From assembly GCA_947306425.1 (NCBI GenBank), contig CAMZGO010000002.1, forward strand, positions 1 through 64,000: a stretch of 64,000 nucleotides of DNA. Direction: 5' to 3'. The stretch is from an uncultured Elusimicrobia bacterium. Its GTDB lineage: Bacteria; Elusimicrobiota; Elusimicrobia; Elusimicrobiales; Elusimicrobiaceae. The translations under genes were made by a program, and so were the position numbers. The notes beneath the pieces are model-generated. The model did no database searches. It was not told the DNA's origin and saw only the letters and a list, made by a program, of their open reading frames with translations. Shown here one piece after another: positions 1 to 64,000 of this stretch. The number at the start of each line of letters is the position of its first letter. Within the stretch, counting starts at the first letter, position 1.

Positions 1-26
1 AACAATTTTAAGGAAAAGATACTTAA

Positions 27-314
27 TCAGCAACATTTTTGACCATTAGACCGAATATTCTTTTTATCTTCATTGATTGCTTTGGTATAAAATTCTTCCG
101 CTTCTTTATTTAGCCCGTTCCTTTCGCATATACCTGCCATATCAAAATTAATATAATACACAGGTGATATCATTTTATAGTCTTCAATGGCTTTTTGATA
201 TTGTTTACTTTTTTCATATAATATTGCTCTATGAACATAAAGTTCTTGTACATGCGGGTATTGTTTGATGAGTTCGGTAAACTCATTTATTTTTGCTTTG
301 ATATCTTTTGTCAT
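27..314 (-). CDS. Short TPR-like protein, C-terminally truncated paralogue
   Basis: 95 residues. The first ~85 closely match the 134-residue protein at 25710-26114 (shared blocks YPHVQE, KQYQKAIEDY, YTKAIN). The helix spacing is that of tetratricopeptide repeats, a protein-interaction scaffold; there is no signal peptide, so it is probably cytoplasmic. The similarity stops after about residue 86 and the tail RSNGQKCC is unrelated, so the third helix pair of the relative is missing; this looks like a frameshift or recombination at the 3' end. GAGGA lies a few bases before the ATG. A structured RNA (353-580, same strand) lies directly upstream, exactly as in the full-length copy. The partner is unknown. 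Confidence 0.65.
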   Translation of the reverse strand: MTKDIKAKINEFTELIKQYPHVQELYVHRAILYEKSKQYQKAIEDYKMISPVYYINFDMAGICERNGLNKEAEEFYTKAINEDKKNIRSNGQKCC

Positions 315-352
315 AAATTTGTCCTCATTATTAAATTAAAATTTAAACATAG

Positions 353-580
353 AAAAACGGCTGCCATATTTAGTACTATACACGAGACCAAATATGACAG
401 CCGTATCTGCCGCCATAAGGCGGCAGAATTAGATATACTTTTACCCGTCGGTTACTCATATATCCGCAAATACGACTGTTCATTTTGGAAGTGTATAGTT
501 TCTTTTGATTATTCAAAAGAACTCCTGTGTTAGTACACAGATTCCAAAAAAACAAAATTTTTCTAGGGGTTTTAGCCCTA
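353..580 (-). ncRNA. Pseudoknotted structured RNA, copy 1
   Basis: Read on the minus strand: a 5' hairpin (564-580, TAGGG/CCCTA type), then helix P1 (about 544-556 with 477-489) enclosing hairpins P2 (525-540) and P3 (500-521). Next come a second domain with a GGCGGCAG-type hairpin and an intrinsic terminator (stem 358-371 with 390-403, T-run 353-357). The 9 bases ACTATACAC just before the P1 3' strand (491-499) are perfectly complementary to GTGTATAGT in the terminator loop (375-383). The same architecture with a different paired sequence occurs at 25449, 36409, 57080 and 59877. A TATACT -10-like box lies near 605-610. Cis leader or independent RNA is undecided. Confidence 0.75.
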
Positions 581-740
581 TATTAAAAAATAACCTCTAA
601 TTTCAGTATATCATTTTTGATTAAATAAATTGGAAATGTATGCTACACCACACACACAAACAAGAGCATAGAGAAAATCTACATCTCTCTTGCTTACACG
701 TAGAATTAAACTAACAAACAAAGTTTATCCGATAATTTGA

Positions 741-1067
741 TTATTTATCTTTAATAATATGCCAAATTCTCGTTATAGAAATGCTTTGGCGCTTTCTAGT
801 AACTTCTTGCTTTATTTGTTTCAAAGTACGATTCGGATATTTCTTGTGTAACTCTTTAACCAAAGCAATCGTTTCCGGTCGTATTAAATATCTTCTAGCA
901 AGCGGATGCGGATCAGACGGCTTCGCTGCTTTGATACGTGATTGCCAATAAGCAATCGTAGCAAAGGGAACTTTGTACTTCTTAAAAGTTTCCTTATAAC
1001 CATGTTGTTTGTAGTATTCTAACAACTCTTCTTTTTCACTAAGCGTAAGAATTTTATATTTATGCAT
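741..1067 (-). CDS. Helix-turn-helix protein resembling a transposase N-terminal domain
   Basis: 108 residues. Residues ~8-46 (core KKYKVPFATIAYWQSR) look like the helix-turn-helix that begins IS3/IS481-type transposases, and the C-terminal half (TLKQIKQEVTRKRQSISITRI) has a second helix-turn-helix character. No catalytic DDE domain is seen on either side, and no terminal inverted repeats or target duplication were recognised, so this is either an insertion-sequence remnant or a small stand-alone DNA-binding protein. The ATG is followed by HKYK and preceded by an AT-rich stretch without a good Shine-Dalgarno. The 581-740 interval upstream of RNA copy 1 holds no other gene I can see. Confidence 0.5.
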   Translation of the reverse strand: MHKYKILTLSEKEELLEYYKQHGYKETFKKYKVPFATIAYWQSRIKAAKPSDPHPLARRYLIRPETIALVKELHKKYPNRTLKQIKQEVTRKRQSISITRIWHIIKDK

Positions 1068-1116
1068 ATTTATATTATATAAATTTTTAAAAATTAATAC
1101 AAGTTTTTTATGTTTT

Positions 1117-1929
1117 TTATTTTTTCTTTGATTTTTTGTTCTTATAAAACTTTTCTATTGCTTCCCAAGCTTGTTTGGCATTATCTACTAAAACATATTT
1201 GTCAGTATGGGAGATAACACCGTAACTCAGCAATTTATCAAATTTAAAAATACTGTTCCAAAATTCTTTACCCACCAGAATTATTGGTATATCAGAATGT
1301 TTACCTGTTTGTACTAAAGTTAAAATTTCAAACATCTCATCAAAAGTACCAAAACCGCCGGGGAAAACAACCACTGCTTCAGCATACGTTACCAAGTTCA
1401 TTTTGCGGACAGCAAAATAGTGAAAGCAAAATGACATATTTTTGCTGATATACGGGTTTGGCTCCTGCTCATGCGGAAGGGTAATATTAAAGCCGATACT
1501 TTTACCTCCGGATTCTATTGCACCGCGGTTGGCTGCCTCCATAATGCCGGGGCCGCCGCCGGTAATAACAGCAAGGCGTTTCTTGCTTTTTTCAATTACA
1601 AGACGGCCAAAAGCGCGGGCTTCATCATAATATTTTGAAAGTTTTAAAAGCCCTTTTGCTTCTGTTAAGGATTGTTTTAAAGCCGTATTCTGAGGGTCTT
1701 GTTTTAATTTCGCCTCTAAATCTTTAACACGGGCTATGGAAGGTGCCTTTTCTTTGATACGAGCACTACCGAAACAAACAACTCCGTTTTTTACATCACT
1801 GTAATGGAGCATATATTGCGGTTTAAGCATCTCAAGTAAAAGACGAACAGGACGTGCGACATCACTTCTCAAGAAATTAAGGTCCTGATAGGCCTTTGTG
1901 TAAGAATCATATGGTAATTGCTTTTTCAT
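1117..1929 (-). CDS. LOG/TIGR00730 family nucleotide phosphoribohydrolase-like protein
   Basis: 270-residue Rossmann-fold protein. Characterised family members hydrolyse nucleoside 5'-monophosphates (for example cytokinin riboside monophosphate) to base plus ribose 5-phosphate. The signature PGGFGTFDE is at residues ~190-198 and GGGPGIMEAANRGA at ~124-137. It is longer than the minimal ~190-residue LOG fold, with an extra N-terminal region that includes a charged helix (~57-90). GAGGTG lies 6 bases before the ATG. It begins 9 bases after dxs and is probably the last gene of a prenyl synthase-dxs-LOG operon. The bacterial substrate is not evident from sequence. Confidence 0.85.
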   Translation of the reverse strand: MKKQLPYDSYTKAYQDLNFLRSDVARPVRLLLEMLKPQYMLHYSDVKNGVVCFGSARIKEKAPSIARVKDLEAKLKQDPQNTALKQSLTEAKGLLKLSKYYDEARAFGRLVIEKSKKRLAVITGGGPGIMEAANRGAIESGGKSIGFNITLPHEQEPNPYISKNMSFCFHYFAVRKMNLVTYAEAVVVFPGGFGTFDEMFEILTLVQTGKHSDIPIILVGKEFWNSIFKFDKLLSYGVISHTDKYVLVDNAKQAWEAIEKFYKNKKSKKK

Positions 1930-1938
1930 AATACACCT

Positions 1939-3801
1939 CTATTTTAATTTAAAATGCTTCTGAATTTTAACTGCTATTTTGGGGGCTGTCATACCGATTT
2001 GCTCAAAAAGTTCTTTTTGAGTGCCATGTTCAATAAACTCATCAGGTATGCCAATCCTTAAAAGGTTTGAATTCAAATTATCATCAGCCACAAATTCCGC
2101 TACCATGCTGCCGAAACCGCCGGCTAAGACATTGTCTTCCAAAGTAACGATGTTGGGGCTTATTTTAATGGCTTCTTTGATAATTTTTGTATCAAGCGGT
2201 TTTAAAAAACGCATATTTATAACACCAGCTTTTATACCCTTTTTCTCCAAAATTTTTGAGGCCTCAAACCCAATATGTACAGTTTTGCCGTAGGCCAAAA
2301 TTGTAAGATTTTTCCCTTTTTCAAGCCAAACCCCTTTACCGATAGGCAGGGTATTTAATTTGTCATCCATTTTAACCCCAAGACCGCTGCCGCGCGGATA
2401 ACGGAGCATAAAGGGGCAATTTGCTTCAAAAGCAGTTTTGACAAGGTGCTGAAGTTCATTTTCATCAGCAGGGGAAGCCATGATTAAATGGGGAATATTC
2501 CTAAATAAACTTAAGTCAAAAACACCGTGATGGGTAGGGCCGTCTTCACCCACAAGGCCTGCCCTATCAAGTGCAAAGACCACCGGCAGTTTTTGAAGGC
2601 AAATATCTTGCTGTATTTGGTCATAACATCTTTGCGAAAATGATGAATAAAGCGCAACTATCGGTTTTAATCCTTGTGAAGCAAGGCCGCCTGCAAAAGT
2701 TACGGCATGTTCTTCCGCAATACCGACATCATAAAATCTGTCCGGGTATTTTTCCCTAAAAACACTTAGGCCTGTACCTTCGGGCATAGCGGCGGTAATA
2801 GCGGTAATCTTTTTATCTTCCTTAGCAAGTTTATCAAGTGCTTGGGAAAATGCTTTTGTATAAGTAATTTTATCGCTTGTACCGATTGTTTCCCCGGTAT
2901 CAGGGTCAAAAATGCCAAGGCCGTGGAATTTTGTAGGTTTTTCTTCGGCAGGCAGATACCCTTTACCTTTTTTAGTTACAATATGCAAAAATACAGGGCC
3001 TTGAATATCTTTAACCCTTTGCAGCATATCAACCACACCAAGGACATCATTACCGTCAATGGGGCCGAAATATTTAAATCCAAGTTCCGAAAATAAAAGC
3101 CCAGAGAATAAAATTGAACGTGCCCTCTTTGCAAGTTTTAAAGCATTATTTACAAAGTCTATTTTGGCATTTTCAGCTAATCTTTCCGCACCGCTTTCAG
3201 CTGCCTGAACATATTTTGTAGATAGTAATTTTGTCAAAAATGTTCCCAAAGCGCCGACACGTTTTGAAATGAACATCTGATTATCATTCAATATAACAAG
3301 CAAATTTGATTTTAACTGCCCTGCGTTTTGTAATGCTTCATAAGTCAAACCGCCGGTCATAGATCCGTCGGCAATTACGGCAACTACTTTGTTTTTTTCT
3401 TTTTTTTGGTCGCGTGCTGCAGCCATACCAAGCGCGGCTGATAGGGCTGTTGAAGCATGGCCGGCACCAAAGGTATCATATTCGGATTCGTAAATCTTTA
3501 AAAAGCCGCTCAACCCGCCTTTTTTGCGAATTGTGTGAAATATATCTTTCCTTCCCGTTAATAATTTATGGGCATAGGTCTGATGTCCTGTATCAAAGAC
3601 AAGTTTATCTACCGGAGTATTAAAAACATAATGAAGGGCAACAATCAAGTCCGCCGCACCTAAACTTGAGCCAAGATGCCCGCCGTTTTTTGATACCGTT
3701 GAAATTATTTCCTGCCTTAATTCTTGGCAAAGTTCCGGCAACAGCGTTTTATCTATTAGTCTAAGTTGTGCGGGGGTATTGATTTTATCTAAAATTTTCA
3801 T
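1939..3801 (-). CDS. dxs: 1-deoxy-D-xylulose-5-phosphate synthase
   Basis: 620 residues, the usual length for DXS. This thiamine-diphosphate enzyme condenses pyruvate with glyceraldehyde 3-phosphate as the first step of the MEP isoprenoid pathway. Visible hallmarks are the N-terminal GHQTYAHKLLTGR block, the thiamine-diphosphate/Mg motif ADGSMTGGLTYEAL, the pyrimidine-domain segment DRAGLVGEDGPTHHG and the C-terminal EDNVLAGGFGS region. AGAGGTT precedes the ATG, and only 7 bases separate it from the prenyl synthase stop. The two genes therefore supply and polymerise isoprenoid units from one transcript. Confidence 0.97.
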   Translation of the reverse strand: MKILDKINTPAQLRLIDKTLLPELCQELRQEIISTVSKNGGHLGSSLGAADLIVALHYVFNTPVDKLVFDTGHQTYAHKLLTGRKDIFHTIRKKGGLSGFLKIYESEYDTFGAGHASTALSAALGMAAARDQKKEKNKVVAVIADGSMTGGLTYEALQNAGQLKSNLLVILNDNQMFISKRVGALGTFLTKLLSTKYVQAAESGAERLAENAKIDFVNNALKLAKRARSILFSGLLFSELGFKYFGPIDGNDVLGVVDMLQRVKDIQGPVFLHIVTKKGKGYLPAEEKPTKFHGLGIFDPDTGETIGTSDKITYTKAFSQALDKLAKEDKKITAITAAMPEGTGLSVFREKYPDRFYDVGIAEEHAVTFAGGLASQGLKPIVALYSSFSQRCYDQIQQDICLQKLPVVFALDRAGLVGEDGPTHHGVFDLSLFRNIPHLIMASPADENELQHLVKTAFEANCPFMLRYPRGSGLGVKMDDKLNTLPIGKGVWLEKGKNLTILAYGKTVHIGFEASKILEKKGIKAGVINMRFLKPLDTKIIKEAIKISPNIVTLEDNVLAGGFGSMVAEFVADDNLNSNLLRIGIPDEFIEHGTQKELFEQIGMTAPKIAVKIQKHFKLK

Positions 3802-3808
3802 AGAACCT

Positions 3809-4813
3809 CTAATAAGAACGATTTAAGAAAAAGTCTGCCAAATCATAAAGAGGGGTAAGCTTTTCTTTATTTACTCCTGTTAGATTATCAAGGGCTTTCT
3901 CCGCTTCTTTAATTGCTTTTTGGGCTGCTTTTTTGGCTTCTTCTAAACCATATAAAGTAACGAAAGTCAATTTCTTATTTTCCGCATCACTATTTGATTT
4001 CCCAAGCTGTTTTGCGGTAGCGGTTACATCCAAAATATCATCAACAACTTGAAATGCAAAACCGATTTTTGAAGCATAATTCCTAATATTTTTCAAATTG
4101 TTTCCGTTCGCACCGGCAAGCAGGGCCCCTATTTCTACGGCAGTAGTTATCAATGCACCTGTCTTATTTGAGTGTATGTATGAAAGTAAAGCACAAGCAG
4201 ATATCTCTTTACTTTCTTTAGGTAATAAAAAATAATGGGGCATTTTGCTTCCTTTAAACAGTTTGTTTTTAAGCAGCATTTGCGCCCTTTTACTTTTACC
4301 TTCTAAAATTCCTTCGGCAAAAATATCGGAAACCTGCCCGCCTATCATACCCCTAACGCCACCGAAGCGTGCCAAAGAATTCATGGCAAGCACTAAATTT
4401 TGCGGTTTAATATTCTTATTATTTTGTAAATTTGATAATGTTTCAAAAGCATAAGTTAAAAGAGCATCACCTGCTAAGATTGCTAAGTCCTCCCCGTACA
4501 CTTTATGATTAGTGGGGCGGCCCCGCCTTAAAGAATCATTATCCATAGCAGGTAAATCATCATGTATCAAAGAATAAGTGTGCAGCATTTCAACAGCACA
4601 AGCAGCGGGCAAAATATCTTTCTTATCAGCACCGAAAATCTCAGCTGCAGCCAAAGTCAAAATAGGTCTTAAACGTTTACCGCCGGCTTCAAGGGAATAG
4701 GCCATTGCGTCAATAATAATTTGCGGGGCATTCTTAATTTTTTTAAGTTCTGCTTTAATCCCTTTTTCCACAAAAACGGCACGGGTTTTTAAATAACTCT
4801 CAAATTTACTCAT
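3809..4813 (-). CDS. ispA: Polyprenyl diphosphate synthase (FPP/GGPP type)
   Basis: 334 residues from the chosen start. A trans-isoprenyl diphosphate synthase that condenses IPP with allylic diphosphates. Both aspartate-rich motifs are present: DDLPAMDND (residues ~84-93) and DDILDV (~255), with GGKRLRP near residue 46. A GTG at 4817-4819 could extend the frame by two codons, but it sits only 3 bases after AAGGA; the ATG at 4813 has normal spacing and is preferred. Product chain length (C15 or C20) cannot be fixed from sequence. It lies immediately upstream of dxs. Confidence 0.93.
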   Translation of the reverse strand: MSKFESYLKTRAVFVEKGIKAELKKIKNAPQIIIDAMAYSLEAGGKRLRPILTLAAAEIFGADKKDILPAACAVEMLHTYSLIHDDLPAMDNDSLRRGRPTNHKVYGEDLAILAGDALLTYAFETLSNLQNNKNIKPQNLVLAMNSLARFGGVRGMIGGQVSDIFAEGILEGKSKRAQMLLKNKLFKGSKMPHYFLLPKESKEISACALLSYIHSNKTGALITTAVEIGALLAGANGNNLKNIRNYASKIGFAFQVVDDILDVTATAKQLGKSNSDAENKKLTFVTLYGLEEAKKAAQKAIKEAEKALDNLTGVNKEKLTPLYDLADFFLNRSY

Positions 4814-4880
4814 ATACACGATTCCTTACAATATAAAAACCTATAATATCATTATACAATATATATAAACAAAAGACATA

Positions 4881-4911
4881 AAAAAACTACCCTCAAGGAA
4901 GGGTAGTTTTT
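4881..4911 (-). terminator. Intrinsic terminator after the FKBP gene
   Basis: Hairpin AAAAACTACCC / GGGTAGTTTTT with loop TCAAGGAA. It has A/T runs on both sides and so could act in either direction; it lies between the isomerase stop and the prenyl synthase start, both on the minus strand. Confidence 0.8.
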
Positions 4912-4922
4912 ACACGCTAAAT

Positions 4923-5339
4923 TTATTTTACGGATACAATTTCTACATCAAAATGTAACTCTTTCCCTGCTAGAGGGTGATTAAAATCTAGAACTACCTC
5001 AGTATCGGTAATCTCTGTAATTCTAGCCCTAAAAGTATGCCCGTTTGCGCTGGCGCCGACCAAGTCACCTACTTTCATTGTATCTATATTTCGTATTGCA
5101 GTTTTAGGTACGCGGCGTGTTGCCTCAGGATTTATTTCACCATAAGCATCTTTTGCAGGAATGTCTACTGAGATTTTATCCCCCGCATTTTTACCTTCTA
5201 AAACACGCTCTAAACCAACAATTATTTGCCCTGCACCTTGAGTATATTCTAAAGGCGCACGCCCCTTTGAAGTATCAGCGACTTTTCCATCTACAATCAA
5301 AGTATAATCAATTGCTACTTTTGAATCCTTTTTTATCAT
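4923..5339 (-). CDS. FKBP-type peptidyl-prolyl cis-trans isomerase, SlyD-like
   Basis: 138 residues with the SlyD-like FKBP arrangement: an FKBP half (KDSKVAIDYTLIVDGKVADTS, QIIVGLERVLEGKNAGDK), an insert-in-flap segment rich in charged and aromatic residues, then the signature DFNHPLAGKELHFDVEIVSV. It catalyses prolyl isomerisation and acts as a holdase chaperone in the cytoplasm. It lacks the His-rich metal-binding tail of E. coli SlyD, so a nickel role is not suggested. AAGGAG lies 5 bases before the ATG. It is separated from the prenyl synthase by the 4881-4911 terminator. Confidence 0.93.
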   Translation of the reverse strand: MIKKDSKVAIDYTLIVDGKVADTSKGRAPLEYTQGAGQIIVGLERVLEGKNAGDKISVDIPAKDAYGEINPEATRRVPKTAIRNIDTMKVGDLVGASANGHTFRARITEITDTEVVLDFNHPLAGKELHFDVEIVSVK

Positions 5340-5369
5340 ATTATCTCCTTGAATATCTTATAATAAAAA

Positions 5370-6083
5370 TTACATATCTTGTTGCTGCGGAGGTTCTTGT
5401 GATGACCAATCTGGCGAACGACAACCATCAGTATTTGTCATCTGATTAATAGCAGGCGGGTTTTTAACAAGATATTTTTTACATTCTTCACTACCATTTA
5501 TACGTAAATTACGCCACTCTAATTTATCACCACTCTGTAATCCCGGAATAAAAGTAGAAAATTTAGTATCACTGTTTTTCTGCGCATATTGTATATTTGA
5601 TACAACAGCAACATTCTCCACATTTACGGTAACTGCCAATGATTCTTTATATTCAATACTTAACGGCCAAATAATTTTATTAGCCGACAGTAAAACACTA
5701 ATACCCGGTTCCACATTATCACCCAAGATAATATTATTGATTGTTCCTGTGGAAAAAACTCTAACAATATTATCAACTTGAAAATCTTTTATAGCATAAG
5801 GTAAATCCACCTCCTGCTCGCTTTCTATGTTTATATCACTAATTGTGATAGTAGCATTATCTGCAGAACCCAATATAAGACCGCCTTCCCTAGCTTCATA
5901 ATCCTGAGTATTTACTCCGCTGGTCAAATCATCATAACTGAATGAACTTGTATTCTGTTTCAAGTTGACCTGATTATGCACGATGTTTGAGGGAGGAAAA
6001 AAAGATATATAACTAACTGTTTTTTGGGCATAAACATTAGCAGTTAAAGATAATAAAACTAAACTAAAAAAAGTTAATTTCAT
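5370..6083 (-). CDS. Exported protein of unknown function
   Basis: 237 residues beginning with a clear signal peptide (MKLTFFSLVLLSLTANVYA). The mature part is beta-rich and Asn/Thr/Ser-rich, ending in a proline/glutamine tail with CRSPDW and QEPPQQQD. I recognise no domain. It starts 9 bases after the stop of another exported protein of unknown function (6093-7769) with AGGAG in the gap, so the two are probably one operon and possibly partners at the cell surface or periplasm. Two cysteines near the C-terminus (EECKKY and DGCRS) could pair. Confidence 0.7.
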   Translation of the reverse strand: MKLTFFSLVLLSLTANVYAQKTVSYISFFPPSNIVHNQVNLKQNTSSFSYDDLTSGVNTQDYEAREGGLILGSADNATITISDINIESEQEVDLPYAIKDFQVDNIVRVFSTGTINNIILGDNVEPGISVLLSANKIIWPLSIEYKESLAVTVNVENVAVVSNIQYAQKNSDTKFSTFIPGLQSGDKLEWRNLRINGSEECKKYLVKNPPAINQMTNTDGCRSPDWSSQEPPQQQDM

Positions 6084-6092
6084 AAAATTCTC

Positions 6093-7769
6093 CTAATAGT
6101 CGGTGCTAAGCAATTCGAACTTTTCAACTGCTCCAGAAGAGCTTTCATTTAACTTATTACACTTTACCAGCCTTTTCAAACAAACATAAGGCTTTACAAC
6201 AGAAGAATAGGAATCATAGGTAAACATTCCGGCCATTAATTTATTTGCTTGGTTATCTGTATAATTACTCTCATAGGTAGCATAGGTAGTGTCATCAATT
6301 TGTTTAGGACAAAACCCGACTGTATAATTAGCTATTAACAAATGCTGTATCGGCCCTTCAAAAGCCGGCCAATAAGAAACAAGGAAATTGGCAGATGTAT
6401 TTTTTATTTCCTGTATATTTCTATTTCTAATATAAAAAATATTTTGTGCACATAATTTCCCGTTACACATATAAAAACAAGGATTAGAACTTTCGCTGTT
6501 TTTCATTTTTTTAAATTCGGTCACTCCTGTTTTTAATTCTCCATCTACATAAAAAGATTGAGTACCCTTGTGTGAATATAACTCCCAATCATCGCCTGAC
6601 ACCGTACTTGTACTTAACGGTATATGTTTAACAGGATCTATTGCTGTGTTTATTCTAGTATCAGGTATTTGAGATATTAAAGTAACGGAGTCTCCCACTA
6701 TAGTATAAACTTCCTGAACTTTAAATTCATAGTAAGAATCATTATTATCATAAGAAACATCGGGGTTCACTATTTGGTAATCATAACATAACTCTACATC
6801 ACTTGGATCATAATACCCGGTTTCATTAGCTTGATCTGTTGTTTTCCCTTTGCATGTAAATTTTTCATCAAATTCATCGTATGTAGGAGTCTCGCTAACG
6901 GTACATTTTCCTCTTGTTGGGCAACTTACGCGCAAATGGTAACACCTATTTGGTGTATCCCCACAAACACTATTGCTGGAAGAAAAAACTTTCCCGCTAT
7001 TATGTAATAACCAATTACCATAATAATTTTTCAAATTAGATAATCCACCTAATGGTTCTAGTTTAAATTGAGTAGAAGTTCCCTTGGCAGTATAATTTGA
7101 CTTATTACTTATACCGTTGTATATCATCATTCTTGGGGAAACAAACGGGACACTTACTATTGAACCTCCTTGATTACCGCTTATGTAGAAAGCTAAATCC
7201 CTTAAATTAAGCGTACTTATGGGAGTCTGCGTACCCATACTACCCTGTGTAAAAGCCAAAGTATTAGCATAAGCATCTATATCTTCAACATTTTCCGCGA
7301 CATTAAGTGAAATACGTAAAGCACCGCTGTAGTTTAACAATAAATTGGCATTGACATCTACAACTGATATATTAGCACCGCTTGAAGGGAAAAACATACC
7401 TCTTGAAACAAATGTTCCGTTTAACACATTCATATTGTAGATTGTAAACACATCACTATTTTTTTCACTGTTGTTGTAACTAACCTTATCTAAGTTCAGA
7501 GTTTGACGTTGGAATAATTGGTAAGTATTTCTCAAATCCCAAAAATAAGTAGGCCTTTTGCCAAGTTCAAGTAAAAAAGTTCTTGAACCTTCAGTGCTTA
7601 AGTTCATACTGTCTAATACCGTTAAATCTTTATAGACGGCATTATTATACTTTGAGAGCACGACTTTCCGAGGCTCATTAAAATCGGCCGCAAAAAGCGA
7701 AGTCCATAGTAAAAACATGAATGCCAAGAATGCACTTTTAGTAATATTTTTATAAAAGCAATTTTTCAT
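6093..7769 (-). CDS. Large exported Cys-containing protein of unknown function
   Basis: 558 residues from an ATG with GAGGGTG upstream. The open frame extends 26 codons further, but that extension lacks a ribosome site and runs nearly to the metK stop. The signal peptide is MKNCFYKNITKSAFLAFMFL and following residues to ~32. The mature protein looks beta-rich and Asn/Tyr-rich, as in surface or adhesin-like proteins. A cysteine cluster near the middle (VCGDTPNRC, SCPTRGKC, FTCKG) and later CFYMCNGKLC suggest disulfides in an exported compartment. No family is recognised. It is followed closely by the 5370-6083 exported protein; co-expression is likely. Confidence 0.7.
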   Translation of the reverse strand: MKNCFYKNITKSAFLAFMFLLWTSLFAADFNEPRKVVLSKYNNAVYKDLTVLDSMNLSTEGSRTFLLELGKRPTYFWDLRNTYQLFQRQTLNLDKVSYNNSEKNSDVFTIYNMNVLNGTFVSRGMFFPSSGANISVVDVNANLLLNYSGALRISLNVAENVEDIDAYANTLAFTQGSMGTQTPISTLNLRDLAFYISGNQGGSIVSVPFVSPRMMIYNGISNKSNYTAKGTSTQFKLEPLGGLSNLKNYYGNWLLHNSGKVFSSSNSVCGDTPNRCYHLRVSCPTRGKCTVSETPTYDEFDEKFTCKGKTTDQANETGYYDPSDVELCYDYQIVNPDVSYDNNDSYYEFKVQEVYTIVGDSVTLISQIPDTRINTAIDPVKHIPLSTSTVSGDDWELYSHKGTQSFYVDGELKTGVTEFKKMKNSESSNPCFYMCNGKLCAQNIFYIRNRNIQEIKNTSANFLVSYWPAFEGPIQHLLIANYTVGFCPKQIDDTTYATYESNYTDNQANKLMAGMFTYDSYSSVVKPYVCLKRLVKCNKLNESSSGAVEKFELLSTDY

Positions 7770-7830
7770 TATAACACCCTCATAAGATGATATCAGTAAA
7801 AAGCCCCGTTTGTCAAGTAATATTGCAGAG

Positions 7831-8994
7831 TTATTTAAACCCGGCAAGTTTTTTAAGGTTTTGGACTTTATCGGTTACTTCCCAAGGAAATTCCTTGCGC
7901 CCGAAATGACCATAAGCCGCCGTACTAAAATAAATAGGGCGACGCAAACCAAATTGTTCTATTATAGCCTTGGGAGTCATTCTAAAAACATTCAGGCAAA
8001 TTTCAGTAAGTTGATCGTCACTGATTTTACCTGTCCCGAAAGTATCTAAATAAAAACCGACCGGTTCTGCTTTACCTATAGCATATGCGATATGAACCGT
8101 AACTTCTTTTGCCAAACCGGCCGCTACAATATTTTTGGCGATATAGCGTGCCATATAAGATGCAGAACGGTCTACTTTTGTCGGGTCCTTTCCGCTAAAA
8201 GCCCCGCCGCCGTGCGCGCAACGTCCGCCATAAGTATCAACAATAATTTTACGGCCGGTTACACCGCTGTCGCTTTGAGGCCCGCCGACAACAAATTTAC
8301 CGGTTGGATTAATCAAATATTTAGTATTTTTATCTATCCAGTTTTTTAATATCGGCTTTATGGCTTTATCAATAAGTTCTTTCTTTGCTTTTTCAGTAAT
8401 TTGATTACCGGTTTTATCTAAAATATCTTCCGTATGTTGCGTAGATAAAACAACCGTATCCACACGTAAAGGTTTGCCGTCCTGATATTCAACTGTCACT
8501 TGACTTTTGCTGTCAGGGCCGATATACGGTAATGTTTTATTACGGCGCAATTTTGCCAAATTAACTAAAATTTCTTGGGAAAGTTGTAGAGGTAAAGGCA
8601 TAAGTTCTTTCGTTTCATCGCAAGCATAACCAACCATAAATCCTTGATCTCCTGCACCGCCCACATCTACTCCTTGGCTAATATCAGGTGATTGCTTTCC
8701 GATGATATTTATTACAGAACAAGTGGAATAATTAAAACCGTATTTAGGGTCTGTATACCCTATTTTTTTTACTACTTCCCTTGCAATTGTATCTACATCA
8801 ACCCAAGTTTTAGTAGTAATCTCCCCACCAACTATTATCAGACCGCGCGTTATAAACGTTTCACACGCAACACGGGCAGTTTTATCTTTTTCTAGAATTG
8901 CATCTAATATTGCATCAGAAATTTGGTCGCACACTTTATCGGGATGGCCTTCAGAGACCGCTTCTGAAGTCAAGAAATAATGTCCTTTACGCAT
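7831..8994 (-). CDS. metK: S-adenosylmethionine synthetase
   Basis: 387 residues, full length. It forms S-adenosylmethionine from methionine and ATP. Motifs: [16 protein letters not shown] near the N-terminus, [13 protein letters not shown], and the phosphate-binding [17 protein letters not shown] block. AGGAGG lies just before the ATG. It is divergent from the exonuclease III gene with only 29 bases between start codons; a TATAAT on the minus strand (9013-9018) would give a leader of about ten bases, leaving no room for a SAM riboswitch. Confidence 0.97.
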
Positions 8995-9004
8995 AAGTCC
9001 TCCT

Positions 9005-9023
9005 AAAATGATATTATATCATT
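9005..9023. promoter_or_regulatory. Shared palindromic divergent promoter of metK and exonuclease III
   Basis: Near-perfect palindrome AATGATATTATATCATT between divergent start codons 29 bp apart. It contains TATAAT on the minus strand and TATTAT on the plus strand, overlapping, so both -10 boxes appear to occupy the same bases. The plus-strand box ends 6 nt before the exonuclease ATG. The -35 boxes are not clear. Confidence 0.45.
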
Positions 9024-9791
9024 ATGGAAAGACTTTTTCTATCTTGGAATGTAAACGGCCTTCGTGCCATAGAAAAAAAGGGGTTCAAAGATTGGCTTCT
9101 TTCAACGGGGGCAGATATTGTTGCTTTACAAGAAACAAAATGTTTGCCGGAACAATTACCAGACAGTCTAAAAAATGTTCCGGATTATAATTTATATCTT
9201 TCAAGCCCGCAAAGGAAAGGTTATTCCGGCGTAGGTATTTTTTGCAAAGAAAAACCGCTAAAAGTAACTTATGATTTAGGCAGCGAAGAATTTGATATTG
9301 AGGGGCGTTTTATTATGCTTGAATATCAAAATTTTTACTTTATAAATTGTTATTTTCCAAATGGCGGCCGAGGGGAAGATCGTATTGCTTATAAACTGCG
9401 CTTTTATGATGCTTTTTTACAACTTGTAAAAAAACTTTCCAAAGAAAAATTTGTTATCACTTGCGGGGATGTAAACACCGCGCACAAAGAAATTGACCTT
9501 GAACATCCTAAGGAAAACCAAAACATAACCGGCTTTTTACCGTCAGAACGTGCTTGGCTTGATAGATTTTTTAATGAAGCATTGGTAGATACCTTCCGTA
9601 TGTTTAACCAAGAACCCAAACAATATACTTGGTGGGATTATAAAACAGCAGCCCGTTCAAGAAATGTCGGCTGGCGGCTGGATTATTTTATGGTAGATTT
9701 TAATGCGGCAAAATACATAAAAAATGCCGGCATTTTATCTGATGTTATGGGCTCAGACCATGCACCGATATCTTTAAAAATTGACTTATGA
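9024..9791 (+). CDS. xth: Exodeoxyribonuclease III (AP endonuclease family)
   Basis: 255 residues of the Exo III/APE1 class, acting in base-excision repair of abasic sites and 3'-blocked ends. Conserved catalytic blocks are visible in order: LSWNVNGLRA, LQETKC (metal-binding Glu), GYSGVGIF, CGDVNTAH, WRLDYFM and GSDHAPI (catalytic His). No Shine-Dalgarno precedes the ATG. A TATTAT lies exactly 6 nt upstream, so the mRNA may be leaderless. It overlaps the following transporter gene by 4 bases. Confidence 0.95.
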   Translation: MERLFLSWNVNGLRAIEKKGFKDWLLSTGADIVALQETKCLPEQLPDSLKNVPDYNLYLSSPQRKGYSGVGIFCKEKPLKVTYDLGSEEFDIEGRFIMLEYQNFYFINCYFPNGGRGEDRIAYKLRFYDAFLQLVKKLSKEKFVITCGDVNTAHKEIDLEHPKENQNITGFLPSERAWLDRFFNEALVDTFRMFNQEPKQYTWWDYKTAARSRNVGWRLDYFMVDFNAAKYIKNAGILSDVMGSDHAPISLKIDL

Positions 9792-10687
9792 TTAAGGCAT
9801 ATTTCTCTTTATTCTTCTTTTGGCTTATTATAGGTTTTGCCCCTATTTTTGGGGGCCTTTCCGTTAATGTTATTGACGGTGTTTTGCTGGTTTTTTTGTC
9901 AAGCATAATCGGGTTTTTATATTTTGTACCATACCTTATAAAAAATAAGAGTTTCTGTTTGCTTTTCAAGAAAAATAATTTTATTCCTTTTTTGGTAATT
10001 GCAAATTTCGGTTCTGCCTTGCCGTTTTGTTGTTTGCTGTATGCCTTAAAATTTACTACACCTGCAAATACTGCCATATTAAACCAATTTGAACTTTTAT
10101 ATTCCTTTATCTTTAGTGTAATATTTTTGAAAGAAAAAGTTACTTTTAAGCAGGTATTTGCTTCTCTTTTAATTATATTGGGCGGGGTTGTTTTAATGGC
10201 AGGATCAGTAAAAAATATAAACTTAAAAGGGGACCTTATTGTCATTTTAAGCGTGTGGATGTTCCAAGCATCGCATATTGCAGCAAAAAAATTGTCAGCG
10301 AATATTCCTTGCCAAGTTCTTGCAGCGGCAAAAAATTTATATGCTTTGCCTTTAATGGCTGTTTTGATTTTAATATACTCAAACACAATTTTTATTAAGC
10401 CGGGTATAACATTTTACGGAGTACTTTTTTATATGGGTATTATCCGTTATGGTTTATCTTATTTACTTTGGTTTTGGACTATACAAAAACTTTCCCTCTC
10501 CAAAGTTACCGCTATTGCTCTTTCTTACCCGGCTTTAACTTTAATTTTATCTTGCCTGTTTGGTTATGACAAATTAACTTTGTATAATGTTATAGGGTTA
10601 GCATTATCAATGATTGGGGCAGTATTACTTAGCAAAATGATAACCAAGGAGGTAAAATATGAACAACAGAGGATTCTCCCTGATTGA
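9788..10687 (+). CDS. EamA/DMT-family membrane transporter
   Basis: 299 residues with about ten hydrophobic helices in two repeats, typical of drug/metabolite transporters of the EamA family; the second half holds the IIRYGLSYLLWFWTIQKLS block common in these proteins. It is an inner-membrane permease; the substrate cannot be inferred. The ATG overlaps the exonuclease stop (ATGA), so the genes are translationally coupled. Its last 29 bases overlap the start of the next pilin gene, whose AAGGAGG lies inside this coding region. Confidence 0.88.
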   Translation: MIKAYFSLFFFWLIIGFAPIFGGLSVNVIDGVLLVFLSSIIGFLYFVPYLIKNKSFCLLFKKNNFIPFLVIANFGSALPFCCLLYALKFTTPANTAILNQFELLYSFIFSVIFLKEKVTFKQVFASLLIILGGVVLMAGSVKNINLKGDLIVILSVWMFQASHIAAKKLSANIPCQVLAAAKNLYALPLMAVLILIYSNTIFIKPGITFYGVLFYMGIIRYGLSYLLWFWTIQKLSLSKVTAIALSYPALTLILSCLFGYDKLTLYNVIGLALSMIGAVLLSKMITKEVKYEQQRILPD

Positions 10688-11141
10688 ACTTTTGGTAGTG
10701 GTTTTAATTATCGGTATCCTAGCAAGCATCGCTTTACCCTCTTACCAGCATATTGTGGAAAAAGCACGCAATACGGAAGCACAAATGTTTATAAAACCGC
10801 TTTCCTATATCATAGACTATAAACCAAAAACCGAATATACCGCTGATTTAACACCCAAGGATTTAATAACTTTTGATTTACAAGGCGGCTATTGGAACGA
10901 AGATAATACTCTTTATAAAACACGTATGCATGCAGTAACGGCAAGCTGTACTGTTTCGCCGAAAGCATGTGTAGGGGAAATTGTTTATCCTGCAAACGGT
11001 ACCGCAAAGTATAGTTTAAGGTTTAGCAGAACTGCTGACGCCCCGCTGGTAAAGACCTGTATTTATAACAGTTCCAAATTCGAAAAGATTTGTGATTATA
11101 TGATGACAACTTTCGGCTTTACAAAACAAAGCGGGAATTAA
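10659..11141 (+). CDS. Type IV pilin-like protein
   Basis: 160 residues. Class III prepilin leader MNNRG followed by [20 protein letters not shown]: prepilin peptidase would cleave after Gly5 and the conserved Glu is at mature position 5. The hydrophobic helix is followed by a globular domain with cysteines (SCTVSPKACVGE, KTCIY, KICDY) suitable for disulfides. It resembles PilE/pseudopilin subunits assembled into an extracellular fibre. A strong AAGGAGG inside the upstream transporter gene and a 29-bp overlap imply translational coupling. It is one of seven pilin-like genes dispersed through the window. Confidence 0.9.
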   Translation: MNNRGFSLIELLVVVLIIGILASIALPSYQHIVEKARNTEAQMFIKPLSYIIDYKPKTEYTADLTPKDLITFDLQGGYWNEDNTLYKTRMHAVTASCTVSPKACVGEIVYPANGTAKYSLRFSRTADAPLVKTCIYNSSKFEKICDYMMTTFGFTKQSGN

Positions 11142-11142
11142 C

Positions 11143-11167
11143 AAAAGCCCCGCGCTAATGCGCGGGG
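11143..11167 (-). terminator. Terminator between convergent genes
   Basis: 8-bp GC stem CCCCGCGC / GCGCGGGG with a 4-base loop. On the minus strand it is followed by CTTTT, serving the gene ending at 11199; it probably also blocks read-through from the pilin on the plus strand. Confidence 0.75.
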
Positions 11168-11198
11168 AAGAGTCATGAAACAAACAATAGGTTAAAAT

Positions 11199-11678
11199 CT
11201 ATCTTGCAGCGGTTCTAAAAAAGTTACCCTTATTTCTGCCGCCGATTAAAGATGGTTTACCAATCATTTTATCTGCCACAATTAAAATATCTTTACTGCC
11301 GGAAGAGTATTCTTGTATACCTGAACCGAAAATATCACCGCTTTTCAAAACACCCAAAGAGCCATGGGAGTTTATTTGTACTTCCATTTTAATTTTACCT
11401 TCGTAAGAGTCAATAAGCAAATCCTCTTTAGTAACTTCAAAATCAAGCGGGAAAGTGGGATTTATTACACGTTTAATGGCTATTGGAACATCAGCTTCAT
11501 TTTTGGCAATAATTGAACAAGCGACATTATTTGCCTGTGCATTTTTAAGCAACCTGTTAACGACTTCCACACGGCCGGAAAGCACAAATCTTTGCGGTTC
11601 CGCAACACCATTGTTATGGTATAAATACGTTCCTATACCTAAAGTCGCTAACAAAAAAACAGTTACAAAATACTTCAT
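11199..11678 (-). CDS. Membrane-anchored protein resembling the CcmI/CcmH C-terminal periplasmic domain
   Basis: 159 residues with an N-terminal anchor or signal (MKYFVTVFLLATLGIGTYLY). The rest (ACSIIAKNEADVPIAIKRV, FPLDFEVTKEDLL, GSGIQEYSSGSKDILIVADK) follows the pattern of the beta-sandwich domain at the C-terminus of cytochrome c maturation protein CcmI, in which a small-molecule or heme-lyase adaptor role is proposed. No other cytochrome c maturation gene is nearby, so a role in cytochrome assembly is not supported by context. It starts 5 bases after the SH3 protein stop and is probably its operon partner. Confidence 0.55.
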   Translation of the reverse strand: MKYFVTVFLLATLGIGTYLYHNNGVAEPQRFVLSGRVEVVNRLLKNAQANNVACSIIAKNEADVPIAIKRVINPTFPLDFEVTKEDLLIDSYEGKIKMEVQINSHGSLGVLKSGDIFGSGIQEYSSGSKDILIVADKMIGKPSLIGGRNKGNFFRTAAR

Positions 11679-11683
11679 TTAAC

Positions 11684-12139
11684 TTACTTTCTGTACTCCA
11701 AAAAACCCCATACGACGGAAGAATGTACCCATCCTTTCACGCCGTCATCATCTTCTACTTGCAGCCAAGAACCCTGCTTTTTAATAAATTTCATCGGATA
11801 GCCTTTCTCAACAACCCAAGCGACATCTGATTTTACATCAGGTTTAACACGTACATTTATATCGCTTTTTGCTACCAAGGCAGGTGTCTCGCTCAACAAA
11901 TCTTTATGAATCCAACCAGAATAACCTTCAAAATCTTTTACTTCAACCCATTGGCGGTCCTTGCTTACGCCAAACATTTCAAGAGGGGTATATTTCCATA
12001 CCAAGAATTTTTTTGAACATTTTGAACTTGCACAGCTGCGGATATTGCCTTGTTTTACCCCGACACTGGCGAAGCGTGCAACTGCAAAAGCATTGCAGGA
12101 TAAGAATAAAGTTAAAGAAATTATAAAAAATTTTTTCAT
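11684..12139 (-). CDS. Exported protein with two bacterial SH3 domains
   Basis: 151 residues: signal peptide MKKFFIISLTLFLSCNAFA, then two SH3b repeats. Repeat one (~25-83) has NIRSCASSKCSKKFLVWK and WVEVKDFEGYSGWIHKDLL; repeat two (~92-146) has INVRVKPDVKSDVAWVVEKG and WLQVEDDDGVKGWVHSSVV. This matches the periplasmic SH3-like family (often annotated YgiM-like) that binds peptidoglycan or protein ligands at the envelope. GGAGAT precedes the ATG. It is followed directly by the CcmI-like membrane protein on the same strand. The gap 12140-12232 shows no gene. Confidence 0.82.
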   Translation of the reverse strand: MKKFFIISLTLFLSCNAFAVARFASVGVKQGNIRSCASSKCSKKFLVWKYTPLEMFGVSKDRQWVEVKDFEGYSGWIHKDLLSETPALVAKSDINVRVKPDVKSDVAWVVEKGYPMKFIKKQGSWLQVEDDDGVKGWVHSSVVWGFLEYRK

Positions 12140-12232
12140 AGCATCTCCTTTATTAAAAGTATAGCATATTTGAATAAAAAAATAAATAATGAAATTTGAA
12201 TTTTTTTATTAGCTGATTATTAATAATTGATA

Positions 12233-12718
12233 TTAAAAGTAATAAACATAGTCATTACCATTAGGTACTCTTTGTTCCTCATTTTTACCTGTTACCGCTT
12301 GGCAAATTACTTGTCCAACAGAACTATCTTTGACTGCATAACAACGATCCCCACCCATATCGGGATTCCACCATGTCATTTTCCTGGCTCCGTTGAAACC
12401 ACACATACCATATTTTCCACCTCCATCAACCATACAATAACCCCAATCAAAATAAGCATAATTAGTAGGTGTTTTAGTCGTTTTTAGATCAATGTCCAGT
12501 GAAAGGAAATTGTATGCATATACTCCGTGAATAGTATAATATTCTTGTTGTGCTTTGTAAATACTGTTTAGCATAAGTGTTGCTTGCGTAAATTTTGATT
12601 TATAAATAATCTTTTTATATTGCGGCAAAGCAACAGCGGCAAGTATGCCTATAATTAGCACGACTACTAAAAGTTCAATTAAAGTAAAACCCTTGGCTGT
12701 ATTTTTTATTTTGTCCAT
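12233..12718 (-). CDS. Type IV pilin-like protein with candidate phase-variable promoter
   Basis: 161 residues from the ATG preceded by AGGAGAATTT; an in-frame ATG 12 codons upstream lacks such a site. Leader [10 protein letters not shown], then [20 protein letters not shown], with prepilin cleavage after Gly10 and Glu at mature position 5. The globular domain has several cysteines ([26 protein letters not shown]). The leader and first residues are almost identical to those of the pilin at 21328, including a conserved upstream stretch with GCTTTATAAAGC. Expression probably depends on the poly-T spacer promoter at 12771-12801. Confidence 0.9.
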
Positions 12719-12770
12719 AAATTCTCCTATATTCGCTTTATAAAGCATTTTCAAATATGTTTACACAAAA

Positions 12771-12801
12771 ATTATACAAAAAAAAAAAAAATGGCTGTCA
12801 A
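12771..12801 (-). promoter_or_regulatory. Pilin promoter with 14-T homopolymer spacer
   Basis: On the minus strand TTGACA (12796-12801) and TATAAT (12771-12776) are both consensus. The spacer is GCCA, fourteen Ts and G, 19 bp in all. Loss of two Ts would give the optimal 17 bp. The same architecture precedes the pilins at 21328 and 27703. Confidence 0.75.
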
Positions 12802-12901
12802 GAGCAATGTTTAAGTTCATCTTGTTTGAAACTTTTAATAAAAAAATCTCAAAGGTTATGGACCCTAACAGAAGACATTTTTAAAAAGAAAAAATGGAAT
12901 T

Positions 12902-13750
12902 TTATTTCAACAATTTTTTTAAGGCAGAAGGTATTTTGTGTACAACATCCGTAGCAAGTAAGGAAATTTTTCCTATTTCCTCTGCGGCGAGGTCAGCGGA
13001 AAAACCATGTAAATAACAACCTAAAGCCGCTGCGGTAAAAGCTGCTTTTTCTAGATCGTGCGTATTTAGCATCCGCGCATATAAGGCCGAAATAATACCG
13101 CCTAAAACGTCACCGCTGCCGGCTTTTGCCAGGCCGCAATTTCCAACGCGGCTTTCATAAGTTTTTACACCGTTACTGATATAAGTAACAGGCCCTTTGA
13201 GCAAACAAATTGCACCTGTTTTTTGTGCAAGTTCTTTTGCGGCATTTTTTATATTTAAGTCTTTTTGTTTTAATAATTTTTTCATTTCCCCGATATGCGG
13301 CGTTAAAATATAAGGCCCGCCGGCTTTTGGCAGTTTTGCATTTTTGCTTGCCAAAAAGGTTAAAGAACTTGCATCAATAACAGCAGGGAGTTTTGCAAAA
13401 TCTAAAATTTCCAAAGTATGTTTTGCCATTTCAGCAAGGCCGCTTCCTATAAGCAAAATATCAGGTTTAAAAGTTTTAATATATTTTTTAATTTCAACTA
13501 TTTGATTTTTTTCAAGCGGCAAAACAAGTGCCTGAGGAACTGTACAAACATTTGCTTTTATCACTTCGGGAATTGAGGCAAGAGCAACCATTCCTGCGCC
13601 GCTGAAATACGCACCCAAAACATTTAAAACCGCTGCGCCCTGCATAGTTTTTGAGCCTGCAATAATTAAAATTTTACCGTTAATATTTTTATAAGAATCT
13701 TTTTTTATTTTCGGGAAATTTAACTTAAAAAACTTCTTAGTTATTTTCAT
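12902..13750 (-). CDS. nnrD: ADP-dependent (S)-NAD(P)H-hydrate dehydratase
   Basis: 282 residues, the carbohydrate-kinase-like C-terminal half of YjeF/Nnr proteins. It repairs hydrated NADH or NADPH using ADP or ATP. Motifs: AGSKTMQGAAVLNVLGAYFS near residue 32, LTPHIGEM, and the phosphate-binding GLAKAGSGDVLGGI near residue 225. The epimerase half (NnrE) is not fused here and is not in the window. The ATG overlaps the acpS stop (ATGA), so it is the last gene of the operon starting at hpt. Confidence 0.9.
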   Translation of the reverse strand: MKITKKFFKLNFPKIKKDSYKNINGKILIIAGSKTMQGAAVLNVLGAYFSGAGMVALASIPEVIKANVCTVPQALVLPLEKNQIVEIKKYIKTFKPDILLIGSGLAEMAKHTLEILDFAKLPAVIDASSLTFLASKNAKLPKAGGPYILTPHIGEMKKLLKQKDLNIKNAAKELAQKTGAICLLKGPVTYISNGVKTYESRVGNCGLAKAGSGDVLGGIISALYARMLNTHDLEKAAFTAAALGCYLHGFSADLAAEEIGKISLLATDVVHKIPSALKKLLK

Positions 13751-14091
13751 TTTCTATAAACCAAAACAATCGCCTGTGCGAATTTTTTAGTGTGCGATAA
13801 AGATATTTTAAATTCTAAATCATTTGCGCGTTTATCTTTAACAGTTACAATAGGCGCACCCGATTTATCATTTAAAACCTGTATTTTCTTAAACGCTATT
13901 TTATCAAAAGGCAAGGCCTTAAAGACCGCCTCTTTAGCACTGTAACGCGCGGCAAGGTGTTGGGCTATATTTTTTTTGGAAAAACAATATTCAATTTCTT
14001 TAGGTGTAAATAAGCGTTCCAAAACCTTTTTTTCAAGGTTTTCAAAGCGGGAAACTTCTTCAATATCAGTTCCTATATTTACAATTTCCAT
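13747..14091 (-). CDS. acpS: Holo-[acyl-carrier-protein] synthase
   Basis: 114 residues from the ATG at 14091. Transfers 4'-phosphopantetheine from CoA to acyl carrier protein. Both AcpS motifs are present: GTDIEEVSRF near the start and AARYSAKEAVFKAL near residue 50, providing the Mg-binding Asp and Glu. An upstream in-frame TTG would overlap the glmS stop; the ATG one base after that stop is more plausible. It overlaps nnrD by 4 bases, an arrangement common in bacteria. Confidence 0.93.
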   Translation of the reverse strand: MEIVNIGTDIEEVSRFENLEKKVLERLFTPKEIEYCFSKKNIAQHLAARYSAKEAVFKALPFDKIAFKKIQVLNDKSGAPIVTVKDKRANDLEFKISLSHTKKFAQAIVLVYRK

Positions 14092-14092
14092 A

Positions 14093-15892
14093 TTATTCAA
14101 CGGTTACGCTTTTGGCGAGATTTCTGGGTTTATCAATTTCCCTACCCAAAAAATTGGCTATATGGTAAGCGTAAAATTGCAAAACCGTTGCCGCAACTAA
14201 GGGGAATAAATACTCATTAGTATAAGGTACATCCAAAGCATTTTTTACCGACGTATTGGTTATAATTATTATTTTTGCACCGCGCGCGGCAACTTCTTGG
14301 CAGGAAGAAAGCATTTTCTCATACAAATCACTTTTCGGCGCAAGGGCAACGACGGGAACATCTTTATCAATTATTGCAATAGGTCCGTGTTTGATTTCAC
14401 CGGCGGCGAAACCTTCCGCGTGTTCATAAGAAATTTCTTTTAACTTAAGAGCGCCTTCCAAAGCAAGCGGGAAACTTGCATTACGCCCGATAAAAACAAA
14501 TGACGGGCTTTTGTAAACTTTTGCAGCAATTTTTTTAACTTCATTTTCAAGTTTTAAAGTTTGTTTCAAAAGTTCCGGTAAAGTTAAAAGTTCTTGATAT
14601 AAATCCTCAAATTCCGCCTTTGTAATAGCACCTTGAACATAAGCAAGTTGCAAAGCAAGCGCATATAAAACCGTTAATTGGCAAGTAAAGGCCTTTGTGG
14701 AAGCAACACTGATTTCCGGCCCGCAATGAGTAAAGACAGAATAATCACTTTCCCTCACTATTGCCGAACCTACAACATTACAAATACTCAATACTTTTAA
14801 TCCGTCGGCTTTGGCATTTTTTAAAGCGGCCAAAGTGTCGGCTGTTTCCCCTGATTGGCTTACCGCTATAAATAACCAATTCTTTTTAAAGTGTATAGGG
14901 CGGTACTTAAATTCAGAAGCCATTTCTACTTCAACCGGTATTTTGGCAAAATGTTCAATAATATACCTAGCAACCAAGGCAGCATGGTAAGCCGTTCCGC
15001 AAGCGACAATATACACACCTTCTATTTTTTTTGCTTCTTTTAAAGGCAAACTAAAGGCTTTAGTAATATCGGGCGGTAAGGTTTGTAAAGTATCTTTAAC
15101 TGCTTGCGGTTCATCAAAAATTTCTTTAATCATAAAATGCTTAAAGCCGCCTTTTTCAGCAGCGGAAATATCCCAAGAAATTGTATGTACTTTGCGCGTT
15201 ATTTTGCGAAAGTCAGCATTATAAATTTCAATACTTTTTGGGGTAATTTTAACGGTATCACCGTCTTCAAAAAATATTGCTTTATTAGTATGCTTCAAAA
15301 AAGCCGGAATATCCGAAGCCAAGAAAAACCCTTTATTTGTGATACCAGCAACCAAAGGGCTCTGTTTTTTAGCCGCAACCATAACACCAGGTTCTTTAGA
15401 GTTTAATGCGGCAATTGCAAAAGCACCTTTTAATTTGCGTGTAACTTTTTGGAAGGCAGTAAAAAAGTCCTTTCCCTTTTTATACTCTTCCTCAAGCAAA
15501 TGGGCAATAACCTCTGTATCGGTTTCGGATTTAAATTTATGTCCCCGTTTAAGTAATTCCTTTTTAAGTTCTAAAAAATTTTCAATAATTCCATTATGCA
15601 CTAGGGCGATATCGCCGCTGCAATCAGTATGCGGATGGCTGTTTTGTAAAGACGGTTTTCCATGCGTTGCCCAACGTGTATGGGCAATACCTAAAACGGC
15701 TTTTTTATCGCTTTTTTTAATCAAATTCTCAAGGTTTTTAACTTGCCCTACAGCTTTCACAACGACAATTTTATTGTTTTCTTCCAAAGCAATACCGGCA
15801 GAATCATAACCGCGGTATTCAAGTTTTTTAAGCCCTTCTATTAAAAGATTGGCACAATGCTCCTTTCCACAATAACCGACTATTCCGCACAT
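14093..15892 (-). CDS. glmS: Glutamine-fructose-6-phosphate aminotransferase (isomerizing)
   Basis: 599 residues, full length. It makes glucosamine 6-phosphate for peptidoglycan. The N-terminal class II glutamine amidotransferase domain begins MCGIVGYCG with catalytic Cys2 and contains HTRWATHGKPS. Two SIS sugar-isomerase domains follow (VSQSGETADTLAAL, FIGRNASFPLALEGALKLKE), ending in KPRNLAKSVTVE as is usual. Its ATG overlaps the pdxJ stop. There is no upstream gap, so no glmS ribozyme is possible here. Together with glmM in the same operon it covers two consecutive steps towards UDP-GlcNAc. Confidence 0.97.
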   Translation of the reverse strand: MCGIVGYCGKEHCANLLIEGLKKLEYRGYDSAGIALEENNKIVVVKAVGQVKNLENLIKKSDKKAVLGIAHTRWATHGKPSLQNSHPHTDCSGDIALVHNGIIENFLELKKELLKRGHKFKSETDTEVIAHLLEEEYKKGKDFFTAFQKVTRKLKGAFAIAALNSKEPGVMVAAKKQSPLVAGITNKGFFLASDIPAFLKHTNKAIFFEDGDTVKITPKSIEIYNADFRKITRKVHTISWDISAAEKGGFKHFMIKEIFDEPQAVKDTLQTLPPDITKAFSLPLKEAKKIEGVYIVACGTAYHAALVARYIIEHFAKIPVEVEMASEFKYRPIHFKKNWLFIAVSQSGETADTLAALKNAKADGLKVLSICNVVGSAIVRESDYSVFTHCGPEISVASTKAFTCQLTVLYALALQLAYVQGAITKAEFEDLYQELLTLPELLKQTLKLENEVKKIAAKVYKSPSFVFIGRNASFPLALEGALKLKEISYEHAEGFAAGEIKHGPIAIIDKDVPVVALAPKSDLYEKMLSSCQEVAARGAKIIIITNTSVKNALDVPYTNEYLFPLVAATVLQFYAYHIANFLGREIDKPRNLAKSVTVE

Positions 15893-16611
15893 TATTTTAC
15901 CCCTATTAAAAGTTTCATATCAAGCAAGGCCTGCGGCAAACCACAAAATACTGCTCTTGAAATTATGGAATGGCCTATATTCAAGGCCTCCATACCGTTA
16001 ATTGCGGCAATATCTTTGACATTTTCATAATTGAGGCCGTGCCCGGAATGTACTTCTAAGTTAAGTTCTTTAGCCAAAATCGTAGCCATATCTATACGCT
16101 CTAGTTCTTCTAGGCGGGAAATTTCATTTTTTGCTTCGCTGTACGCCCTGGTACAAATTTCAACGATATCTGCACCCATACGCTTTGCCGCGCGTACACT
16201 TGTCGGGTCAGGGTCAATAAACAAACTTACTTTAATACCCTTTTTTTGCAAGGATTTAATGGCACGTGTTATAGGTAAAATATTTCGTTTAGATAAATTT
16301 AAACCGCCGGTGGTTGTAAGTTCGTTGGGGAATTCCGGAACAAGGCAAACTGACCCGCATTTAATTGACAAAGCAAAGTCTACCATTTCCTTTGTTGCGG
16401 ACATTTCAAGATGTATTTTTCCGCGGGCCGTTTTTGCTAGATTTTTTAGGTCTGTTTCCTGAATATGGCGCCTATCCGAACGCAAGTGCATAACAATATA
16501 ATCAGCCCCGAGTGCAAGACAAATTTCCGCCGCTTTAAGCGGGTTTGGCTCTACACCTCCGCGGGCTTGGCGTATAGTTGCGATATGGTCTAAATTAACC
16601 CCTAATTTCAT
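15892..16611 (-). CDS. pdxJ: Pyridoxine 5'-phosphate synthase
   Basis: 239 residues. It condenses 1-deoxyxylulose 5-phosphate with 3-amino-2-oxopropyl phosphate to give pyridoxine 5'-phosphate (DXP-dependent vitamin B6 route). The start KLGVNLDHIATIRQARGG and the segments IVMHLRSDRRHI, CLVPEFPNE and HSGHGLNYENV are classic PdxJ blocks. Its substrate DXP is made by Dxs, encoded 12 kb away. It is followed by glmS with overlapping stop and start, and sits 9 bases after glmM. Confidence 0.95.
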   Translation of the reverse strand: MKLGVNLDHIATIRQARGGVEPNPLKAAEICLALGADYIVMHLRSDRRHIQETDLKNLAKTARGKIHLEMSATKEMVDFALSIKCGSVCLVPEFPNELTTTGGLNLSKRNILPITRAIKSLQKKGIKVSLFIDPDPTSVRAAKRMGADIVEICTRAYSEAKNEISRLEELERIDMATILAKELNLEVHSGHGLNYENVKDIAAINGMEALNIGHSIISRAVFCGLPQALLDMKLLIGVK

Positions 16612-16620
16612 AAAACACCT

Positions 16621-17976
16621 CTAACAATTTTTAACTTTACTCTTGTAAAAATTAACAACTTTTTGACAAATATCTTCCACAGTATCTTTATTTTCATCTT
16701 CCACAAGGACACGGAGTAGCGGTTCCGTTCCGGAATAACGCACGACTATGCGCCCCTTTTCCCCCATAGAATTTTCCAATTCTTTGACATATTCACAAAA
16801 GCCGTCAATTTCTTCCAAAGGAATTTTACTTTCTACTTTAACAGGCACTAATTTTAACGGATATTTTTGCCATAAATTTTTGTAATAACTCAATTTTTTA
16901 CCTGAACTTTTTAAAATATTCAAGAGTTGCAAAGCCGTCAAAATGCCATCACCTGCAGGCGCAACGTCCTTGAAAATTATGTGACCGGAGGTTTCCCCCC
17001 CTATAGAAAGGTTTTGTGTCATTAATTCTTCAAAAACATATTTATCGCCAACTTTTGTTAAAACGGGTTTAATTCCGTTTTTCTTCAAAAAATTTATCAA
17101 ACCCAAATTAGCCATAATAGTTAAAACTGCTTTATTGCCTTTGAGTTTATTGTTTTCTTTCAAATATAAAGCAACCGTTGAAATGACATTATCGCCGTCA
17201 AAAACGGCGCCATCTTCGGTTACGGCAATAAGGCGGTCGGCATCTCCGTCAAAAGAAAGGCCGGCATCTGCTTTATTTTGTTTTACTGCTTCCTGCAACC
17301 CTTCAGTATGAAGAGCGCCGGCATTTTTATTTATATTAAAACCATTTGGATTATTATTGATTACCGTTACTTTTGCACCAAGTTCCTCAAAAACTTTAGG
17401 AGCAATTTGGGAAGAAGCGCCATTAGCACAATCAAGCACTAAATTAAGACCTTTTAAATTATCAACTTGAGTTAAAGTGCTTTTAAGAAAAGCAATATAT
17501 TCTTCCACTTTTTCCGGTACTTCCATGAATTTTGTATCTTCCTTTTGGGCCGGAACCGATTTTAAATTTTCAATTTCGCGTTCAATACTGTCTTCAATAT
17601 CTTCACTAAGTTTTGTACCCTCGGCAGAAAAGAATTTTATACCGTTAAATTCAGCAGGATTATGGCTGGCTGAAATTACGATTCCGCAAATATTTTTATA
17701 TTTTTGGGTAAGCAAAGAAACACTTGGCGTAGTGGAAATACCCAATGATAAAACATTATACCCTGCTGCTCTTATACCCTTAGTTAAGCACTCCAAAATT
17801 GCTTTACCGCTTGCACGGGAATCTTGTGCAATAAAAACATCTTTACTTTTGATTTCCGGTACCTGCTTTGATAATTCTCTCAAAGCACAGTAACCGAGTT
17901 TAGTTACAAAATCTTCAGTTAAAGGGAATTCCCCCCATATAGAGCGAACTCCGTCAGTACCAAAATATTTAGGCAT
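16621..17976 (-). CDS. glmM: Phosphoglucosamine mutase
   Basis: 451 residues. Interconverts glucosamine 6-phosphate and 1-phosphate for cell-wall precursor synthesis. N-terminal KYFGTDGVRSIWGE, phosphoserine loop ISASHNPAEFNG (catalytic Ser near residue 103), metal loop SFDGDADRLI and sugar-phosphate loop VVRYSGTEPLLRVLVE are all present. It overlaps the ftsH 3' end by 8 bases, placing it in the hpt-ftsH-glmM-pdxJ-glmS operon. Confidence 0.96.
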   Translation of the reverse strand: MPKYFGTDGVRSIWGEFPLTEDFVTKLGYCALRELSKQVPEIKSKDVFIAQDSRASGKAILECLTKGIRAAGYNVLSLGISTTPSVSLLTQKYKNICGIVISASHNPAEFNGIKFFSAEGTKLSEDIEDSIEREIENLKSVPAQKEDTKFMEVPEKVEEYIAFLKSTLTQVDNLKGLNLVLDCANGASSQIAPKVFEELGAKVTVINNNPNGFNINKNAGALHTEGLQEAVKQNKADAGLSFDGDADRLIAVTEDGAVFDGDNVISTVALYLKENNKLKGNKAVLTIMANLGLINFLKKNGIKPVLTKVGDKYVFEELMTQNLSIGGETSGHIIFKDVAPAGDGILTALQLLNILKSSGKKLSYYKNLWQKYPLKLVPVKVESKIPLEEIDGFCEYVKELENSMGEKGRIVVRYSGTEPLLRVLVEDENKDTVEDICQKVVNFYKSKVKNC

Positions 17977-19930
17977 TTTGCCCTCCGAAAAGGTCTTCCG
18001 TTTGTTCTTCTTGTACAGGTTTATTTTCAGTTTTTACTTTGGCTTGCTTGGGTTTAGTTTCCGTTTTTATTTGCTCTGCCTGTACCGGAACAGATGGTGT
18101 TTGCTTAACAGGGGAAGGTTTAATACCCAAAATTTCATCAATTTCCTTAGCATCCACTACTTCTTTTTCAAGCAGACGTTCCACTAAAGCATTAATTTCT
18201 TTTAAGTGGCTTTTAATGATATCTTTCGCTTTTTGATAGGAATCACGAACAAGTTTTGATACTTCCTCATCAATAGCGCGGGCCAAATCTTCAGAAATAT
18301 TTTTGTGCCTTGAAATATCACGCCCTAAAAATACTTCATCCTCCCCAACCTGTACGGCTATCGGGCCAAGGCGCTCGCTCATACCGAGTTGCGCTACCAT
18401 TTGTCTGGCATAAGAAGTTGCCCTTGATAGGTCATCAGAAGCACCGGTTGTGATCTCCTCAAACAAAATCTCTTCCGCTGCCCGTCCACCAAGTAAAATT
18501 GTTAACTTATCCAAAATTTCGCTTTTTGATGTCAAATATTTATCTTCCAAAGGTAATTGCATTGTATAACCCAAAGCAGGGCCTCTAGGTATAATTGATA
18601 CTTTATGTACAGGGTCCCCGTTTTTGGAAAGTTTTGCAATAATTGTATGTCCGGATTCATGCGCGGCAATTATTCGTTTTTCTTTTTCGGAAATTACGCG
18701 GCTTTTGCGTTGCGGGCCTGCCATAACACGTTCAACGGCTTCTTCAATATCAGCATTGGTAACGGCAGGTTTATCTTGGCGGGCAGCCAAAATCGCAGCT
18801 TCGTTTATTACATTTGCCAAATCTGCCCCGACAAACCCTGGTGTACTTTTGGCAATAATGGAAAGATTTACTTCCTTTGCCATTTTCACCTTACGTGCAT
18901 GAACTTTCAAAATTTCCTCACGCCCTTTCATATCAGGTGAGGGAACATTTATGTGCCTGTCAAATCTGCCGGGCCTTGTTAACGCAGGATCTAAGACATC
19001 CGGGCGGTTTGTAGAACCCATCAAAATTATACCGCTCTGTGATTCAAAACCGTCAAGTTCAATTAAAAGTTGGTTTAAAGTCTGTTCACGTTCATCATGC
19101 CCCCCGCCAATACCGGCAAAACGACGGCGGCCCACAGCATCAAGTTCATCAATGAAAATTATTGCAGGCGCATTCTTTTTAGCATTGGCAAACAAATCCC
19201 TTACGCGCGCAGCACCAACACCTACAAACATTTCCACAAATTCAGACGCAGAAGCAGAGAAAAATGATACTTTTGCCTCCCCTGCGACTGCCTTAGCAAG
19301 CAAGGTTTTACCTGTTCCCGGCGCACCATATAAAAGAACACCTTTAGGAAGTTTTGCCCCAAGTTTTTGGAATTCAGCAGGTTTTTTTAGGAATTTAATA
19401 ATATCTTGCATTTCCTCTTTTGCTTCATCACAACCTGCAACATCTTTAAAAGTTACTGTTTGTTTTGTAGGGTCTTGCAATTTTGCTTTTGAACGGGCGA
19501 AATTTAAAGCACTTTTCCCGTCATTTCTCTGCGGACGAATAAACAAAAACCACCAAGCGAAAACAAAAAGCAAAACAAGACCAATGTTAAATAAAACGTT
19601 AAAAATCCAGCTTTTATCTTGTTCGGCTTTAAAAGGAACTTTTGCTGCCATAAGTTCACCTACAAGGGCGGAATCCTCTATCTTAACTGTGGTGAACTTC
19701 TGTTCTTTACCGTCTTCTTTATAAACACCGGTTATAACTTCCGGCGAAATTGTTACATCAAGCAAATCGCCGCTTGCTATTTTGGCTTTAAAAGCGGAAT
19801 AATCAATCTGCTTAACTTTTGCTCCGTCATTAAATTTAGAAAATATCAAAACTAAGAAAATAAAAGAAACAATCCAAAGCAATACCTGCCTAAAAGGTAT
19901 TTGCGGAACTTTATTTTTTGGTTTCATCAA
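17969..19930 (-). CDS. ftsH: ATP-dependent zinc metalloprotease FtsH
   Basis: 653 residues. Membrane-bound AAA+ protease that degrades misfolded membrane proteins. It has two N-terminal membrane helices (~15-33 and ~110-130), Walker A GAPGTGKTLL near residue 200, Walker B IIFIDELDAVG, the second region of homology (GSTNRPDVLDPALTRPGRFDR is its hallmark region) and the zinc site HESGH near residue 430. The C-terminal ~45 residues are a low-complexity Pro/Gln/Lys tail. The start overlaps the hpt 3' end by 20 bases, a conserved bacterial gene order. Confidence 0.97.
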   Translation of the reverse strand: MMKPKNKVPQIPFRQVLLWIVSFIFLVLIFSKFNDGAKVKQIDYSAFKAKIASGDLLDVTISPEVITGVYKEDGKEQKFTTVKIEDSALVGELMAAKVPFKAEQDKSWIFNVLFNIGLVLLFVFAWWFLFIRPQRNDGKSALNFARSKAKLQDPTKQTVTFKDVAGCDEAKEEMQDIIKFLKKPAEFQKLGAKLPKGVLLYGAPGTGKTLLAKAVAGEAKVSFFSASASEFVEMFVGVGAARVRDLFANAKKNAPAIIFIDELDAVGRRRFAGIGGGHDEREQTLNQLLIELDGFESQSGIILMGSTNRPDVLDPALTRPGRFDRHINVPSPDMKGREEILKVHARKVKMAKEVNLSIIAKSTPGFVGADLANVINEAAILAARQDKPAVTNADIEEAVERVMAGPQRKSRVISEKEKRIIAAHESGHTIIAKLSKNGDPVHKVSIIPRGPALGYTMQLPLEDKYLTSKSEILDKLTILLGGRAAEEILFEEITTGASDDLSRATSYARQMVAQLGMSERLGPIAVQVGEDEVFLGRDISRHKNISEDLARAIDEEVSKLVRDSYQKAKDIIKSHLKEINALVERLLEKEVVDAKEIDEILGIKPSPVKQTPSVPVQAEQIKTETKPKQAKVKTENKPVQEEQTEDLFGGQNA

Positions 19931-20447
19931 AAACTCCTACAAAAGGCAAATTGCGGTATAGTTCATTATAATCAAGACCATAACCGATAACAAATTCGTT
20001 TTCTATACTAAATCCCAAATATTTTGGCGTAATTTCAACTTTACGGTTTTGGGGTTTATCTAAAAGGGTACAAAACTCCAACGAAGCAGGTTTTCTGGCC
20101 CCTAGTAAATCTCTCAAATAAACGCCCGTAATGCCGGTATCTACGATATCTTCAACAACAATAACATCCTTATCGCGAATATCATCCCTTATATCTAATA
20201 AAAGACGAACCTTACCGCTTGAGTTCGTACCTTGATAAGAAGACAAGCACATAAAATCTAAATTACAATCAATTTTCAAATTTTTTATTAAATCTGAAAA
20301 GAATAAAGAAGCCCCGCGCAAAATACAAACGAGCAAAGGGGTTTTGCCGGCATAATCAGTTGAAATTTGTTTAGCGAGTTCTTTAACTCTTTTATTGATT
20401 TCTTCTTCTGAAATTAAAACTTTTTTTACAGGTACTTGATAAGACAT
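19911..20447 (-). CDS. hpt: Hypoxanthine phosphoribosyltransferase
   Basis: 178 residues. Purine salvage: hypoxanthine or guanine plus PRPP to nucleotide. The PRPP-binding loop VIVVEDIVDTGITG lies near residue 97 and LLVCILRGASLFFSDL earlier; SLEFCTLLDKPQNRK and the C-terminal VIGYGLDYNELYRNLPFVG complete the family pattern. AAAGGAG precedes the ATG. It is the first gene of the operon running to nnrD; the tilS-hpt-ftsH arrangement of many bacteria is split here, with tilS at 35641. Confidence 0.96.
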   Translation of the reverse strand: MSYQVPVKKVLISEEEINKRVKELAKQISTDYAGKTPLLVCILRGASLFFSDLIKNLKIDCNLDFMCLSSYQGTNSSGKVRLLLDIRDDIRDKDVIVVEDIVDTGITGVYLRDLLGARKPASLEFCTLLDKPQNRKVEITPKYLGFSIENEFVIGYGLDYNELYRNLPFVGVFDETKK

Positions 20448-20480
20448 ATTTTCTCCTTTAATTAAAACAAAGATAAAAAT

Positions 20481-21125
20481 CTACATATTAATTTGCAAAA
20501 GGTATCTGACTGTTACTATTAGCATAACAACACCGGAAATAAGTTGTAAACGGGTATGCAAAACCGTTTTGTTAAAAGTATTACCGTGTACTATACCAAA
20601 TAAAACAGTAAAAAATGTAAGCAGGGCCGAAAAGAAAAGTGCTACCACCAAAGCCCCCCTGTTAATCATGGCAAGCGTAAAACCAAATAAGAAAGAAGGT
20701 AAAGAGGTTTGAACTGCAACTTTAACCATATAGACATTCTGTACAATATCAGTAAAATTCAAACTTGGGGCATTTTCTATTGATTCCAAAATTAATTGCA
20801 AAGCCACTAAAAACAACATGACGAAAACAAGCCACTTAGGGGCATTTCCCAATATGGGCATAAGCAAACAGCCAATTATAAAGGCAAGAGCCAAAGATAA
20901 CAAATTGGCCGTTGCGAAAACAAAAGCGGCCTTTAAGGCTGCATCTTTTTTATAAGAACTGCCGAGTTTGCGCCCGGTCATTACACCGAGGGCAAAGGTA
21001 CCTGTACTGATACAAATTAAAGATATTATTATTGTGAATATTCCCATACTATATTTTAACATATTACAGGCATAATTTTCCCTTACTTTTCTTTTATTTT
21101 TGCGAATTATATTTTTTATACTCAA
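20481..21125 (-). CDS. Six-helix membrane protein, possibly MntP/LysE-like
   Basis: 214 residues with six hydrophobic helices in two halves, a topology and length like the MntP manganese exporter and LysE-type exporters, but without the conserved aspartate motif of MntP, so the assignment is weak. The start is uncertain: the first 21 residues (rich in Lys, Arg and Asn) are atypical. ATGs at 21062 and 21047 begin just before the first membrane helix, and an AAGGGAAAA lies upstream of 21062. It precedes hpt on the same strand with a 33-base gap. Confidence 0.6.
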   Translation of the reverse strand: MSIKNIIRKNKRKVRENYACNMLKYSMGIFTIIISLICISTGTFALGVMTGRKLGSSYKKDAALKAAFVFATANLLSLALAFIIGCLLMPILGNAPKWLVFVMLFLVALQLILESIENAPSLNFTDIVQNVYMVKVAVQTSLPSFLFGFTLAMINRGALVVALFFSALLTFFTVLFGIVHGNTFNKTVLHTRLQLISGVVMLIVTVRYLLQINM

Positions 21126-21248
21126 TTCACTTGTACAAAAATGTTTTTATACACTTTGGTTTTATACTCTAAGGTGTTAATGTAATTAAAGTTTTCTCAA
21201 AAAATACTTGCCGGATACTATTTTACCGTCTAGGGGTTTAAATATATC

Positions 21249-21280
21249 TTGACAGCCGTTTTTTTTTTTTTTTGTACAAT
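21249..21280 (+). promoter_or_regulatory. Pilin promoter with 15-T homopolymer spacer
   Basis: TTGACA (21249-21254) and TACAAT (21275-21280) flank GCCG, fifteen Ts and G, a 20-bp spacer, 3 bp over optimum. The bases downstream to the ATG at 21328 resemble those of the 12718 pilin. Confidence 0.75.
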
Positions 21281-21327
21281 TACATAAACACTTCAAAAAC
21301 GTTTTATAAAGCAAATTAGGAGAATTT

Positions 21328-21858
21328 ATGGACAAAATAAAAAACGCAGACAAAGGTTTTACTTTAATTGAATTGTTAGTAGTGATTTTAATTATCGGCA
21401 TACTTGCGGCAATAGCTTTACCGCAATATCAGATTGCGATAGATAAAACTACTTTCTCAAAATTTGAATTGATAGTAAAAAATATTGATGATGCCTATCA
21501 AAGATATTACCTAACACACAATGACCACCCTAGCAATTTTCATGATTTAGATATAGAATTACCTAAATATAATTCTATAACAAATCCCAGTGATAGAATC
21601 GTTCGTGCAAACTTTGATTCGTTTTATTGTTACATGGGTAAACCGGTTGCTCATCAATATTATGGAACTATATCATGTGTTAAATCAGATGAATCACTAA
21701 AATTTATTAAAAGAATATTTGATGATAATGCTCAACCAACAAAAATAAATTTTTGTGTAGCACAAAAAGATGATGTTAGAGCAAATAGATTATGCAACAA
21801 TCTGAATTACTCTAAAAAGGAAGAAAAAGGTGAATGGAATCATTACACTTTGAAATAG
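21328..21858 (+). CDS. Type IV pilin-like protein with candidate phase-variable promoter
   Basis: 176 residues: leader MDKIKNADKG, then [20 protein letters not shown], prepilin cleavage after Gly10, Glu at mature position 5. The globular domain contains four cysteines (FYCYMG, ISCVK, NFCVAQ, RLCNN). TTAGGAGAATTT directly precedes the ATG, as in the 12718 pilin, and the first ten residues nearly match it, indicating a duplicated expression cassette with diverged C-terminal domains. Transcription probably comes from 21249-21280. Confidence 0.9.
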   Translation: MDKIKNADKGFTLIELLVVILIIGILAAIALPQYQIAIDKTTFSKFELIVKNIDDAYQRYYLTHNDHPSNFHDLDIELPKYNSITNPSDRIVRANFDSFYCYMGKPVAHQYYGTISCVKSDESLKFIKRIFDDNAQPTKINFCVAQKDDVRANRLCNNLNYSKKEEKGEWNHYTLK

Positions 21859-21876
21859 GCAAAATCTCGTAATTAA

Positions 21877-22494
21877 TTATTTTTCTACATAAACCAACAA
21901 TTTACCGCGTTTAAAGTTAACGGTGAAATTGCCTTGGGCTATATTGCTAAGTCCGCGTTGACCAACATACAAACTTTCATTTTTAAGAGGGTAAATTAAA
22001 TTTTGCGTACTGATATTTTTGATTTCTTCAAGTGCAATTAAACTGACGCGTGCACCTTTTTGCGCTTTGATTTTCGCACTGTACGAAAGCAAATACACCA
22101 TCGCATCCGGCAATATAAACCGAATATTAAAATATTTTAAATAAGCACTTGCCGCTAAAAAATTGCTGAAGCAAAAATCAAAGCGCCCGCCCCAAGACAA
22201 GGCAATATCAACCTGCTTGGGCTTTAAGGTCTTTAAATAATCAAGTGCCTTTTCAAAATCACTGTTATCTTGACGCAAAACTTGCTTTAAACGGCCTTTT
22301 AAAATTGCCTTATTTTTGGGGGTAATACTATCTAAATCGCCGACTACTATATCAGGTCTAATACCGGCTTTTAAACATTTATTTGCGCCGCCGTCAGCTG
22401 CCAAAATAAAACTATAATTTTTGGCTGTTTGCACCAAAAAATTTTTATCAAAACTGCCGTTTAAAACAAGTAAAACTTTATCTAACTTTGCCAT
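21877..22494 (-). CDS. thiN: Thiamine pyrophosphokinase
   Basis: 205 residues. Transfers pyrophosphate from ATP to thiamine, making the cofactor needed by Dxs among others. Family motifs: ADGGANKCLKAGIRPDIVVG followed by DLDS near residues 33-55, RQDNSDFEKALDYL near 76, and WGGRFDFCFSNF near 100 in place of the usual GGRxDH. The C-terminal half is the beta-rich thiamine-binding domain. The start overlaps the upstream symporter by 17 bases, which may mean that the symporter imports a related compound. Confidence 0.85.
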   Translation of the reverse strand: MAKLDKVLLVLNGSFDKNFLVQTAKNYSFILAADGGANKCLKAGIRPDIVVGDLDSITPKNKAILKGRLKQVLRQDNSDFEKALDYLKTLKPKQVDIALSWGGRFDFCFSNFLAASAYLKYFNIRFILPDAMVYLLSYSAKIKAQKGARVSLIALEEIKNISTQNLIYPLKNESLYVGQRGLSNIAQGNFTVNFKRGKLLVYVEK

Positions 22495-23893
22495 ATTTCC
22501 CCTTAAGCAAAATAAACCCTAAAAATATTATATTAACTAATAAGCCGATATAAAAGCCCTCAACTTCCGCCCAAAAACCTGCGCGCGGAATAATGTTCCA
22601 CACAGTAACAATTATAGCAGATAACCAAACGGAAAAGCTAAATTGTTTGCCCGTAATTTTTTTAGGCAAAAAGTAACCGACCATCATCGGCGCAAGCAAA
22701 CAGGCCGCCATATATGAACCCAAAACAAACCAAATTTTTTTGAAACTGCCGTCAAAAAACAAAGCAAGCAAAATGGAAACACCGCCTATTAAAAAGAAAA
22801 ATATTTGATTTGCAAGCACTTGATTTTTAAATTTATCTTTAAGCAAATCATAAGCCAAAGTGTTGGAAGCAATAAACAAAAATGAATCTAAGGTTGATAA
22901 GATGATACACAAATTACCGGCTATAAAAAACCCCCTTAAACCGCTTGGCAAAAGTTGAACGGCATATAAAAAATAGGAGTGCGCAGGCAGAGCATCCGGC
23001 AAAACCGCACGTGCATATAAAGTGCCGGAGGTTGTGCATAAATCAAAACAAAACCAAATAAATGTACAAATTAAAACACCGGTTTTGGCGGTTTTGCTGT
23101 CTTTTGCGGCAAAACATCTTTGATAAAATGACGGGTCAATTAAAGTTGCTAAGGCAATACCTGCCCAAACAAAAGTGTTAAGCCAGCTGTTTCCGCCCGT
23201 TAAAGAAAAATGGCTTGCCGGCAAATTATTTTTTAAAAATTCAATTCCGCCAAAAGTATGTACGGACATTAAAGCCACTATCAAAACCGCAAGGCACATA
23301 ATGCTAAATTGTATTATGTCTGAAAATACCACCGCACGTAAACCGCTCCACGCAGTATATAAACAGACAATAAAAGTACCGAGTACCATAGCCGGCAGTA
23401 AATCAAAACCGAAAATTAATTGCAAAAATATACCTAAACTAAGCACATAGGAAATAGGTAAAATATTAAAAAATGTAAAAACCGCAGCGGTTTTGCGGGC
23501 GCGTTCCCCGAACATTTGGCCTACGGCTTGCGGCAAAGTAACACTCTGATAACTTTTAATTTTATCTACTAAGAATAAAGCAAAAATAATATAAGCAATA
23601 TACCAAAAAACACCTTGCGTAACAAAATTGTAAATACCGTAATTAAAGGTTATTTCATTAACGCCAAAAATACCGCCGTACCAGGTGGCGGCAAGTGTAG
23701 CAACAAAAAGCGGCAAGGTCAGCCGCCTGCCCATAAGCATATAATCAAGGAATTTATTTGTGTTTTGCGGCCGCCTTAAATGCCCGTATAAAACACTTGC
23801 AAAAGTCAGCAGCAAAATAAAAACTATTACCCCCAAATCTAAGGGGGTAAGTAGTTTTGAAACTGCTAAATTTGCGACAAAATTTCCTTGCAT
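22478..23893 (-). CDS. Sodium:solute symporter family protein
   Basis: 471 residues with 12-13 predicted membrane helices. N-terminal features of the SSS family: DYMLMGRRLTLPLFVATLAA followed by TWYGG, and GLRAVVFSDIIQF in helix 5, the signature region. It is an inner-membrane Na+-coupled importer. The substrate is not evident; overlap with thiamine pyrophosphokinase makes thiamine or a precursor an attractive guess only. No good Shine-Dalgarno precedes the ATG; it lies 12 bases after the YfcC-type transporter stop. Confidence 0.87.
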   Translation of the reverse strand: MQGNFVANLAVSKLLTPLDLGVIVFILLLTFASVLYGHLRRPQNTNKFLDYMLMGRRLTLPLFVATLAATWYGGIFGVNEITFNYGIYNFVTQGVFWYIAYIIFALFLVDKIKSYQSVTLPQAVGQMFGERARKTAAVFTFFNILPISYVLSLGIFLQLIFGFDLLPAMVLGTFIVCLYTAWSGLRAVVFSDIIQFSIMCLAVLIVALMSVHTFGGIEFLKNNLPASHFSLTGGNSWLNTFVWAGIALATLIDPSFYQRCFAAKDSKTAKTGVLICTFIWFCFDLCTTSGTLYARAVLPDALPAHSYFLYAVQLLPSGLRGFFIAGNLCIILSTLDSFLFIASNTLAYDLLKDKFKNQVLANQIFFFLIGGVSILLALFFDGSFKKIWFVLGSYMAACLLAPMMVGYFLPKKITGKQFSFSVWLSAIIVTVWNIIPRAGFWAEVEGFYIGLLVNIIFLGFILLKGKYGKVR

Positions 23894-23905
23894 AAAAAAG
23901 CAAAT

Positions 23906-25333
23906 TTATTGCCAATTTATATAATTTGCAACCGCCAAAAATGCAAAAGAAAGTAAGAACCAAACCGTAACGAGAGGCAAAATAAATTTAAACCATTTCT
24001 GAAACGGTAATTTCGCCATACCGATAACGGCAATAACTATCGGGCTTGTTGGGATACAAACATTTGTCCACCCGTCGCCGAACTGGTATGCTAACACCAT
24101 TGTTTGGCGTGTTATACCAATTAAGTCAGACAAAGGTGCAAGTATCGGCATGGTTAAAACTGCTTTACTTGACCCCGACGGTATAAAGAAATTAATAATT
24201 GCCTGCATTATAAATGCGGCCCAACTTGCCAAAGTGGAATTTAATTTTGAAATTATGCCTGCCATGAAATTTAGGGCCGTATCCAAAATATTTCCGTTTT
24301 CGGCAATAATTATAATTGATGTTGCAAGGGCAAGCAAAAACACTATTTCCGCCATGCCGCGGACACCGTCGTAAAAAGCGGTGCAGGCATCTTGCACTTT
24401 TAATTTACCTAAAATAGCGGCAAGCAAACCAAGACCGAAAAATAAGGCGCCGATTTCGGTTATATACCACTCATATTTTAATACACCGAAAACCAAAAGC
24501 CCCATCGTAGCGGCAAAAGCAATTAAAACAAGTTTATGGGATAAAGTAAAAACAACTTCTTCGGAATTTGCGGAAGTAAGTTCCTTTTTCTTTTCCTGGT
24601 CAAATTCATAAGTTAAACTTGCTTTAGGGTCTTTTTCAATTTTACGGGCATAATTCATAATAAAAATAATTGCGGCGATAGTGCAAATCACCCACATTAC
24701 AAGGCGGAATTTAAAACCGGAATACATCGGCAGTTCGGCAATACCTTGTGCAATACCTAAAGTAAAAGGGTTCATAAAAGCACTTGCAAAACCTGCCGCC
24801 GCACCGATAAACGGAACAGTTACACCGACTAAAGAATCATATCCAAGCGAAAGAGATAGCGGTATAAAAATAGGTATAAAAATCAAAACTTCTTCGGACA
24901 TCCCAAAAGTTGCCCCGCCGATAGAAAATAAAAGCATACTTAAAGGAATATATAAATTTCTTAATTTCGGATGGTCCAAAAATACACGGCTCACACGCTT
25001 GATAAAAGCGGTTATAGCCCCTGTCTTTTCAATAACCATAAAAGCACCGCCTATAATTAAGAGGAAAGCCATAATTTCTGCAGTAGTGGAGCGCAAAAAT
25101 GCTTGCATCGGGGCTTTTAAAACATCAAACAAATTTTGAGGGGTTGATTCTACATAATGGAAAGAACCTTCAACCAAAACATTTCTTCCATCTTTTAAAA
25201 CTGTATCAAATTTCCCTGCAGGAATTAACCATGTGGCAATTGCCGTTAAGGCGATAATTGAAAGCAAAATAACAGTAGTATTTAACTTCAAGTTTTTGAG
25301 TTTTTTGACTGACATTTTAAGTGCGTGCGTCAT
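23906..25333 (-). CDS. YfcC family membrane transporter
   Basis: 475 residues, 10-12 helices. Typical YfcC/DcuC-like features are LIIGGAFMVIEKTGAI, ATFGMSEEVLIFIPIFIPLS, FGDGWTNVCIPTSPIVIAVI and FIPSGSSKAVLTMPILAPLS. Family members are predicted carboxylate or amino-acid (arginine/ornithine) transporters. AGGAGGT lies 12 bases before the ATG. It is followed by the sodium symporter on the same strand. Substrate unproven. Confidence 0.88.
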   Translation of the reverse strand: MTHALKMSVKKLKNLKLNTTVILLSIIALTAIATWLIPAGKFDTVLKDGRNVLVEGSFHYVESTPQNLFDVLKAPMQAFLRSTTAEIMAFLLIIGGAFMVIEKTGAITAFIKRVSRVFLDHPKLRNLYIPLSMLLFSIGGATFGMSEEVLIFIPIFIPLSLSLGYDSLVGVTVPFIGAAAGFASAFMNPFTLGIAQGIAELPMYSGFKFRLVMWVICTIAAIIFIMNYARKIEKDPKASLTYEFDQEKKKELTSANSEEVVFTLSHKLVLIAFAATMGLLVFGVLKYEWYITEIGALFFGLGLLAAILGKLKVQDACTAFYDGVRGMAEIVFLLALATSIIIIAENGNILDTALNFMAGIISKLNSTLASWAAFIMQAIINFFIPSGSSKAVLTMPILAPLSDLIGITRQTMVLAYQFGDGWTNVCIPTSPIVIAVIGMAKLPFQKWFKFILPLVTVWFLLSFAFLAVANYINWQ

Positions 25334-25448
25334 TTGTGTTTTAACACCTCCTAATTTTTGGTACTCTATATTTTATAAAATTATGGCTTGTATTTGTTAT
25401 ATTTTGCTATAATAATTGTGTAATATTTTAGTTAAGGAGAATGCAACA

Positions 25449-25682
25449 CCCCCTATAAAAGGGAAAAACAAAATTTAATCTGTTTTTGGAAACCGTATTT
25501 AGGAATACGGCGCGCTTTTAAGCAATTAAGGGCAGAGAATAATTCTAAAAATAGTTCGTTATAGGTGTAAAATATCTTGGTTGATCCCCTTGATATTTTG
25601 CACCGAGTGTTTATTGCTTTTGCAATAAACCACGGCTATTATGTAAGGGTTATTATTCTCGCTCTATATAACAGCCGTTTTT
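25449..25682 (+). ncRNA. Pseudoknotted structured RNA, copy 2
   Basis: 5' hairpin CCCT/AGGG (25451-25463); P1 CTGTTTTTGGA (25480-25490) with TCTAAAAATAG (25544-25554); P2 CCGTATT/AATACGG; P3 around 25514-25532; a long hairpin GGTGTAAAATATC/GATATTTTGCACC; hairpin GTTTATTG/CAATAAAC; terminator stem about 25633-25677 with T-run. GAGAATAAT (25535-25543), directly before the P1 3' strand, is complementary to ATTATTCTC in the terminator loop (25652-25660). A TATAAT lies about 40 bases upstream. The TPR gene starts 28 bases after the T-run. Confidence 0.75.
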
Positions 25683-25709
25683 AATTGGCTGAATTTAAGA
25701 GGTAAATTT

Positions 25710-26114
25710 ATGACAAATGATATTAAAGAACAAATAAAAGAGTTCAGCGACCTAATAAAACGATATCCCCACGTGCAAGAATTTTATGTTTACAGGGCGT
25801 TTTTATATGAAAAAACTAAACAATATCAAAAAGCCATTGAAGATTATAGGAAAATATTACCTGTACAATATCTTAATTTTGATATAGCAGGTATTTGCGA
25901 AAAAAATGATTTACTCAAAGAAGCGGAAATATATTATACCAAAGCAATAAACGGAGATAAAAATAATATTCATAATTATATCCGCAGAATATATTTTTAC
26001 ATGCGTATAAAGGAAATAGATAAAGCGATATTAGATTGCAAAACCGTCTTAGAACTATCCCCCAAAAATGAAACTGTTTCAACCCTTAAAAGAATATTAA
26101 CCGAAGAAATATAA
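25710..26114 (+). CDS. Small TPR-like protein
   Basis: 134 residues built of three TPR-like helix pairs (LYEKTKQYQKAIEDY, NDLLKEAEIYYTKAI, IKEIDKAILDCKTVLELSP), with no signal peptide; probably a cytoplasmic protein-binding module. AGAGGT lies 7 bases before the ATG. It is the full-length relative of the truncated gene at 27-314, and both follow a copy of the same structured RNA, so RNA and gene seem to travel as a unit. No function can be assigned. Confidence 0.75.
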   Translation: MTNDIKEQIKEFSDLIKRYPHVQEFYVYRAFLYEKTKQYQKAIEDYRKILPVQYLNFDIAGICEKNDLLKEAEIYYTKAINGDKNNIHNYIRRIYFYMRIKEIDKAILDCKTVLELSPKNETVSTLKRILTEEI

Positions 26115-26262
26115 AGCCAAACCGTGCCCAGAATCCGGCAAGTATTTTTGAGGAAATTTTAATTTTTACTACGACGAGGAGTACCGCGAAGTAGAGGAGC
26201 ATAGCGACGTATCGGTACTTTAGGAGCTGAAAAATCAAAATTTACCAAAAAGATGCTGCCGG
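26113..26262 (+). repeat. Long imperfect palindromic repeat, copy 1
   Basis: About 150 bases forming one long bulged hairpin: CCGGCA near 26136 pairs with TGCCGG at 26257-26262, and AGTACCG pairs with CGGTACT near the tip. It shares its 5' flank AAAGCCAAACC and most stem positions with 28252-28400 in the same orientation. It fills the gap between the TPR gene and rsmI and could be a repetitive extragenic element or an RNA hairpin. Confidence 0.6.
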
Positions 26263-26303
26263 AAAAAAATTAAAAGAGAAACAAATTACCTATCATTATT
26301 TGC

Positions 26304-26315
26304 TAAAATATTTTT
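26304..26315 (+). promoter_or_regulatory. -10-like box giving a probable leaderless rsmI mRNA
   Basis: TAAAAT (26304-26309) ends exactly 6 nt before the rsmI ATG and there is no Shine-Dalgarno. The same spacing is seen at xth, dgt and glyQ. Confidence 0.4.
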
Positions 26316-27008
26316 ATGCTCTATATCATCCCAACACCAATAGGAAATTTGCAGGATATAACACTCCGCGCTTTGGAAATATTAAAGCAGGCTGATTTCG
26401 TCTTGTGCGAAGATACACGCCAAACAAAAAAGTTGCTTGATAATTTTGGAATTTCAACAAAAACTTTAAGATATAATGAGCAAAATGAACACAGTTTCCC
26501 CCCATTTATAAAAATGCTGAAAGAGGGTAAAAACTTGGCGCTTGTATCTGATGCCGGTACTCCCTGCGTATCTGACCCGGGGTGGAAACTGGTTAAACTT
26601 GCACGGCAGGAAAATATTAAAGTGACAGCCTTGCCCGGAGCAAGCGCGGCAACTTGCGCTTTAAGTGCGGCAGGTTTAAGCGGCGGCGGTTTTGTTTTCT
26701 TGGGTTTTTTACCGAAGAAAAAGGGCAAAGCCCAAAAGCAAATTGAAGCGGCGCTAGCGGTAGAAAAGCCTGTCATCATTTATGAATCCCCTTATCGCAT
26801 AATTAAATTTTTGGAGTTTTTAGTTGCAACTTTCCCGCAAATAAAAGTTTTTTTAGGGCGGGAAATTACAAAAACTTTTGAAGAATATTTAAGCGGAACT
26901 CCTGCAGAACTTTTGGAAAATTTTAAAGAGCGCAAAAAAATTTTGGGCGAATTTGTTTTAATTTTAGACGGCCGTAAAACCGACGCGGAGGAAGATGATG
27001 AAGACTGA
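26316..27008 (+). CDS. rsmI: 16S rRNA (cytidine-1402-2'-O)-methyltransferase
   Basis: 230 residues of the tetrapyrrole-methylase-like fold. Starts MLYIIPTPIGNLQDITLRAL, the RsmI N-terminal signature; CEDTRQTKKLLDNFGI, SDAGTPCVSDPGW and LPGASAATCALSAAGL follow. It methylates the ribose of C1402 in 16S rRNA using SAM. It lacks the C-terminal extension of E. coli RsmI and ends in an acidic tail. No Shine-Dalgarno; a TAAAAT box lies 6 nt upstream. It overlaps the TsaC-like gene by 14 bases. Confidence 0.93.
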   Translation: MLYIIPTPIGNLQDITLRALEILKQADFVLCEDTRQTKKLLDNFGISTKTLRYNEQNEHSFPPFIKMLKEGKNLALVSDAGTPCVSDPGWKLVKLARQENIKVTALPGASAATCALSAAGLSGGGFVFLGFLPKKKGKAQKQIEAALAVEKPVIIYESPYRIIKFLEFLVATFPQIKVFLGREITKTFEEYLSGTPAELLENFKERKKILGEFVLILDGRKTDAEEDDED

Positions 27009-27570
27009 AGTTTTCCACCTCTCCAAAATGACAAAGCGGCAATTAACGCTTTTAAAAACGGCTTTACTTAGCGGCGCGCCTTGCATTTTGCCGAGCGACA
27101 CCGTTTACGGGCTAATGGCACTTGCAACAGCAAACAAAGCAAGAGAAAATCTAAATAAAATTAAGAATAATCCGCAAAATAAACCCACACAAATTTTATG
27201 CACTTTGAAACAAGCCGAAATTTTAGCAGATAATAAAGACCAACTTGAGCAAGCGCAAAAATATTGGCCCGGCGCTTTGACCGCAATATTAACGGCAAGT
27301 AAGGAAGGCAAAAAATACAGCGGGATTGATACCATCGGTTTACGTGTTCCAAACGACACTTTTTTGCTTGATTTGATGGAAAATTTAATTTCCCCGCTGC
27401 TTGCGACAAGCGCAAATTTACATGGTCAAGAACCCTGCAAAAATACCTACGAACTTTTAAATATTTTTGACGGCATTGTTCCTTGTATTGTACTTGATGA
27501 AAATTCAAGCAAAAACACTCCTTCAAAGATAATTGACTACACAAAAAATCCACCGCAAATAATAAGGTAA
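26995..27570 (+). CDS. TsaC/Sua5/YrdC-type threonylcarbamoyl-AMP synthase
   Basis: 191 residues, a single YrdC domain. It makes threonylcarbamoyl-AMP from Thr, bicarbonate and ATP for the t6A37 modification of ANN-decoding tRNAs. Motifs: LPSDTVYGLMALAT near residue 32, NKPTQILC, YWPGALTAIL, GLRVPND and SPLLATSANLHGQEP. It lacks the C-terminal Sua5 domain. The start is embedded in the rsmI 3' end behind GCGGAGGAAG. The following promoter (27617-27647) belongs to a pilin. Confidence 0.88.
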   Translation: MMKTEVFHLSKMTKRQLTLLKTALLSGAPCILPSDTVYGLMALATANKARENLNKIKNNPQNKPTQILCTLKQAEILADNKDQLEQAQKYWPGALTAILTASKEGKKYSGIDTIGLRVPNDTFLLDLMENLISPLLATSANLHGQEPCKNTYELLNIFDGIVPCIVLDENSSKNTPSKIIDYTKNPPQIIR

Positions 27571-27616
27571 TATAAATTTAATTTTTATTTTCTCAGTCGA
27601 AAAGCTTAAATTCTTC

Positions 27617-27647
27617 TTGACAAGCTTTTTTTTTTTTTTTCTACAAT
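27617..27647 (+). promoter_or_regulatory. Pilin promoter with 15-T homopolymer spacer
   Basis: TTGACA (27617-27622) and TACAAT (27642-27647) flank AGC, fifteen Ts and C, a 19-bp spacer. This is the third instance of this design; the bases downstream differ from the other two. Confidence 0.72.
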
Positions 27648-27702
27648 ATAGTATACGGTTAAATTTAAAATGCCGTAAAATGAAAATTTGGAGAATTAAT
27701 AT

Positions 27703-28143
27703 ATGAATAAAAAAGGTTTTACCCTTATTGAACTGCTGGTAGTCGTTTTGATTATTGGCATATTGGCGGCAATTGCAATTCCTCAATATAAATTATCTGT
27801 AGCAAGAACAAAATTTACAGAAATGAAAGCCAGAGCACAAATCGTAAATCAGGCCATTCATGAATATTATTTGACTCACAATGAATATCCTATAAATGGT
27901 ACGAAATTAGATTTACAGTTAAGTGGCGTTTCTTTAGATTTAATGGGGGGCGGAGACATATTTTGTTTATGCAGAAAAATTTTTGGTGTTAAAACTTGTT
28001 ATTATGCATATAGAGATTCGGTAAGACCATATATGTGTTATGTATATAGTCCGGATTCCTCTCATCCGTTAAATATTTTGTGTAAACAAGAAACAGGGAA
28101 ATGGCTTACATGCGTTCCAGACAGATGTTATTCTAGTTATTAA
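27703..28143 (+). CDS. Type IV pilin-like protein with candidate phase-variable promoter
   Basis: 146 residues: leader MNKKG, then [20 protein letters not shown] with Glu at mature position 5. The globular domain is unusually Cys-rich for its size (IFCLCRKIFGVKTCYYAY, YMCYVY, ILCKQ, LTCVPDRC), eight cysteines in about 60 residues, so several disulfides are likely. TTGGAGAATTA precedes the ATG. Two unrelated open frames downstream (28150-28471) are products of the palindromic repeat and not genes. Confidence 0.9.
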   Translation: MNKKGFTLIELLVVVLIIGILAAIAIPQYKLSVARTKFTEMKARAQIVNQAIHEYYLTHNEYPINGTKLDLQLSGVSLDLMGGGDIFCLCRKIFGVKTCYYAYRDSVRPYMCYVYSPDSSHPLNILCKQETGKWLTCVPDRCYSSY

Positions 28144-28251
28144 AATTACTTAAATATACGAGAGCACAAAACCGTAGCGTGCGAGTATATCTTCGCGCTG
28201 CGCAGCAGATTTAATGCAATTTTCAATTTTATCCTTGACGAAGAATAAAAT

Positions 28252-28400
28252 AAAGCCAAACCAAGCGCAAACACCTGGCAAGTATTTTGGAGATAATTTA
28301 AATTTTTCTTTGACGACGTGTACCAAGAAGAACGGGAGCGGAGCGACTCTCGGTACTCTAGGAAAAGAAAAATTTAAATTAGCCCAAAAGACGCCGCTAG
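28252..28400 (+). repeat. Long imperfect palindromic repeat, copy 2
   Basis: Same design and orientation as 26113-26262: 5' flank AAAGCCAAACC, arms around 28275-28310 and 28368-28400 containing AATTTAAATTTTT and its complement, and a tip with GTACC/GGTAC. Together with smaller inverted repeats from 28149 it fills the 28144-28482 gap between a pilin and rpmB; no gene is seen there. Confidence 0.6.
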
Positions 28401-28427
28401 CAAAAAATGTAAACTGCAAATTTACAT

Positions 28428-28467
28428 ATAAAAAGACCGGGGTGAATTTTACTTCATCCCGGTCTAA
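28428..28467 (-). terminator. rpmB terminator
   Basis: On the minus strand AGACCGGGATGAA pairs with TTCACCCCGGTCT, then TTTTT. It lies 16 bases after the rpmB stop. Confidence 0.8.
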
Positions 28468-28482
28468 TTAAACTTGGGTAAA

Positions 28483-28677
28483 TTATTTGCTCGGTTTTAC
28501 GACTTTGCCACCCTTCAAGCATTTAGAGCAAACATATGCTGTTTGGGTTTTGCCGTCTAAAACAATTTTTTGTTTATGCAAATTGGGCTTAAAAGTCCTG
28601 TTTGTTTTTAAATGGCTGTGGCTGACGCTTTTACCTGTTGTTGATTTTTTACCGCAAATTTCACATTTATAAGACAT
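28483..28677 (-). CDS. rpmB: 50S ribosomal protein L28
   Basis: 64 residues from the ATG at 28677, which has AGGTGG upstream; an in-frame GTG three codons earlier is part of that ribosome site. Begins SYKCEICGKKSTTGKSVSHS and ends AYVCSKCLKGGKVVKPSK. Two CxxC pairs make this a zinc-binding type L28. It is a single-gene transcript with its own terminator. Confidence 0.95.
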   Translation of the reverse strand: MSYKCEICGKKSTTGKSVSHSHLKTNRTFKPNLHKQKIVLDGKTQTAYVCSKCLKGGKVVKPSK

Positions 28678-28726
28678 AATTTCCACCTAACTTTAATTTT
28701 CTATATTTTACTAAACTTTGAGGCAC

Positions 28727-29479
28727 TTACGCAACTTTACTTTTAAAAATACGCCAACATTTCTTCAAATAATCAATAATATACCCCAAATATTCTTGAA
28801 CTTTATTTAATTGCTTGCCATTTGTAATTTTAGGGGTAATTTTATTTTCGTTCATCATCTGTAACAAATAATTTGAAGGTATGGCAAAATTAATGTTTTG
28901 AACATTTGCCTCTTCCAAACTGGAAAGAGTAATACCGATAACTTGCCCGTCCTTATTAAAAACAGGGCTGCCGCTGCTGGAGGGCGAAATCGGCGCACTT
29001 ATTTGGAAAGTAGTAACATTACCGATATTCCTAAGTTGTGAAATAAGCCCGTTTGTAATTGTGTTTTGCAAACGCTTTGGACTGCCGATAACGGCAATTT
29101 CCTGCCCGGGTTGAACAGTGTTTGAATTAGCAAAAGTTACGCTTGGCAGGTAATTAACCGATATCTGCAAAATTGCCAAATCCACACGCGGATTCTTATG
29201 ACGCGCGACTATTACCGCTTCATCAGATATTGCTCCGTTACTAAAAGTTAAATTTACTAATTTTGCCTTGTCTATACTATGGGCAGCAGTAGCAACAAAG
29301 CCCTGCGGGGATATTACAAAACCGGTTGCACTTACCGTGGAACCGTCTTCCCTTAAAACATTAACTGTTACTACCGTGTTTTGGTTTAATTTTGAAATTT
29401 CTTCTAAAGATAATGCAAAGGCTTGTGTTAAAGCACAAAAAAATATAACCGAAAAAGCAAAAAATATTTTTTTATTCAT
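28727..29479 (-). CDS. Exported trypsin-like serine protease
   Basis: 250 residues. Signal peptide MNKKIFFAFSVIFFCALTQA, then a chymotrypsin-fold protease domain with an intact catalytic triad: His in ATAAHSID, Asp in RVDLAILQI and Ser in SSSGSPVFNKDGQVIGI. It is DegP-like in the catalytic core but lacks PDZ domains, so quality control or an extracellular role are both possible. Upstream in-frame codons would overlap tRNA-Thr and are rejected. The ATG lies only 8 bases from the tRNA 3' end with no ribosome site, suggesting co-transcription with the tRNA and release by tRNA processing. Confidence 0.87.
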   Translation of the reverse strand: MNKKIFFAFSVIFFCALTQAFALSLEEISKLNQNTVVTVNVLREDGSTVSATGFVISPQGFVATAAHSIDKAKLVNLTFSNGAISDEAVIVARHKNPRVDLAILQISVNYLPSVTFANSNTVQPGQEIAVIGSPKRLQNTITNGLISQLRNIGNVTTFQISAPISPSSSGSPVFNKDGQVIGITLSSLEEANVQNINFAIPSNYLLQMMNENKITPKITNGKQLNKVQEYLGYIIDYLKKCWRIFKSKVA

Positions 29480-29487
29480 AAGCAAAA

Positions 29488-29559
29488 AGCCGAGGATGGG
29501 ACTCGAACCCACAACCTACGGTTTACAAAACCGTTGCTCAACCATTGAGCTACCTCGGC
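29488..29559 (-). tRNA. tRNA-Thr (anticodon TGT)
   Basis: Acceptor stem GCCGAGG/CCTCGGC, D stem GCTC/GAGC, anticodon stem ACGGT/ACCGT with loop TTTGTAA (TGT), T arm GTGGG-TTCGAGT-CCCAT. CCA is not encoded. A protease gene begins 8 bases downstream on the same strand. Confidence 0.95.
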
Positions 29560-29652
29560 AAATACTGTATGATTAAATTATAACAATTTTTGACCGACTC
29601 TGCAATTTTTTGAAATAGAAAAAAAAATGTATAATTAAATTATTAAATAATT

Positions 29653-30441
29653 ATGCAAACAACTTTGAATTTTTATATGTTTTTGGCAAAATTGCCGAAA
29701 ATTTTTGTTTTTCTTCTAACACTATACATTGCAATACGAGTGCTAAAGGCTTTTGTTCGTGATTGTGTTGTAAACAGGTCAAATTCCTTCCTAAAAAGTG
29801 CGTATAATTTTTTTGACCCTTATCGTCAAAGTATATTTTGTTACAAGTATAAATGGTTTTCAATTTTGCTGCTTATAGTGGTAACTTATCTACTGTGTAA
29901 AATTTATATTCCCCCAGAATATTTATCTTATGAAAAGGGCATGTATGTAGAACACAGTATTATGTATAACCGGTTAACTTACTTTATAAGTTATTTAATA
30001 CACGAGAATTTAGGGCATAATATGTTTTGTACTTTCGGTGATAATTGGTTTTGTTATTTTTCAGGCGATTTTATGCAAGTCCTATTCCCCTGTATAATTT
30101 ATATGTTTTCTCTGCAATTACGCGGTGGTTTATTTTTTAGCCCTGCAATCTTATATTGGATATCCAGTGCTATGTATGATGCAGGTATTTATGCAAGTGA
30201 TGCCGCTGTAAGCAAACTTGCTTTAACATCTTCAGATATGGTCAGCAATGCCGCCGCCGGAACAGTAAAAGGAGATTGGCATTATATTTTAACACCTTTC
30301 AATGCTTTAAATTGTGCTGAAACAATTGGTATGATTTTGGAAATTATTGCTTGTTTCATCTTCGCTATGGCAATATACAGCGCTGTGGAATTTTTTGCAC
30401 GTTTATCACAAGACGGTATACAAGATAATTCCTATATATAA
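29653..30441 (+). CDS. Integral membrane protein resembling an uncharacterised M50-like family
   Basis: 262 residues, about six membrane helices. The arrangement LIHENLGHNMF, then SGDFMQVLFP, YWISSAMYDAGIYASDA and a late GDWHYIL follows the order of motifs I know from uncharacterised M50-like membrane proteins (HExGH, GGxxxQxxxP, NxxxYxxDA, HDWxxxL). Here the putative zinc motif is HENLGH, with one residue more than HExxH, so catalysis is doubtful. There is no Shine-Dalgarno; a TATAAT lies 17 nt upstream. It is followed by two paralogous membrane proteins 12 and 8 bases apart, which look like one operon. Confidence 0.55.
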   Translation: MQTTLNFYMFLAKLPKIFVFLLTLYIAIRVLKAFVRDCVVNRSNSFLKSAYNFFDPYRQSIFCYKYKWFSILLLIVVTYLLCKIYIPPEYLSYEKGMYVEHSIMYNRLTYFISYLIHENLGHNMFCTFGDNWFCYFSGDFMQVLFPCIIYMFSLQLRGGLFFSPAILYWISSAMYDAGIYASDAAVSKLALTSSDMVSNAAAGTVKGDWHYILTPFNALNCAETIGMILEIIACFIFAMAIYSAVEFFARLSQDGIQDNSYI

Positions 30442-30453
30442 AGGAGAAATAAA

Positions 30454-31368
30454 ATGGGACAAAAAAAATCTTTTTCTGAAATTCTTGGAAATACAGTATC
30501 AACGTTTAAAAGTTCTTTTTGGGGGATTTTGGCTACTTATTGGTTTGTACTTGCCGCTGGATTTGCAGCATATTTTATTATGGGAAAAATCTTCCACATT
30601 CCGATGCAACAATTTTTAAATTCCAGAAACATTAAATTAATATCACCGTTATCAATAGTTCTGCATACACTGTTTATTTGCGCAGGGATTTTATTTAGCA
30701 CGTGGCAAATTTTAATAATAAAAAACAATATTTTTTCCGGCCAAAGCAATTTATTGCAAGCCTTTAAAAAAGCATTATCTAAGTCATTGAGGGTTTGTTT
30801 GATTTTAATTGTTTCCCTACCTCTTTTTATATTTATTGCTTTTTGGGCTAAAGAAGCTTCACCTCTTTGTTTTAATCTTTTACCGTTTTTAACCATTCCC
30901 CTTTCGCCATTAAGTATGTTATTTGTAGGAATAATATTAGAAGACGGGAAATTTAAAGATGTCTTAATACATTCCTTTGGTATATGTTTTACCTATTACT
31001 TTAAAATATTAGGATTTTTACTTTTATTTTTTATACTTATGATTGTTGGTTTTATAGCGATAGGCTTCTTATTTATTGTTCTTAAATTCCTAATAGTGTT
31101 TATGTTCGTCATAATAATACTTAGCATATTGATTAACATTATGCTTAATCCGTTTATATCTTGTTTCTTTGTAGAATTTTATCTGGACCTTGCAACAGAA
31201 GAAACAGAACTTAATCTTGGTGATTTACAATTGCTTGATGCTGATAATATTGCCGGAGCAAATAGCGATTACAAAAAAATTCAAACCGAACAAGCAGCAC
31301 CCGTTCATAAAAACGAAGCTCTCGAAGATATGCGCCCTTTGGGCGGCGATTACGGGGATAATAAATAA
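30454..31368 (+). CDS. Multi-spanning membrane protein, tandem paralogue A
   Basis: 304 residues with about six hydrophobic segments and a charged cytoplasmic C-terminal tail of ~60 residues. Shared blocks with the next gene: TFKSSFWG/NFEGSFVN, LLQAFKKALSKS/SWKTFKQALSKS, GIILEDGKFKDVL/GLILEDGNFKDVL, and the tail ending in a PLGGDYGDNK/RLGSNYEDKK motif. It looks like the DUF975/YciC-style family of small multi-spanning proteins, but this is uncertain. AAGGAG precedes the ATG. The function is unknown. Confidence 0.65.
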   Translation: MGQKKSFSEILGNTVSTFKSSFWGILATYWFVLAAGFAAYFIMGKIFHIPMQQFLNSRNIKLISPLSIVLHTLFICAGILFSTWQILIIKNNIFSGQSNLLQAFKKALSKSLRVCLILIVSLPLFIFIAFWAKEASPLCFNLLPFLTIPLSPLSMLFVGIILEDGKFKDVLIHSFGICFTYYFKILGFLLLFFILMIVGFIAIGFLFIVLKFLIVFMFVIIILSILINIMLNPFISCFFVEFYLDLATEETELNLGDLQLLDADNIAGANSDYKKIQTEQAAPVHKNEALEDMRPLGGDYGDNK

Positions 31369-31376
31369 AATTTATT

Positions 31377-32234
31377 ATGAAAACTAAAAGAACTTTTTTA
31401 GAACTTGTAGCAGATGCGAAAGCAAATTTTGAAGGTTCTTTTGTTAATGTTTTTCGCGCTGAATATTTAGTAATTATTATTGCATTACTTTTGTCTTGGA
31501 GCTTTAAAAACGGTTATATCTCCAAAGAAATTTTTTTAAATATACCCGAAAACATAATCATAACAATAGCGATTATTATATCAATTATCTTCAGTTATAT
31601 CGGAATTTTAAATTATATTTGGCATATTCTAATAATAAAAAACAGCATGATATACGGTAAGGTTGATTCTTGGAAAACTTTTAAACAAGCTTTATCCAAA
31701 TCACCAAAAATTTATGCGATTAGTATAATTAAAGCTATACCTTACTTAGTTTTATTCATTTTAATTTTTTTATTTTGGCGGAACTCACTTTTTCTTATAA
31801 TACTAATATCATTGATTTTGCTTTGGGCCCTTCTTGCGGTGCCGGGAAAAATAATAATTATAGGTCTAATTTTGGAAGACGGAAATTTTAAGGATGTTTT
31901 AAAGCTTTCTGTACGAATATGTTTTGATAATTATTTTAAAATACTTTGGTTTTTAACATTTAAAAGATGCTTTGTCATTTACTTTCCCCTCGATTGTTTT
32001 ATGATAGAACTCTATTTAGACCTTCTACCGGAAGAAGATAAATATGAAGGTTCAAATAAAGGGGAAGATTTGAACGAGTTATTAAAATCTTACCCAGATG
32101 TTATTGATGTAAACCAACCTCAAGAATCGATATATCAAGAAGGAACTCTAGAGCACAGGGCACAATCCCCTCACAAAGACGAAATACCTGACGGTTTGCA
32201 TCGCCTTGGTAGCAATTATGAAGATAAGAAATAA
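31377..32234 (+). CDS. Multi-spanning membrane protein, tandem paralogue B
   Basis: 285 residues; a diverged tandem duplicate of the previous gene (see shared blocks there). Compared with copy A it lacks roughly one or two membrane helices between KILWFL and the conserved IELYLDL segment, so its topology is altered. It starts 8 bases after copy A stops, with no strong ribosome site, suggesting coupling. A terminator follows at 32268. Confidence 0.65.
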   Translation: MKTKRTFLELVADAKANFEGSFVNVFRAEYLVIIIALLLSWSFKNGYISKEIFLNIPENIIITIAIIISIIFSYIGILNYIWHILIIKNSMIYGKVDSWKTFKQALSKSPKIYAISIIKAIPYLVLFILIFLFWRNSLFLIILISLILLWALLAVPGKIIIIGLILEDGNFKDVLKLSVRICFDNYFKILWFLTFKRCFVIYFPLDCFMIELYLDLLPEEDKYEGSNKGEDLNELLKSYPDVIDVNQPQESIYQEGTLEHRAQSPHKDEIPDGLHRLGSNYEDKK

Positions 32235-32267
32235 GTTGTTGTTATAATTTAAAAATATTAGAATTTA

Positions 32268-32298
32268 TTAAAGCCCTGCTGATTAAACAGGGCTTTAA
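32268..32298. terminator. Bidirectional terminator
   Basis: TTAAAGCCCTG / CAGGGCTTTAA stem, 11 bp, 9-base loop, between the convergent membrane-protein operon and a minus-strand pilin-like gene. Confidence 0.75.
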
Positions 32299-32300
32299 AC

Positions 32301-32879
32301 TTAGAGAGGATAATAATTTGTTTCGGTCAATGGAGATTTTATAGGATCTTTACCGCTTATTTCTTTACAGAGAGCATCTTCCTCTTCGTGTTTTGTACTC
32401 CATGAAACCTTATCGTGTATAGGAGAGCAATAAATATTATCTTTAAGTGACAAGAATAAAGAATCTCCTATTCGAAGCATAATTCTGCCGTCAACAGTAC
32501 ATAACACAGATTTTGATGAAGCAACACAACCTAAATTATGATTTTTACAACTGGTAGAATTTCCACACGGCACTTCTTTTTTACTAAATAGTTCACTACG
32601 GACCCAATTACTTGGCCAATGAACCCCTAAATCAGCACCGTCCGGAAGAGATAGGCAGATACCGTTATGTTCTGCTGTTTTACAATAATTTCCATGTGTT
32701 GTGTGCCAATTTTCTTGTGCGTCAAACCATTGTTTCATTATAGGGGTTATTTTGTTTACTTGCCACTTCAACATCATTGTCTTATATTGTTTGGTACCCA
32801 TAACTCCTTTAACTATCAAACCGATAACTATTAAGCATAATAAAAACTTAAAAAACGAAAATCCATTATTATTTCTCAT
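32301..32879 (-). CDS. Divergent pilin-like protein lacking Glu5
   Basis: 192 residues. The start MRNNNG-FSFFKFLLCLIVIGLIV has the layout of a prepilin: short charged leader, Gly, Phe, hydrophobic helix. The conserved glutamate at mature position 5 is Lys and the leucine-rich LIELL core is lost. The globular domain has about eight cysteines (GNYCKTAEHNGICL, PCGNSTSCKNHNLGC, VLCTVD). It is either a specialised minor pilin or pseudopilin, or one that no longer assembles. AAGGAGAAT precedes the ATG. Confidence 0.7.
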   Translation of the reverse strand: MRNNNGFSFFKFLLCLIVIGLIVKGVMGTKQYKTMMLKWQVNKITPIMKQWFDAQENWHTTHGNYCKTAEHNGICLSLPDGADLGVHWPSNWVRSELFSKKEVPCGNSTSCKNHNLGCVASSKSVLCTVDGRIMLRIGDSLFLSLKDNIYCSPIHDKVSWSTKHEEEDALCKEISGKDPIKSPLTETNYYPL

Positions 32880-33032
32880 ATAATTCTCCTTCCTATAATG
32901 TATTTTACTTTAATTATATCATTTCTCATATCATTTTTAACATGATCCTTGAAAAGGGTTGTACGATATCGATACATACACTTGCAAAAGGGCTTTAAAA
33001 ATTGTTTACTATACTACCGGACTATCACCGGC

Positions 33033-33082
33033 AAGGGGGTGGAATTATGGGTTGCGGATGCGGAAATAAACCAAAAAAATAA
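33033..33082 (+). CDS. Candidate 11-residue Cys-Gly peptide MGCGCGNKPKK
   Basis: A strong AAGGGGGTGG (33033-33042) is followed four bases later by ATG and eleven codons (33047-33082) reading MGCGCGNKPKK, then a terminator 17 bases on. It sits alone in the 378-base gap 32880-33257, with an AT-rich upstream region. Two Cys in a CGC arrangement could bind metal or flavin, or the peptide could simply be the coding part of a small RNA. Length alone makes the call uncertain. Confidence 0.4.
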
Positions 33083-33097
33083 TTTAAGTAATTATTT

Positions 33098-33129
33098 AAA
33101 AATCCCTCGTTTAAAACGGGGGATTTTTG
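33098..33129 (+). terminator. Terminator of the small transcript
   Basis: AAATCCCTCGTTTT / AAAACGGGGGATTT stem followed by TTTTTG; supports an independent short transcript ending here. Downstream, a small GGACTTTTGGTCC hairpin lies near 33165. Confidence 0.75.
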
Positions 33130-33257
33130 TTTTGCATATTTGCCTAGTAAATATATGAGGATATAGGACTTTTGGTCCCAACACCTTAGGTCTAAATACC
33201 CTTGTTTTACTTTTTCATATTAGCTATTATGTAAATAAGCTTATGAGGAGTAACTTT

Positions 33258-34577
33258 ATGAAAAAATTGTTTATTGCTAATTTTATAGTCTTATTGATAG
33301 TGATTCTTTCCGTACCCGTCTTTGCACAAGACATACAAAAGCAGTTAAATCGTTACGTCAGTCTTAAATTAAATGATGTTGAAAAAGAAGACATCACCAA
33401 ATTGGATGATGAAGAACAGGAAAATTTAACTTATGAAGAAATCAAGTCCATTTTAGAATCTATTATAGATCAAAATACCTGCCAGATTTCTGAAGTAGCG
33501 CAAGACCTTTCGGACTATATAAACGAAAATGCTCTTTTCTCCGCTACGGGTAAGTCAAATGAATGGGAAGAAAGACGATCTGAATTATACCATTATGTAC
33601 AGAGTAGTAATTGGCGTACCAAAAAAGATATCAGCGATGCGGACCGGGCTTTCCGTGAAACTCTTAACACAATTGCTTTTGGCTTTGTTAAAGAGACTGC
33701 TCAATTATGTGGTTGGGATCGTATTTTAGACCGCTTAGAACAAGAAGCAATTAACAAATATGAAAATAATGAATCTATTCAAAACGCAATTGCTTCAGTT
33801 GCAGCTACTATTAATGATGCTCTAAACAATGAGGACAATACAACAGATGTTCTTTATATAAAAGTGCAACATAATGCTTTTAACTTATTAACCATGAGTT
33901 ATGTAGACTTTAACAAACTAATTAAAAAATACCCAGAAGTAGAATTTTTGTTTGAAGATATGTATACTTTCTTTAAGTGGCGATATGAATTGAGAACAGC
34001 TGAACCGTCATATAAACTAAATGAAAACAATATCAATGTGGAATTCCGTCTGCCTACTTCTACAAATTCGTTCTTTGCGTTTTGGGAATTGGCAAATATT
34101 GCTAAGGCCGAAATTAAAAACGCAATAGCCAATAATAATGACTCTTTAATTACTTTATCTGTATCAGATGAGAGAGATAATATGAAGTTTTTTGATACCT
34201 ATGCTAAACAAGCACTTTATTTCGGACAGATTTGGAATGGTATGCAACGTTATGCCGCAAAAAAAGGAATTATTCCGGAAGTCCTAAATCCGAAACGTGC
34301 TGCACGCAAGGTATCTATTAAGAAAGCAATTAATGACTCTTTTAGTGAATTAAGTGACGAACAAATTTTATCTGTATTAGACGAAATACGCAGTCATTAT
34401 ATATCTGCCCGCAGTATAAGCGAACATTATTGGCAAAAATGGGCTTCTGTTAAATTAACTGAACGAAAAAACAAACAATTTGAAGCACATTTTGAAAAAA
34501 TATTCCAACAAATACAAAAAACTGCCGATACTTTGAAGACTCATCAACAACAAAATGTTTTATGGAACCAACAGTAA
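33258..34577 (+). CDS. Exported, largely helical protein of unknown function
   Basis: 439 residues from the ATG at 33258, which has GAGGAG upstream; an in-frame ATG five codons earlier overlaps that site. Signal peptide MKKLFIANFIVLLIVILSVP through VFA. The mature protein is highly charged and predicted mostly alpha-helical (many E/K/N-rich stretches), with only two cysteines. No family is recognised. It is followed by a terminator and stands alone as a transcription unit. Confidence 0.72.
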   Translation: MKKLFIANFIVLLIVILSVPVFAQDIQKQLNRYVSLKLNDVEKEDITKLDDEEQENLTYEEIKSILESIIDQNTCQISEVAQDLSDYINENALFSATGKSNEWEERRSELYHYVQSSNWRTKKDISDADRAFRETLNTIAFGFVKETAQLCGWDRILDRLEQEAINKYENNESIQNAIASVAATINDALNNEDNTTDVLYIKVQHNAFNLLTMSYVDFNKLIKKYPEVEFLFEDMYTFFKWRYELRTAEPSYKLNENNINVEFRLPTSTNSFFAFWELANIAKAEIKNAIANNNDSLITLSVSDERDNMKFFDTYAKQALYFGQIWNGMQRYAAKKGIIPEVLNPKRAARKVSIKKAINDSFSELSDEQILSVLDEIRSHYISARSISEHYWQKWASVKLTERKNKQFEAHFEKIFQQIQKTADTLKTHQQQNVLWNQQ

Positions 34578-34611
34578 AGTATTATTAAAAATATTGTTGA
34601 TTAATTGTTTT

Positions 34612-34641
34612 AAAAGTTCCTTGCTAATACGAGGAACTTTT
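34612..34641. terminator. Bidirectional terminator
   Basis: AAAAGTTCC / GGAACTTTT hairpin between the convergent exported-protein gene and pth; T-rich on both strands. Confidence 0.75.
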
Positions 34642-35206
34642 ATTTACTGTTAGCGAACTGCTGGGCGGAATTAAAATTTTCCTTAAATAATTTTTCTACG
34701 GTACTTTGTGCTTTTGTAAGAACAGTATGCAAAAGTGCTTCTTGTGTTTTAAGGAATTTGCCAAGTACATAACTTTTTGCATCTATAAAATCAGGTTTAG
34801 GGCCAATACCCAAACGCAGGCGCAAGACCTCATTGGTACCTAGTAAATTTATAATATTTTCAAGCCCTTTTTGCCCGCCGCTTGAACCTTTTTGCCTCAA
34901 GCGCAAAGTACCAAGTTCCAAACTTAAATCATCACAAATGACCAAAATATTTTGGGGCGGTATTTTGTAAAAATTTGCCGCCGCCGTAACTGCCTGGCCC
35001 GATAAATTCATATAAGTTTGCGGTTTTACAAAAATTACGTTTTGCCCATGCAAAACGGTTTTTACAACATGTGCCTTGAAAGGTCGGCTTTCTTCAAAAG
35101 AAAACCCGCAGGTGCTTGCTAATTTATCAAGCACCATGAAACCTATATTATGCCTTGTGTTTCTATATTCTTGCCCGGGATTGCCTAAGCCGACGATTAA
35201 AAACAT
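34640..35206 (-). CDS. pth: Peptidyl-tRNA hydrolase
   Basis: 188 residues. Frees tRNA from prematurely released peptidyl-tRNA. Contains GLGNPGQEYRNTRHNIGF (catalytic His near residue 20), KPQTYMNLSGQAV and ICDDLSLELGTLRLRQKGSS followed by GGQKGLENI. The start follows the receiver-protein stop directly (TAA then ATG), so the two are coupled. Confidence 0.96.
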   Translation of the reverse strand: MFLIVGLGNPGQEYRNTRHNIGFMVLDKLASTCGFSFEESRPFKAHVVKTVLHGQNVIFVKPQTYMNLSGQAVTAAANFYKIPPQNILVICDDLSLELGTLRLRQKGSSGGQKGLENIINLLGTNEVLRLRLGIGPKPDFIDAKSYVLGKFLKTQEALLHTVLTKAQSTVEKLFKENFNSAQQFANSK

Positions 35207-35584
35207 TTAAACATCGCCCATTATTTTTTTGACTTTTTGCAGTAAAACAGTATTTCTAAACGGTTTATAACAATAATCTTTAACTATCGGATTACCGGTA
35301 AACATATTGCCAGCTTCTTCCAAAGCGGAAGTTATCATTACGGAAATGCCCAAAAGGTCCTCATCTTTTGTCATTTCCTCTACTATTGCACGCCCGTCAA
35401 GGCCGGGCAACATAAGGTCTAATACAACCAAATGAGGGCGCACTTTTTTAATTAACGGTATTGCGTTTCTGCCGTTATCACAAGCATGAACTTCATAACC
35501 GGCACGTACCAAAATTAAATTTAGAAGTTGCAAGATATCTCTTTCATCTTCAACTATAACAATTTTTTTCTTTATTTCTTCCAT
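35207..35584 (-). CDS. Single-domain response regulator (CheY-like receiver)
   Basis: 125 residues, a receiver domain only. Acidic pocket EDERD near residue 12, phospho-acceptor Asp in VVLDLMLPGLDG near residue 57, conserved Thr/Ser in MITSA near 85 and Lys in CYKPF near 107. There is no output domain, so it acts by protein contact. No histidine kinase is nearby. GAGGGG precedes the ATG. It is translationally coupled to pth, which does not indicate its partner. Confidence 0.9.
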   Translation of the reverse strand: MEEIKKKIVIVEDERDILQLLNLILVRAGYEVHACDNGRNAIPLIKKVRPHLVVLDLMLPGLDGRAIVEEMTKDEDLLGISVMITSALEEAGNMFTGNPIVKDYCYKPFRNTVLLQKVKKIMGDV

Positions 35585-35640
35585 AACACACCCCTCTAAA
35601 TATACTATAATAATTATATTATACTTTTTAACGGGAATTT

Positions 35641-36372
35641 ATGCAAAGTACATCTTTCCAAGCAAAAATTTGGCAAAAACTTATCAAATTTGATAGGGAA
35701 AATATTTTTTTTAAAACAAAGCAAACAGTTTTAATTGCTTTATCAGGCGGGGCGGATTCTGTTGCCTTGTTACATTTCGCCTGCGCATTAGGTAAAAAAA
35801 AGCAATTTAAAGTTTGTGCGTGCCATATAAATCATAACTTACGTTCTACGGCAAAACGTGATGAAAACCTAGTAAAAAAATTATGTGGAGAGTTAAATAT
35901 TCCGCTGATTATAAAAAGGGTATCCGTTAAAACTCTTGCTAAAAAGGAAAAATTAAGTTTGGAACATGCAGCCAGAAAATTACGCTATAAAGCCCTTGAA
36001 GATGCGGCCGAAAAATTCAAATGTAAAGTTGTTGCTTTTGCCCACCATGCAGATGACAATGTGGAAACATTTTTCTTAAATATTTTGCGTGGCACGCAAC
36101 TAAAAGGTTTGGGCGGCATACCGGCGGTGCGCCCGCTTGGTGAATTAAAAATAATCAGGCCGTTTTTATGTCTAACTAAAAAAGAAATTTTGGAATATTG
36201 TGGCTACCACAATTTACCTTTTGAAAATGACGAAACGAATTTTGATGATGTTTACACGCGCAATTTTATTCGCTTAAACTTATTACCGATGCTTGAAGAA
36301 AAGCAACCGCAAATCCGCCAACATATTTTAAACTTATGCAAGCAAGTGCAAGATATTTTTAAAGATAAATAA
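35641..36372 (+). CDS. tilS: tRNA(Ile)-lysidine synthase
   Basis: 243 residues. ATP-dependent lysidine formation at C34 of the AUA-decoding tRNA-Ile. PP-loop ALSGGADSVALLH near residue 33, CHINHNLRS, AHHADDNVETFFLNILRG and GLGGIPAVRP are typical. It comprises the catalytic N-terminal domain with little of the C-terminal tRNA-binding extension of E. coli TilS (~430 residues), like the compact forms in some other bacteria. ACGGGAA precedes the ATG. Confidence 0.92.
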   Translation: MQSTSFQAKIWQKLIKFDRENIFFKTKQTVLIALSGGADSVALLHFACALGKKKQFKVCACHINHNLRSTAKRDENLVKKLCGELNIPLIIKRVSVKTLAKKEKLSLEHAARKLRYKALEDAAEKFKCKVVAFAHHADDNVETFFLNILRGTQLKGLGGIPAVRPLGELKIIRPFLCLTKKEILEYCGYHNLPFENDETNFDDVYTRNFIRLNLLPMLEEKQPQIRQHILNLCKQVQDIFKDK

Positions 36373-36408
36373 TAAAAACCATAACTTATAATTTGTTATA
36401 ATAAAATT

Positions 36409-36640
36409 GTTAGGGAAATTCCTAACATAAAATTTGATCTGTTTTTTGGAATCTGCGTTTAGCGCAGAAGGGCTTTTGGAAACAAAAGCGCCTTTACCCG
36501 TCCAAAATAAACAGTCGTATCTTTGAACATACGAGTACCCGCCGGGGGAAAGTATGTTTAATACTGTCGCCTAAAAGGCGACAGATACGGCTGTCATATT
36601 TGGTCTTGGGTAAAGGCACCGAATATGACAGCCGTTTTTT
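36409..36640 (+). ncRNA. Pseudoknotted structured RNA, copy 3 (best preserved)
   Basis: 5' hairpin GTTAGG/CCTAAC (36409-36426); P1 CTGTTTTTTGGA (36439-36450) with TCCAAAATAAACAG (36501-36514); P2 TCTGCG/CGCAGA; P3 GCTTTTG-GAAA-CAAAAGC; AACATAC/GTATGTT enclosing a GAGTA...GAAA internal loop; hairpin GTCGCC/GGCGAC; terminator CGGCTGTCATATT (36588-36600) with AATATGACAGCCG (36622-36634) and T-run. GCCTTTACCC (36490-36499) pairs with GGGTAAAGGC in the terminator loop (36608-36617), 10 bp. TATAAT at ~36397-36402 is a promoter candidate. No adjacent TPR or nuclease gene here. Confidence 0.8.
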
Positions 36641-36735
36641 ATTGGCTTCGCCTTTTTGGCTAATCTTTGTTTTTTCTACGGCTTCGTTTCTAAAGCACAA
36701 TTTCGAAGCAGATTTAAAGAAATTTATTTCTTATA

Positions 36736-36849
36736 CTCCCCGCCCCTTTGTTTACAAAGGCGGAGGGCTGGGGGTGGGGTTTTAAAATAAAGATATTTCC
36801 TTATTTTATAACCCCACTCCTAACCTCTCCACCTTAGAAAGGGGAGAGG
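36736..36849. repeat. GC-rich inverted repeat, MITE-like
   Basis: Left arm 36736-36790 and right arm 36801-36849 are inverted copies (GGGGTTTTAAAATAA-type against TTATTTTATAACCCC-type), and each arm contains its own CCCCTTT/AAAGG hairpin. The G-rich and C-rich strands contrast sharply with the AT-rich surroundings. No coding potential. With RNA copy 3 it fills the 36373-36885 gap; 36641-36735 shows nothing recognisable. Confidence 0.6.
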
Positions 36850-36885
36850 AATTAGAAGAAATACGCAAAAAAAGGAGAAACTAAA

Positions 36886-37422
36886 ATGAAAATAAATAAA
36901 AGAGGCTTTACACTTTTGGAATTGTTGGTAGTAGTTTTAATTATCGGGGTGCTGGCTGCAATTGCAATTCCGCAGTATAAAATGGTTGTGGGGCGCAGTA
37001 AATTTAATACTTTAAAAGCTATGACACAAGCCTTAGCAAATTCCGCTGAAAGATTTTATTTAATTAATGATAGATACCCTAATTCTTATAATGAATTGGA
37101 TGTTGAACTGCCTGGACGTACAGGAGGGTTTGAGAGAGATACTTTGTTTACGATACGGTCTGCACAAATGACTTGTACATTAGATTTTGGAAACGAAAAA
37201 TACATAAACTGTATAAAAAATATATTTGGAACAGATTTTGTATATCAACAATATTTTAGTAATGCTGCCGAAGGAAATAAAAATCTAAGATATTGTATGT
37301 TATATACTGAATCTAGACAAGGTAAGCTCAATAAAATATGTCAACAGGACGTAGGTGACAGTAGTAAAAGGGTACAATGCAACGGCAGTATTTGTATATA
37401 CTATTATAATAAAAACAAGTAA
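36886..37422 (+). CDS. Type IV pilin-like protein
   Basis: 178 residues: leader MKINKRG, then [20 protein letters not shown] with Glu at mature position 5. Globular domain with cysteines (MTCTLDFG, YINCIKNIFG, RYCMLY, KICQQD, VQCNGSICIYYY). AAAGGAGAAACTAAA precedes the ATG. Unlike three other pilins here it has no poly-T promoter; the nearest upstream elements are the GC-rich inverted repeat and RNA copy 3. It is convergent with coaD with a one-base gap. Confidence 0.9.
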   Translation: MKINKRGFTLLELLVVVLIIGVLAAIAIPQYKMVVGRSKFNTLKAMTQALANSAERFYLINDRYPNSYNELDVELPGRTGGFERDTLFTIRSAQMTCTLDFGNEKYINCIKNIFGTDFVYQQYFSNAAEGNKNLRYCMLYTESRQGKLNKICQQDVGDSSKRVQCNGSICIYYYNKNK

Positions 37423-37423
37423 A

Positions 37424-37906
37424 CTATTTCTTAAATTTTTTCTTTAAGGCTTTGTCAATATTTGACGGCACACAATCTTTCAGTTCCCCACCAAATTGAT
37501 AAACCTCTTTAACAACGGAAGAACTCAAATAAGTATTTTTTTCACTCGGCATAAAAAATATAGTTTCCATTTTCGGGCTTAATTTTTTATTTATATTTGC
37601 TAAAGTAAATTCATACTCCAAATCTGTCACCGCGCGCAGACCGCGTATACACGCGTTGGCTTTTGTTTTTTTCATATAATCAACAAGAAGACCGTCAAAA
37701 AAATCAACTTTTACATTTTTGAATTTTTTGATTAAAGGCGCAATTTGCGCTTTTCTTTCCTCATTTGTAAATAAAGATTTCTTTGCGCTATTATTTAAAA
37801 TTGCGACAATAACTTCATCAAATAAAGCGGCAGCCCTTTCAATAATATCAAGGTGTCCGTTTGTTATAGGGTCAAAAGAACCGGGGTATACTGCAAGTTT
37901 TTTCAT
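37424..37906 (-). CDS. coaD: Pantetheine-phosphate adenylyltransferase
   Basis: 160 residues from the ATG at 37906, preceded by GAGAGG; an upstream extension of 17 codons would run into the divergent dNTPase promoter. Penultimate step of CoA synthesis. Signature YPGSFDPITNGHLDII near the start, ACIRGLRAVTDLEYEF and the C-terminal FMPSEKNTYLSSSVVKEV are all typical. Confidence 0.95.
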   Translation of the reverse strand: MKKLAVYPGSFDPITNGHLDIIERAAALFDEVIVAILNNSAKKSLFTNEERKAQIAPLIKKFKNVKVDFFDGLLVDYMKKTKANACIRGLRAVTDLEYEFTLANINKKLSPKMETIFFMPSEKNTYLSSSVVKEVYQFGGELKDCVPSNIDKALKKKFKK

Positions 37907-37929
37907 AGAAAAATACCTCTCATATTTAT

Positions 37930-37941
37930 TATAATAATTAT
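37930..37941 (+). promoter_or_regulatory. -10 box giving a probable leaderless dNTPase mRNA
   Basis: TATAAT (37930-37935) ends exactly 6 nt before the ATG; no Shine-Dalgarno; no convincing -35. Confidence 0.45.
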
Positions 37942-39060
37942 ATGATAAAAAATCCATTTAGTGAAGAACTTTATAAAAAACGAACTCACGCACAAAAGCC
38001 AGATTTCCGCGGTGAATATTTTAGGGACCAAACTAAAATTATTCACAGCCAGCCGTTCAGACGTTTAAAAAGTAAAACGCAGGTTTTTGCCGCTCCGGAA
38101 AATGACCATATTTGTACACGCATTGAACACGTTTTACACGTGGCAACTATAGCGGCCTCAATTTGCAAAGGGCTTAAAAATACAGGGGCTTGGCAACTTG
38201 AAGAAGAACTTGCTTTCGCCATCGGTCTTGCTCATGATTTAGGCCATGCGCCGTTCGGACACGAAGGTGAAAGTGCCCTAGCGAAAAAACTTACACCGAT
38301 TCCTTTTATGCACGAAATTAACGGTTACAGAGTAGTAGAACATTTAACAAATTACGGCGAAGGTTTAAATTTGACTTATGCCGTTAAAGACGGGATTATC
38401 TGTCATTGTGGCGAAGATTTTAAAAACAATGCTTTAAAACCTTCAAATAAACCAAACGACTTGGAAAACATTAAAAACAGGCACAATTTGCCATCCACTT
38501 ATGAAGGGTGTATCGTTAGAATTGCAGACAAAATCGCCTATCTCGGCCGTGATATTGAAGATGCTGTCAGAACTGAAATTATAACAAAAGCGCAAGTTCC
38601 TGCTTTAATAAAAAAAGAACTCGGTGAAAATAACGGCGAAATTATAAATACTTTGGTTTTGGACTTAATTGAAAATTCAAAAAATAAAGACTCATTAGGT
38701 TTCTCTGAAGAAAAATTTGAACTTATTACTTTACTTAAAGAATTTAATTATGCAAACATTTACGGCCATCCAAAATTAACCCAACTGCGCACCGTATTGT
38801 TTAAAGCGGTAGGAGATTTGTTTGATTATTATTTGGAACTCTTCAAAAAATACGGTTTTAGCGATGCTTATAAAAGGCCGGAACTGAAGGTCAGTGCACA
38901 AAAATTCGGGCATTACTTGCACGCGATGCAGCAGATATATGCCAAAGAAAACACAGATGCAAAAACTATAGTTACCGATTACATAGCCGGAATGACGGAC
39001 CTTTTTGCCCAAGATAGTATTCAAGACGCTTTGGATTTGAAGTTGAACTTTGATTACTAG
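37942..39060 (+). CDS. dgt: Deoxyguanosinetriphosphate triphosphohydrolase-like protein
   Basis: 372 residues of the HD-domain dNTPase family, which removes triphosphate from dNTPs and tunes nucleotide pools. The metal ligands are in RIEHVLHVATIA and LAHDLGHAPFGHEGE; FRRLKSKTQVF near residue 32 and RIADKIAYLGRDIEDA are also conserved. Probably leaderless (TATAAT 6 nt upstream). Confidence 0.9.
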   Translation: MIKNPFSEELYKKRTHAQKPDFRGEYFRDQTKIIHSQPFRRLKSKTQVFAAPENDHICTRIEHVLHVATIAASICKGLKNTGAWQLEEELAFAIGLAHDLGHAPFGHEGESALAKKLTPIPFMHEINGYRVVEHLTNYGEGLNLTYAVKDGIICHCGEDFKNNALKPSNKPNDLENIKNRHNLPSTYEGCIVRIADKIAYLGRDIEDAVRTEIITKAQVPALIKKELGENNGEIINTLVLDLIENSKNKDSLGFSEEKFELITLLKEFNYANIYGHPKLTQLRTVLFKAVGDLFDYYLELFKKYGFSDAYKRPELKVSAQKFGHYLHAMQQIYAKENTDAKTIVTDYIAGMTDLFAQDSIQDALDLKLNFDY

Positions 39061-39123
39061 TATATAATTGTATATAAACATTTCCGGTGTAAATTTTGCT
39101 AAAATTTCGGATACTAGTTTATT

Positions 39124-39152
39124 TTGCTTTAAAAACAGTTTTTTGCTAAAAT
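39124..39152 (+). promoter_or_regulatory. tRNA-Gly promoter
   Basis: TTGCTT (39124-39129), 17-bp spacer, TAAAAT (39147-39152); the predicted start is about 2 bases before the tRNA. Confidence 0.6.
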
Positions 39153-39160
39153 ATATTTAT

Positions 39161-39231
39161 GCGGGCGTGGTTCAATGGTAGAACGGAAGCTTCCCAAGCT
39201 TTAGACGAGGGTTCGATTCCCTTCGCCCGCT
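39161..39231 (+). tRNA. tRNA-Gly (anticodon CCC)
   Basis: Acceptor GCGGGCG/CGCCCGC, D stem GTTC/GAAC, anticodon stem GAAGC/GCTTT with loop TTCCCAA (CCC), T arm GAGGG-TTCGATT-CCCTT. No encoded CCA; a T-run follows immediately. Confidence 0.95.
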
Positions 39232-39252
39232 TTTTTAAAGTAAGAGGTCTTT

Positions 39253-39864
39253 ATGACAGAAAATAACTTGGAAAAGAAAAAATCATCAAAGGAATTATGG
39301 CTTGTTTTAATTTTTGTGGACATTATAGCCCTTTGCATTTTCAGTTATTTTATTTATTCATCTTTTGCCAACAGCACTAAAAAGTCTGTTCAAATCAACC
39401 GTAATCCTAAAACAGAAGAAATAGTTTTGGAAGAAATTGATTTAAGGGAAACAGTAAAAGAAACGAAAAAAGAAATACCTCAAGAAATTAACAAAGAACA
39501 AACAGACAAAAAGAATCAAGTAAAAGAAGATTCTAAACCCTCTCAAACAAAGGAACAAAAAGAAATCAGTGAACCTACACTTGTAACTAAACAAGAAGAA
39601 AGGGAAAGTTTTAATGTGTCCGGAACCGGTAAATGGCGCAAAGTTACCTTCAGATATTTTGATGATGCAAAAAGCGTTGCAATCATCAGCGGTTTTACTA
39701 TGCGTAAACAAAGCCCTCTTAAAAAAGTGAAAGGTATTTGGGAAACAACTTTAACGATAGCACCAGGTACATATAATTATATGTTTGTTGTAGATGGTAA
39801 TGAAGTTAAAGACCCTTATAACAAACAAGAAAATAACGGGCGTTCAGTGATAAATATAAAATAA
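39253..39864 (+). CDS. Membrane-anchored protein with C-terminal CBM48/AMPK-type glycogen-binding-like domain
   Basis: 203 residues: cytoplasmic N-terminus, one membrane helix (~16-37, LVLIFVDIIALCIFSYFIYS), a long Lys/Glu/Gln-rich linker (~45-115), then an immunoglobulin-like domain (~118-203) with KVTFRYFDDAKSVAIISGF, WETTLTIAPGTYNYMFVVDG and DPYN. This is the layout of the early-set domain of isoamylases and AMPK beta subunits, which binds alpha-glucans. Topology would place the domain outside the membrane. AGAGGT precedes the ATG; it lies 21 bases after tRNA-Gly. Confidence 0.75.
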   Translation: MTENNLEKKKSSKELWLVLIFVDIIALCIFSYFIYSSFANSTKKSVQINRNPKTEEIVLEEIDLRETVKETKKEIPQEINKEQTDKKNQVKEDSKPSQTKEQKEISEPTLVTKQEERESFNVSGTGKWRKVTFRYFDDAKSVAIISGFTMRKQSPLKKVKGIWETTLTIAPGTYNYMFVVDGNEVKDPYNKQENNGRSVINIK

Positions 39865-39976
39865 AAACAATCTTTGTTTGTTTTTAGTAATTGTTTTATA
39901 AAAATTACTTTTTATTTTAAATACGTCGTAGAAATCAAAAAAATTAAAAATTATTTATATCAATTTTTAAAAAAAT

Positions 39977-40005
39977 TTGCATTTTGCATATTTTTTTTAT
40001 ATCAT
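39977..40005 (+). promoter_or_regulatory. Promoter of the Lys-rich protein gene
   Basis: TTGCAT (39977-39982), 17-bp T-rich spacer, TATCAT (40000-40005), followed by a ~30-base leader ending with AGGAG. Confidence 0.55.
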
Positions 40006-40043
40006 TGTTTGTGAAGTATATATCTTAACGCAGGAGAAAAAAA

Positions 40044-40262
40044 ATGCCCGTAAAGAAAAAAGTCGCAAAAAAAGCGGTTAAAAAAACTGTTAAAAAAGCA
40101 GTAAAAAAACCCGCAAAGAAAGTTGCAAAAAAATGCTGTGCAAAAAAATGCTGCAAAAAAGTCGCTGCAAAACCTGCAAAAAAAGTGGCTAAAAAAGCAG
40201 TGAAAAAAGCTGTTAAAAAAGTTACAAAAAAGACAACCAAGAAAGTAGCAAAAAAGAAATAA
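40044..40262 (+). CDS. Lysine/alanine-rich histone H1-like nucleoid protein
   Basis: 72 residues, about half Lys, made of repeated KKAVKK/KKVAKK units, resembling the tails of histone H1-like bacterial proteins (chlamydial Hc1 and AlgP type). Such proteins bind DNA or RNA non-specifically and compact the nucleoid. Two Cys-Cys pairs (KKCCAKKCCKK) in the middle are unusual and could form disulfides or bind metal. CAGGAG lies before the ATG, a good promoter upstream and a strong terminator after, so it is a monocistronic, probably abundant product. Reverse-strand frames here are low-complexity shadows. Confidence 0.8.
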   Translation: MPVKKKVAKKAVKKTVKKAVKKPAKKVAKKCCAKKCCKKVAAKPAKKVAKKAVKKAVKKVTKKTTKKVAKKK

Positions 40263-40270
40263 GTATTTAA

Positions 40271-40306
40271 CCAAAAAACCCCGATGATACATCGGGGTTT
40301 TTTGGT
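40271..40306 (+). terminator. Strong intrinsic terminator
   Basis: AAAAAACCCCGATG / CATCGGGGTTTTTT, 14-bp stem after the Lys-rich gene. Confidence 0.9.
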
Positions 40307-40359
40307 TTTTTATTACAAATTATACCCTTTAAAACTAATTAAATAACAGGAGGTGAACT

Positions 40360-41667
40360 ATGGAACAAAATATAGTTCAGAAAACACACCCTAGTGGCTT
40401 ATGGCTGATTTGCGTTACGGAAGCTTTTGAGCGTTTCAGTTATTATGCCATGAGGGCTTTACTTATTCTCTATTTCGTATATGCTTTAAAAATAGACAGG
40501 GCAAATGCCGCAAATCTTTATGGAACTTTTACAAGTTTAGTTTATTTATCCGGTATTATCGGCGGTTATGTGGCAGATAGATTTATAGGACAAAAACAAT
40601 CTATTATCTGGGGCGCTTTGATGATAATCATCGGGCAATTTTTGCTTGGCTTTGAAAATATAGGCATAATTTATACAGCCCTTGGTTTCCTGATTATGGG
40701 AAACGGATTTTTTAAAATCAGCATTACAACACTTGTAGGCACCTTGTATGAAAGACAAGACCCGCGCCGCGATGCAGGCTTTACTATATTTTATATGGCG
40801 GTTAATTTAGGTGCTTTTTTGGCTGCTATTATCGGCGGAGGTATTGGAGAAAAATTCGGCTGGCGGTATGGTTTTTGGGCTGCAGGCCTTGCAATGATTA
40901 TAGGGCTGCTTATATTCCTTTGGGGCAAAGAAAAATATTTTACCGGCAAAGGTGATAAGCCCAAAAAAATTACTGCTCAAACCGAAGAAGTTAAAAAAGT
41001 TCCTTTAACCGTACAAGAAAAACAAAAAATTGCCGTTATTTTTATTTTGGCTTTCTTCGTTATTTTCTTTTGGACTGCTTTTGAACAATCAGGTGCTGCA
41101 CTAAATTTATTTGCTTATGAGCATACAAACAGGATGATTAGCCTTTTTGGTTGGTCCTGGGAAGTACCTGCAACTTGGTTCCAAAGTTTGAACCCGGTAT
41201 TTGTAGTATTATTTGCTCCCTTATTTTCAAAACTTTGGATTGATTTATCAAAGAAAGCAAAAGAACCGTCTTCACCTGCAAAATTTGTCATCGCCCTATG
41301 GCTGCTTGCAATCGGTTATTTAGTTTTATTAATTGCCGCCATGAAAATGGGCCCCGGAATTAAAGTGAGTATGTTTTACTTAATTTTTGCTTATGCGGCA
41401 TTTACAATGGGTGAGCTTTGCTTATCGCCGGTTGGGCTGTCTTTGGTAACAAAACTAGCACCGTTGCAATTTGTAGGTATTTTGATGGCAGTATGGAAAA
41501 CGGCAAATGCAGCCTCTAACAAACTGGCAGGCTATTATTCAAGTTTGTTTGGGCAGATAAGTAATGAAGCATTTTTCGGCGGATTAATTATTGCCCCTTT
41601 GGCGGCATCAATAATCCTTCTCTTTTTAATGAAACCATTAAAACAATGGATGGGAGATGTAAAATAA
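40360..41667 (+). CDS. POT/PTR family proton-dependent oligopeptide transporter
   Basis: 435 residues, 12 or more helices, major facilitator type. Begins HPSGLWLICVTEAFERFSYYAMRA-like (the ExxERFxYY signature is visible as EAFERFSYY), and GGYVADRFIGQKQSI and FTIFYMAVNLGAFLA are typical of PTR2 proteins. Imports di- and tripeptides with protons, fitting a gut fermenter of amino acids. AGGAGGTGAACT precedes the ATG. Confidence 0.93.
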   Translation: MEQNIVQKTHPSGLWLICVTEAFERFSYYAMRALLILYFVYALKIDRANAANLYGTFTSLVYLSGIIGGYVADRFIGQKQSIIWGALMIIIGQFLLGFENIGIIYTALGFLIMGNGFFKISITTLVGTLYERQDPRRDAGFTIFYMAVNLGAFLAAIIGGGIGEKFGWRYGFWAAGLAMIIGLLIFLWGKEKYFTGKGDKPKKITAQTEEVKKVPLTVQEKQKIAVIFILAFFVIFFWTAFEQSGAALNLFAYEHTNRMISLFGWSWEVPATWFQSLNPVFVVLFAPLFSKLWIDLSKKAKEPSSPAKFVIALWLLAIGYLVLLIAAMKMGPGIKVSMFYLIFAYAAFTMGELCLSPVGLSLVTKLAPLQFVGILMAVWKTANAASNKLAGYYSSLFGQISNEAFFGGLIIAPLAASIILLFLMKPLKQWMGDVK

Positions 41668-41708
41668 AATATCCAGTTTAATTTTTGTAATTCTTACAAA
41701 CTATAAAC

Positions 41709-41768
41709 AACGACTGTTGTATCTGGGACTGTAAACAACCCCCAATATGACAGTCGTTTTTTACGTGA
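41709..41768 (+). terminator. Terminator after the peptide transporter
   Basis: AACGACTGT / ACAGTCGTT stem with a ~30-base internal region and T-run. The outer stem resembles the last hairpin of the structured RNA family, but no P1 domain or complementary segment is present upstream. Confidence 0.7.
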
Positions 41769-41783
41769 CAAATTATTAATTAT

Positions 41784-41813
41784 TTGCAAGAAAAGTAAAT
41801 AATTTGCTATTAT
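41784..41813 (+). promoter_or_regulatory. tRNA-Phe promoter
   Basis: TTGCAA (41784-41789), 18-bp spacer, TATTAT (41808-41813), about 20 bases before the tRNA. Confidence 0.5.
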
Positions 41814-41834
41814 ATATGTAGTGATAATTCACTT

Positions 41835-41906
41835 GCCGAGGTAGCTCAGTGGTAGAGCACTGGTCTGAAAAACCAGGTGTCGACAGTTCGATCCTGTCCC
41901 TCGGCA
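41835..41906 (+). tRNA. tRNA-Phe (anticodon GAA)
   Basis: Acceptor GCCGAGG/CCTCGGC, D stem GCTC/GAGC, anticodon stem CTGGT/ACCAG with loop CTGAAAA (GAA), T arm GACAG-TTCGATC-CTGTC. CCA not encoded. Confidence 0.95.
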
Positions 41907-41950
41907 TTTCTTATTCCCATTTTTATCTACTAAAATTATATAATGTATAT

Positions 41951-42811
41951 ATGAACTTTCAGGATATAATACACAATCTCCAAGTATATTGGAAAAAACA
42001 GGGTTGCATTGTCGTACAACCGTATGATTTGGAAAAGGGGGCAGGTACTTTTAACCCTTTTACTTTTTTCGGTTCTTTAACACCGAAACCTACCAGCGTT
42101 TGTTATGTAGAACCATGCCGCCGTCCTGCCGACGGTAGATATGGGGAAAACCCAAACCGTTTGGGTAAATATTATCAATTTCAAGTAATTTTAAAACCCT
42201 CACCCGCAAATATTCAACAACTTTATTTGAATTCTTTAAAATCAATAGGTCTTGACCCGGAAATACACGATGTAAGATGGATTGAAGATGATTGGCAATC
42301 ACCTACTTTGGGGGCTTCCGGCGTCGGTTGGGAAATTTGGCTTGACGGTATGGAAATTACACAATTTACTTATTTTCAAATCATGGCAGGTTATACCTTA
42401 AAGCCGATTACCGTTGAAATCACTTACGGCCTTGAACGCTTGGCTATGTACTCCCAAAAGAAAGATACAATTTTTGACATCATGTGGAACGATACTACAA
42501 CATACGGTGAACTTGTAAAAGAAAGTGAAAGACAATTCTCCCATTACAATTTTGAGGAAGCAAATGTTACAAATTTGCGCCGTTATGTAGAAGAAAACGA
42601 AGAAGAATGTCGTACTCTTTGTAAAAAGGGTTTATATTTACCTGCTTATGACTGTGCAATGCGCGTTTCCCATTATTTTAATACGCTTGAAGCACGCGGC
42701 GCAATATCAGTCAGTGACAGAACAAATATTATAGCTAAAATCCGCCACTTGGCGAAACTTTGTGCTGGTGAATATATCAAACAACATGAAGAACAGGAGG
42801 CTACAAAATGA
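41951..42811 (+). CDS. glyQ: Glycyl-tRNA synthetase alpha subunit
   Basis: 286 residues from the ATG at 41951; the open frame extends back through tRNA-Phe, which is not coding. Begins MNFQDIIHNLQVYWKKQGC, with the alpha-subunit blocks VQPYDLEKGAGTFNPFTF and YVEPCRRPADGRYGENPNR. It forms the alpha2beta2 enzyme with GlyS. No Shine-Dalgarno; a TATAAT (41939-41944) ends 6 nt before the ATG, suggesting a leaderless mRNA independent of the tRNA promoter. The stop overlaps the glyS start by 4 bases. Confidence 0.95.
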   Translation: MNFQDIIHNLQVYWKKQGCIVVQPYDLEKGAGTFNPFTFFGSLTPKPTSVCYVEPCRRPADGRYGENPNRLGKYYQFQVILKPSPANIQQLYLNSLKSIGLDPEIHDVRWIEDDWQSPTLGASGVGWEIWLDGMEITQFTYFQIMAGYTLKPITVEITYGLERLAMYSQKKDTIFDIMWNDTTTYGELVKESERQFSHYNFEEANVTNLRRYVEENEEECRTLCKKGLYLPAYDCAMRVSHYFNTLEARGAISVSDRTNIIAKIRHLAKLCAGEYIKQHEEQEATK

Positions 42812-44874
42812 ATGCACTTTTGCAAATAGGAACAGAGCATTTACCTGCCCGTTTTTTAAGGCCTGCTTTAGAACAGCTTAAAGAAAATGCTATAAAAATA
42901 TTGGCTGAAAACCATCTAAAGTATAATAAATTAGAGACATACGGTACTTATAAGAAACTCGTACTTGAAATACAGGACTTAGCACCTTCAAGCGAAGATA
43001 TTAAAAAAGAAATTAAAGGCCCACCGGCTAAATTGTTAAAAGGTTCTGATGGAAAATTTACCCAACAGGCACTTGGCTTCGCTGCCAAAAACGATATTAA
43101 AGCCGAAAATTTAATTGTTAAAGAAACAGAAAAAGGACCATTTATTTTTGCCGATATAAAAATAAAAGGAATTAAAACTGAAAAACTTCTTATTACCATT
43201 TTCCCGGAACTTATTAAAAGTTTGAATTTCGCTAAAAATATGGTGTGGGAAGATTCCTGCCTCCGTTTCGCCCGCCCTATAAGAAGTATTATTGCCCTGT
43301 ATGGCAGCAAAATTATTAAATTTGAGATTGCAGGAGTAAAATCATCCAACAAAGCCTACGGCTTAAGTTCTTTCAAACAAACACCTATTGTAATTAAAAG
43401 CCCAGAACAATATAAAGATGCCTTAAAAAATCAAATACATCCTATACTTGTTGATATTGAAGAACGTAAGAAAGCACTTTTAAGAAGTATAGAAGGCTGC
43501 ACAAGAGCCTTAGGTTTTTCCGCTGATTTAGATGAAGATTTAATAAATGAAACTGTTAATTTTACAGAACATCCTATTGCTTTGGCAGGTGATATGTCTT
43601 TAAGTTTTATGAAACTGCCTAAAAAACTTCTGACAACTGTACTAAAAACACAAATCAAAATGTTCCCTGTTATTAATAAAAAAGGTGAATTGCAACCGCA
43701 TTTTATTGCAGTAAGGGATGGTGTTTCAGTCAATCAGGAAGAAGTAAAAACCGGTTTTAAAAATGTTATGACTGCGCGTTTAACAGATGCAGTTTTCTTT
43801 TTTGAAAACGATCTAAAACTAGGCCTTGATAATCTGCGCAAAAAACTAAAACATATCAATTTCATTGACGGCATGGGTACAATGGAAGATAAAACAAACC
43901 GTGTAAAAGATTTAACTGCATCTTTAGCCAAAATATTAAACTTTACAAATGTTGATACGGAAAATGCCCTAGAGGCTGCCTCTTATGCTTATGCGGATTT
44001 AGCAAGTTCAGTAGTATATGAATTTACGGATTTACAAGGGTATATGGGCGGTGTTTATGCTAAAAAGGAAGGGCGTTCCCCAAATGTAAGCACCGCGCTT
44101 GAGGAATTTTATTTACCTTTATCTGCTAATTCAGAATTACCAAAAACAGTAATAGGTGCTTTGGTAAGTTTGGCTGGTAAACTGGACACTTTAGCTGCTA
44201 ATTTCAAAGCAGGCCAAGTTCCAAGCGGAAGTCAAGACCCCTTTGCTTTGCGCAGGCAGGCAATGGGAGCAATTAGAATTATATTGGCAAATAATTGGCC
44301 TTTGAGTATAAATAAATTAGTGGAACTCTCCTCTAAAAATTTACCAGAAAATGATAATAATCATATCGCGGAATTGCCGGAGTTTTTGTGGCAACGCTTA
44401 CAAAATATTTTAGAAGAAAAACAAATTAAAGAAGATATAATCGCAGCGGTAAAGAACTTTGATATACCTCTAAATAAAGTACTTTCAAATGCAGAAATAC
44501 TAACTGAAAAATTAAAAAGTGAAACTTTACAAGCTGTAGCGGAAGCAGCAAAACGTGTTTCAAATATTTTAAAACAGGCACAACAAAATTTGCCGGATTT
44601 AAATACTTCTCTATTTAAAGAAAAGGAGGAAATTATCTTAAACAAAGCTGTTGATAATTTGCCTGCAAAAATAAATGATTTTGCAGTGGAACTAACAAAT
44701 CTTTCCTCTTTAAAACAACCGATTGAAGATTTTTTTGCTAAAATAATGGTAAATGCAAAGGAACAAGAAATAAAATTAAACCGCCTTGCTTTGCTTAAAA
44801 AAATAAAAGATATTTTATCAAAAACAGCAAATTTGGAAAAATTAAAAAAGAGAGGTCAAAATGAAAATAAATAA
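42808..44874 (+). CDS. glyS: Glycyl-tRNA synthetase beta subunit
   Basis: 688 residues, full length for GlyS. N-terminal LLQIGTEHLPARFLRPAL, IKGPPAKLL, ENDLKLGLDNLRKKL and the HD-like region GQVPSGSQDPFALRRQAMG are family hallmarks; the C-terminal part is an anticodon-binding-like helical domain. It is coupled to glyQ at the start, and its last 14 bases overlap a pilin gene, giving an unusual glyQ-glyS-pilin operon. Confidence 0.95.
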   Translation: MNALLQIGTEHLPARFLRPALEQLKENAIKILAENHLKYNKLETYGTYKKLVLEIQDLAPSSEDIKKEIKGPPAKLLKGSDGKFTQQALGFAAKNDIKAENLIVKETEKGPFIFADIKIKGIKTEKLLITIFPELIKSLNFAKNMVWEDSCLRFARPIRSIIALYGSKIIKFEIAGVKSSNKAYGLSSFKQTPIVIKSPEQYKDALKNQIHPILVDIEERKKALLRSIEGCTRALGFSADLDEDLINETVNFTEHPIALAGDMSLSFMKLPKKLLTTVLKTQIKMFPVINKKGELQPHFIAVRDGVSVNQEEVKTGFKNVMTARLTDAVFFFENDLKLGLDNLRKKLKHINFIDGMGTMEDKTNRVKDLTASLAKILNFTNVDTENALEAASYAYADLASSVVYEFTDLQGYMGGVYAKKEGRSPNVSTALEEFYLPLSANSELPKTVIGALVSLAGKLDTLAANFKAGQVPSGSQDPFALRRQAMGAIRIILANNWPLSINKLVELSSKNLPENDNNHIAELPEFLWQRLQNILEEKQIKEDIIAAVKNFDIPLNKVLSNAEILTEKLKSETLQAVAEAAKRVSNILKQAQQNLPDLNTSLFKEKEEIILNKAVDNLPAKINDFAVELTNLSSLKQPIEDFFAKIMVNAKEQEIKLNRLALLKKIKDILSKTANLEKLKKRGQNENK

Positions 44875-45337
44875 AAATGGTTTCACCTTAATGGAACTTT
44901 TAATAGTGGTAATTATTATCGCCGGTTTCGCGGCGGTTACCTATCCATCATATACAAGTTCTATAGAAAGAGCAAGAGTAAGTGAGGCAGTAACAATGCT
45001 TGGTACTATTCAGGCAGCCCAGGCCAAGCATTTCGTTAATTATGAAGAGTACGGAACAGTATTTCGTGATATAAACGATTTTGAACCTGCAATTGAAAAC
45101 TTTAATCCAAATCTGAAGTCATTTGATACAGAATATTTCACATATACATTAAACAATGACAATACTGCAACTGCAACACGTATAGGGGGAAATAAGGGAT
45201 ATAGTTTAACTGCGAATTATACCGAGGACTTTATCAGATGTAATGTTTTAAATAACAGCAAGGAAGGCGATAAAGTGTGTTCTTCCTTAACAGATCAAAA
45301 TAAGGTGGAATCAGGTTCTTACTATCCTATTTATTAA
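44861..45337 (+). CDS. Type IV pilin-like protein coupled to glyS
   Basis: 158 residues: leader MKINKNG, then FTLMELLIVVIIIAGFAAVT with Glu at mature position 5. The globular domain (SIERARVSEAVTMLGTIQAA, KGYSLTANY, CNVLNNSKEGDKVC) resembles PilE/PilA-type pilins more than the Cys-rich set here. GAGGTC lies inside glyS before the ATG and the genes overlap by 14 bases, so expression follows the synthetase, which suggests a constitutive major or core pilin. A terminator follows at 45355. Confidence 0.9.
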   Translation: MKINKNGFTLMELLIVVIIIAGFAAVTYPSYTSSIERARVSEAVTMLGTIQAAQAKHFVNYEEYGTVFRDINDFEPAIENFNPNLKSFDTEYFTYTLNNDNTATATRIGGNKGYSLTANYTEDFIRCNVLNNSKEGDKVCSSLTDQNKVESGSYYPIY

Positions 45338-45354
45338 AAACTTATAATTTAGTT

Positions 45355-45392
45355 AACCCCGAGAGATATTTATTTAACTTTCGGGGTTTTTT
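45355..45392 (+). terminator. Terminator of the glyQ-glyS-pilin operon
   Basis: AACCCCGA / TCGGGGTT stem with a ~20-base loop and TTTTTT. It overlaps the 3' end of the convergent minus-strand gene. Confidence 0.8.
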
Positions 45393-45934
45393 GATGTTCT
45401 TTTATTTTTGTTTACTATTTTGGATTTGGATTTAGAGTTTAAACGAAGTATCTCTATTTTACGCATTTCACTTAGTAATTGTTTCGCGTAAGTAAAAAGA
45501 GGATAGTAAGGATGTTCCCTGGAATGGACTTCATTATAGGTTAAAGTTTTATAAAAACGTCCTTTGTGTCCTAAAGCAAAAAAAGTAACAAAATTTAATT
45601 TCGGCGGTTGGTATAATTTTTTGTGACATTCCATATTATAAGTTAAATCCCCTGCTTCATTAAGTAAATTATTGATGATGTGTCTAAATATTTTACTATG
45701 TTCACCTATGATTGCCCCCATACCAGGTGCAGAATCTTTTTCATAGTAAAAACTACTATCGCCATCGGAATTAGCTGCAATAAATAAATTTTTAGGATGC
45801 CCGCAAGAATCACACATGTGAAATTCCACACCGGCGGCAATTATTTCATCAACACCAAAGGAATGTATGCCCGGTTTGTCAAAATTTTTTAAATTATGCC
45901 AAAACAAACGCTTTATTCTATATGGTTCTTTCAT
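45374..45934 (-). CDS. Protein of unknown function with a CxxC motif
   Basis: 186 residues, no signal peptide or membrane helix. A zinc-knuckle-like FHMCDSCGHPKNLF near residue 38, an aromatic-rich N-terminal half and a Lys/Ser-rich basic tail (SKSKSKIVNKNKRTSKN) that could contact nucleic acid. I recognise no family. It starts 3 bases after the 96-residue gene upstream without its own ribosome site, so the two form a coupled pair just before tRNA-Arg and the accessory island. Confidence 0.6.
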   Translation of the reverse strand: MKEPYRIKRLFWHNLKNFDKPGIHSFGVDEIIAAGVEFHMCDSCGHPKNLFIAANSDGDSSFYYEKDSAPGMGAIIGEHSKIFRHIINNLLNEAGDLTYNMECHKKLYQPPKLNFVTFFALGHKGRFYKTLTYNEVHSREHPYYPLFTYAKQLLSEMRKIEILRLNSKSKSKIVNKNKRTSKNPES

Positions 45935-45937
45935 AAT

Positions 45938-46228
45938 TTATTTCTTATTTGATTTTTTAGTTTTTATTTTTGATGTTAAAGCAAGTTGCGCAACACGAGA
46001 ACATGTTACTTTGCTGGGCTTGTAGGTTCCATTTTTAACTGCTTCGGAAGTACCCCAAAAAATCGAGGCAGGTATTTTTAACGGCTTTGATTTGCGTTTC
46101 CAATTAGGATCATTTCTATAATGGCGAACAAAAACAATATTACCCTTACTGTCAGGTTCACCGACAAAAGAATACGGGTCCTGATCTATTTCAAATTTAC
46201 CCGGTATTTCTAGTTCTGAAAATTTCAT
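45938..46228 (-). CDS. Small basic protein of unknown function
   Basis: 96 residues. An acidic N-terminal half (KFSELEIPGKFEIDQDPYSF) and a Lys-rich tail (TSKIKTKKSNKK); no domain recognised. AAGGGGG precedes the ATG. It forms a two-gene unit with 45374-45934. The gap 46229-46454 holds nothing but AT-rich sequence before tRNA-Arg. Confidence 0.55.
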   Translation of the reverse strand: MKFSELEIPGKFEIDQDPYSFVGEPDSKGNIVFVRHYRNDPNWKRKSKPLKIPASIFWGTSEAVKNGTYKPSKVTCSRVAQLALTSKIKTKKSNKK

Positions 46229-46454
46229 TATTTACCCCCTTGAAGAACAAAACTAATCTAATCTAATTTAATTATATCATAAAATGTTAATAATTGTCTA
46301 AATTTTTTATTAAATAAAAATTAACAGACATAAAATATTTCTTATTTTTGATGTAGTAAAGAATATTTTAATAGGAAATATAAAATTAAAAATGCCAATA
46401 ACATAAAAAATTTGATAAAATATATATGTTAGCCGATTAAGCTATAAAAATTTC

Positions 46455-46529
46455 GCGCCTATAGCTCAATGGATAGAGCACCAGCCTGCGGAGCTGGGGA
46501 TACAAGTTCGATTCCTGTTAGGCGCACCA
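46455..46529 (+). tRNA. tRNA-Arg (anticodon GCG), CCA encoded
   Basis: Acceptor GCGCCTA/TAGGCGC then ACCA, D stem GCTC/GAGC, anticodon stem CCAGC/GCTGG with loop CTGCGGA (GCG), T arm with one mismatch (ACAAG/CCTGT). It is the only tRNA in the window with an encoded CCA, and it marks the left edge of the accessory island. Confidence 0.92.
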
Positions 46530-46538
46530 TTCGACGGT

Positions 46539-46572
46539 AAGCCCATTCTCAGACGAGAATGGGCTTTTTTTT
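46539..46572 (+). terminator. tRNA-Arg terminator
   Basis: AAGCCCATTCTC / GAGAATGGGCTT, 12-bp stem and eight Ts. Confidence 0.9.
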
Positions 46573-46659
46573 ATACTTTCTCGACGACATTTTTGGCCTA
46601 TAAAAGACGTTAAAAGACAACAAAGACATTAAAAGACTATGAAAGACAATGGCAGAGTT

Positions 46660-46751
46660 TGGACACTATAACCTCTAGAACAACTGCGCTTTCTATAAAT
46701 CGAACTAGCCAAAATTATAGTGTCCATTTTACATACTTTTGGACACTATAA
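46660..46751 (+). repeat. Island repeat R1 (TGGACACTATAA family, complete)
   Basis: TGGACACTATAA (46660-46671), about 43 bases containing AACTGCGCTTTCTATAAATC, TTATAGTGTCCA (46715-46726), a 13-base spacer with ACATAC, and a second TGGACACTATAA (46740-46751). All 12-mers are perfect copies or inverses. It ends one base before the symporter stop codon. The preceding flank GAAAGACAATGGCAGAGT is nearly repeated before R3. Confidence 0.85.
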
Positions 46752-46752
46752 T

Positions 46753-48459
46753 TTAGTGTTTTGGTTGGTCCGTATTAACTTCTACCACATTTAAAGCATA
46801 ATCGCCCATTTTCTCAAAACTGTTTAAGATATCCACATACAGAGTGAGTCCGGCAGGGGAGATTTGATTCTTAGTAAAGTCGTTGGATGTTTTCTCTTCA
46901 CGCAGTTTATGTCGCATATCATTTAGTGCCTCTTCTTGCTCTCGGGCATACTCCAAAACTTTTACTTTATCCAACTCGGTGGTAGGCAAGATGGTGGAAC
47001 GCATATGTTTGATAATTTTACGCACTTGTTGTCCAATGATTTCCAATCGCTCGTAATCTTGTCTATTAAACGCTTTAATGTTATGGGCTTTGGTTAGCAG
47101 TTTAGCAATACGTTCCCCATGGTCGGCTATTTTTTCTAAATAGGTGGTTTGATCCAAGAGATGCATAATCTCGTTTACCATATCGCGCGAAAGTTGCTCG
47201 TGGGTCAAGTTCTTTAAAAACTCTGTGATTTTATATTCTAATATATCGCTCGCTTTTTCTTGCGCATATACGTCTTGTACAAGTTCTTCAAACAGCGCAT
47301 TGGAATCGGCTTTTAGTGCATGGAGTAATTTAGACGTAATAGAACTGGACATCCCTCCCATAACATCAATTTCTTTACGTGCCGCCCCAATAAATAGTTC
47401 TGGTGTAGTGGTAACACCTACTTTTAGATAGCGTAGTTCCGTTTGGTTTTGTTCGCTACGTTGGACAGGCAAGAGGAACAAAATCAGTTTTTCAAACGGT
47501 TTGATAAACACAAGCATCACGCTGGTGTTTATAACGTTAAACAGGGTATGAAAGGCGGCTAAATGGTAAGGGATGCTAGTTAAAAGAACTTCGGGACTAT
47601 TTCCTGTAGTTGCTCCGGGTACAAAGCAATCAATCAACCCCAAAAAAGGATGGAAAAATGCTACCGCCCACACTACCCCGAGTACGTTAAAAAGCATGTG
47701 CCCCAACGCAGCACGTTTAGCAATCCGCGGAGCACCGATAGCGGCAATATTGGCCGTAATGGTGGTACCAATGTTTTCGCCCAATACAAGGGCACAAGCG
47801 GTAGGATAATCAATCAGGCCCTTAGCGGCACAAGTAAGCGTAAGTGCCATAACCGCGCTGGAAGATTGGAGCAGAACCGTAAGCACTGTTCCTACGCCGA
47901 TTACACCTAACAAAGAAAAAAGTGTATCGGGACGGAATCTGACAATCCATTCCACCACAGCAGAGGAATTTTGCATATCGGGCAACGCCCCTTGGATGAG
48001 CGATAAACCCAAAAATAGCAACCCAAACCCTACCATGGCCTCTCCGATACGACGAGTCAAGGGCCATTTTTTAATAAATTGTGAGAAGAAGCCAATGCCG
48101 ATCATGGGCATAGCAAACGCAGAAATTTTCACCTTAAAGCCAAGGATACTAACCAACCAAGCCGTGGTAGTTGTACCAATGTTGGCCCCAAAGATAACCC
48201 CTAAAGATTGGGATAAACTAAGCAGTCCCGCGCTGGCAAACCCTACCACCATGACGGTGGTGGCTGAAGACGATTGAATAATTGAGGTAGCTAAAATACC
48301 GGACAGCGTTGCCGTAAAACGGTTGGTAGTGGCACAGGCGATAATCCGCCGCAAACGATCTCCGGCGGCTTTCTGCAATCCATCGCTCATCATTTTGATG
48401 CCCAACAGAAATACCCCTAAACCGCCAAGCAAATTAAATGTTAATACTAATATTTTCAT
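46753..48459 (-). CDS. Na+/phosphate symporter (NptA/YjbB-type) with C-terminal PhoU-like domain
   Basis: 568 residues. Two repeats of the Na/Pi cotransporter domain (~residues 5-310): GLGVFLLGIKMMSDGLQKAA, the QSSSATTVMVVGFA motif near residue 63 and its second copy QSSSAVMALTL near 205, and GANIGTT / GENIGTT after each. The last ~200 residues are helical and PhoU-like. It takes up phosphate with sodium, or exports it in some relatives. A palindromic terminator sits 12 bases upstream of the start, hinting at attenuation. Base composition is visibly richer in G+C than the core genes. Confidence 0.92.
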   Translation of the reverse strand: MKILVLTFNLLGGLGVFLLGIKMMSDGLQKAAGDRLRRIIACATTNRFTATLSGILATSIIQSSSATTVMVVGFASAGLLSLSQSLGVIFGANIGTTTTAWLVSILGFKVKISAFAMPMIGIGFFSQFIKKWPLTRRIGEAMVGFGLLFLGLSLIQGALPDMQNSSAVVEWIVRFRPDTLFSLLGVIGVGTVLTVLLQSSSAVMALTLTCAAKGLIDYPTACALVLGENIGTTITANIAAIGAPRIAKRAALGHMLFNVLGVVWAVAFFHPFLGLIDCFVPGATTGNSPEVLLTSIPYHLAAFHTLFNVINTSVMLVFIKPFEKLILFLLPVQRSEQNQTELRYLKVGVTTTPELFIGAARKEIDVMGGMSSSITSKLLHALKADSNALFEELVQDVYAQEKASDILEYKITEFLKNLTHEQLSRDMVNEIMHLLDQTTYLEKIADHGERIAKLLTKAHNIKAFNRQDYERLEIIGQQVRKIIKHMRSTILPTTELDKVKVLEYAREQEEALNDMRHKLREEKTSNDFTKNQISPAGLTLYVDILNSFEKMGDYALNVVEVNTDQPKH

Positions 48460-48470
48460 TCATTTTCTCC

Positions 48471-48499
48471 AAAAAAAAGGAGCACCAAATTGGTGCTCT
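48471..48499 (-). terminator. Terminator in the symporter leader
   Basis: Perfect palindrome GAGCACCAAATTGGTGCTC (48480-48498) followed on the minus strand by CTTTTTTTT (48471-48478), then the symporter ribosome site and ATG. With TATAAT at 48649-48654 as candidate -10, the leader would be ~150 nt and end in this attenuator. Confidence 0.6.
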
Positions 48500-48699
48500 C
48501 TGTTTTAAATACTACATAAATTGTTATCAATCAATATATCTTGCTGACGCGAACTACTATATATCCCTATGGAACAATCCCATATGATCTTTATTTTTGG
48601 AATTAAAACAAGGAATATATTATTTTTCAGCATATATCTTATATATGTATTATATCATTTTTATGATAATAGTATATGATCCTACTACTGGGCACTATT

Positions 48700-48791
48700 T
48701 GGATACTATAAAGTATAAAAGAACTGCGCTTTCTATAAATCGAACTAGCCAAAATTATAGTGTCCAAAAGTTATACATGTGGACACTATAT
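48700..48791 (+). repeat. Island repeat R2 (complete)
   Basis: TGGATACTATAA (48700-48711), core GAACTGCGCTTTCTATAAAT identical to R1, TTATAGTGTCCA (48755-48766), spacer with TTATACAT, TGGACACTATAT (48780-48791). Same orientation as R1. It lies in the 48460-48936 gap, which otherwise holds two terminators and no gene. Confidence 0.85.
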
Positions 48792-48875
48792 CTGCGTGAT
48801 TTTTCCGGTTACTAGGATACGATTTTTTGCGCTTTTATTGTGTCATGTGCGCTTTTTGGTCACAGTAGAAGTGAT

Positions 48876-48916
48876 AAAAAACCCCCAGTTAAAGTTGTGG
48901 TCTTTTACTAGGGGCT
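48876..48916 (-). terminator. Terminator of the oxygen-defence operon
   Basis: On the minus strand CCCCTAGTAAAAG pairs with CTTTAACTGGGGG, followed by TTTTTT, 20 bases after the hydrolase stop. Confidence 0.75.
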
Positions 48917-48936
48917 CGGGTATAAAGAAAACAAGT

Positions 48937-49683
48937 TTATAATTTCATAATCTTCTTTTGTTCCAAGTTCTCATACCCTTCGGGGCAATGCGTGGAACAA
49001 TAGACCGTAGGATTATTTTTACAGAACTCACGTACGCGGGTTAAGGTTTCGCGGGCTTTTTCTTTATCTTCAAATACAACGGAAAGTTCGTTTTCTTTTA
49101 AAGCCGCATCACAATAGGTCACATCCCCGTGGAACATGTAATACGTGCCGTTATCTTCCAAAATGCCCACCGTATTGCCTTTTGTATGGCCTTCCGCTTG
49201 TACCAATACCAAATGCTCCGTAATGCGTTGACTGTGTGGAAAGTTTTTGTAAGGCCCGTCAGTAAATTCCACACGCACCACGTTATCTCCGGTCAGTTTC
49301 ATGGCGTCGGCTTCTTTGGCGGCTATGTAGATTTTGGCATTGGGGAACATTCGTAGTTCGCCCGTATGGTCGGGGTGTTTGTGCGTAACAAAGATTTTAG
49401 TAACGTCTTCCGGTTTGTACCCAGTTTTCTCAAACACTTCCTTAAATGTGGCTACTTTATCCCCCATCCACAAAGCGGCATCTTCTTTTCTGGGAATGTC
49501 GGCCGTTTCGTTAGGTAAACCAGTATCTGCCAAAATTAGATCTTTGCCATCATCAATTAAAAAGTTTTGTAAACTGGAGCGATATCTCACGGCTTGGCAT
49601 TGTTCTTTGGGGCGGCTACCGCCGAAAGCAAATGCCTGGGTCATAAATCCGCCATCATAATATTTTAGTGCAATAATCTTCAT
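48937..49683 (-). CDS. MBL-fold metallo-hydrolase (N-acyl homoserine lactonase-like)
   Basis: 248 residues. The metal-binding motif THKHPDHTGEL near residue 101 is the HxHxDH signature; later ligands are in VQAEGHTKGN and FHGDVTYCD. The overall layout (DTGLPNE early, then EGHTKGN) is that of AHL-lactonase-type hydrolases, but the family is broad and substrates vary. It is the last gene of a four-gene minus-strand operon with HxlR, rubrerythrin and flavin reductase, which argues for a detoxification role rather than quorum quenching. The ATG has GGAGGAAG upstream. Confidence 0.85.
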   Translation of the reverse strand: MKIIALKYYDGGFMTQAFAFGGSRPKEQCQAVRYRSSLQNFLIDDGKDLILADTGLPNETADIPRKEDAALWMGDKVATFKEVFEKTGYKPEDVTKIFVTHKHPDHTGELRMFPNAKIYIAAKEADAMKLTGDNVVRVEFTDGPYKNFPHSQRITEHLVLVQAEGHTKGNTVGILEDNGTYYMFHGDVTYCDAALKENELSVVFEDKEKARETLTRVREFCKNNPTVYCSTHCPEGYENLEQKKIMKL

Positions 49684-49757
49684 ACTTCCTCCATTGAGTT
49701 ATTCAAATACTTAAATTTATATTTAATGCGGTATTCTCCATACTGAGACCGTGTCTA

Positions 49758-50282
49758 TTATCCGCAACATCCGCAAGAGGCGTAGGCATGTTCTTTATTT
49801 TGGATGACATCTATTACTTCGCCTACATACATGCGGTGGGCTTGATGTTCGGGCGCATAAAACTGTTTGGCAAGTTCTTGTGGAATGGACGATTTAACTA
49901 AATCTTGGGTATATAATTTCTTGCAGATAAAAGAAAGTTCTGCTTCTTTGTAATGCACCGCATTGTCTAAAAAGCACGGGGTGAGAGAAGTCCCTTTTAA
50001 TCTGTCTCCGTCTCTGCCGGAGCGACTGCCCATAAGACCCAGTTCCTTACGGTATTTGGCTGGGAAAAAATCCACCGTAAACAAATCATTTTTATTCATA
50101 AAGTCATACGTGTAGCGTAAGGGGTTTACATAAACGGTAATAACGGACTTATTCCATAGGGTTCCCATCGTTCCACAAGCAATGGTCATGGAGTTAAAAT
50201 CCTCTTTATTGCCGGCCGTAAGCAAGGCCCACTGGTGTAAAAATAATTCAAATATATTTGCGTTATAATGAGTTAGGTCCAT
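49758..50282 (-). CDS. Flavin reductase-like FMN-binding protein
   Basis: 174 residues of the flavin-reductase-like split-barrel family: LLTAGNKEDFNSMTIACGTMG-type start, then SVITVYVNPLRYTYDFM and LKGTSLTPCFLDNAV. These bind FMN and pass electrons from NAD(P)H or ferredoxin. It ends in a CGCCG cysteine cluster. The start is 2 bases after the rubrerythrin stop, so it could supply electrons to the rubredoxin domain of that protein. Confidence 0.85.
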   Translation of the reverse strand: MDLTHYNANIFELFLHQWALLTAGNKEDFNSMTIACGTMGTLWNKSVITVYVNPLRYTYDFMNKNDLFTVDFFPAKYRKELGLMGSRSGRDGDRLKGTSLTPCFLDNAVHYKEAELSFICKKLYTQDLVKSSIPQELAKQFYAPEHQAHRMYVGEVIDVIQNKEHAYASCGCCG

Positions 50283-50284
50283 AT

Positions 50285-50818
50285 TTATTCTCCTTTTAAT
50301 TTAAAAGCACTTTTGGGCATGGTGCAAACCGGGCAGGTGTAATTTTCAGGTTCGCTTTCCAAATCGCCCTCGTACTCGTAGCCGCACACAGAGCAGACAT
50401 AGCGTTTTTTATTGTTTTGTTTCACGGCTTGCGGGGCATATTTTTCTACGAGTTGGTGGGTTACCTGTGCGTGGTATTTGTGCTGGGCGGCGAACGTTTG
50501 AACGGTTTGTGCAATATCTTTGTGCCCGGCTTCCTCCAGTTGGCGGCTCAAATTCAAGATAGCTTTCTCGCCGTATTCTTCGGCTTTGGAAAGGCCTTTA
50601 ATAAACTGCCATAGAGCATGTGTCTCTTGCGGGTAGCGGTTGGATGCCGTAAAGTAGAAACTGGCTTGGTCGGCGTGTTGGTTGGCCAGTTCGGTAAATT
50701 GCATGGAAACATCTTCTAAACCGTGTGCTTTGGCAATGCGTGCTAACGTAAAGTACATCCCCGCGCCGGACAGTTCCGCTTGCGCTTGGCCTTGTAGTGT
50801 TTTTTTATAATCTTTCAT
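50285..50818 (-). CDS. Rubrerythrin family protein
   Basis: 177 residues: a ferritin-like four-helix domain with di-iron ligands ([19 protein letters not shown] near residue 10, [13 protein letters not shown]), and a C-terminal rubredoxin domain with [13 protein letters not shown] and YTCPVC near residues 142-167. Such proteins reduce hydrogen peroxide in anaerobes. Its ATG overlaps the HxlR stop, and flavin reductase follows by 2 bases. Composition is richer in G+C than the core genes. Confidence 0.92.
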
Positions 50819-51192
50819 AAGTCTCCTTTCGTGTTTGATGAGCAGGTATCACAACCAGGTAATATATTTTCCTTCTTCATTTGCTTGACGGCCCACTTGC
50901 CCATTTCGGTAAGTACGGGCAAAATGGTTTTTCCTTCTGTGGAAAGCGTGTATTCTACGTGCGGGGGAACTTCATTATACTGCTTGCGGTAGATGATGCC
51001 GGATGCTTCTAACTCTTTTAGCGTTTTAGAGAGCATCATGTTGGTAATGGGGCCAAGTCCGCGTTTGATTTGCCCATAACGCACGGGGTGGCCGTTAGCT
51101 AAGATACATATAATAGGCAGTTTCCACTTGCCACCAAATACGCTGATTAAATACTTAATGGGGCATAGTTGCTGGGGGGATTTTTTAGTCAT
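50815..51192 (-). CDS. HxlR-family winged-helix transcriptional regulator
   Basis: 125 residues. Starts with the usual Cys ([20 protein letters not shown]), followed by winged-helix blocks [30 protein letters not shown] and [14 protein letters not shown]. HxlR proteins of this type often sense redox or electrophiles through the N-terminal Cys. The extra CDTCSS tail gives two more cysteines. It heads the operon and is divergent from glutathione peroxidase; inverted repeats at 51228-51261 are likely operators. Confidence 0.92.
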
Positions 51193-51222
51193 AGGCAGTT
51201 TGTTTTTACCTTTCTTATGAAA

Positions 51223-51277
51223 ATTATAGTATTTAAAAAGATACTACTTGCATAATAAGTACTTATATTTATATAAT
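51223..51277. promoter_or_regulatory. Divergent promoter/operator region for HxlR operon and glutathione peroxidase
   Basis: Plus strand: TTGCAT (51248-51253), 18-bp spacer, TATAAT (51272-51277) for the peroxidase. Minus strand: TATAAT (51223-51228) for hxlR. Inverted repeats AGTAT-N8-ATACT (51228-51245) and TACTT-N7-AAGTA (51245-51261) overlap these boxes, as expected for repression and autoregulation by HxlR. Confidence 0.6.
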
Positions 51278-51314
51278 ACCATAAAGACAGCTAATTTGTA
51301 AATAGGGAGATACT

Positions 51315-51857
51315 ATGAGCATTTACGATTATAACGTTCCCACCGCCAATGGCGAAAACTTGGCCTTGTCCACCTTGAAAAGCAAAGTGCTGGTCATTGT
51401 AAACACCGCTACCGGATGTGGATTTACGTCCCAGTATGAGGGGTTGGAAAAAATGTATGAAAGCTACCACGAAAAGGGCCTGGAAATTATTGACGTGCCT
51501 TGCAACCAGTTTGGGCATCAAGCCCCGGGTAGTGATGACGAAATCCACCAGTTTTGCACATTGCACTACAATACAAAGTTCCCACAGATGAAAAAATCCG
51601 ACGTAAACGGACCTAGTGAACTGCCCTTGTACACTTACTTAAAAAGTCAACAAGGTTTTAAGGGATTTGGGGAGCATAAGCATAAAGAGATTCTGGAGAA
51701 AATGATGGCTGAAAAAGACCCAAACTGGAAAAATTCGCCGGATATTAAATGGAATTTCACCAAGTTTGTGGTGGACCGTCAGGGGAACGTTGTGGCACGT
51801 TTTGAACCGACGGCAGACATTGACGAAGTAGAGAAATGTATCAAATCGCTCATCTAA
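51315..51857 (+). CDS. Glutathione peroxidase family protein
   Basis: 180 residues, thioredoxin fold. Catalytic Cys in NTATGCGFTSQYEGLE near residue 36, then DVPCNQFGHQAPGSDDEI (Gln of the triad) and IKWNFTKFVVDRQGNVVARF (Trp and Asn). The Cys form usually uses thioredoxin as reductant. GGGAGATACT precedes the ATG. It is divergent from the HxlR-rubrerythrin operon and probably under the same control: peroxide removal in an anaerobe. Confidence 0.93.
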   Translation: MSIYDYNVPTANGENLALSTLKSKVLVIVNTATGCGFTSQYEGLEKMYESYHEKGLEIIDVPCNQFGHQAPGSDDEIHQFCTLHYNTKFPQMKKSDVNGPSELPLYTYLKSQQGFKGFGEHKHKEILEKMMAEKDPNWKNSPDIKWNFTKFVVDRQGNVVARFEPTADIDEVEKCIKSLI

Positions 51858-51858
51858 A

Positions 51859-51891
51859 AAATCCGCTCTCTTTTGGGGAGCGGGTTTTTTT
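51859..51891 (+). terminator. Glutathione peroxidase terminator
   Basis: CCGCTCTC / GGGAGCGG stem (51863-51883) and a T-run. It is followed by TCTCGACGAC, a string also found after the tRNA-Arg terminator. Confidence 0.85.
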
Positions 51892-51979
51892 ATGTTTTCT
51901 CGACGACAAATCACTCAAAATACCCCTTTTTACAAATTATAGAAAATTACCCCCTTTTTCGCATTAAAATGGCACACTT

Positions 51980-52270
51980 CGGACACTATATTTTTTCACT
52001 TTTCTTGACGAGGATTTTGAAAATTTAAGTAAAAAGTAGTCTTTTTTTCTGCCAAAAAAATGTAATTTTTGAAAAAGGTCGATGCGGAAAATAGGCATAG
52101 AACTTTTATACTTCTCACTCGAGAAAGTATGAGAAAATGAGCAAAAAGAACAACAAGAACTATGAAAGACAAGGACAGAGTTTGGACACTATAACCTCTA
52201 GAACAACTGCGCTTTCTATAAATCGAACTTGCCAAAATTATAGTGTCCAAATTACATACAAATGGCAGAG
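51980..52270 (+). repeat. Island repeat R3 with adjoining fragment
   Basis: A lone GGACACTATA (51981-51990) is followed by the main copy: TGGACACTATAA (52183-52194), core AACTGCGCTTTCTATAAATC identical to R1, TTATAGTGTCCA (52238-52249), spacer with TTACATAC, and a degenerate last arm TGGCAGAG (52263-52270). Same orientation as R1 and R2. The whole gap 51892-52487 has no gene that I can support. Confidence 0.8.
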
Positions 52271-52487
52271 TGATCGCAGATTTGATTCCCGTAGGAGGTA
52301 TCGAACTTTTAGCGAGTAAATTTGATAGTTTCAGCAGAATGTAAATATTATTTAACAATATTACATATTCTTAATCAAAATTACATTCTTTGTTATGAGG
52401 TAGTAATATATCAGCAGTTTATATGACAGACTCATAGCAACCTTATCTTATACTACTTAGAAAGTATATGTTTGAATTTAATATTTC

Positions 52488-53321
52488 TTAATTAATATGA
52501 CTTTGTTTTGACTTAAGGTAATTAATAAAACTTGAACAAGCAATAAGCATAAAATACGCCTCTGCTTTCCCTACTTTTGCTTCATCCATCAATGCATGCC
52601 GAATTCCGTCCTTGCCATTTGTAAAAGTATACAACTTAGTAAGAGCTTCTTTTAATGTTGATGGAATGATAATACCAGCAGTATTTAATTCTTTCAACGC
52701 ATTTCCTAAAGTGTTGGCTCCTGTGATTTTTCTACAATATACTTCTACTGCTGAAATACTTTCTTTGATAGAATTTCTATAATCTGGAGTAGTTCTATCA
52801 GAAAAGAAAGAAAGTGCACTCATTAAATGAACACCTATTTCTTTATAAGGAGAATCTTCAGCTGCCTTTTGTATTGTTTCTATCTCATTTTCGTTTGTAA
52901 TAGGCGTGATTTGTCCTTCAATCATGCGATAACCCGCATTGTTTCTTTCTAGAATTAAGTTAATTTCGTAAGAGAAAGAATTCGGGTCTACATGAAAAGA
53001 TTCTTTCATTAAAAAATCGTAACAAAATTCTAAAAAATTATAGGGTATATACCATGGACTTTGAAAGATGATAACTTCAAAAATTTTTATTTGATCTTCT
53101 TCGCGATAGGGAAGGTCATCAATTCTTTTGTGCAGAAATACAGTATATGTATCTGCTAGTAGCATGGGTGCTTTTCCATTACATAAATCTTTAAACCATA
53201 AATTATAAAGATAATTCCAAATATCAGTTCTCAAATAAACACTTAAGGATTCTATCTGCATCATGTCATTTACTTTGCTATACCCATTTCGTTGGGAAAA
53301 AGATAATTTTTTTTGTATCAT
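52488..53321 (-). CDS. AbiJ-like protein with C-terminal HEPN domain (predicted abortive-infection protein)
   Basis: 277 residues from the ATG at 53321 (a GTG three codons upstream is less likely). The N-terminus FSQRNGYSKVNDMMQIES followed by LSVYLRTDIWN fits the AbiJ N-terminal domain 4 pattern. The C-terminal ~120 residues (SIKESISAVEVYCRKITG, LKEALTKLYTFTNGKDG, then RHALMDEAKVGKAEAYFML) look like a HEPN domain, with RHALMD near the expected active-site region. HEPN proteins in AbiJ-type systems are predicted RNases that stop growth on phage infection. It lies in a defence-rich island. Confidence 0.7.
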   Translation of the reverse strand: MIQKKLSFSQRNGYSKVNDMMQIESLSVYLRTDIWNYLYNLWFKDLCNGKAPMLLADTYTVFLHKRIDDLPYREEDQIKIFEVIIFQSPWYIPYNFLEFCYDFLMKESFHVDPNSFSYEINLILERNNAGYRMIEGQITPITNENEIETIQKAAEDSPYKEIGVHLMSALSFFSDRTTPDYRNSIKESISAVEVYCRKITGANTLGNALKELNTAGIIIPSTLKEALTKLYTFTNGKDGIRHALMDEAKVGKAEAYFMLIACSSFINYLKSKQSHIN

Positions 53322-53390
53322 AATCAACACTTACTATTTTATCATCGATAAACATCGATAAAACAATGTATAAGAAAAATTATATTTCAA

Positions 53391-53915
53391 TTAATTTGCC
53401 GAGTTCTTTTGATTAAAGAAATCGTAAATCTTTTCAGCTACATTCTCATATACAGTTTTTCTACAATAACCGCATGGCTCATTAAAACCTTTGGCTTTTA
53501 TGGTAAAAACTACTTCATTAGTATCTAAATCGGTAATTTCAACAAACAGTTGATACACCTCAGGAGATGAACTTGTAAGACACTCTATATTTGGATAATA
53601 AGTATCAGAAATTGAAACTAACAATTTACTTTTTGTTACAACATTTGTATTGGTAATTACTTTATGAGTAGATTTTATATTATCAGATGTTTCTTGTATT
53701 TCTTCATAAAAAGATTGATTTCGGGTATTATATTTTAAAACCTTGATTCCGTATTCCATCAACGCCATTCTTAACTCAGAATAATGAATGCCACTACCTT
53801 CATATGATAAAGTTCTTTCTGCAGGGGTATAAGTATTATTCAAGACACGCAACTTAGCACTACTAAAACAACAACCAAATAAGAAAAGTGGTAACAAAAA
53901 AATAAGTTTTTTCAT
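53391..53915 (-). CDS. Predicted lipoprotein of unknown function
   Basis: 174 residues. Signal peptide with lipobox LFLFGCC (Cys near residue 15). The mature part (RTLSYEGSGIHYSELRMALM, KVLKYNTRNQSFYEEIQETS, LFVEITDLDTNEVVF) looks like an envelope protein with an alternating alpha/beta fold. No family recognised. AAGGAGAATTT precedes the ATG. It sits between an AbiJ-like gene and repeat fragment R4. Confidence 0.65.
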   Translation of the reverse strand: MKKLIFLLPLFLFGCCFSSAKLRVLNNTYTPAERTLSYEGSGIHYSELRMALMEYGIKVLKYNTRNQSFYEEIQETSDNIKSTHKVITNTNVVTKSKLLVSISDTYYPNIECLTSSSPEVYQLFVEITDLDTNEVVFTIKAKGFNEPCGYCRKTVYENVAEKIYDFFNQKNSAN

Positions 53916-53962
53916 AAATTCTCCTTTTTTTCAATAACTCTTTCTATTTTTATTTTACTATA

Positions 53963-53994
53963 TTATAAGTGTCCATTTTACATACTTTTGGCAG
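53963..53994 (+). repeat. Island repeat fragment R4
   Basis: TTATAAGTGTCCA, then TTTTACATACTTT and TGGCAGA: the right half of the island repeat, with one inserted base in the inner arm and the same degenerate end as R3. Confidence 0.7.
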
Positions 53995-54036
53995 AATAAA
54001 AAAGTGGAAGGCTAGGATACCAAATAAAATTCATTT

Positions 54037-54285
54037 TTAATTTTTATTCTTATTTCCATTCACTATAAAAATTAACCACAAGATAATTAGAATAGAAATA
54101 AACCACCCACCTACAAAAAGCAAACATATCGCTGTAATAATTCCTACGACATTTATATATTCAGTAACGGCAGATCCTATTACCCTATCCTCTTTTCCTA
54201 AAGGACATTCATCTTTTTTGTATCGTATTGCATACTTTATAATTAAATATATAAAAAAAACTATAAATATAAATGTAACTAGCAT
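54037..54285 (-). CDS. Small membrane protein of unknown function
   Basis: 82 residues with two hydrophobic helices (N-terminal LVTFIFIVFFIYLIIKY and later VVGIITAICLLFVGGWFISI) separated by a charged loop with KDECPLGKED. No family recognised. TGAGGAGAATATT precedes the ATG. It is the last of a set of same-strand exported or membrane proteins (ankyrin, Sel1) in this cassette. Confidence 0.6.
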   Translation of the reverse strand: MLVTFIFIVFFIYLIIKYAIRYKKDECPLGKEDRVIGSAVTEYINVVGIITAICLLFVGGWFISILIILWLIFIVNGNKNKN

Positions 54286-54360
54286 AATATTCTCCTCAAA
54301 AAATTATTGTCATTTATTATTTTTTGTCTATCTTTAATAAATAAAATACAGCATTTACTC

Positions 54361-55401
54361 CTATGCCAATACTTCAATAGTATTTTTGGTGTCCCCTTGA
54401 GAAAGCATATATAAACTAACGTATGCCTTTGCAAAATTCAACCCCATATCAGCCATATTGAAAAACCAAGTTAAACCTTCCTTTTGCTCTTTTTCTGACA
54501 ATTGTTTTTTAGATAAACATTCCTTTGTTTTTCCATCACGAAGCCAATTTACATATTCAAGCGTGCTTTTATGTTCTTTATCTGAAGATGTCATCATTTT
54601 CAAACTTGTAAACATCTTTACATAAGATTCTAAATCTTCATAGTGTACAAGAAGTTTAGCACCTACATGTCCGGCATTAGCGGCTGTAGCCCACAAATTA
54701 TAGGCAACCAAATTATTTTCTTCTACCCCATTACCTGTAAAATACATAATCCCTAACATAATCAAAGCATCTTTATTACCGGATTTAGATGCCGTAAAGA
54801 AATAATTAAAAATTTCTTTATACTCTTTTTTATTGTTAGCATACAAATAACTGTAAAATCCTAATGGATAAAATGCCTCAATGCTGCCTTGGTCTGCCGC
54901 TTTTTTAAGCCATTTCATACCCTCTTGTATTTCTTTTTTCTTATCACTCGCAGCTAATATAATCCCCAGTTTTGTTTGTGCTGTTAATACAATTTGATTT
55001 ACTGCTTCAACTAACTCTTTCCCCTGTTCTTCATTTGACATAGCTTTCTTTAATTTATTTATGTCATATTTCGCGACTTCCCTATATAAATATTCAGTTT
55101 TTTCATAATATCCTTTTTTATAAAAAATATCTGCAGCCATAAATTGAGAGACCGGTGATTTAAGATACTTTTTAGGTTCCTTTATTACTTCTTCTTCATC
55201 GACTTTCATCATAGTAATAAAATCTGATGCCATATCTACAAAAGCAATATTTTTATTTTCTTTAACTATCTCTCCACAAGTTTGCTTGGCTTTATCGAAT
55301 TCTTTATTTTTGAACTCAGTTGCACATTGTTGTAACTTATCGAATGAAGAAAATCCACACATAAAAATTGATAATGCAATAATAAACAATGATTTTTTCA
55401 T
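54361..55401 (-). CDS. Exported Sel1/TPR-like repeat protein
   Basis: 346 residues. Signal peptide MKKSLFIIALSIFMCGFSSF; helical repeats follow. Sel1-like units are clear at WLKKAADQGSIEAFYPLGFY, ASKSGNKDALIMLGIMYFTG and NLWATAANAGHVGAKLL. An N-terminal TPR-like part contains QCATEFKNKEFDKAKQTCGE. Sel1 repeats mediate protein contacts, often in envelope or effector proteins. GAGGAAACATT precedes the ATG; it starts 16 bases after the ankyrin lipoprotein and is probably co-transcribed. Confidence 0.78.
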   Translation of the reverse strand: MKKSLFIIALSIFMCGFSSFDKLQQCATEFKNKEFDKAKQTCGEIVKENKNIAFVDMASDFITMMKVDEEEVIKEPKKYLKSPVSQFMAADIFYKKGYYEKTEYLYREVAKYDINKLKKAMSNEEQGKELVEAVNQIVLTAQTKLGIILAASDKKKEIQEGMKWLKKAADQGSIEAFYPLGFYSYLYANNKKEYKEIFNYFFTASKSGNKDALIMLGIMYFTGNGVEENNLVAYNLWATAANAGHVGAKLLVHYEDLESYVKMFTSLKMMTSSDKEHKSTLEYVNWLRDGKTKECLSKKQLSEKEQKEGLTWFFNMADMGLNFAKAYVSLYMLSQGDTKNTIEVLA

Positions 55402-55417
55402 AATGTTTCCTCAGTTT

Positions 55418-56410
55418 TTATTTTGCTCTGGCTTTGATTAATGCCGTTTCAATATCTTTATATTTTCCTTTTCTTGCTAAACTTAATGCTGTTTCACCTT
55501 GTTTATTTTTTAAATTAACATTAGCACCATTTTCTATTAATAAATTTGTAGATGTTATATCTCCAAATATAGTTGTTTTCATTAAAGCTGTATCACCATT
55601 ATGATTTTGACTATTAATATCAGCACCTGAATCAATTAAAATTTTCATTATAACCTCACGGCTAGGCACACTTCTTAACATCAAACCATCTGCTAATCCT
55701 GGTCCTGCTGCTCGCATTAATGGAGTATCTCCATATTTATCTTTTGCGTTAACATCTGCTCCAGCAGAAATTAAAGCTTCAATAATTTCTTGTCTCCTGT
55801 TTACACTCGTAATTGCAAGCATCAAAGCTGTAGCACCATAATTATTTTTTTCATTTACATTCGCCCCATATTGAATTAAGGCTTTTGCAGCACTTATAGA
55901 TCCAATTTCGCTTGCCCACATTAAGGCAGTTTCATCTTTGTTATTTAATGAGTCTAAATAAATTCCTGCTTCAACTAACATTTTTATTTCTTTCCCTTCC
56001 AGATCGCCTGATACTGCAAATTTTAATGCTGTATCCCCTTGATTATTGCGGATATCCACATCAGCACCTGATTTAATCAAATAATTCATAGTTTTTAAAT
56101 GATGATATTCAGCCGCTAGCATGAGAGTGGTGTTACCATCTTTATTTTTTACATTAACGTCTGCCCCTGCTTTAACCAACATATTAATAATAGGGAAAGA
56201 ACTTTTTCCAGCATGCAATGCTAATATTATAAGAGGTGTACCTTCTTCATCTTTTTGGTTTACCATTTCACCATGTTTTATGTAATATTTAACAACTTTT
56301 TCATTTCCTGCTTTTACTGCTTCTATCATTGTAATATTAGGTTTCTGCTCACATGCCGATAAAGTAAGAACTATAATGAATACTGTTAATAATAAACGAA
56401 ATATTCTCAT
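55418..56410 (-). CDS. Ankyrin-repeat lipoprotein
   Basis: 330 residues. Signal peptide with lipobox LSAC (Cys ~20), then eight or so ankyrin repeats of ~33 residues from ~28 to the end: repeated GADVNVKNKDGNTTLMLAA, GADVDIRNNQGDTALKFA, GANVNEKNNYGATALMLA and similar. It would be a membrane-tethered interaction scaffold in the periplasm or at the surface. TTAGGAGAAATT precedes the ATG. It pairs with the Sel1 protein. Confidence 0.88.
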   Translation of the reverse strand: MRIFRLLLTVFIIVLTLSACEQKPNITMIEAVKAGNEKVVKYYIKHGEMVNQKDEEGTPLIILALHAGKSSFPIINMLVKAGADVNVKNKDGNTTLMLAAEYHHLKTMNYLIKSGADVDIRNNQGDTALKFAVSGDLEGKEIKMLVEAGIYLDSLNNKDETALMWASEIGSISAAKALIQYGANVNEKNNYGATALMLAITSVNRRQEIIEALISAGADVNAKDKYGDTPLMRAAGPGLADGLMLRSVPSREVIMKILIDSGADINSQNHNGDTALMKTTIFGDITSTNLLIENGANVNLKNKQGETALSLARKGKYKDIETALIKARAK

Positions 56411-56554
56411 AATTTCTCCTAATTTTTACTAAAAATACCTTAATAAAAGGAATGTTTACGTTTAAACTGCAAAATTTGTGTACATAAATATTAGCATTTT
56501 TTTAGAGCAATTATTTTTAGCAACTTTTAGATAAAATAATACGACGATAATCTC

Positions 56555-57061
56555 CTATTTATGCTTTTTCCTCCATTTCCATGGCTCTTGTGCGGTAGGG
56601 TTAGACCATAGACCAACTTTAGCTGTTTTGGCTTGGGTTTCTAATTCTTTCCAATACTCACACTCCGGTATTTTACAATAATAAGTGTAAATCCATGCGA
56701 GACCTGCTTTGAGCATCTCCTCCGCGACTTCCTTATCATCAATTTTGATTCTGCCTATGGAGCGGCCATAACGGTCAATATCTATGACAGTAACATCAAT
56801 TCTCTTTTCTGCCACGAGTTCTGACATATAACTTTTAGAAATCTTACCGAAATCTTGAGCCTTTTCTGGCGCATCAATTCCGTAAAGCCGAATCTTTATT
56901 TGTTTGTTTTCGGAATTAAGAATCGTGATAGTGTCGCCATCAATCACTTTTATGACTTTACCGCTTATGATATTTGCTTTATTAGAATAGAAATTACTTC
57001 CATTACCTAATAACAAAACAGACAAAAACAATAAAAATATAAAAAAGGGGATTTTATTCAT
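56555..57061 (-). CDS. Exported thermonuclease (SNase family), copy 1
   Basis: 168 residues. Signal peptide or anchor (IPFFIFLLFLSVLLLG) and a staphylococcal-nuclease OB-fold: VIDGDTITI, then IRLYGIDAPE (catalytic Arg and Asp), VIDIDRYGRSIGRI (second Arg), EEMLKAGLAWIY and GLWSNPTAQEPWKWR. It cleaves DNA or RNA outside the cytoplasm with Ca2+. About 75% of residues match copy 2 (59365-59847). The ribosome site is weak. Both copies directly follow a structured RNA of the same family. Confidence 0.92.
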   Translation of the reverse strand: MNKIPFFIFLLFLSVLLLGNGSNFYSNKANIISGKVIKVIDGDTITILNSENKQIKIRLYGIDAPEKAQDFGKISKSYMSELVAEKRIDVTVIDIDRYGRSIGRIKIDDKEVAEEMLKAGLAWIYTYYCKIPECEYWKELETQAKTAKVGLWSNPTAQEPWKWRKKHK

Positions 57062-57079
57062 TTATAAAAATTTTTCCAT

Positions 57080-57341
57080 AAAAAAACGGCTGTTGATGGA
57101 TATTCTAGTCACGAGCCTATCCACCAAACAGCCGTAGTTACAATTCCTATAATAGAAAAACTATAAATAAGAATATGTAACGTTTTCGGTAGAAAACGAA
57201 TAAGGGAGCTACCCTTAACATTTTCCACCTAAACGGTCTGTTTATGGTCGTGACTAGACTTGAGACTGTATCCCAAGGCTATCCTATTCCTGTATAGGAT
57301 ACCACAAACATATCAAATTACATATTGTCCCCCAATGGGAC
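57080..57341 (-). ncRNA. Pseudoknotted structured RNA, copy 5
   Basis: Minus strand: 5' hairpin GTCCC/GGGAC (57327-57341); P1 TGTTTGTGGT (57301-57310 region) with ACCATAAACA (57239-57248); P2 ATCCTAT/ATAGGAT; P3 CTTG...CAAG; GGTGGAAAATG/CGTTTTCTACC enclosing AAGGG/CCCTT; GTTACA/TGTAAC with an inner hairpin; terminator stem 57087-57134 and T-run (57080-57086). TCTAGTCACG (57249-57258) before the P1 3' strand pairs with CGTGACTAGA in the terminator loop (57104-57113), 10 bp. The thermonuclease starts 18 bases later. Confidence 0.78.
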
Positions 57342-57360
57342 TTTACTACAATCTCCTTCA

Positions 57361-57464
57361 AATTATTATAAACGTCTAAATCTTCTTATAACTTTTCAGA
57401 ACTTTCTCTCAAAAGTTTCTGTTTATATTTTACTATATTATTCCATCCATATCTACAAAATTAA
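57361..57464 (-). promoter_or_regulatory. Conserved upstream block of RNA copy 5
   Basis: Nearly identical to the block at 60121-60281 before copy 4, including TTTTGTAGATATGGATGG and TATAGTAAAATATAAAC on the minus strand, which probably hold the promoter (exact boxes unclear). Two AACTTTTC-like units lie between this block and the RNA. Confidence 0.5.
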
Positions 57465-58144
57465 GAAACTTTAGGTATTGACTGATAAATATTATCTAGT
57501 TCTTTATAAATTTCTTCTAGATATTTTATTCCTCTCTGAATATATCCTGTTTTATGGACAAAAGAATTGAAGTCAGCATCTCCATTTAAAGTAAAAGGGC
57601 AAAAATGTAACATCTTAGAACTCAATTTATAAAAATAATCATACTCATCTAAGTAATCAACAGCTTCTGCCATTTTTTTCATAGATGGCATCTTTCGTGG
57701 TTTATTCTTATATTTTAATATAATTTGTTTCATTTCCTCTTTTTGGTTTTCCATATTATTATGCGGCATATTTAAATAAGAAAACAATTTTTTATCTGCC
57801 CTTTGCCGAGCCAATAACCCTTCTAGATATTCGTATCTATCTCTGACACAATATTCTAAAATCGTTTTAAAGTTATTGGTATACAAAATATATTTAACAA
57901 CAATAATGACTTCTAAAAGTTTACGCCCCCAAAGAAAAATAGTATCTACATCATCATAAATTGTAGGATTCTTTAACTTTAGCACATATTCTGAAGTAAA
58001 AAAGCCAAAAACGATTTTGTATGCGAATTGTTGATTACGCATTTGATTCATTTCTTTAAAACCAGAATATAATCCTTCAATCTTTCCACTGTATTTTTTG
58101 ATTTCTTGTGTTATTTCATTATTTAACGTTTCTATGAAATCCAT
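57461..58144 (-). CDS. DUF5677-like/HEPN-type helical protein
   Basis: 227 residues, almost entirely helical and soluble. The arrangement IFLWGRKLLEVIIVVKYIL in the first half and YKLSSKMLHFCPFTLNG in the second resembles DUF5677 proteins (HEPN-like, with a late S-x-x-x-H), which are common in defence islands. The assignment is from pattern only. The ribosome site (AAAGGT) abuts the ATG. It ends 3 bases into the promoter block of RNA copy 5 and lies downstream of fragment R5. Confidence 0.5.
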   Translation of the reverse strand: MDFIETLNNEITQEIKKYSGKIEGLYSGFKEMNQMRNQQFAYKIVFGFFTSEYVLKLKNPTIYDDVDTIFLWGRKLLEVIIVVKYILYTNNFKTILEYCVRDRYEYLEGLLARQRADKKLFSYLNMPHNNMENQKEEMKQIILKYKNKPRKMPSMKKMAEAVDYLDEYDYFYKLSSKMLHFCPFTLNGDADFNSFVHKTGYIQRGIKYLEEIYKELDNIYQSIPKVS

Positions 58145-58213
58145 ACCTTTATTTTACAGTATTTTGATAATAATTTCTTTAAATCTGTATACTTATTCTA
58201 TTTGCGAAATAAA

Positions 58214-58249
58214 TTATAGTGTTCAAAAGTTATACATGTGGACACTATA
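58214..58249 (+). repeat. Island repeat fragment R5
   Basis: TTATAGTGTTCA (58214-58225), spacer AAAGTTATACATG identical to that of R2, TGGACACTATA (58239-58249): the right half of the repeat, same orientation. Confidence 0.75.
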
Positions 58250-58307
58250 CAAAAAACCGCCCAAGCAGTTAGCAAGAGCGGTGTAAAAAGAAAGCACTAT
58301 AACTTAT

Positions 58308-58724
58308 TTATTGCCTTATAAATGCTTTATCTTTGTTAGGAATACCCTCGTTCGATACATAACGTTCTACACGCATATGCAGGTCATATTTATTACGCAG
58401 TTCCGTAATTTTGTTCATCATCGGTGTTTGATGATGTGCATCTATGGCCTCTTGATTTTCCCAACTGTCTATCAAAAGTACGGTTTCTTTGTCATTTAAC
58501 GGATAAAAGTACTCATATTTCAAGTTCCCTTTTTCCGCTCTGATAGCAGCGGCTGTCCCGCTTTGTTCCATTTCTTCTGCGAACTTACGGGCATTACCGT
58601 TTTCCCCGGTATAATAAATATTTATAGTTAAACTCATATCTCTTTCCTTTGTTCCTTTTATATTACTGAAAATTACAAATGAAATTATCAGAATTATTAC
58701 TGAAAATAATAGTTTCTTTTTCAT
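58308..58724 (-). CDS. Antibiotic biosynthesis monooxygenase (ABM)-domain protein
   Basis: 138 residues. A membrane anchor or signal (MKKKLLFSVIILIISFVIFS), then an ABM dimeric ferredoxin-like domain (~32-130) with EKGNLKYEYFYPLNDKETVL, LIDSWENQEAIDAHHQTP and MMNKITEL. Related proteins are quinol monooxygenases or heme-degrading enzymes. AAGGAC precedes this ATG, but a stronger GGAAAGAG precedes an internal ATG at 58637 that would give a soluble 109-residue form; both may be used. Confidence 0.8.
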   Translation of the reverse strand: MKKKLLFSVIILIISFVIFSNIKGTKERDMSLTINIYYTGENGNARKFAEEMEQSGTAAAIRAEKGNLKYEYFYPLNDKETVLLIDSWENQEAIDAHHQTPMMNKITELRNKYDLHMRVERYVSNEGIPNKDKAFIRQ

Positions 58725-58805
58725 ATAACTTGTCCTTTGCAGTTTTTTTACATCACAATAACGGTGCCACCCATTTCTTTAATTCTTCAACGGAAGGATT
58801 ATTGT

Positions 58806-59219
58806 TTATGATTGCAAAGCTTGCAAAATACCAATCATACCGACCCCGGCTATATCTTTGGTAATTTGACCTTTCTCGTTGAAATAATAAAAGTTCATAA
58901 ATGTAGTTTTAAATTGTTTATTAGTGGCAGGTATCCCCATAAAATCTCCTTTGTGTGTGCCGGTGCACTCCCACAAAACTGCCACTTTATCTTCCTGCGC
59001 TACTATATCTAATGCGTGCCACTGAACATCAGGAAAGGACTGCCTTAACCAATGCACAAGGGAAAGATACCCTTTCCCACCATATAAAGGTGTAGGGCTT
59101 GCAGGAGTGATAAATGAGGCATCTTGTGCAATTAATTGTTCGGCTTTTGCCTCATCTGCGGTATTTATGACTTGCTCAAATTGTTTCATTACAATCAAAT
59201 TATGTTGTGTGTTAGGCAT
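58806..59219 (-). CDS. NTF2/SnoaL-like ester cyclase family protein
   Basis: 137 residues, one SnoaL-like cone-shaped domain: LIAQDASFITPASPTPLYGG near residue 28, SFPDVQWHALDIVAQEDKVA and the late FNEKGQITKDIAGVGMIGIL. These bind small hydrophobic ligands and sometimes act as cyclases or hydrolases; the substrate is unknown. AGGGGGAAAT precedes the ATG. It is followed by the ABM-domain gene, and the pair resembles detoxification gene sets. The gap 59220-59364 holds nothing recognised. Confidence 0.82.
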   Translation of the reverse strand: MPNTQHNLIVMKQFEQVINTADEAKAEQLIAQDASFITPASPTPLYGGKGYLSLVHWLRQSFPDVQWHALDIVAQEDKVAVLWECTGTHKGDFMGIPATNKQFKTTFMNFYYFNEKGQITKDIAGVGMIGILQALQS

Positions 59220-59364
59220 ATTTCCCCCTTACCAAAATAACAAATTTAGAATAATTAAGCGACGTATATCCTCTAAATTATTATATCAATTATGGAGTTT
59301 ATGGAGATTATGAAGTTAAAACGATTTTTATGCTACCGAAGTATATAGTTGCGGAGAGGTTTTT

Positions 59365-59847
59365 TTATTTATGTTCTTTACGCCATAACCAAGGGGCTTG
59401 TGCAGTAGGGTTTGACCATAAACCAATTTTAGCAACTCGCGCTTGGCTTTCAAGTTCCTTCCACTGTTCACACTCGGGTATTTTACAGTAAGCGGTGTAA
59501 AGCCAAGCAAGACCGGATTTGAGCATTTCTTCAGCAACTTCTTTATCATCAACTTTGATTCTGCCTACTGAGCGGCCATAACGGTCTATATTTATGACAG
59601 TAACATCAATTGTTTTACCTGCCACAAGTTCAGCTAAATATTCTCTAGAAACTTTGCCAAAATCTTGGGCCTTTTCCGGTGCATCTATCCCGTAAAGACG
59701 AATTTTTATTTGCTTGTTTTCGGAGTTAAGAATAGTTATAGTGTCGCCATCAGCTACTTTGACGACTTTGCCTTGAATATCATTTTTGCCGCTTAATAAT
59801 ACGACGGGGAAAAGCAGAAGAATTATGAAGAAGAAAATTTTGTTCAT
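59365..59847 (-). CDS. Exported thermonuclease (SNase family), copy 2
   Basis: 160 residues. Signal peptide (FFFIILLLFPVVLLSG), then SNase fold: VADGDTITI, IRLYGIDAPE, INIDRYGRSVGRI, EEMLKSGLAWLY and GLWSNPTAQAPWLWR. It is a close paralogue of 56555-57061. Its ribosome site GGAGA lies in the 3' arm of a hairpin (59850-59876), so translation may be gated. It directly follows structured RNA copy 4. Confidence 0.93.
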   Translation of the reverse strand: MNKIFFFIILLLFPVVLLSGKNDIQGKVVKVADGDTITILNSENKQIKIRLYGIDAPEKAQDFGKVSREYLAELVAGKTIDVTVINIDRYGRSVGRIKVDDKEVAEEMLKSGLAWLYTAYCKIPECEQWKELESQARVAKIGLWSNPTAQAPWLWRKEHK

Positions 59848-59849
59848 TT

Positions 59850-59876
59850 TTGTCTCCGAAATCTGAAATTGGAGAC
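59850..59876 (-). promoter_or_regulatory. Hairpin sequestering the thermonuclease ribosome site
   Basis: TGTCTCC pairs with GGAGACA on the minus strand; the GGAG is the only Shine-Dalgarno for the ATG at 59847. Confidence 0.55.
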
Positions 59877-60114
59877 AAAAAAAACGGCTGTTTGCTGGCT
59901 ACTCAAGACTAGGGTATACCCAACAACAGCCGTAGTTACAAAATTCTTCGAAAAGAATATGTAACATTTGGCAAATAACATTGAGCTCATGACTTCCCAA
60001 TATTATCTACCTAAACGACTATTTTTGGACTAGTCTTGATTTTGGGTTTCCCCAATAACCATCCCTTTTGGGATTCCAAAAACAGATAAATTACATATTG
60101 TCCCTCAATAGGAC
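59877..60114 (-). ncRNA. Pseudoknotted structured RNA, copy 4
   Basis: Minus strand: 5' hairpin GTCC/GGGAC (60100-60114); P1 CTGTTTTTGGA with TCCAAAAATAG; P2 ATCCC-AAAA-GGGAT; P3 TTGG/CCAA; GATAATATTG/CAATGTTATT; GTTACA/TGTAAC with inner ATTCTT-TTCG-AAGAAT; terminator stem 59885-59932 with T-run 59877-59884. CAAGACTAG (60030-60038), directly before the P1 3' strand, pairs with CTAGTCTTG in the terminator loop (59904-59912). The thermonuclease gene follows. Confidence 0.78.
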
Positions 60115-60161
60115 TTTTACTACAATCTCCTTCAAATTATTATAAACGCCTAAATCTTCTT

Positions 60162-60226
60162 AGAACTTTTTCAGAACCTTTTCTGAATTTTTTCTTAATT
60201 TTTTAGAACTTTTTCAGAACTTTTTC
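60162..60226 (-). repeat. 11-bp tandem repeat between promoter block and RNA copy 4
   Basis: Six degenerate units of AGAACTTTTTC (plus-strand reading). The equivalent position before copy 5 has about two units, so repeat number varies between the two loci. Confidence 0.65.
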
Positions 60227-60238
60227 CCAAAAGTTTCT

Positions 60239-60313
60239 GTTTATATTTTACTATATTATTCCATCCATATCTACAAAATTATGAGTATCCTTTTATGTAT
60301 TTTTGGACAGAGT
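60239..60313. other. Conserved upstream block and island repeat fragment
   Basis: 60239-60281 repeats the 57421-57463 block upstream of RNA copy 5. At 60294-60311, TTATGTATTTTTGGACAG resembles the right end of the island repeat (TTACATACTTTTGGACAC). The 59848-60370 gap contains no protein gene. Confidence 0.45.
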
Positions 60314-60370
60314 CTTAAAAATCATTGCATTATTTATGCTCGCAATATTCTATAATAAAAGTATCTATTT

Positions 60371-62350
60371 ATGCGAAATTTACGTTCCTATTATTCTAGT
60401 TCACTATTACAATTTCTTCAAAAATCTACAGAAGAAATTTTAGGTATTATTCATGCCAATAATACTACTTCAGATACTACGATTCAACAAAACAATACAT
60501 GGGAACAAGAAATATCTATTCTTAAAGAACAATTAGCAAAATTCAATGAAGGGCAAATAATATTTGAGTACACTATTCCTCGTATGGGTAAACGGGTAGA
60601 TGTAATATTCCTGCATAATAATATTGTATTTTTATTGGAATTTAAATGTGGGGATAAGGAATATCATTCCTCGGCATATGAACAAGTATATGACTACGCA
60701 TTAGACTTGCATAATTTTCATAAGGAAAGTCATCATAGATTACTAGTTCCTATTGTTGTTTCTACATTAGCTCCTGCGATAAAGAACCATATTCAAGAAG
60801 AGGAACATATTATATTACCTTTAAGATGTAATGCACATAATCTTGCAGAAACAATTTCACAAGTTACAACTATATACAATGAAAAACCTCTTAATTATAA
60901 CCAATGGGAAAAATCAGAATACTTACCTACTCCTACCATAATAGAAGCAGCACAAGCATTATATAGAGGTCATAACGTGCATGATATTACACGCAGTGAT
61001 GCAGGCGCTACTAATTTAACAATAACTACTTCTGAACTTTCCAAAATCATTGAACATAGTAAGCAAAATCATCGTAAATCCATTTGCTTTGTTACCGGGG
61101 TACCTGGGGCTGGCAAAACATTAGTTGGCTTAAATATAGCCATTGAACGCTCTAATGCAAAACAAGGGGAACATGCTGTCTTTTTATCTGGGAACTCCCC
61201 TTTAGTCCAAGTTTTACAGGAAGCATTGGCACGCGATAAAGTAGAACAAGAAAAACAAAAAGGACATCATATCTCAAAAAGTGAAGCACTACGAAGCACT
61301 TCAGCTTTTATCCAAATTATTCATAAATATCGTAACTACTTCGTAGCAAATAATTATATCCCCCCAGAAAGAGTGGCCATTTTTGATGAAGCTCAGCGCT
61401 CATGGACTAAAGAAATGTTAGTCAAATTTATGAGCACTAAAAAAGGAATCCCTAATTTTCAATACAGTGAACCTGAATTTTTAATCAGCACCATGGATAG
61501 ACATAACGATTGGGCAGTAATCATCTGTCTCGTTGGAGGAGGTCAAGAAATAAATACAGGGGAAGCAGGTTTACCAGAATGGTTTGAATCATTAAGACGT
61601 TCTTTTACAAATTGGGATATATATATTACCCCCCAATTAAATGACGAAGAATACCGCCGCGATAAAACATGGAATGATTTGATACAAGGGTTAAAAATAA
61701 CTGAAAATGCTGCTTTACATTTGAATACTTCCGTTAGGTCTTTTAGAACGCCTTATCTATCTGCTTTTATTAAGGCATTATTAGATATAAATAAGGAACA
61801 AGCTAAAACTTTATATAACGAAATAAAAGATAAATACCCATTAGTAATTACTCGTAATTTAAACGCTGCTAAGCAATGGGTTAAAAAGCATGCAAGAGGG
61901 ACAAATAAATATGGGTTATTAGCTAGCAGTGGCGCCATACGCTTAAAACCTGAAGGGCTTTTTGTCAAAAATGAAATATCTGTTGCTAATTGGTTCTTAA
62001 ACAATAAAGAAGATGTACGCTCTTGCTATGCTTTAGAAGATGTTGTCACTGAATTTGATGTTCAAGGTTTAGAAGTAGATTTTTCTATAGTTGCTTGGGA
62101 TGCTGATTTCCGATTTGATGGACATGAATGGACATATAACAGTTTTACAGGTACTCGTTGGAACCACGTAAATTCATCCGATAAACAACTTTATTTAAAG
62201 AATGCATACCGAGTATTACTCACAAGAGCCCGTCAAGGTATGGTAATTTTTATTCCTAAAGGTGATAGTACTGATATTACTCGTTTACCCGAATTCTATG
62301 AAAACACTTATGAGTATTTAAAGTCTCTTGGCTTACCAGAAATATTTTAG
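60371..62350 (+). CDS. PD-(D/E)xK nuclease-like domain fused to DUF2075 helicase
   Basis: 659 residues. N-terminal region (~60-150) has a restriction-nuclease-like core: KRVDVIFLHNNIVFLLEFKC (D...ExK). The rest is a DUF2075/superfamily I helicase: Walker A CFVTGVPGAGKTLVGLNIA near 240, Walker B VAIFDEAQRSW near 337, STMDRHNDWAVIICLVGGGQE and the C-terminal YRVLLTRARQGMVIFIP. Proteins of this layout are frequent in defence islands and act on DNA or RNA of invaders (prediction). TATAAT lies 14 nt before the ATG with no ribosome site, so the leader is very short. Confidence 0.82.
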   Translation: MRNLRSYYSSSLLQFLQKSTEEILGIIHANNTTSDTTIQQNNTWEQEISILKEQLAKFNEGQIIFEYTIPRMGKRVDVIFLHNNIVFLLEFKCGDKEYHSSAYEQVYDYALDLHNFHKESHHRLLVPIVVSTLAPAIKNHIQEEEHIILPLRCNAHNLAETISQVTTIYNEKPLNYNQWEKSEYLPTPTIIEAAQALYRGHNVHDITRSDAGATNLTITTSELSKIIEHSKQNHRKSICFVTGVPGAGKTLVGLNIAIERSNAKQGEHAVFLSGNSPLVQVLQEALARDKVEQEKQKGHHISKSEALRSTSAFIQIIHKYRNYFVANNYIPPERVAIFDEAQRSWTKEMLVKFMSTKKGIPNFQYSEPEFLISTMDRHNDWAVIICLVGGGQEINTGEAGLPEWFESLRRSFTNWDIYITPQLNDEEYRRDKTWNDLIQGLKITENAALHLNTSVRSFRTPYLSAFIKALLDINKEQAKTLYNEIKDKYPLVITRNLNAAKQWVKKHARGTNKYGLLASSGAIRLKPEGLFVKNEISVANWFLNNKEDVRSCYALEDVVTEFDVQGLEVDFSIVAWDADFRFDGHEWTYNSFTGTRWNHVNSSDKQLYLKNAYRVLLTRARQGMVIFIPKGDSTDITRLPEFYENTYEYLKSLGLPEIF

Positions 62351-62477
62351 TTACTTCATTTTATTTATTATCTAAAAACATGCTAACTATTTCAGCTTTT
62401 ATTTTGTTACAATAAGAATGATATTGCTATTGTTCCAAGAAAAGAATAATTGTATAATTTAGATAAAAGAGGTTTTT

Positions 62478-63542
62478 ATGCAGGGATATCTTACTACAAA
62501 AGAAGCTGCCGCCAAGTGGCATATTTCACAAAGACGTGTATTAGTTTTTTGTCAAAATAATCGTATTCCCGAGCTGAATCGTATCGGTAATATGTGGCTT
62601 ATTCCTTCCGAAACTCCCAAACCAAATGATAATCGCCATTTGCGTTATGTAGATAAAAGAAGTGTAGCAAAGCCATTCTTGAAGTGGGCAGGAGGTAAAA
62701 CACAATTACTTTCTGATATCGACAAAAGAATTAGCAAATTAAATAGTTTCGAAAAATATGCAGAACCTTTCGTAGGTGGTGGCGCAGTTTTATTCCATGT
62801 CCTAACTAATTACCCAATTAAACAAGCTTATATCAGCGATATTAATGAAGATTTGATTAATACTTATATAATTGTTAAAACACAAGTTGATAAATTAATA
62901 AAAGAACTTATCAAAGTTCAAAATGAGTTTTTAAGAAGAAATGAATCTCAACGTAAAACCTATTATTATCAAAAACGAGAACTTTTTAATAAGTTAACAA
63001 CAAAACAACAGGCACAAAAAATAGAAAAAGCTGCTTTGTTTATATTTTTAAATCATACTTGCTTTAATGGTTTATATCGCGTGAATAGAAAAGGCGAATT
63101 TAATGTTCCTATGGGTGCATATAAAAATCCGCTTATTTGCGATGAAGACAATTTAAAGAAAGTATCTAAACTTTTACAGAAAGTTGAAATTGTATGTGCC
63201 GATTATAAGAAATCTATGGGATTTATTGATAATAAAACTATGGTCTATTTTGACCCCCCTTATCGCCCATTAACTCAAACATCTAGTTTCACTTCTTATA
63301 CGGCTGAAGAATTTGATGATGACGCTCAAATTGAACTGGCACACTATGTGGAAAAAGTTAATAGCAAACATGCAAAGGTTTTACTTAGCAACTCTGACCC
63401 TCACAATGTTAACCCAAAAGATTCCTTCTTTGACAAATTATATCGTGCTTTTAAGATAGAGAGGGTGCTTGCTTCCCGTATGATTAACTGCAAACAGACA
63501 TCTCGTGGAAAAATTAATGAACTTCTTATCGCAAATTTTTAG
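62478..63542 (+). CDS. D12-class DNA adenine methyltransferase with N-terminal excisionase-like HTH
   Basis: 354 residues. The first ~50 (YLTTKEAAAKWHISQRRVLV) are a MerR/excisionase-type helix-turn-helix fused to a Dam-type N6-adenine methylase (~65-354): SAM motif FLKWAGGKTQLL, EPFVGGGAVLFHVL, catalytic VYFDPPYRPL (DPPY) near residue 255. With the adjacent DpnII-type nuclease it should methylate GATC. The HTH may let it autoregulate the operon. AGAGGT precedes the ATG; the stop overlaps the ribosome site of the nuclease gene. Confidence 0.92.
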   Translation: MQGYLTTKEAAAKWHISQRRVLVFCQNNRIPELNRIGNMWLIPSETPKPNDNRHLRYVDKRSVAKPFLKWAGGKTQLLSDIDKRISKLNSFEKYAEPFVGGGAVLFHVLTNYPIKQAYISDINEDLINTYIIVKTQVDKLIKELIKVQNEFLRRNESQRKTYYYQKRELFNKLTTKQQAQKIEKAALFIFLNHTCFNGLYRVNRKGEFNVPMGAYKNPLICDEDNLKKVSKLLQKVEIVCADYKKSMGFIDNKTMVYFDPPYRPLTQTSSFTSYTAEEFDDDAQIELAHYVEKVNSKHAKVLLSNSDPHNVNPKDSFFDKLYRAFKIERVLASRMINCKQTSRGKINELLIANF

Positions 63543-63551
63543 GAGAAAAAT

Positions 63552-64000
63552 ATGACACGTAATTTTGAAAAATGGTTATCTAATTTTAAAACATCTATTG
63601 CTACTTATGACTATTACGTAGATTTTAATAAAGTATATGGCAATATTGATTCTATAAGAGTGGAATTGAATATCTTAAACGCACTTATTGGGCATAAGGA
63701 TATAAAAAATGAATTTATTAATTTAGTTAATAAGTATCCGGAAGTTCTAAAATGCATACCTTTACTACTTGCGATAAGAGGAAAAGAAGTAGCTATTACT
63801 GATGAGAATGGTTCGCGCATTTATCGTTTTGATAAAGTAGCAACAACTCCGGAAGAATATGCCAAATTTATGCAAAAATCGGGTTTATTTAACTTATTAC
63901 AAAATCATTTAATAAGTAACTTGCTAGATTATGCTACAGGAGTAGAAACTGGTCTGGATTCCAATGGGCGCAAAAATCGTGGCGGTCATCTTATGGAACA
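63552..64000 (+). CDS. DpnII-type restriction endonuclease (partial, runs off window)
   Basis: 149 codons visible, 3' end beyond the window. The translation (LNILNALIGHKDIKNEFINL, YPEVLKCIPLLLAIRGKEV, GLDSNGRKNRGGHLME) matches the DpnII family, which cleaves GATC and is blocked by adenine methylation. AGGAG lies 6 bases before the ATG, 9 bases after the methylase stop, forming a standard type II restriction-modification operon. The extreme right end of the island is not seen. Confidence 0.92.
   Translation, partial: MTRNFEKWLSNFKTSIATYDYYVDFNKVYGNIDSIRVELNILNALIGHKDIKNEFINLVNKYPEVLKCIPLLLAIRGKEVAITDENGSRIYRFDKVATTPEEYAKFMQKSGLFNLLQNHLISNLLDYATGVETGLDSNGRKNRGGHLME

Follow-up and report, generated by a model that had tools for sequence, protein, structure and literature searches.

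We describe a large family of structured RNAs in gut bacteria of the phylum Elusimicrobiota that probably act in cis as a new family of transcription attenuators: bistable leaders within the 5' untranslated regions of genes for pilins, TPR proteins and other surface or accessory proteins. Each leader carries a 10-base address matched to its own terminator loop, and the predicted folds suggest that this matched address most likely keeps the gene on, rather than knotting the terminator. Computation showed alternative folds of the leader, covariation of the address, a position directly before genes and the specificity of each address for its locus. The window analysed here is a stretch of 64,000 nucleotides (contig CAMZGO010000002.1 of assembly GCA_947306425.1, from an uncultured Elusimicrobia bacterium).

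Results

Copies in the window

An earlier note on this DNA had listed five related RNAs, and all five were present at the positions, on the strands and with the parts that it had given (Table 1). The complementarity of the paired arms in its list is real, but the fourth and fifth pairs had been swapped: TCTAGTCACG belongs to the copy at 57080 and CAAGACTAG to the copy at 59877. The terminator stem contains a C:A mismatch in the copy at 25449.

Table 1. Copies of the leader RNA in the window and parts of the copy at 36409-36640
Feature	Position	Strand	Description and basis
Copy 1	353..580	(-)	Address arms 491-499 and 375-383; TPR-protein gene starts 38 nt past the terminator
Copy 2	25449..25682	(+)	Address arms 25535-25543 and 25652-25660; TPR gene 25710-26114 starts 27 nt past the terminator
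Copy 3	36409..36640	(+)	Parts given below
Copy 4	57080..57341	(-)	Address arms 57248-57258 and 57104-57114; SNase gene 56555-57061 downstream
Copy 5	59877..60114	(-)	Address arms 60030-60039 and 59903-59912; SNase gene 59365-59847 starts 32 nt past the terminator
Copy 3, -10-like box TATAAT upstream of the RNA	36397..36402	(+)	Read directly; transcription would be expected to start near 36409
Copy 3, 5' hairpin GTTAGGG/TTCCTAAC	36409..36426	(+)	RNAfold
Copy 3, core of the RNA family	36431..36639	(+)	R1 match of 216.9 bits; itself a seed sequence of R1
Copy 3, strand A (P1 5' strand) CTGTTTTTTGGA	36439..36450	(+)	Predicted fold
Copy 3, P2 and P3 hairpins within P1	36452..36489	(+)	P3 capped by GAAA; predicted fold
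Copy 3, address segment GCCTTTACCC	36490..36499	(+)	5' arm of the covarying helix; covariation
Copy 3, strand B (P1 3' strand and ACAGTCG)	36501..36517	(+)	Partner of A (P1) or of C (antiterminator); predicted folds
Copy 3, P4 hairpin	36523..36561	(+)	Type A with tip CCGCCGGG; palindromic apical loop in most other copies
Copy 3, P5 hairpin	36564..36584	(+)	Predicted fold
Copy 3, strand C CGGCTGT..TTTGG	36588..36603	(+)	Terminator 5' arm and antiterminator 3' arm; predicted folds
Copy 3, address loop GGGTAAAGGC	36608..36617	(+)	3' arm of the covarying helix, inside the terminator loop; covariation
Copy 3, intrinsic terminator with T run	36587..36641	(+)	Read directly, predicted fold
Copy 3, downstream gene for a type IV pilin-like protein	36886..37422	(+)	N_methyl, Pfam E 1.5e-8

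Between the terminator of copy 3 and its gene lies a GC-rich hairpin repeat, ccccgcccctttg..caaaggcggaggg (window 36740-36860), which also occurs downstream of L024, L028, L033 and L037 and looks dispersed. The CGACTGT/ACAGTCG stem recurs elsewhere in the window, on both strands at 41613-41804, in a terminator that stands without the leader domain and scores 37.4 bits on the (+) strand and 28 on the (-) strand. This stem may be a common terminator in the window's genome.

Family size and distribution

Since a first MAFFT and RNAalifold alignment of mixed types yielded no structure, five close copies served as the seed of covariance model R1, namely window copies 1 and 3 and three further copies of the same genome found by similarity, and the pseudoknot was left out of the model. 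At 36 bits or more, R1 matched about 38 copies in the 1.44-Mb genome of the window, all five window copies among them, and further copies across the phylum, which bears out the proposal of a structured RNA family. The earlier note had also called for a covariance-model search of related genomes and a comparison with Rfam. R1 matches were found in 63 of 248 sampled genomes of Elusimicrobiota; 27 of 60 relatives had matches, with up to 38 copies per genome. Within the window's own family the matches come from genera g1 and g6, and a second, distant family (f12) has them in several of its genera. R1 matched nothing in the sister family f2 or in genus g2 of the own family (G018, G023, G025) among the sampled genomes. 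This patchy distribution may reflect transfer or loss.

When 84,980 species genomes were scanned with a DNA pattern, the titles of the resulting loci were mostly of Elusimicrobiota from rumen, gut and termite metagenomes, and all loci confirmed by the model had either an Elusimicrobiota or an uninformative title. Pattern matches titled outside the phylum (L075, L109, L112, L114, L126) were regarded as chance, as none of them passes R1. A phage or virus origin was likewise rejected: 23 pattern matches lie in viral contigs and none passes R1.

Rfam 15 gave no match to the family. There was no gathering-score match in the window, relaxed thresholds over the copies in six loci gave only noise, and T-box and other curated families were not encountered. 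A literature search of incomplete coverage turned up no earlier account of this kind of RNA from Elusimicrobiota. The attenuator as a device is already known, whereas none of the sources searched describes the present family with its copy number, private address and palindromic loop.

The covarying address helix

For the helix statistics, 179 distinct copies were collected with R1. A contiguous helix of 9-14 bp (mode 10) joins the segment before the P1 3' strand to the terminator loop in 171 of them; in three copies (L043, L226, L235:997) the best helix lies elsewhere in the RNA, so that the pairing is conserved in about 176/179. The arms of at least 9 bp comprise 149 distinct sequences; this length requirement selects paired copies, yet it drops only 8 of the 179, and the rest of the fall to 149 comes from the removal of identical addresses. 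Each of the nine inner positions is canonical in 149/149, against 57-73 expected if the two sides were independent, and the mutual information there reaches 1.5-2.0 of 2 possible bits. Watson-Crick pairs make up at least 98% at these positions, except for the innermost (94%). Only 20 of 22,052 non-self arm combinations match 9/9 at the same fixed position. The copies are interrelated and the counts are therefore not independent events, though all 149 addresses differ from each other. Chance falls far short of explaining the complementarity, and the strong covariation asserted in the earlier note is confirmed. The covariation by itself is unable to separate a pseudoknot from an antiterminator.

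Antiterminator and terminator folds

Four strands make up the two alternative folds: A (CTGTTTTTGGA), B (TCCAAAAACAGYYG), C (CGGCTGTTATATTTGG) and D, the 3' arm of the terminator. A pairs with B in P1, and C pairs with D in the terminator. B is also complementary to C, with canonical pairs in 166-174 of 174 copies at positions 1-5, and this complementarity runs directly on into the address arms. The resulting nested antiterminator of about 25 bp consists of the address, CCAAA:TTTGG and ACAGYYG:CGGCTGT, and encloses P4 and P5. In the copy at 25449, the change in C is matched in B and not in D; L020 and L208 similarly keep B:C and lose C:D.

The folding comparison rests on RNAfold energies. In transcripts ending before the terminator 3' arm, the antiterminator is the minimum free energy (MFE) structure in 172/179 copies by a strict criterion and in 177/179 by the B:C criterion, with forced or free folding. 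At full length, the terminator is the MFE structure in 158/179 and the antiterminator is kept in 21/179, its penalty having a median of 5.5 kcal/mol. Folds of the growing transcript pass in the window copies from P1 to the antiterminator and then to the terminator with P1, only marginally so in the copy at 25449. Thus the antiterminator uses the 5' arm of the terminator and excludes it in silico, as an attenuator requires, and P1 would serve as the anti-antiterminator.

When the address segment was swapped, full-length antiterminator MFEs fell from 21/179 to 5/537, and truncated transcripts still formed the antiterminator in 80%. Because of this latter fraction, the address does not appear absolutely required for the antiterminator in these models.

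Position before genes

A same-strand gene starts a median of 40 nt after the terminator in 156/179 copies, often with a ribosome-binding site of its own and with little room for another promoter. Because of this position the copies look like cis-acting leaders. The earlier note had proposed discrete RNAs of 200-260 nt; termination would indeed yield such RNAs, but the placement before genes points to leaders. Some downstream genes begin 200-365 nt away, and 23/179 copies, some of them at contig ends, are without a clear same-strand gene within 400 nt. A -10-like box can be read shortly upstream of the RNA in many copies, and the intrinsic terminator lies between this promoter-like box and the same-strand gene at a short distance, the arrangement expected of an attenuator.

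In the window's own genome, a gene for a type IV pilin-like (N_methyl) protein lies within 450 nt downstream on the same strand in 21/38 copies and on the opposite strand in none, against 0.64 expected. The same genome (G000, 1.44 Mb) has 108 such genes, and the leader stands before only about a fifth of them. Other followers encode small TPR, SNase-like, glycosyltransferase-like, LicD-like, methyltransferase-like, zinc-ribbon membrane and secreted proteins, the classes being assigned by Pfam for the scanned window genes and elsewhere by reading the translations. Hairpin ends of IS200/IS605-like elements were considered, since the downstream genes are short, and this idea was dropped as Pfam identified pilin, TPR and SNase.

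We also observed in many copies an AGGAG that resembles a ribosome-binding site, close to where the transcript is expected to begin (window 25430-25450, 57341-57370 and 60114-60140; upstream of L007, L009, L011, L016, L018, L020, L026 and L030, among others). In 26 of 42 copies with a following ATG, a start-stop mini-ORF (ATG-TAG or ATG-TAA) stands just before the 5' hairpin. Other copies have neither AGGAG nor mini-ORF, and a GTAGTA motif is often found near the expected start.

Palindromes in the P4 loop

The apical loop of P4 contains a palindrome in most copies (TAATTA, TTATAA, TCATGA, TTGCAA, TCTAGA, TTCGAA, GATC, AGCT, GGCC). Among 52 distinct P4 loops, 29 have a 6-nt palindrome against 5.5 in shuffles (maximum 11), and 46 have a 4-nt palindrome against 23.7; the same shuffle comparison gave only chance levels for the loops of P2, P3 and P5. 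The palindromic character is kept through changes of the sequence, as in a kissing loop. The commonest geometry, 2 nt, a 6-nt palindrome and 1 nt, occurs in 61 copies, and such asymmetric flanks argue against a DNA operator. Judging from these loop sequences, the RNAs likely form homodimers through P4. A minority type A, which includes window copies 1 and 3, has a P4 tip CGACGG or CGCCGG instead of the palindrome. Under this tip, type A copies (L007, L009, L011, window 353-580 and 36409-36640) have an AGUA/GAAA internal loop that resembles the sarcin-ricin (loop E) motif.

The HIV-1 DIS loop is 9 nt long with the same 2+6+1 spacing, so that P4 is similar to it in having a 6-nt palindrome with 2 nt on the 5' side and 1 nt on the 3' side. 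The P4 loop differs in belonging to a bacterial leader RNA and in its AU-rich and varied palindromes, whose flanks are not always purines, while the flanking purines are essential in DIS (PMC7357161). The tetranucleotide palindromes of OLE and GOLLD are likewise present in P4. OLE, ROOL and GOLLD are far larger standalone RNAs, whereas the present RNA has about 230 nt, precedes genes and has no Rfam match. For OLE and GOLLD, the switching of loops among the palindromes GGCC, GAUC and AGCU has been cited in favour of symmetric kissing between molecules (PMC12286853).

Evolution and privacy of the address

Interior G-U pairs amount to 0.7% in the address helix, against 6.6% in P2 and P3, 10.5% in P4 and P5 and 18.6% in the terminator of the same RNAs. 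Ten same-gene pairs with a scaffold identity of 0.92-0.995 have the same address, one of them differing at the edge, and in L028/L080 and L059/L104 the address is identical with matching upstream DNA although only 87% of the scaffold is shared. Loci with different neighbours have different addresses even at 85-92% scaffold identity (e.g., L213/L224 and L225/L228). A few same-gene pairs, among them L110 and L138, which have the same downstream gene over 1.5 kb, differ in address and thus show that exchange or rewriting of leaders can occur. Addresses that are frozen within a locus and different between loci are not what simple helix drift should produce. The pattern calls either for strong selection against single mismatches together with a burst of change after duplication, or for a templated process that rewrites both arms.

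Within the window's genome, a single one of the 1,260 ordered non-self address combinations is 9/9 compatible. Because tens of near-identical leaders share one cell, and a common address would allow pairing in trans, the private addresses likely serve to insulate the sister leaders from each other. A trans partner for the address was considered and rejected: no third genomic occurrence was found for the two loci tested (with addresses of 13 and 11 nt), and the 1.5-kb flanks showed no enrichment of the address.

Discussion

The transcription attenuator that we propose would work as follows. Early in transcription, strand A would pair with B to form P1, leaving the 10-nt address segment single-stranded beside B. 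Once strand C and the address loop have been transcribed, pairing between segment and loop would provide a toehold from which C would displace A from B, presumably in this order. The resulting antiterminator (address, CCAAA/TTTGG and ACAGYYG/CGGCTGT), with P4 and P5 enclosed, would probably allow RNA polymerase to read into the gene. Should D capture C first, the terminator would arise together with P1, and transcription would end with the release of a leader of about 230 nt. As the signal that biases the switch, the P4-P5 junction and homodimerisation via the palindromic P4 loop are the leading candidates.

This logic is similar to that of classical attenuators and terminator-type riboswitches (T-box, SAM-I and others), which have their own promoter, the combination of anti-antiterminator, antiterminator and intrinsic terminator, and a position directly before the gene. 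On the other hand, the present leaders occur in tens of copies per genome on unrelated genes, and they have a locus-specific, freely variable 10-bp antiterminator arm, a palindromic loop and no Rfam match.

A more specific form of the attenuator explanation is possible, though doubtful: a metabolite riboswitch, in which a P4-P5 three-way junction (conserved CGARTG and ACYACGG), existing only in the antiterminator, would bind a small molecule and turn the genes on. The junction bases CCGARTGTTT are strongly conserved, and a common signal is suggested by the single architecture of the many copies in a genome. However, most of the conserved positions are explicable as base pairs, no typical conserved aptamer or ligand pocket was identified among the copies, the downstream genes share no common pathway and the P4 tip occurs in two unrelated forms.

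The earlier note had interpreted the covarying helix as a pseudoknot into the folded terminator. On that interpretation, the RNA would be a stable noncoding RNA with P1 and the terminator formed simultaneously and the terminator loop docked on the segment before P1. The very strong covariation is compatible with this, and the full-length MFE structure does leave the helix between the terminator loop and a single-stranded segment. However, 162/179 copies have a linker of 0 nt between the loop and the descending stem of the folded terminator. By the established geometry of pseudoknots a zero linker cannot span a second stem of 10 bp, so that the 10 bp cannot all form with the terminator stem closed, and the complete address helix is compatible with the antiterminator but not with an intact terminator. 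Thus a complete 10-bp pseudoknot is sterically unlikely, as an H-type pseudoknot needs both stems and sufficient linkers; a partial pseudoknot of about 6 bp or a kissing contact is possible in the terminated state. Moreover, a pseudoknot as stated is not supported, because on its inner side the helix continues colinearly into the conserved B:C complementarity and so nests as the base of the antiterminator. A pseudoknot alone would leave this adjoining B:C and CCAAA:TTTGG complementarity and the location right before genes unexplained, and we consider this interpretation improbable.

Similarly, it seems improbable that the terminated leader of about 230 nt is itself the product, a trans-acting or homo-oligomeric RNA like ROOL, GOLLD and OLE that pairs with itself via the palindromic loop, the downstream gene being secondary. 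The strong terminator would suit such a product, as would the switching of P4 loops between palindromes, which in OLE and GOLLD was taken to support symmetric kissing between molecules (PMC12286853). The consistently short distance to a same-strand start codon and the enrichment for one gene class point instead to regulation in cis, and the address has no third copy elsewhere for the two loci tested, nor in the flanks. Finally, a DNA-level element, either a mobile repeat or an invertible segment that merely resembles RNA, is very improbable: the family is multi-copy and patchy across genomes and its address arms form an inverted repeat, but most copies are too diverged to be recent mobiles, their orientation to genes is fixed, the compensatory changes in helices and the loop geometry fit RNA, and viral contigs have no model matches.

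The attenuator explanation can be extended to self-recognising switches, a speculation that we regard as rather unlikely. Palindromic kissing would join two leader transcripts, and the 10-bp address would let only leaders from the same locus exchange arms. The genes would then sense their own transcript, giving gene-by-gene autoregulation or a bistable choice, and the address would change in bursts at duplication and then freeze.

If the leaders are attenuators as proposed, one RNA class would control tens of genes in one small genome, mostly from a repertoire of 108 pilin genes, and the key arm of the switch would be a private, perfectly Watson-Crick address at each locus. The family would then illustrate a way in which bacteria keep numerous near-identical RNA switches insulated from each other. 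A leader RNA that likely homodimerises would join the few known natural RNA dimers, and the 149 address pairs would form a natural library for synthetic RNA regulators. Moreover, it would provide a first regulatory handle on the unexplained expansion of pilins in gut Elusimicrobiota.
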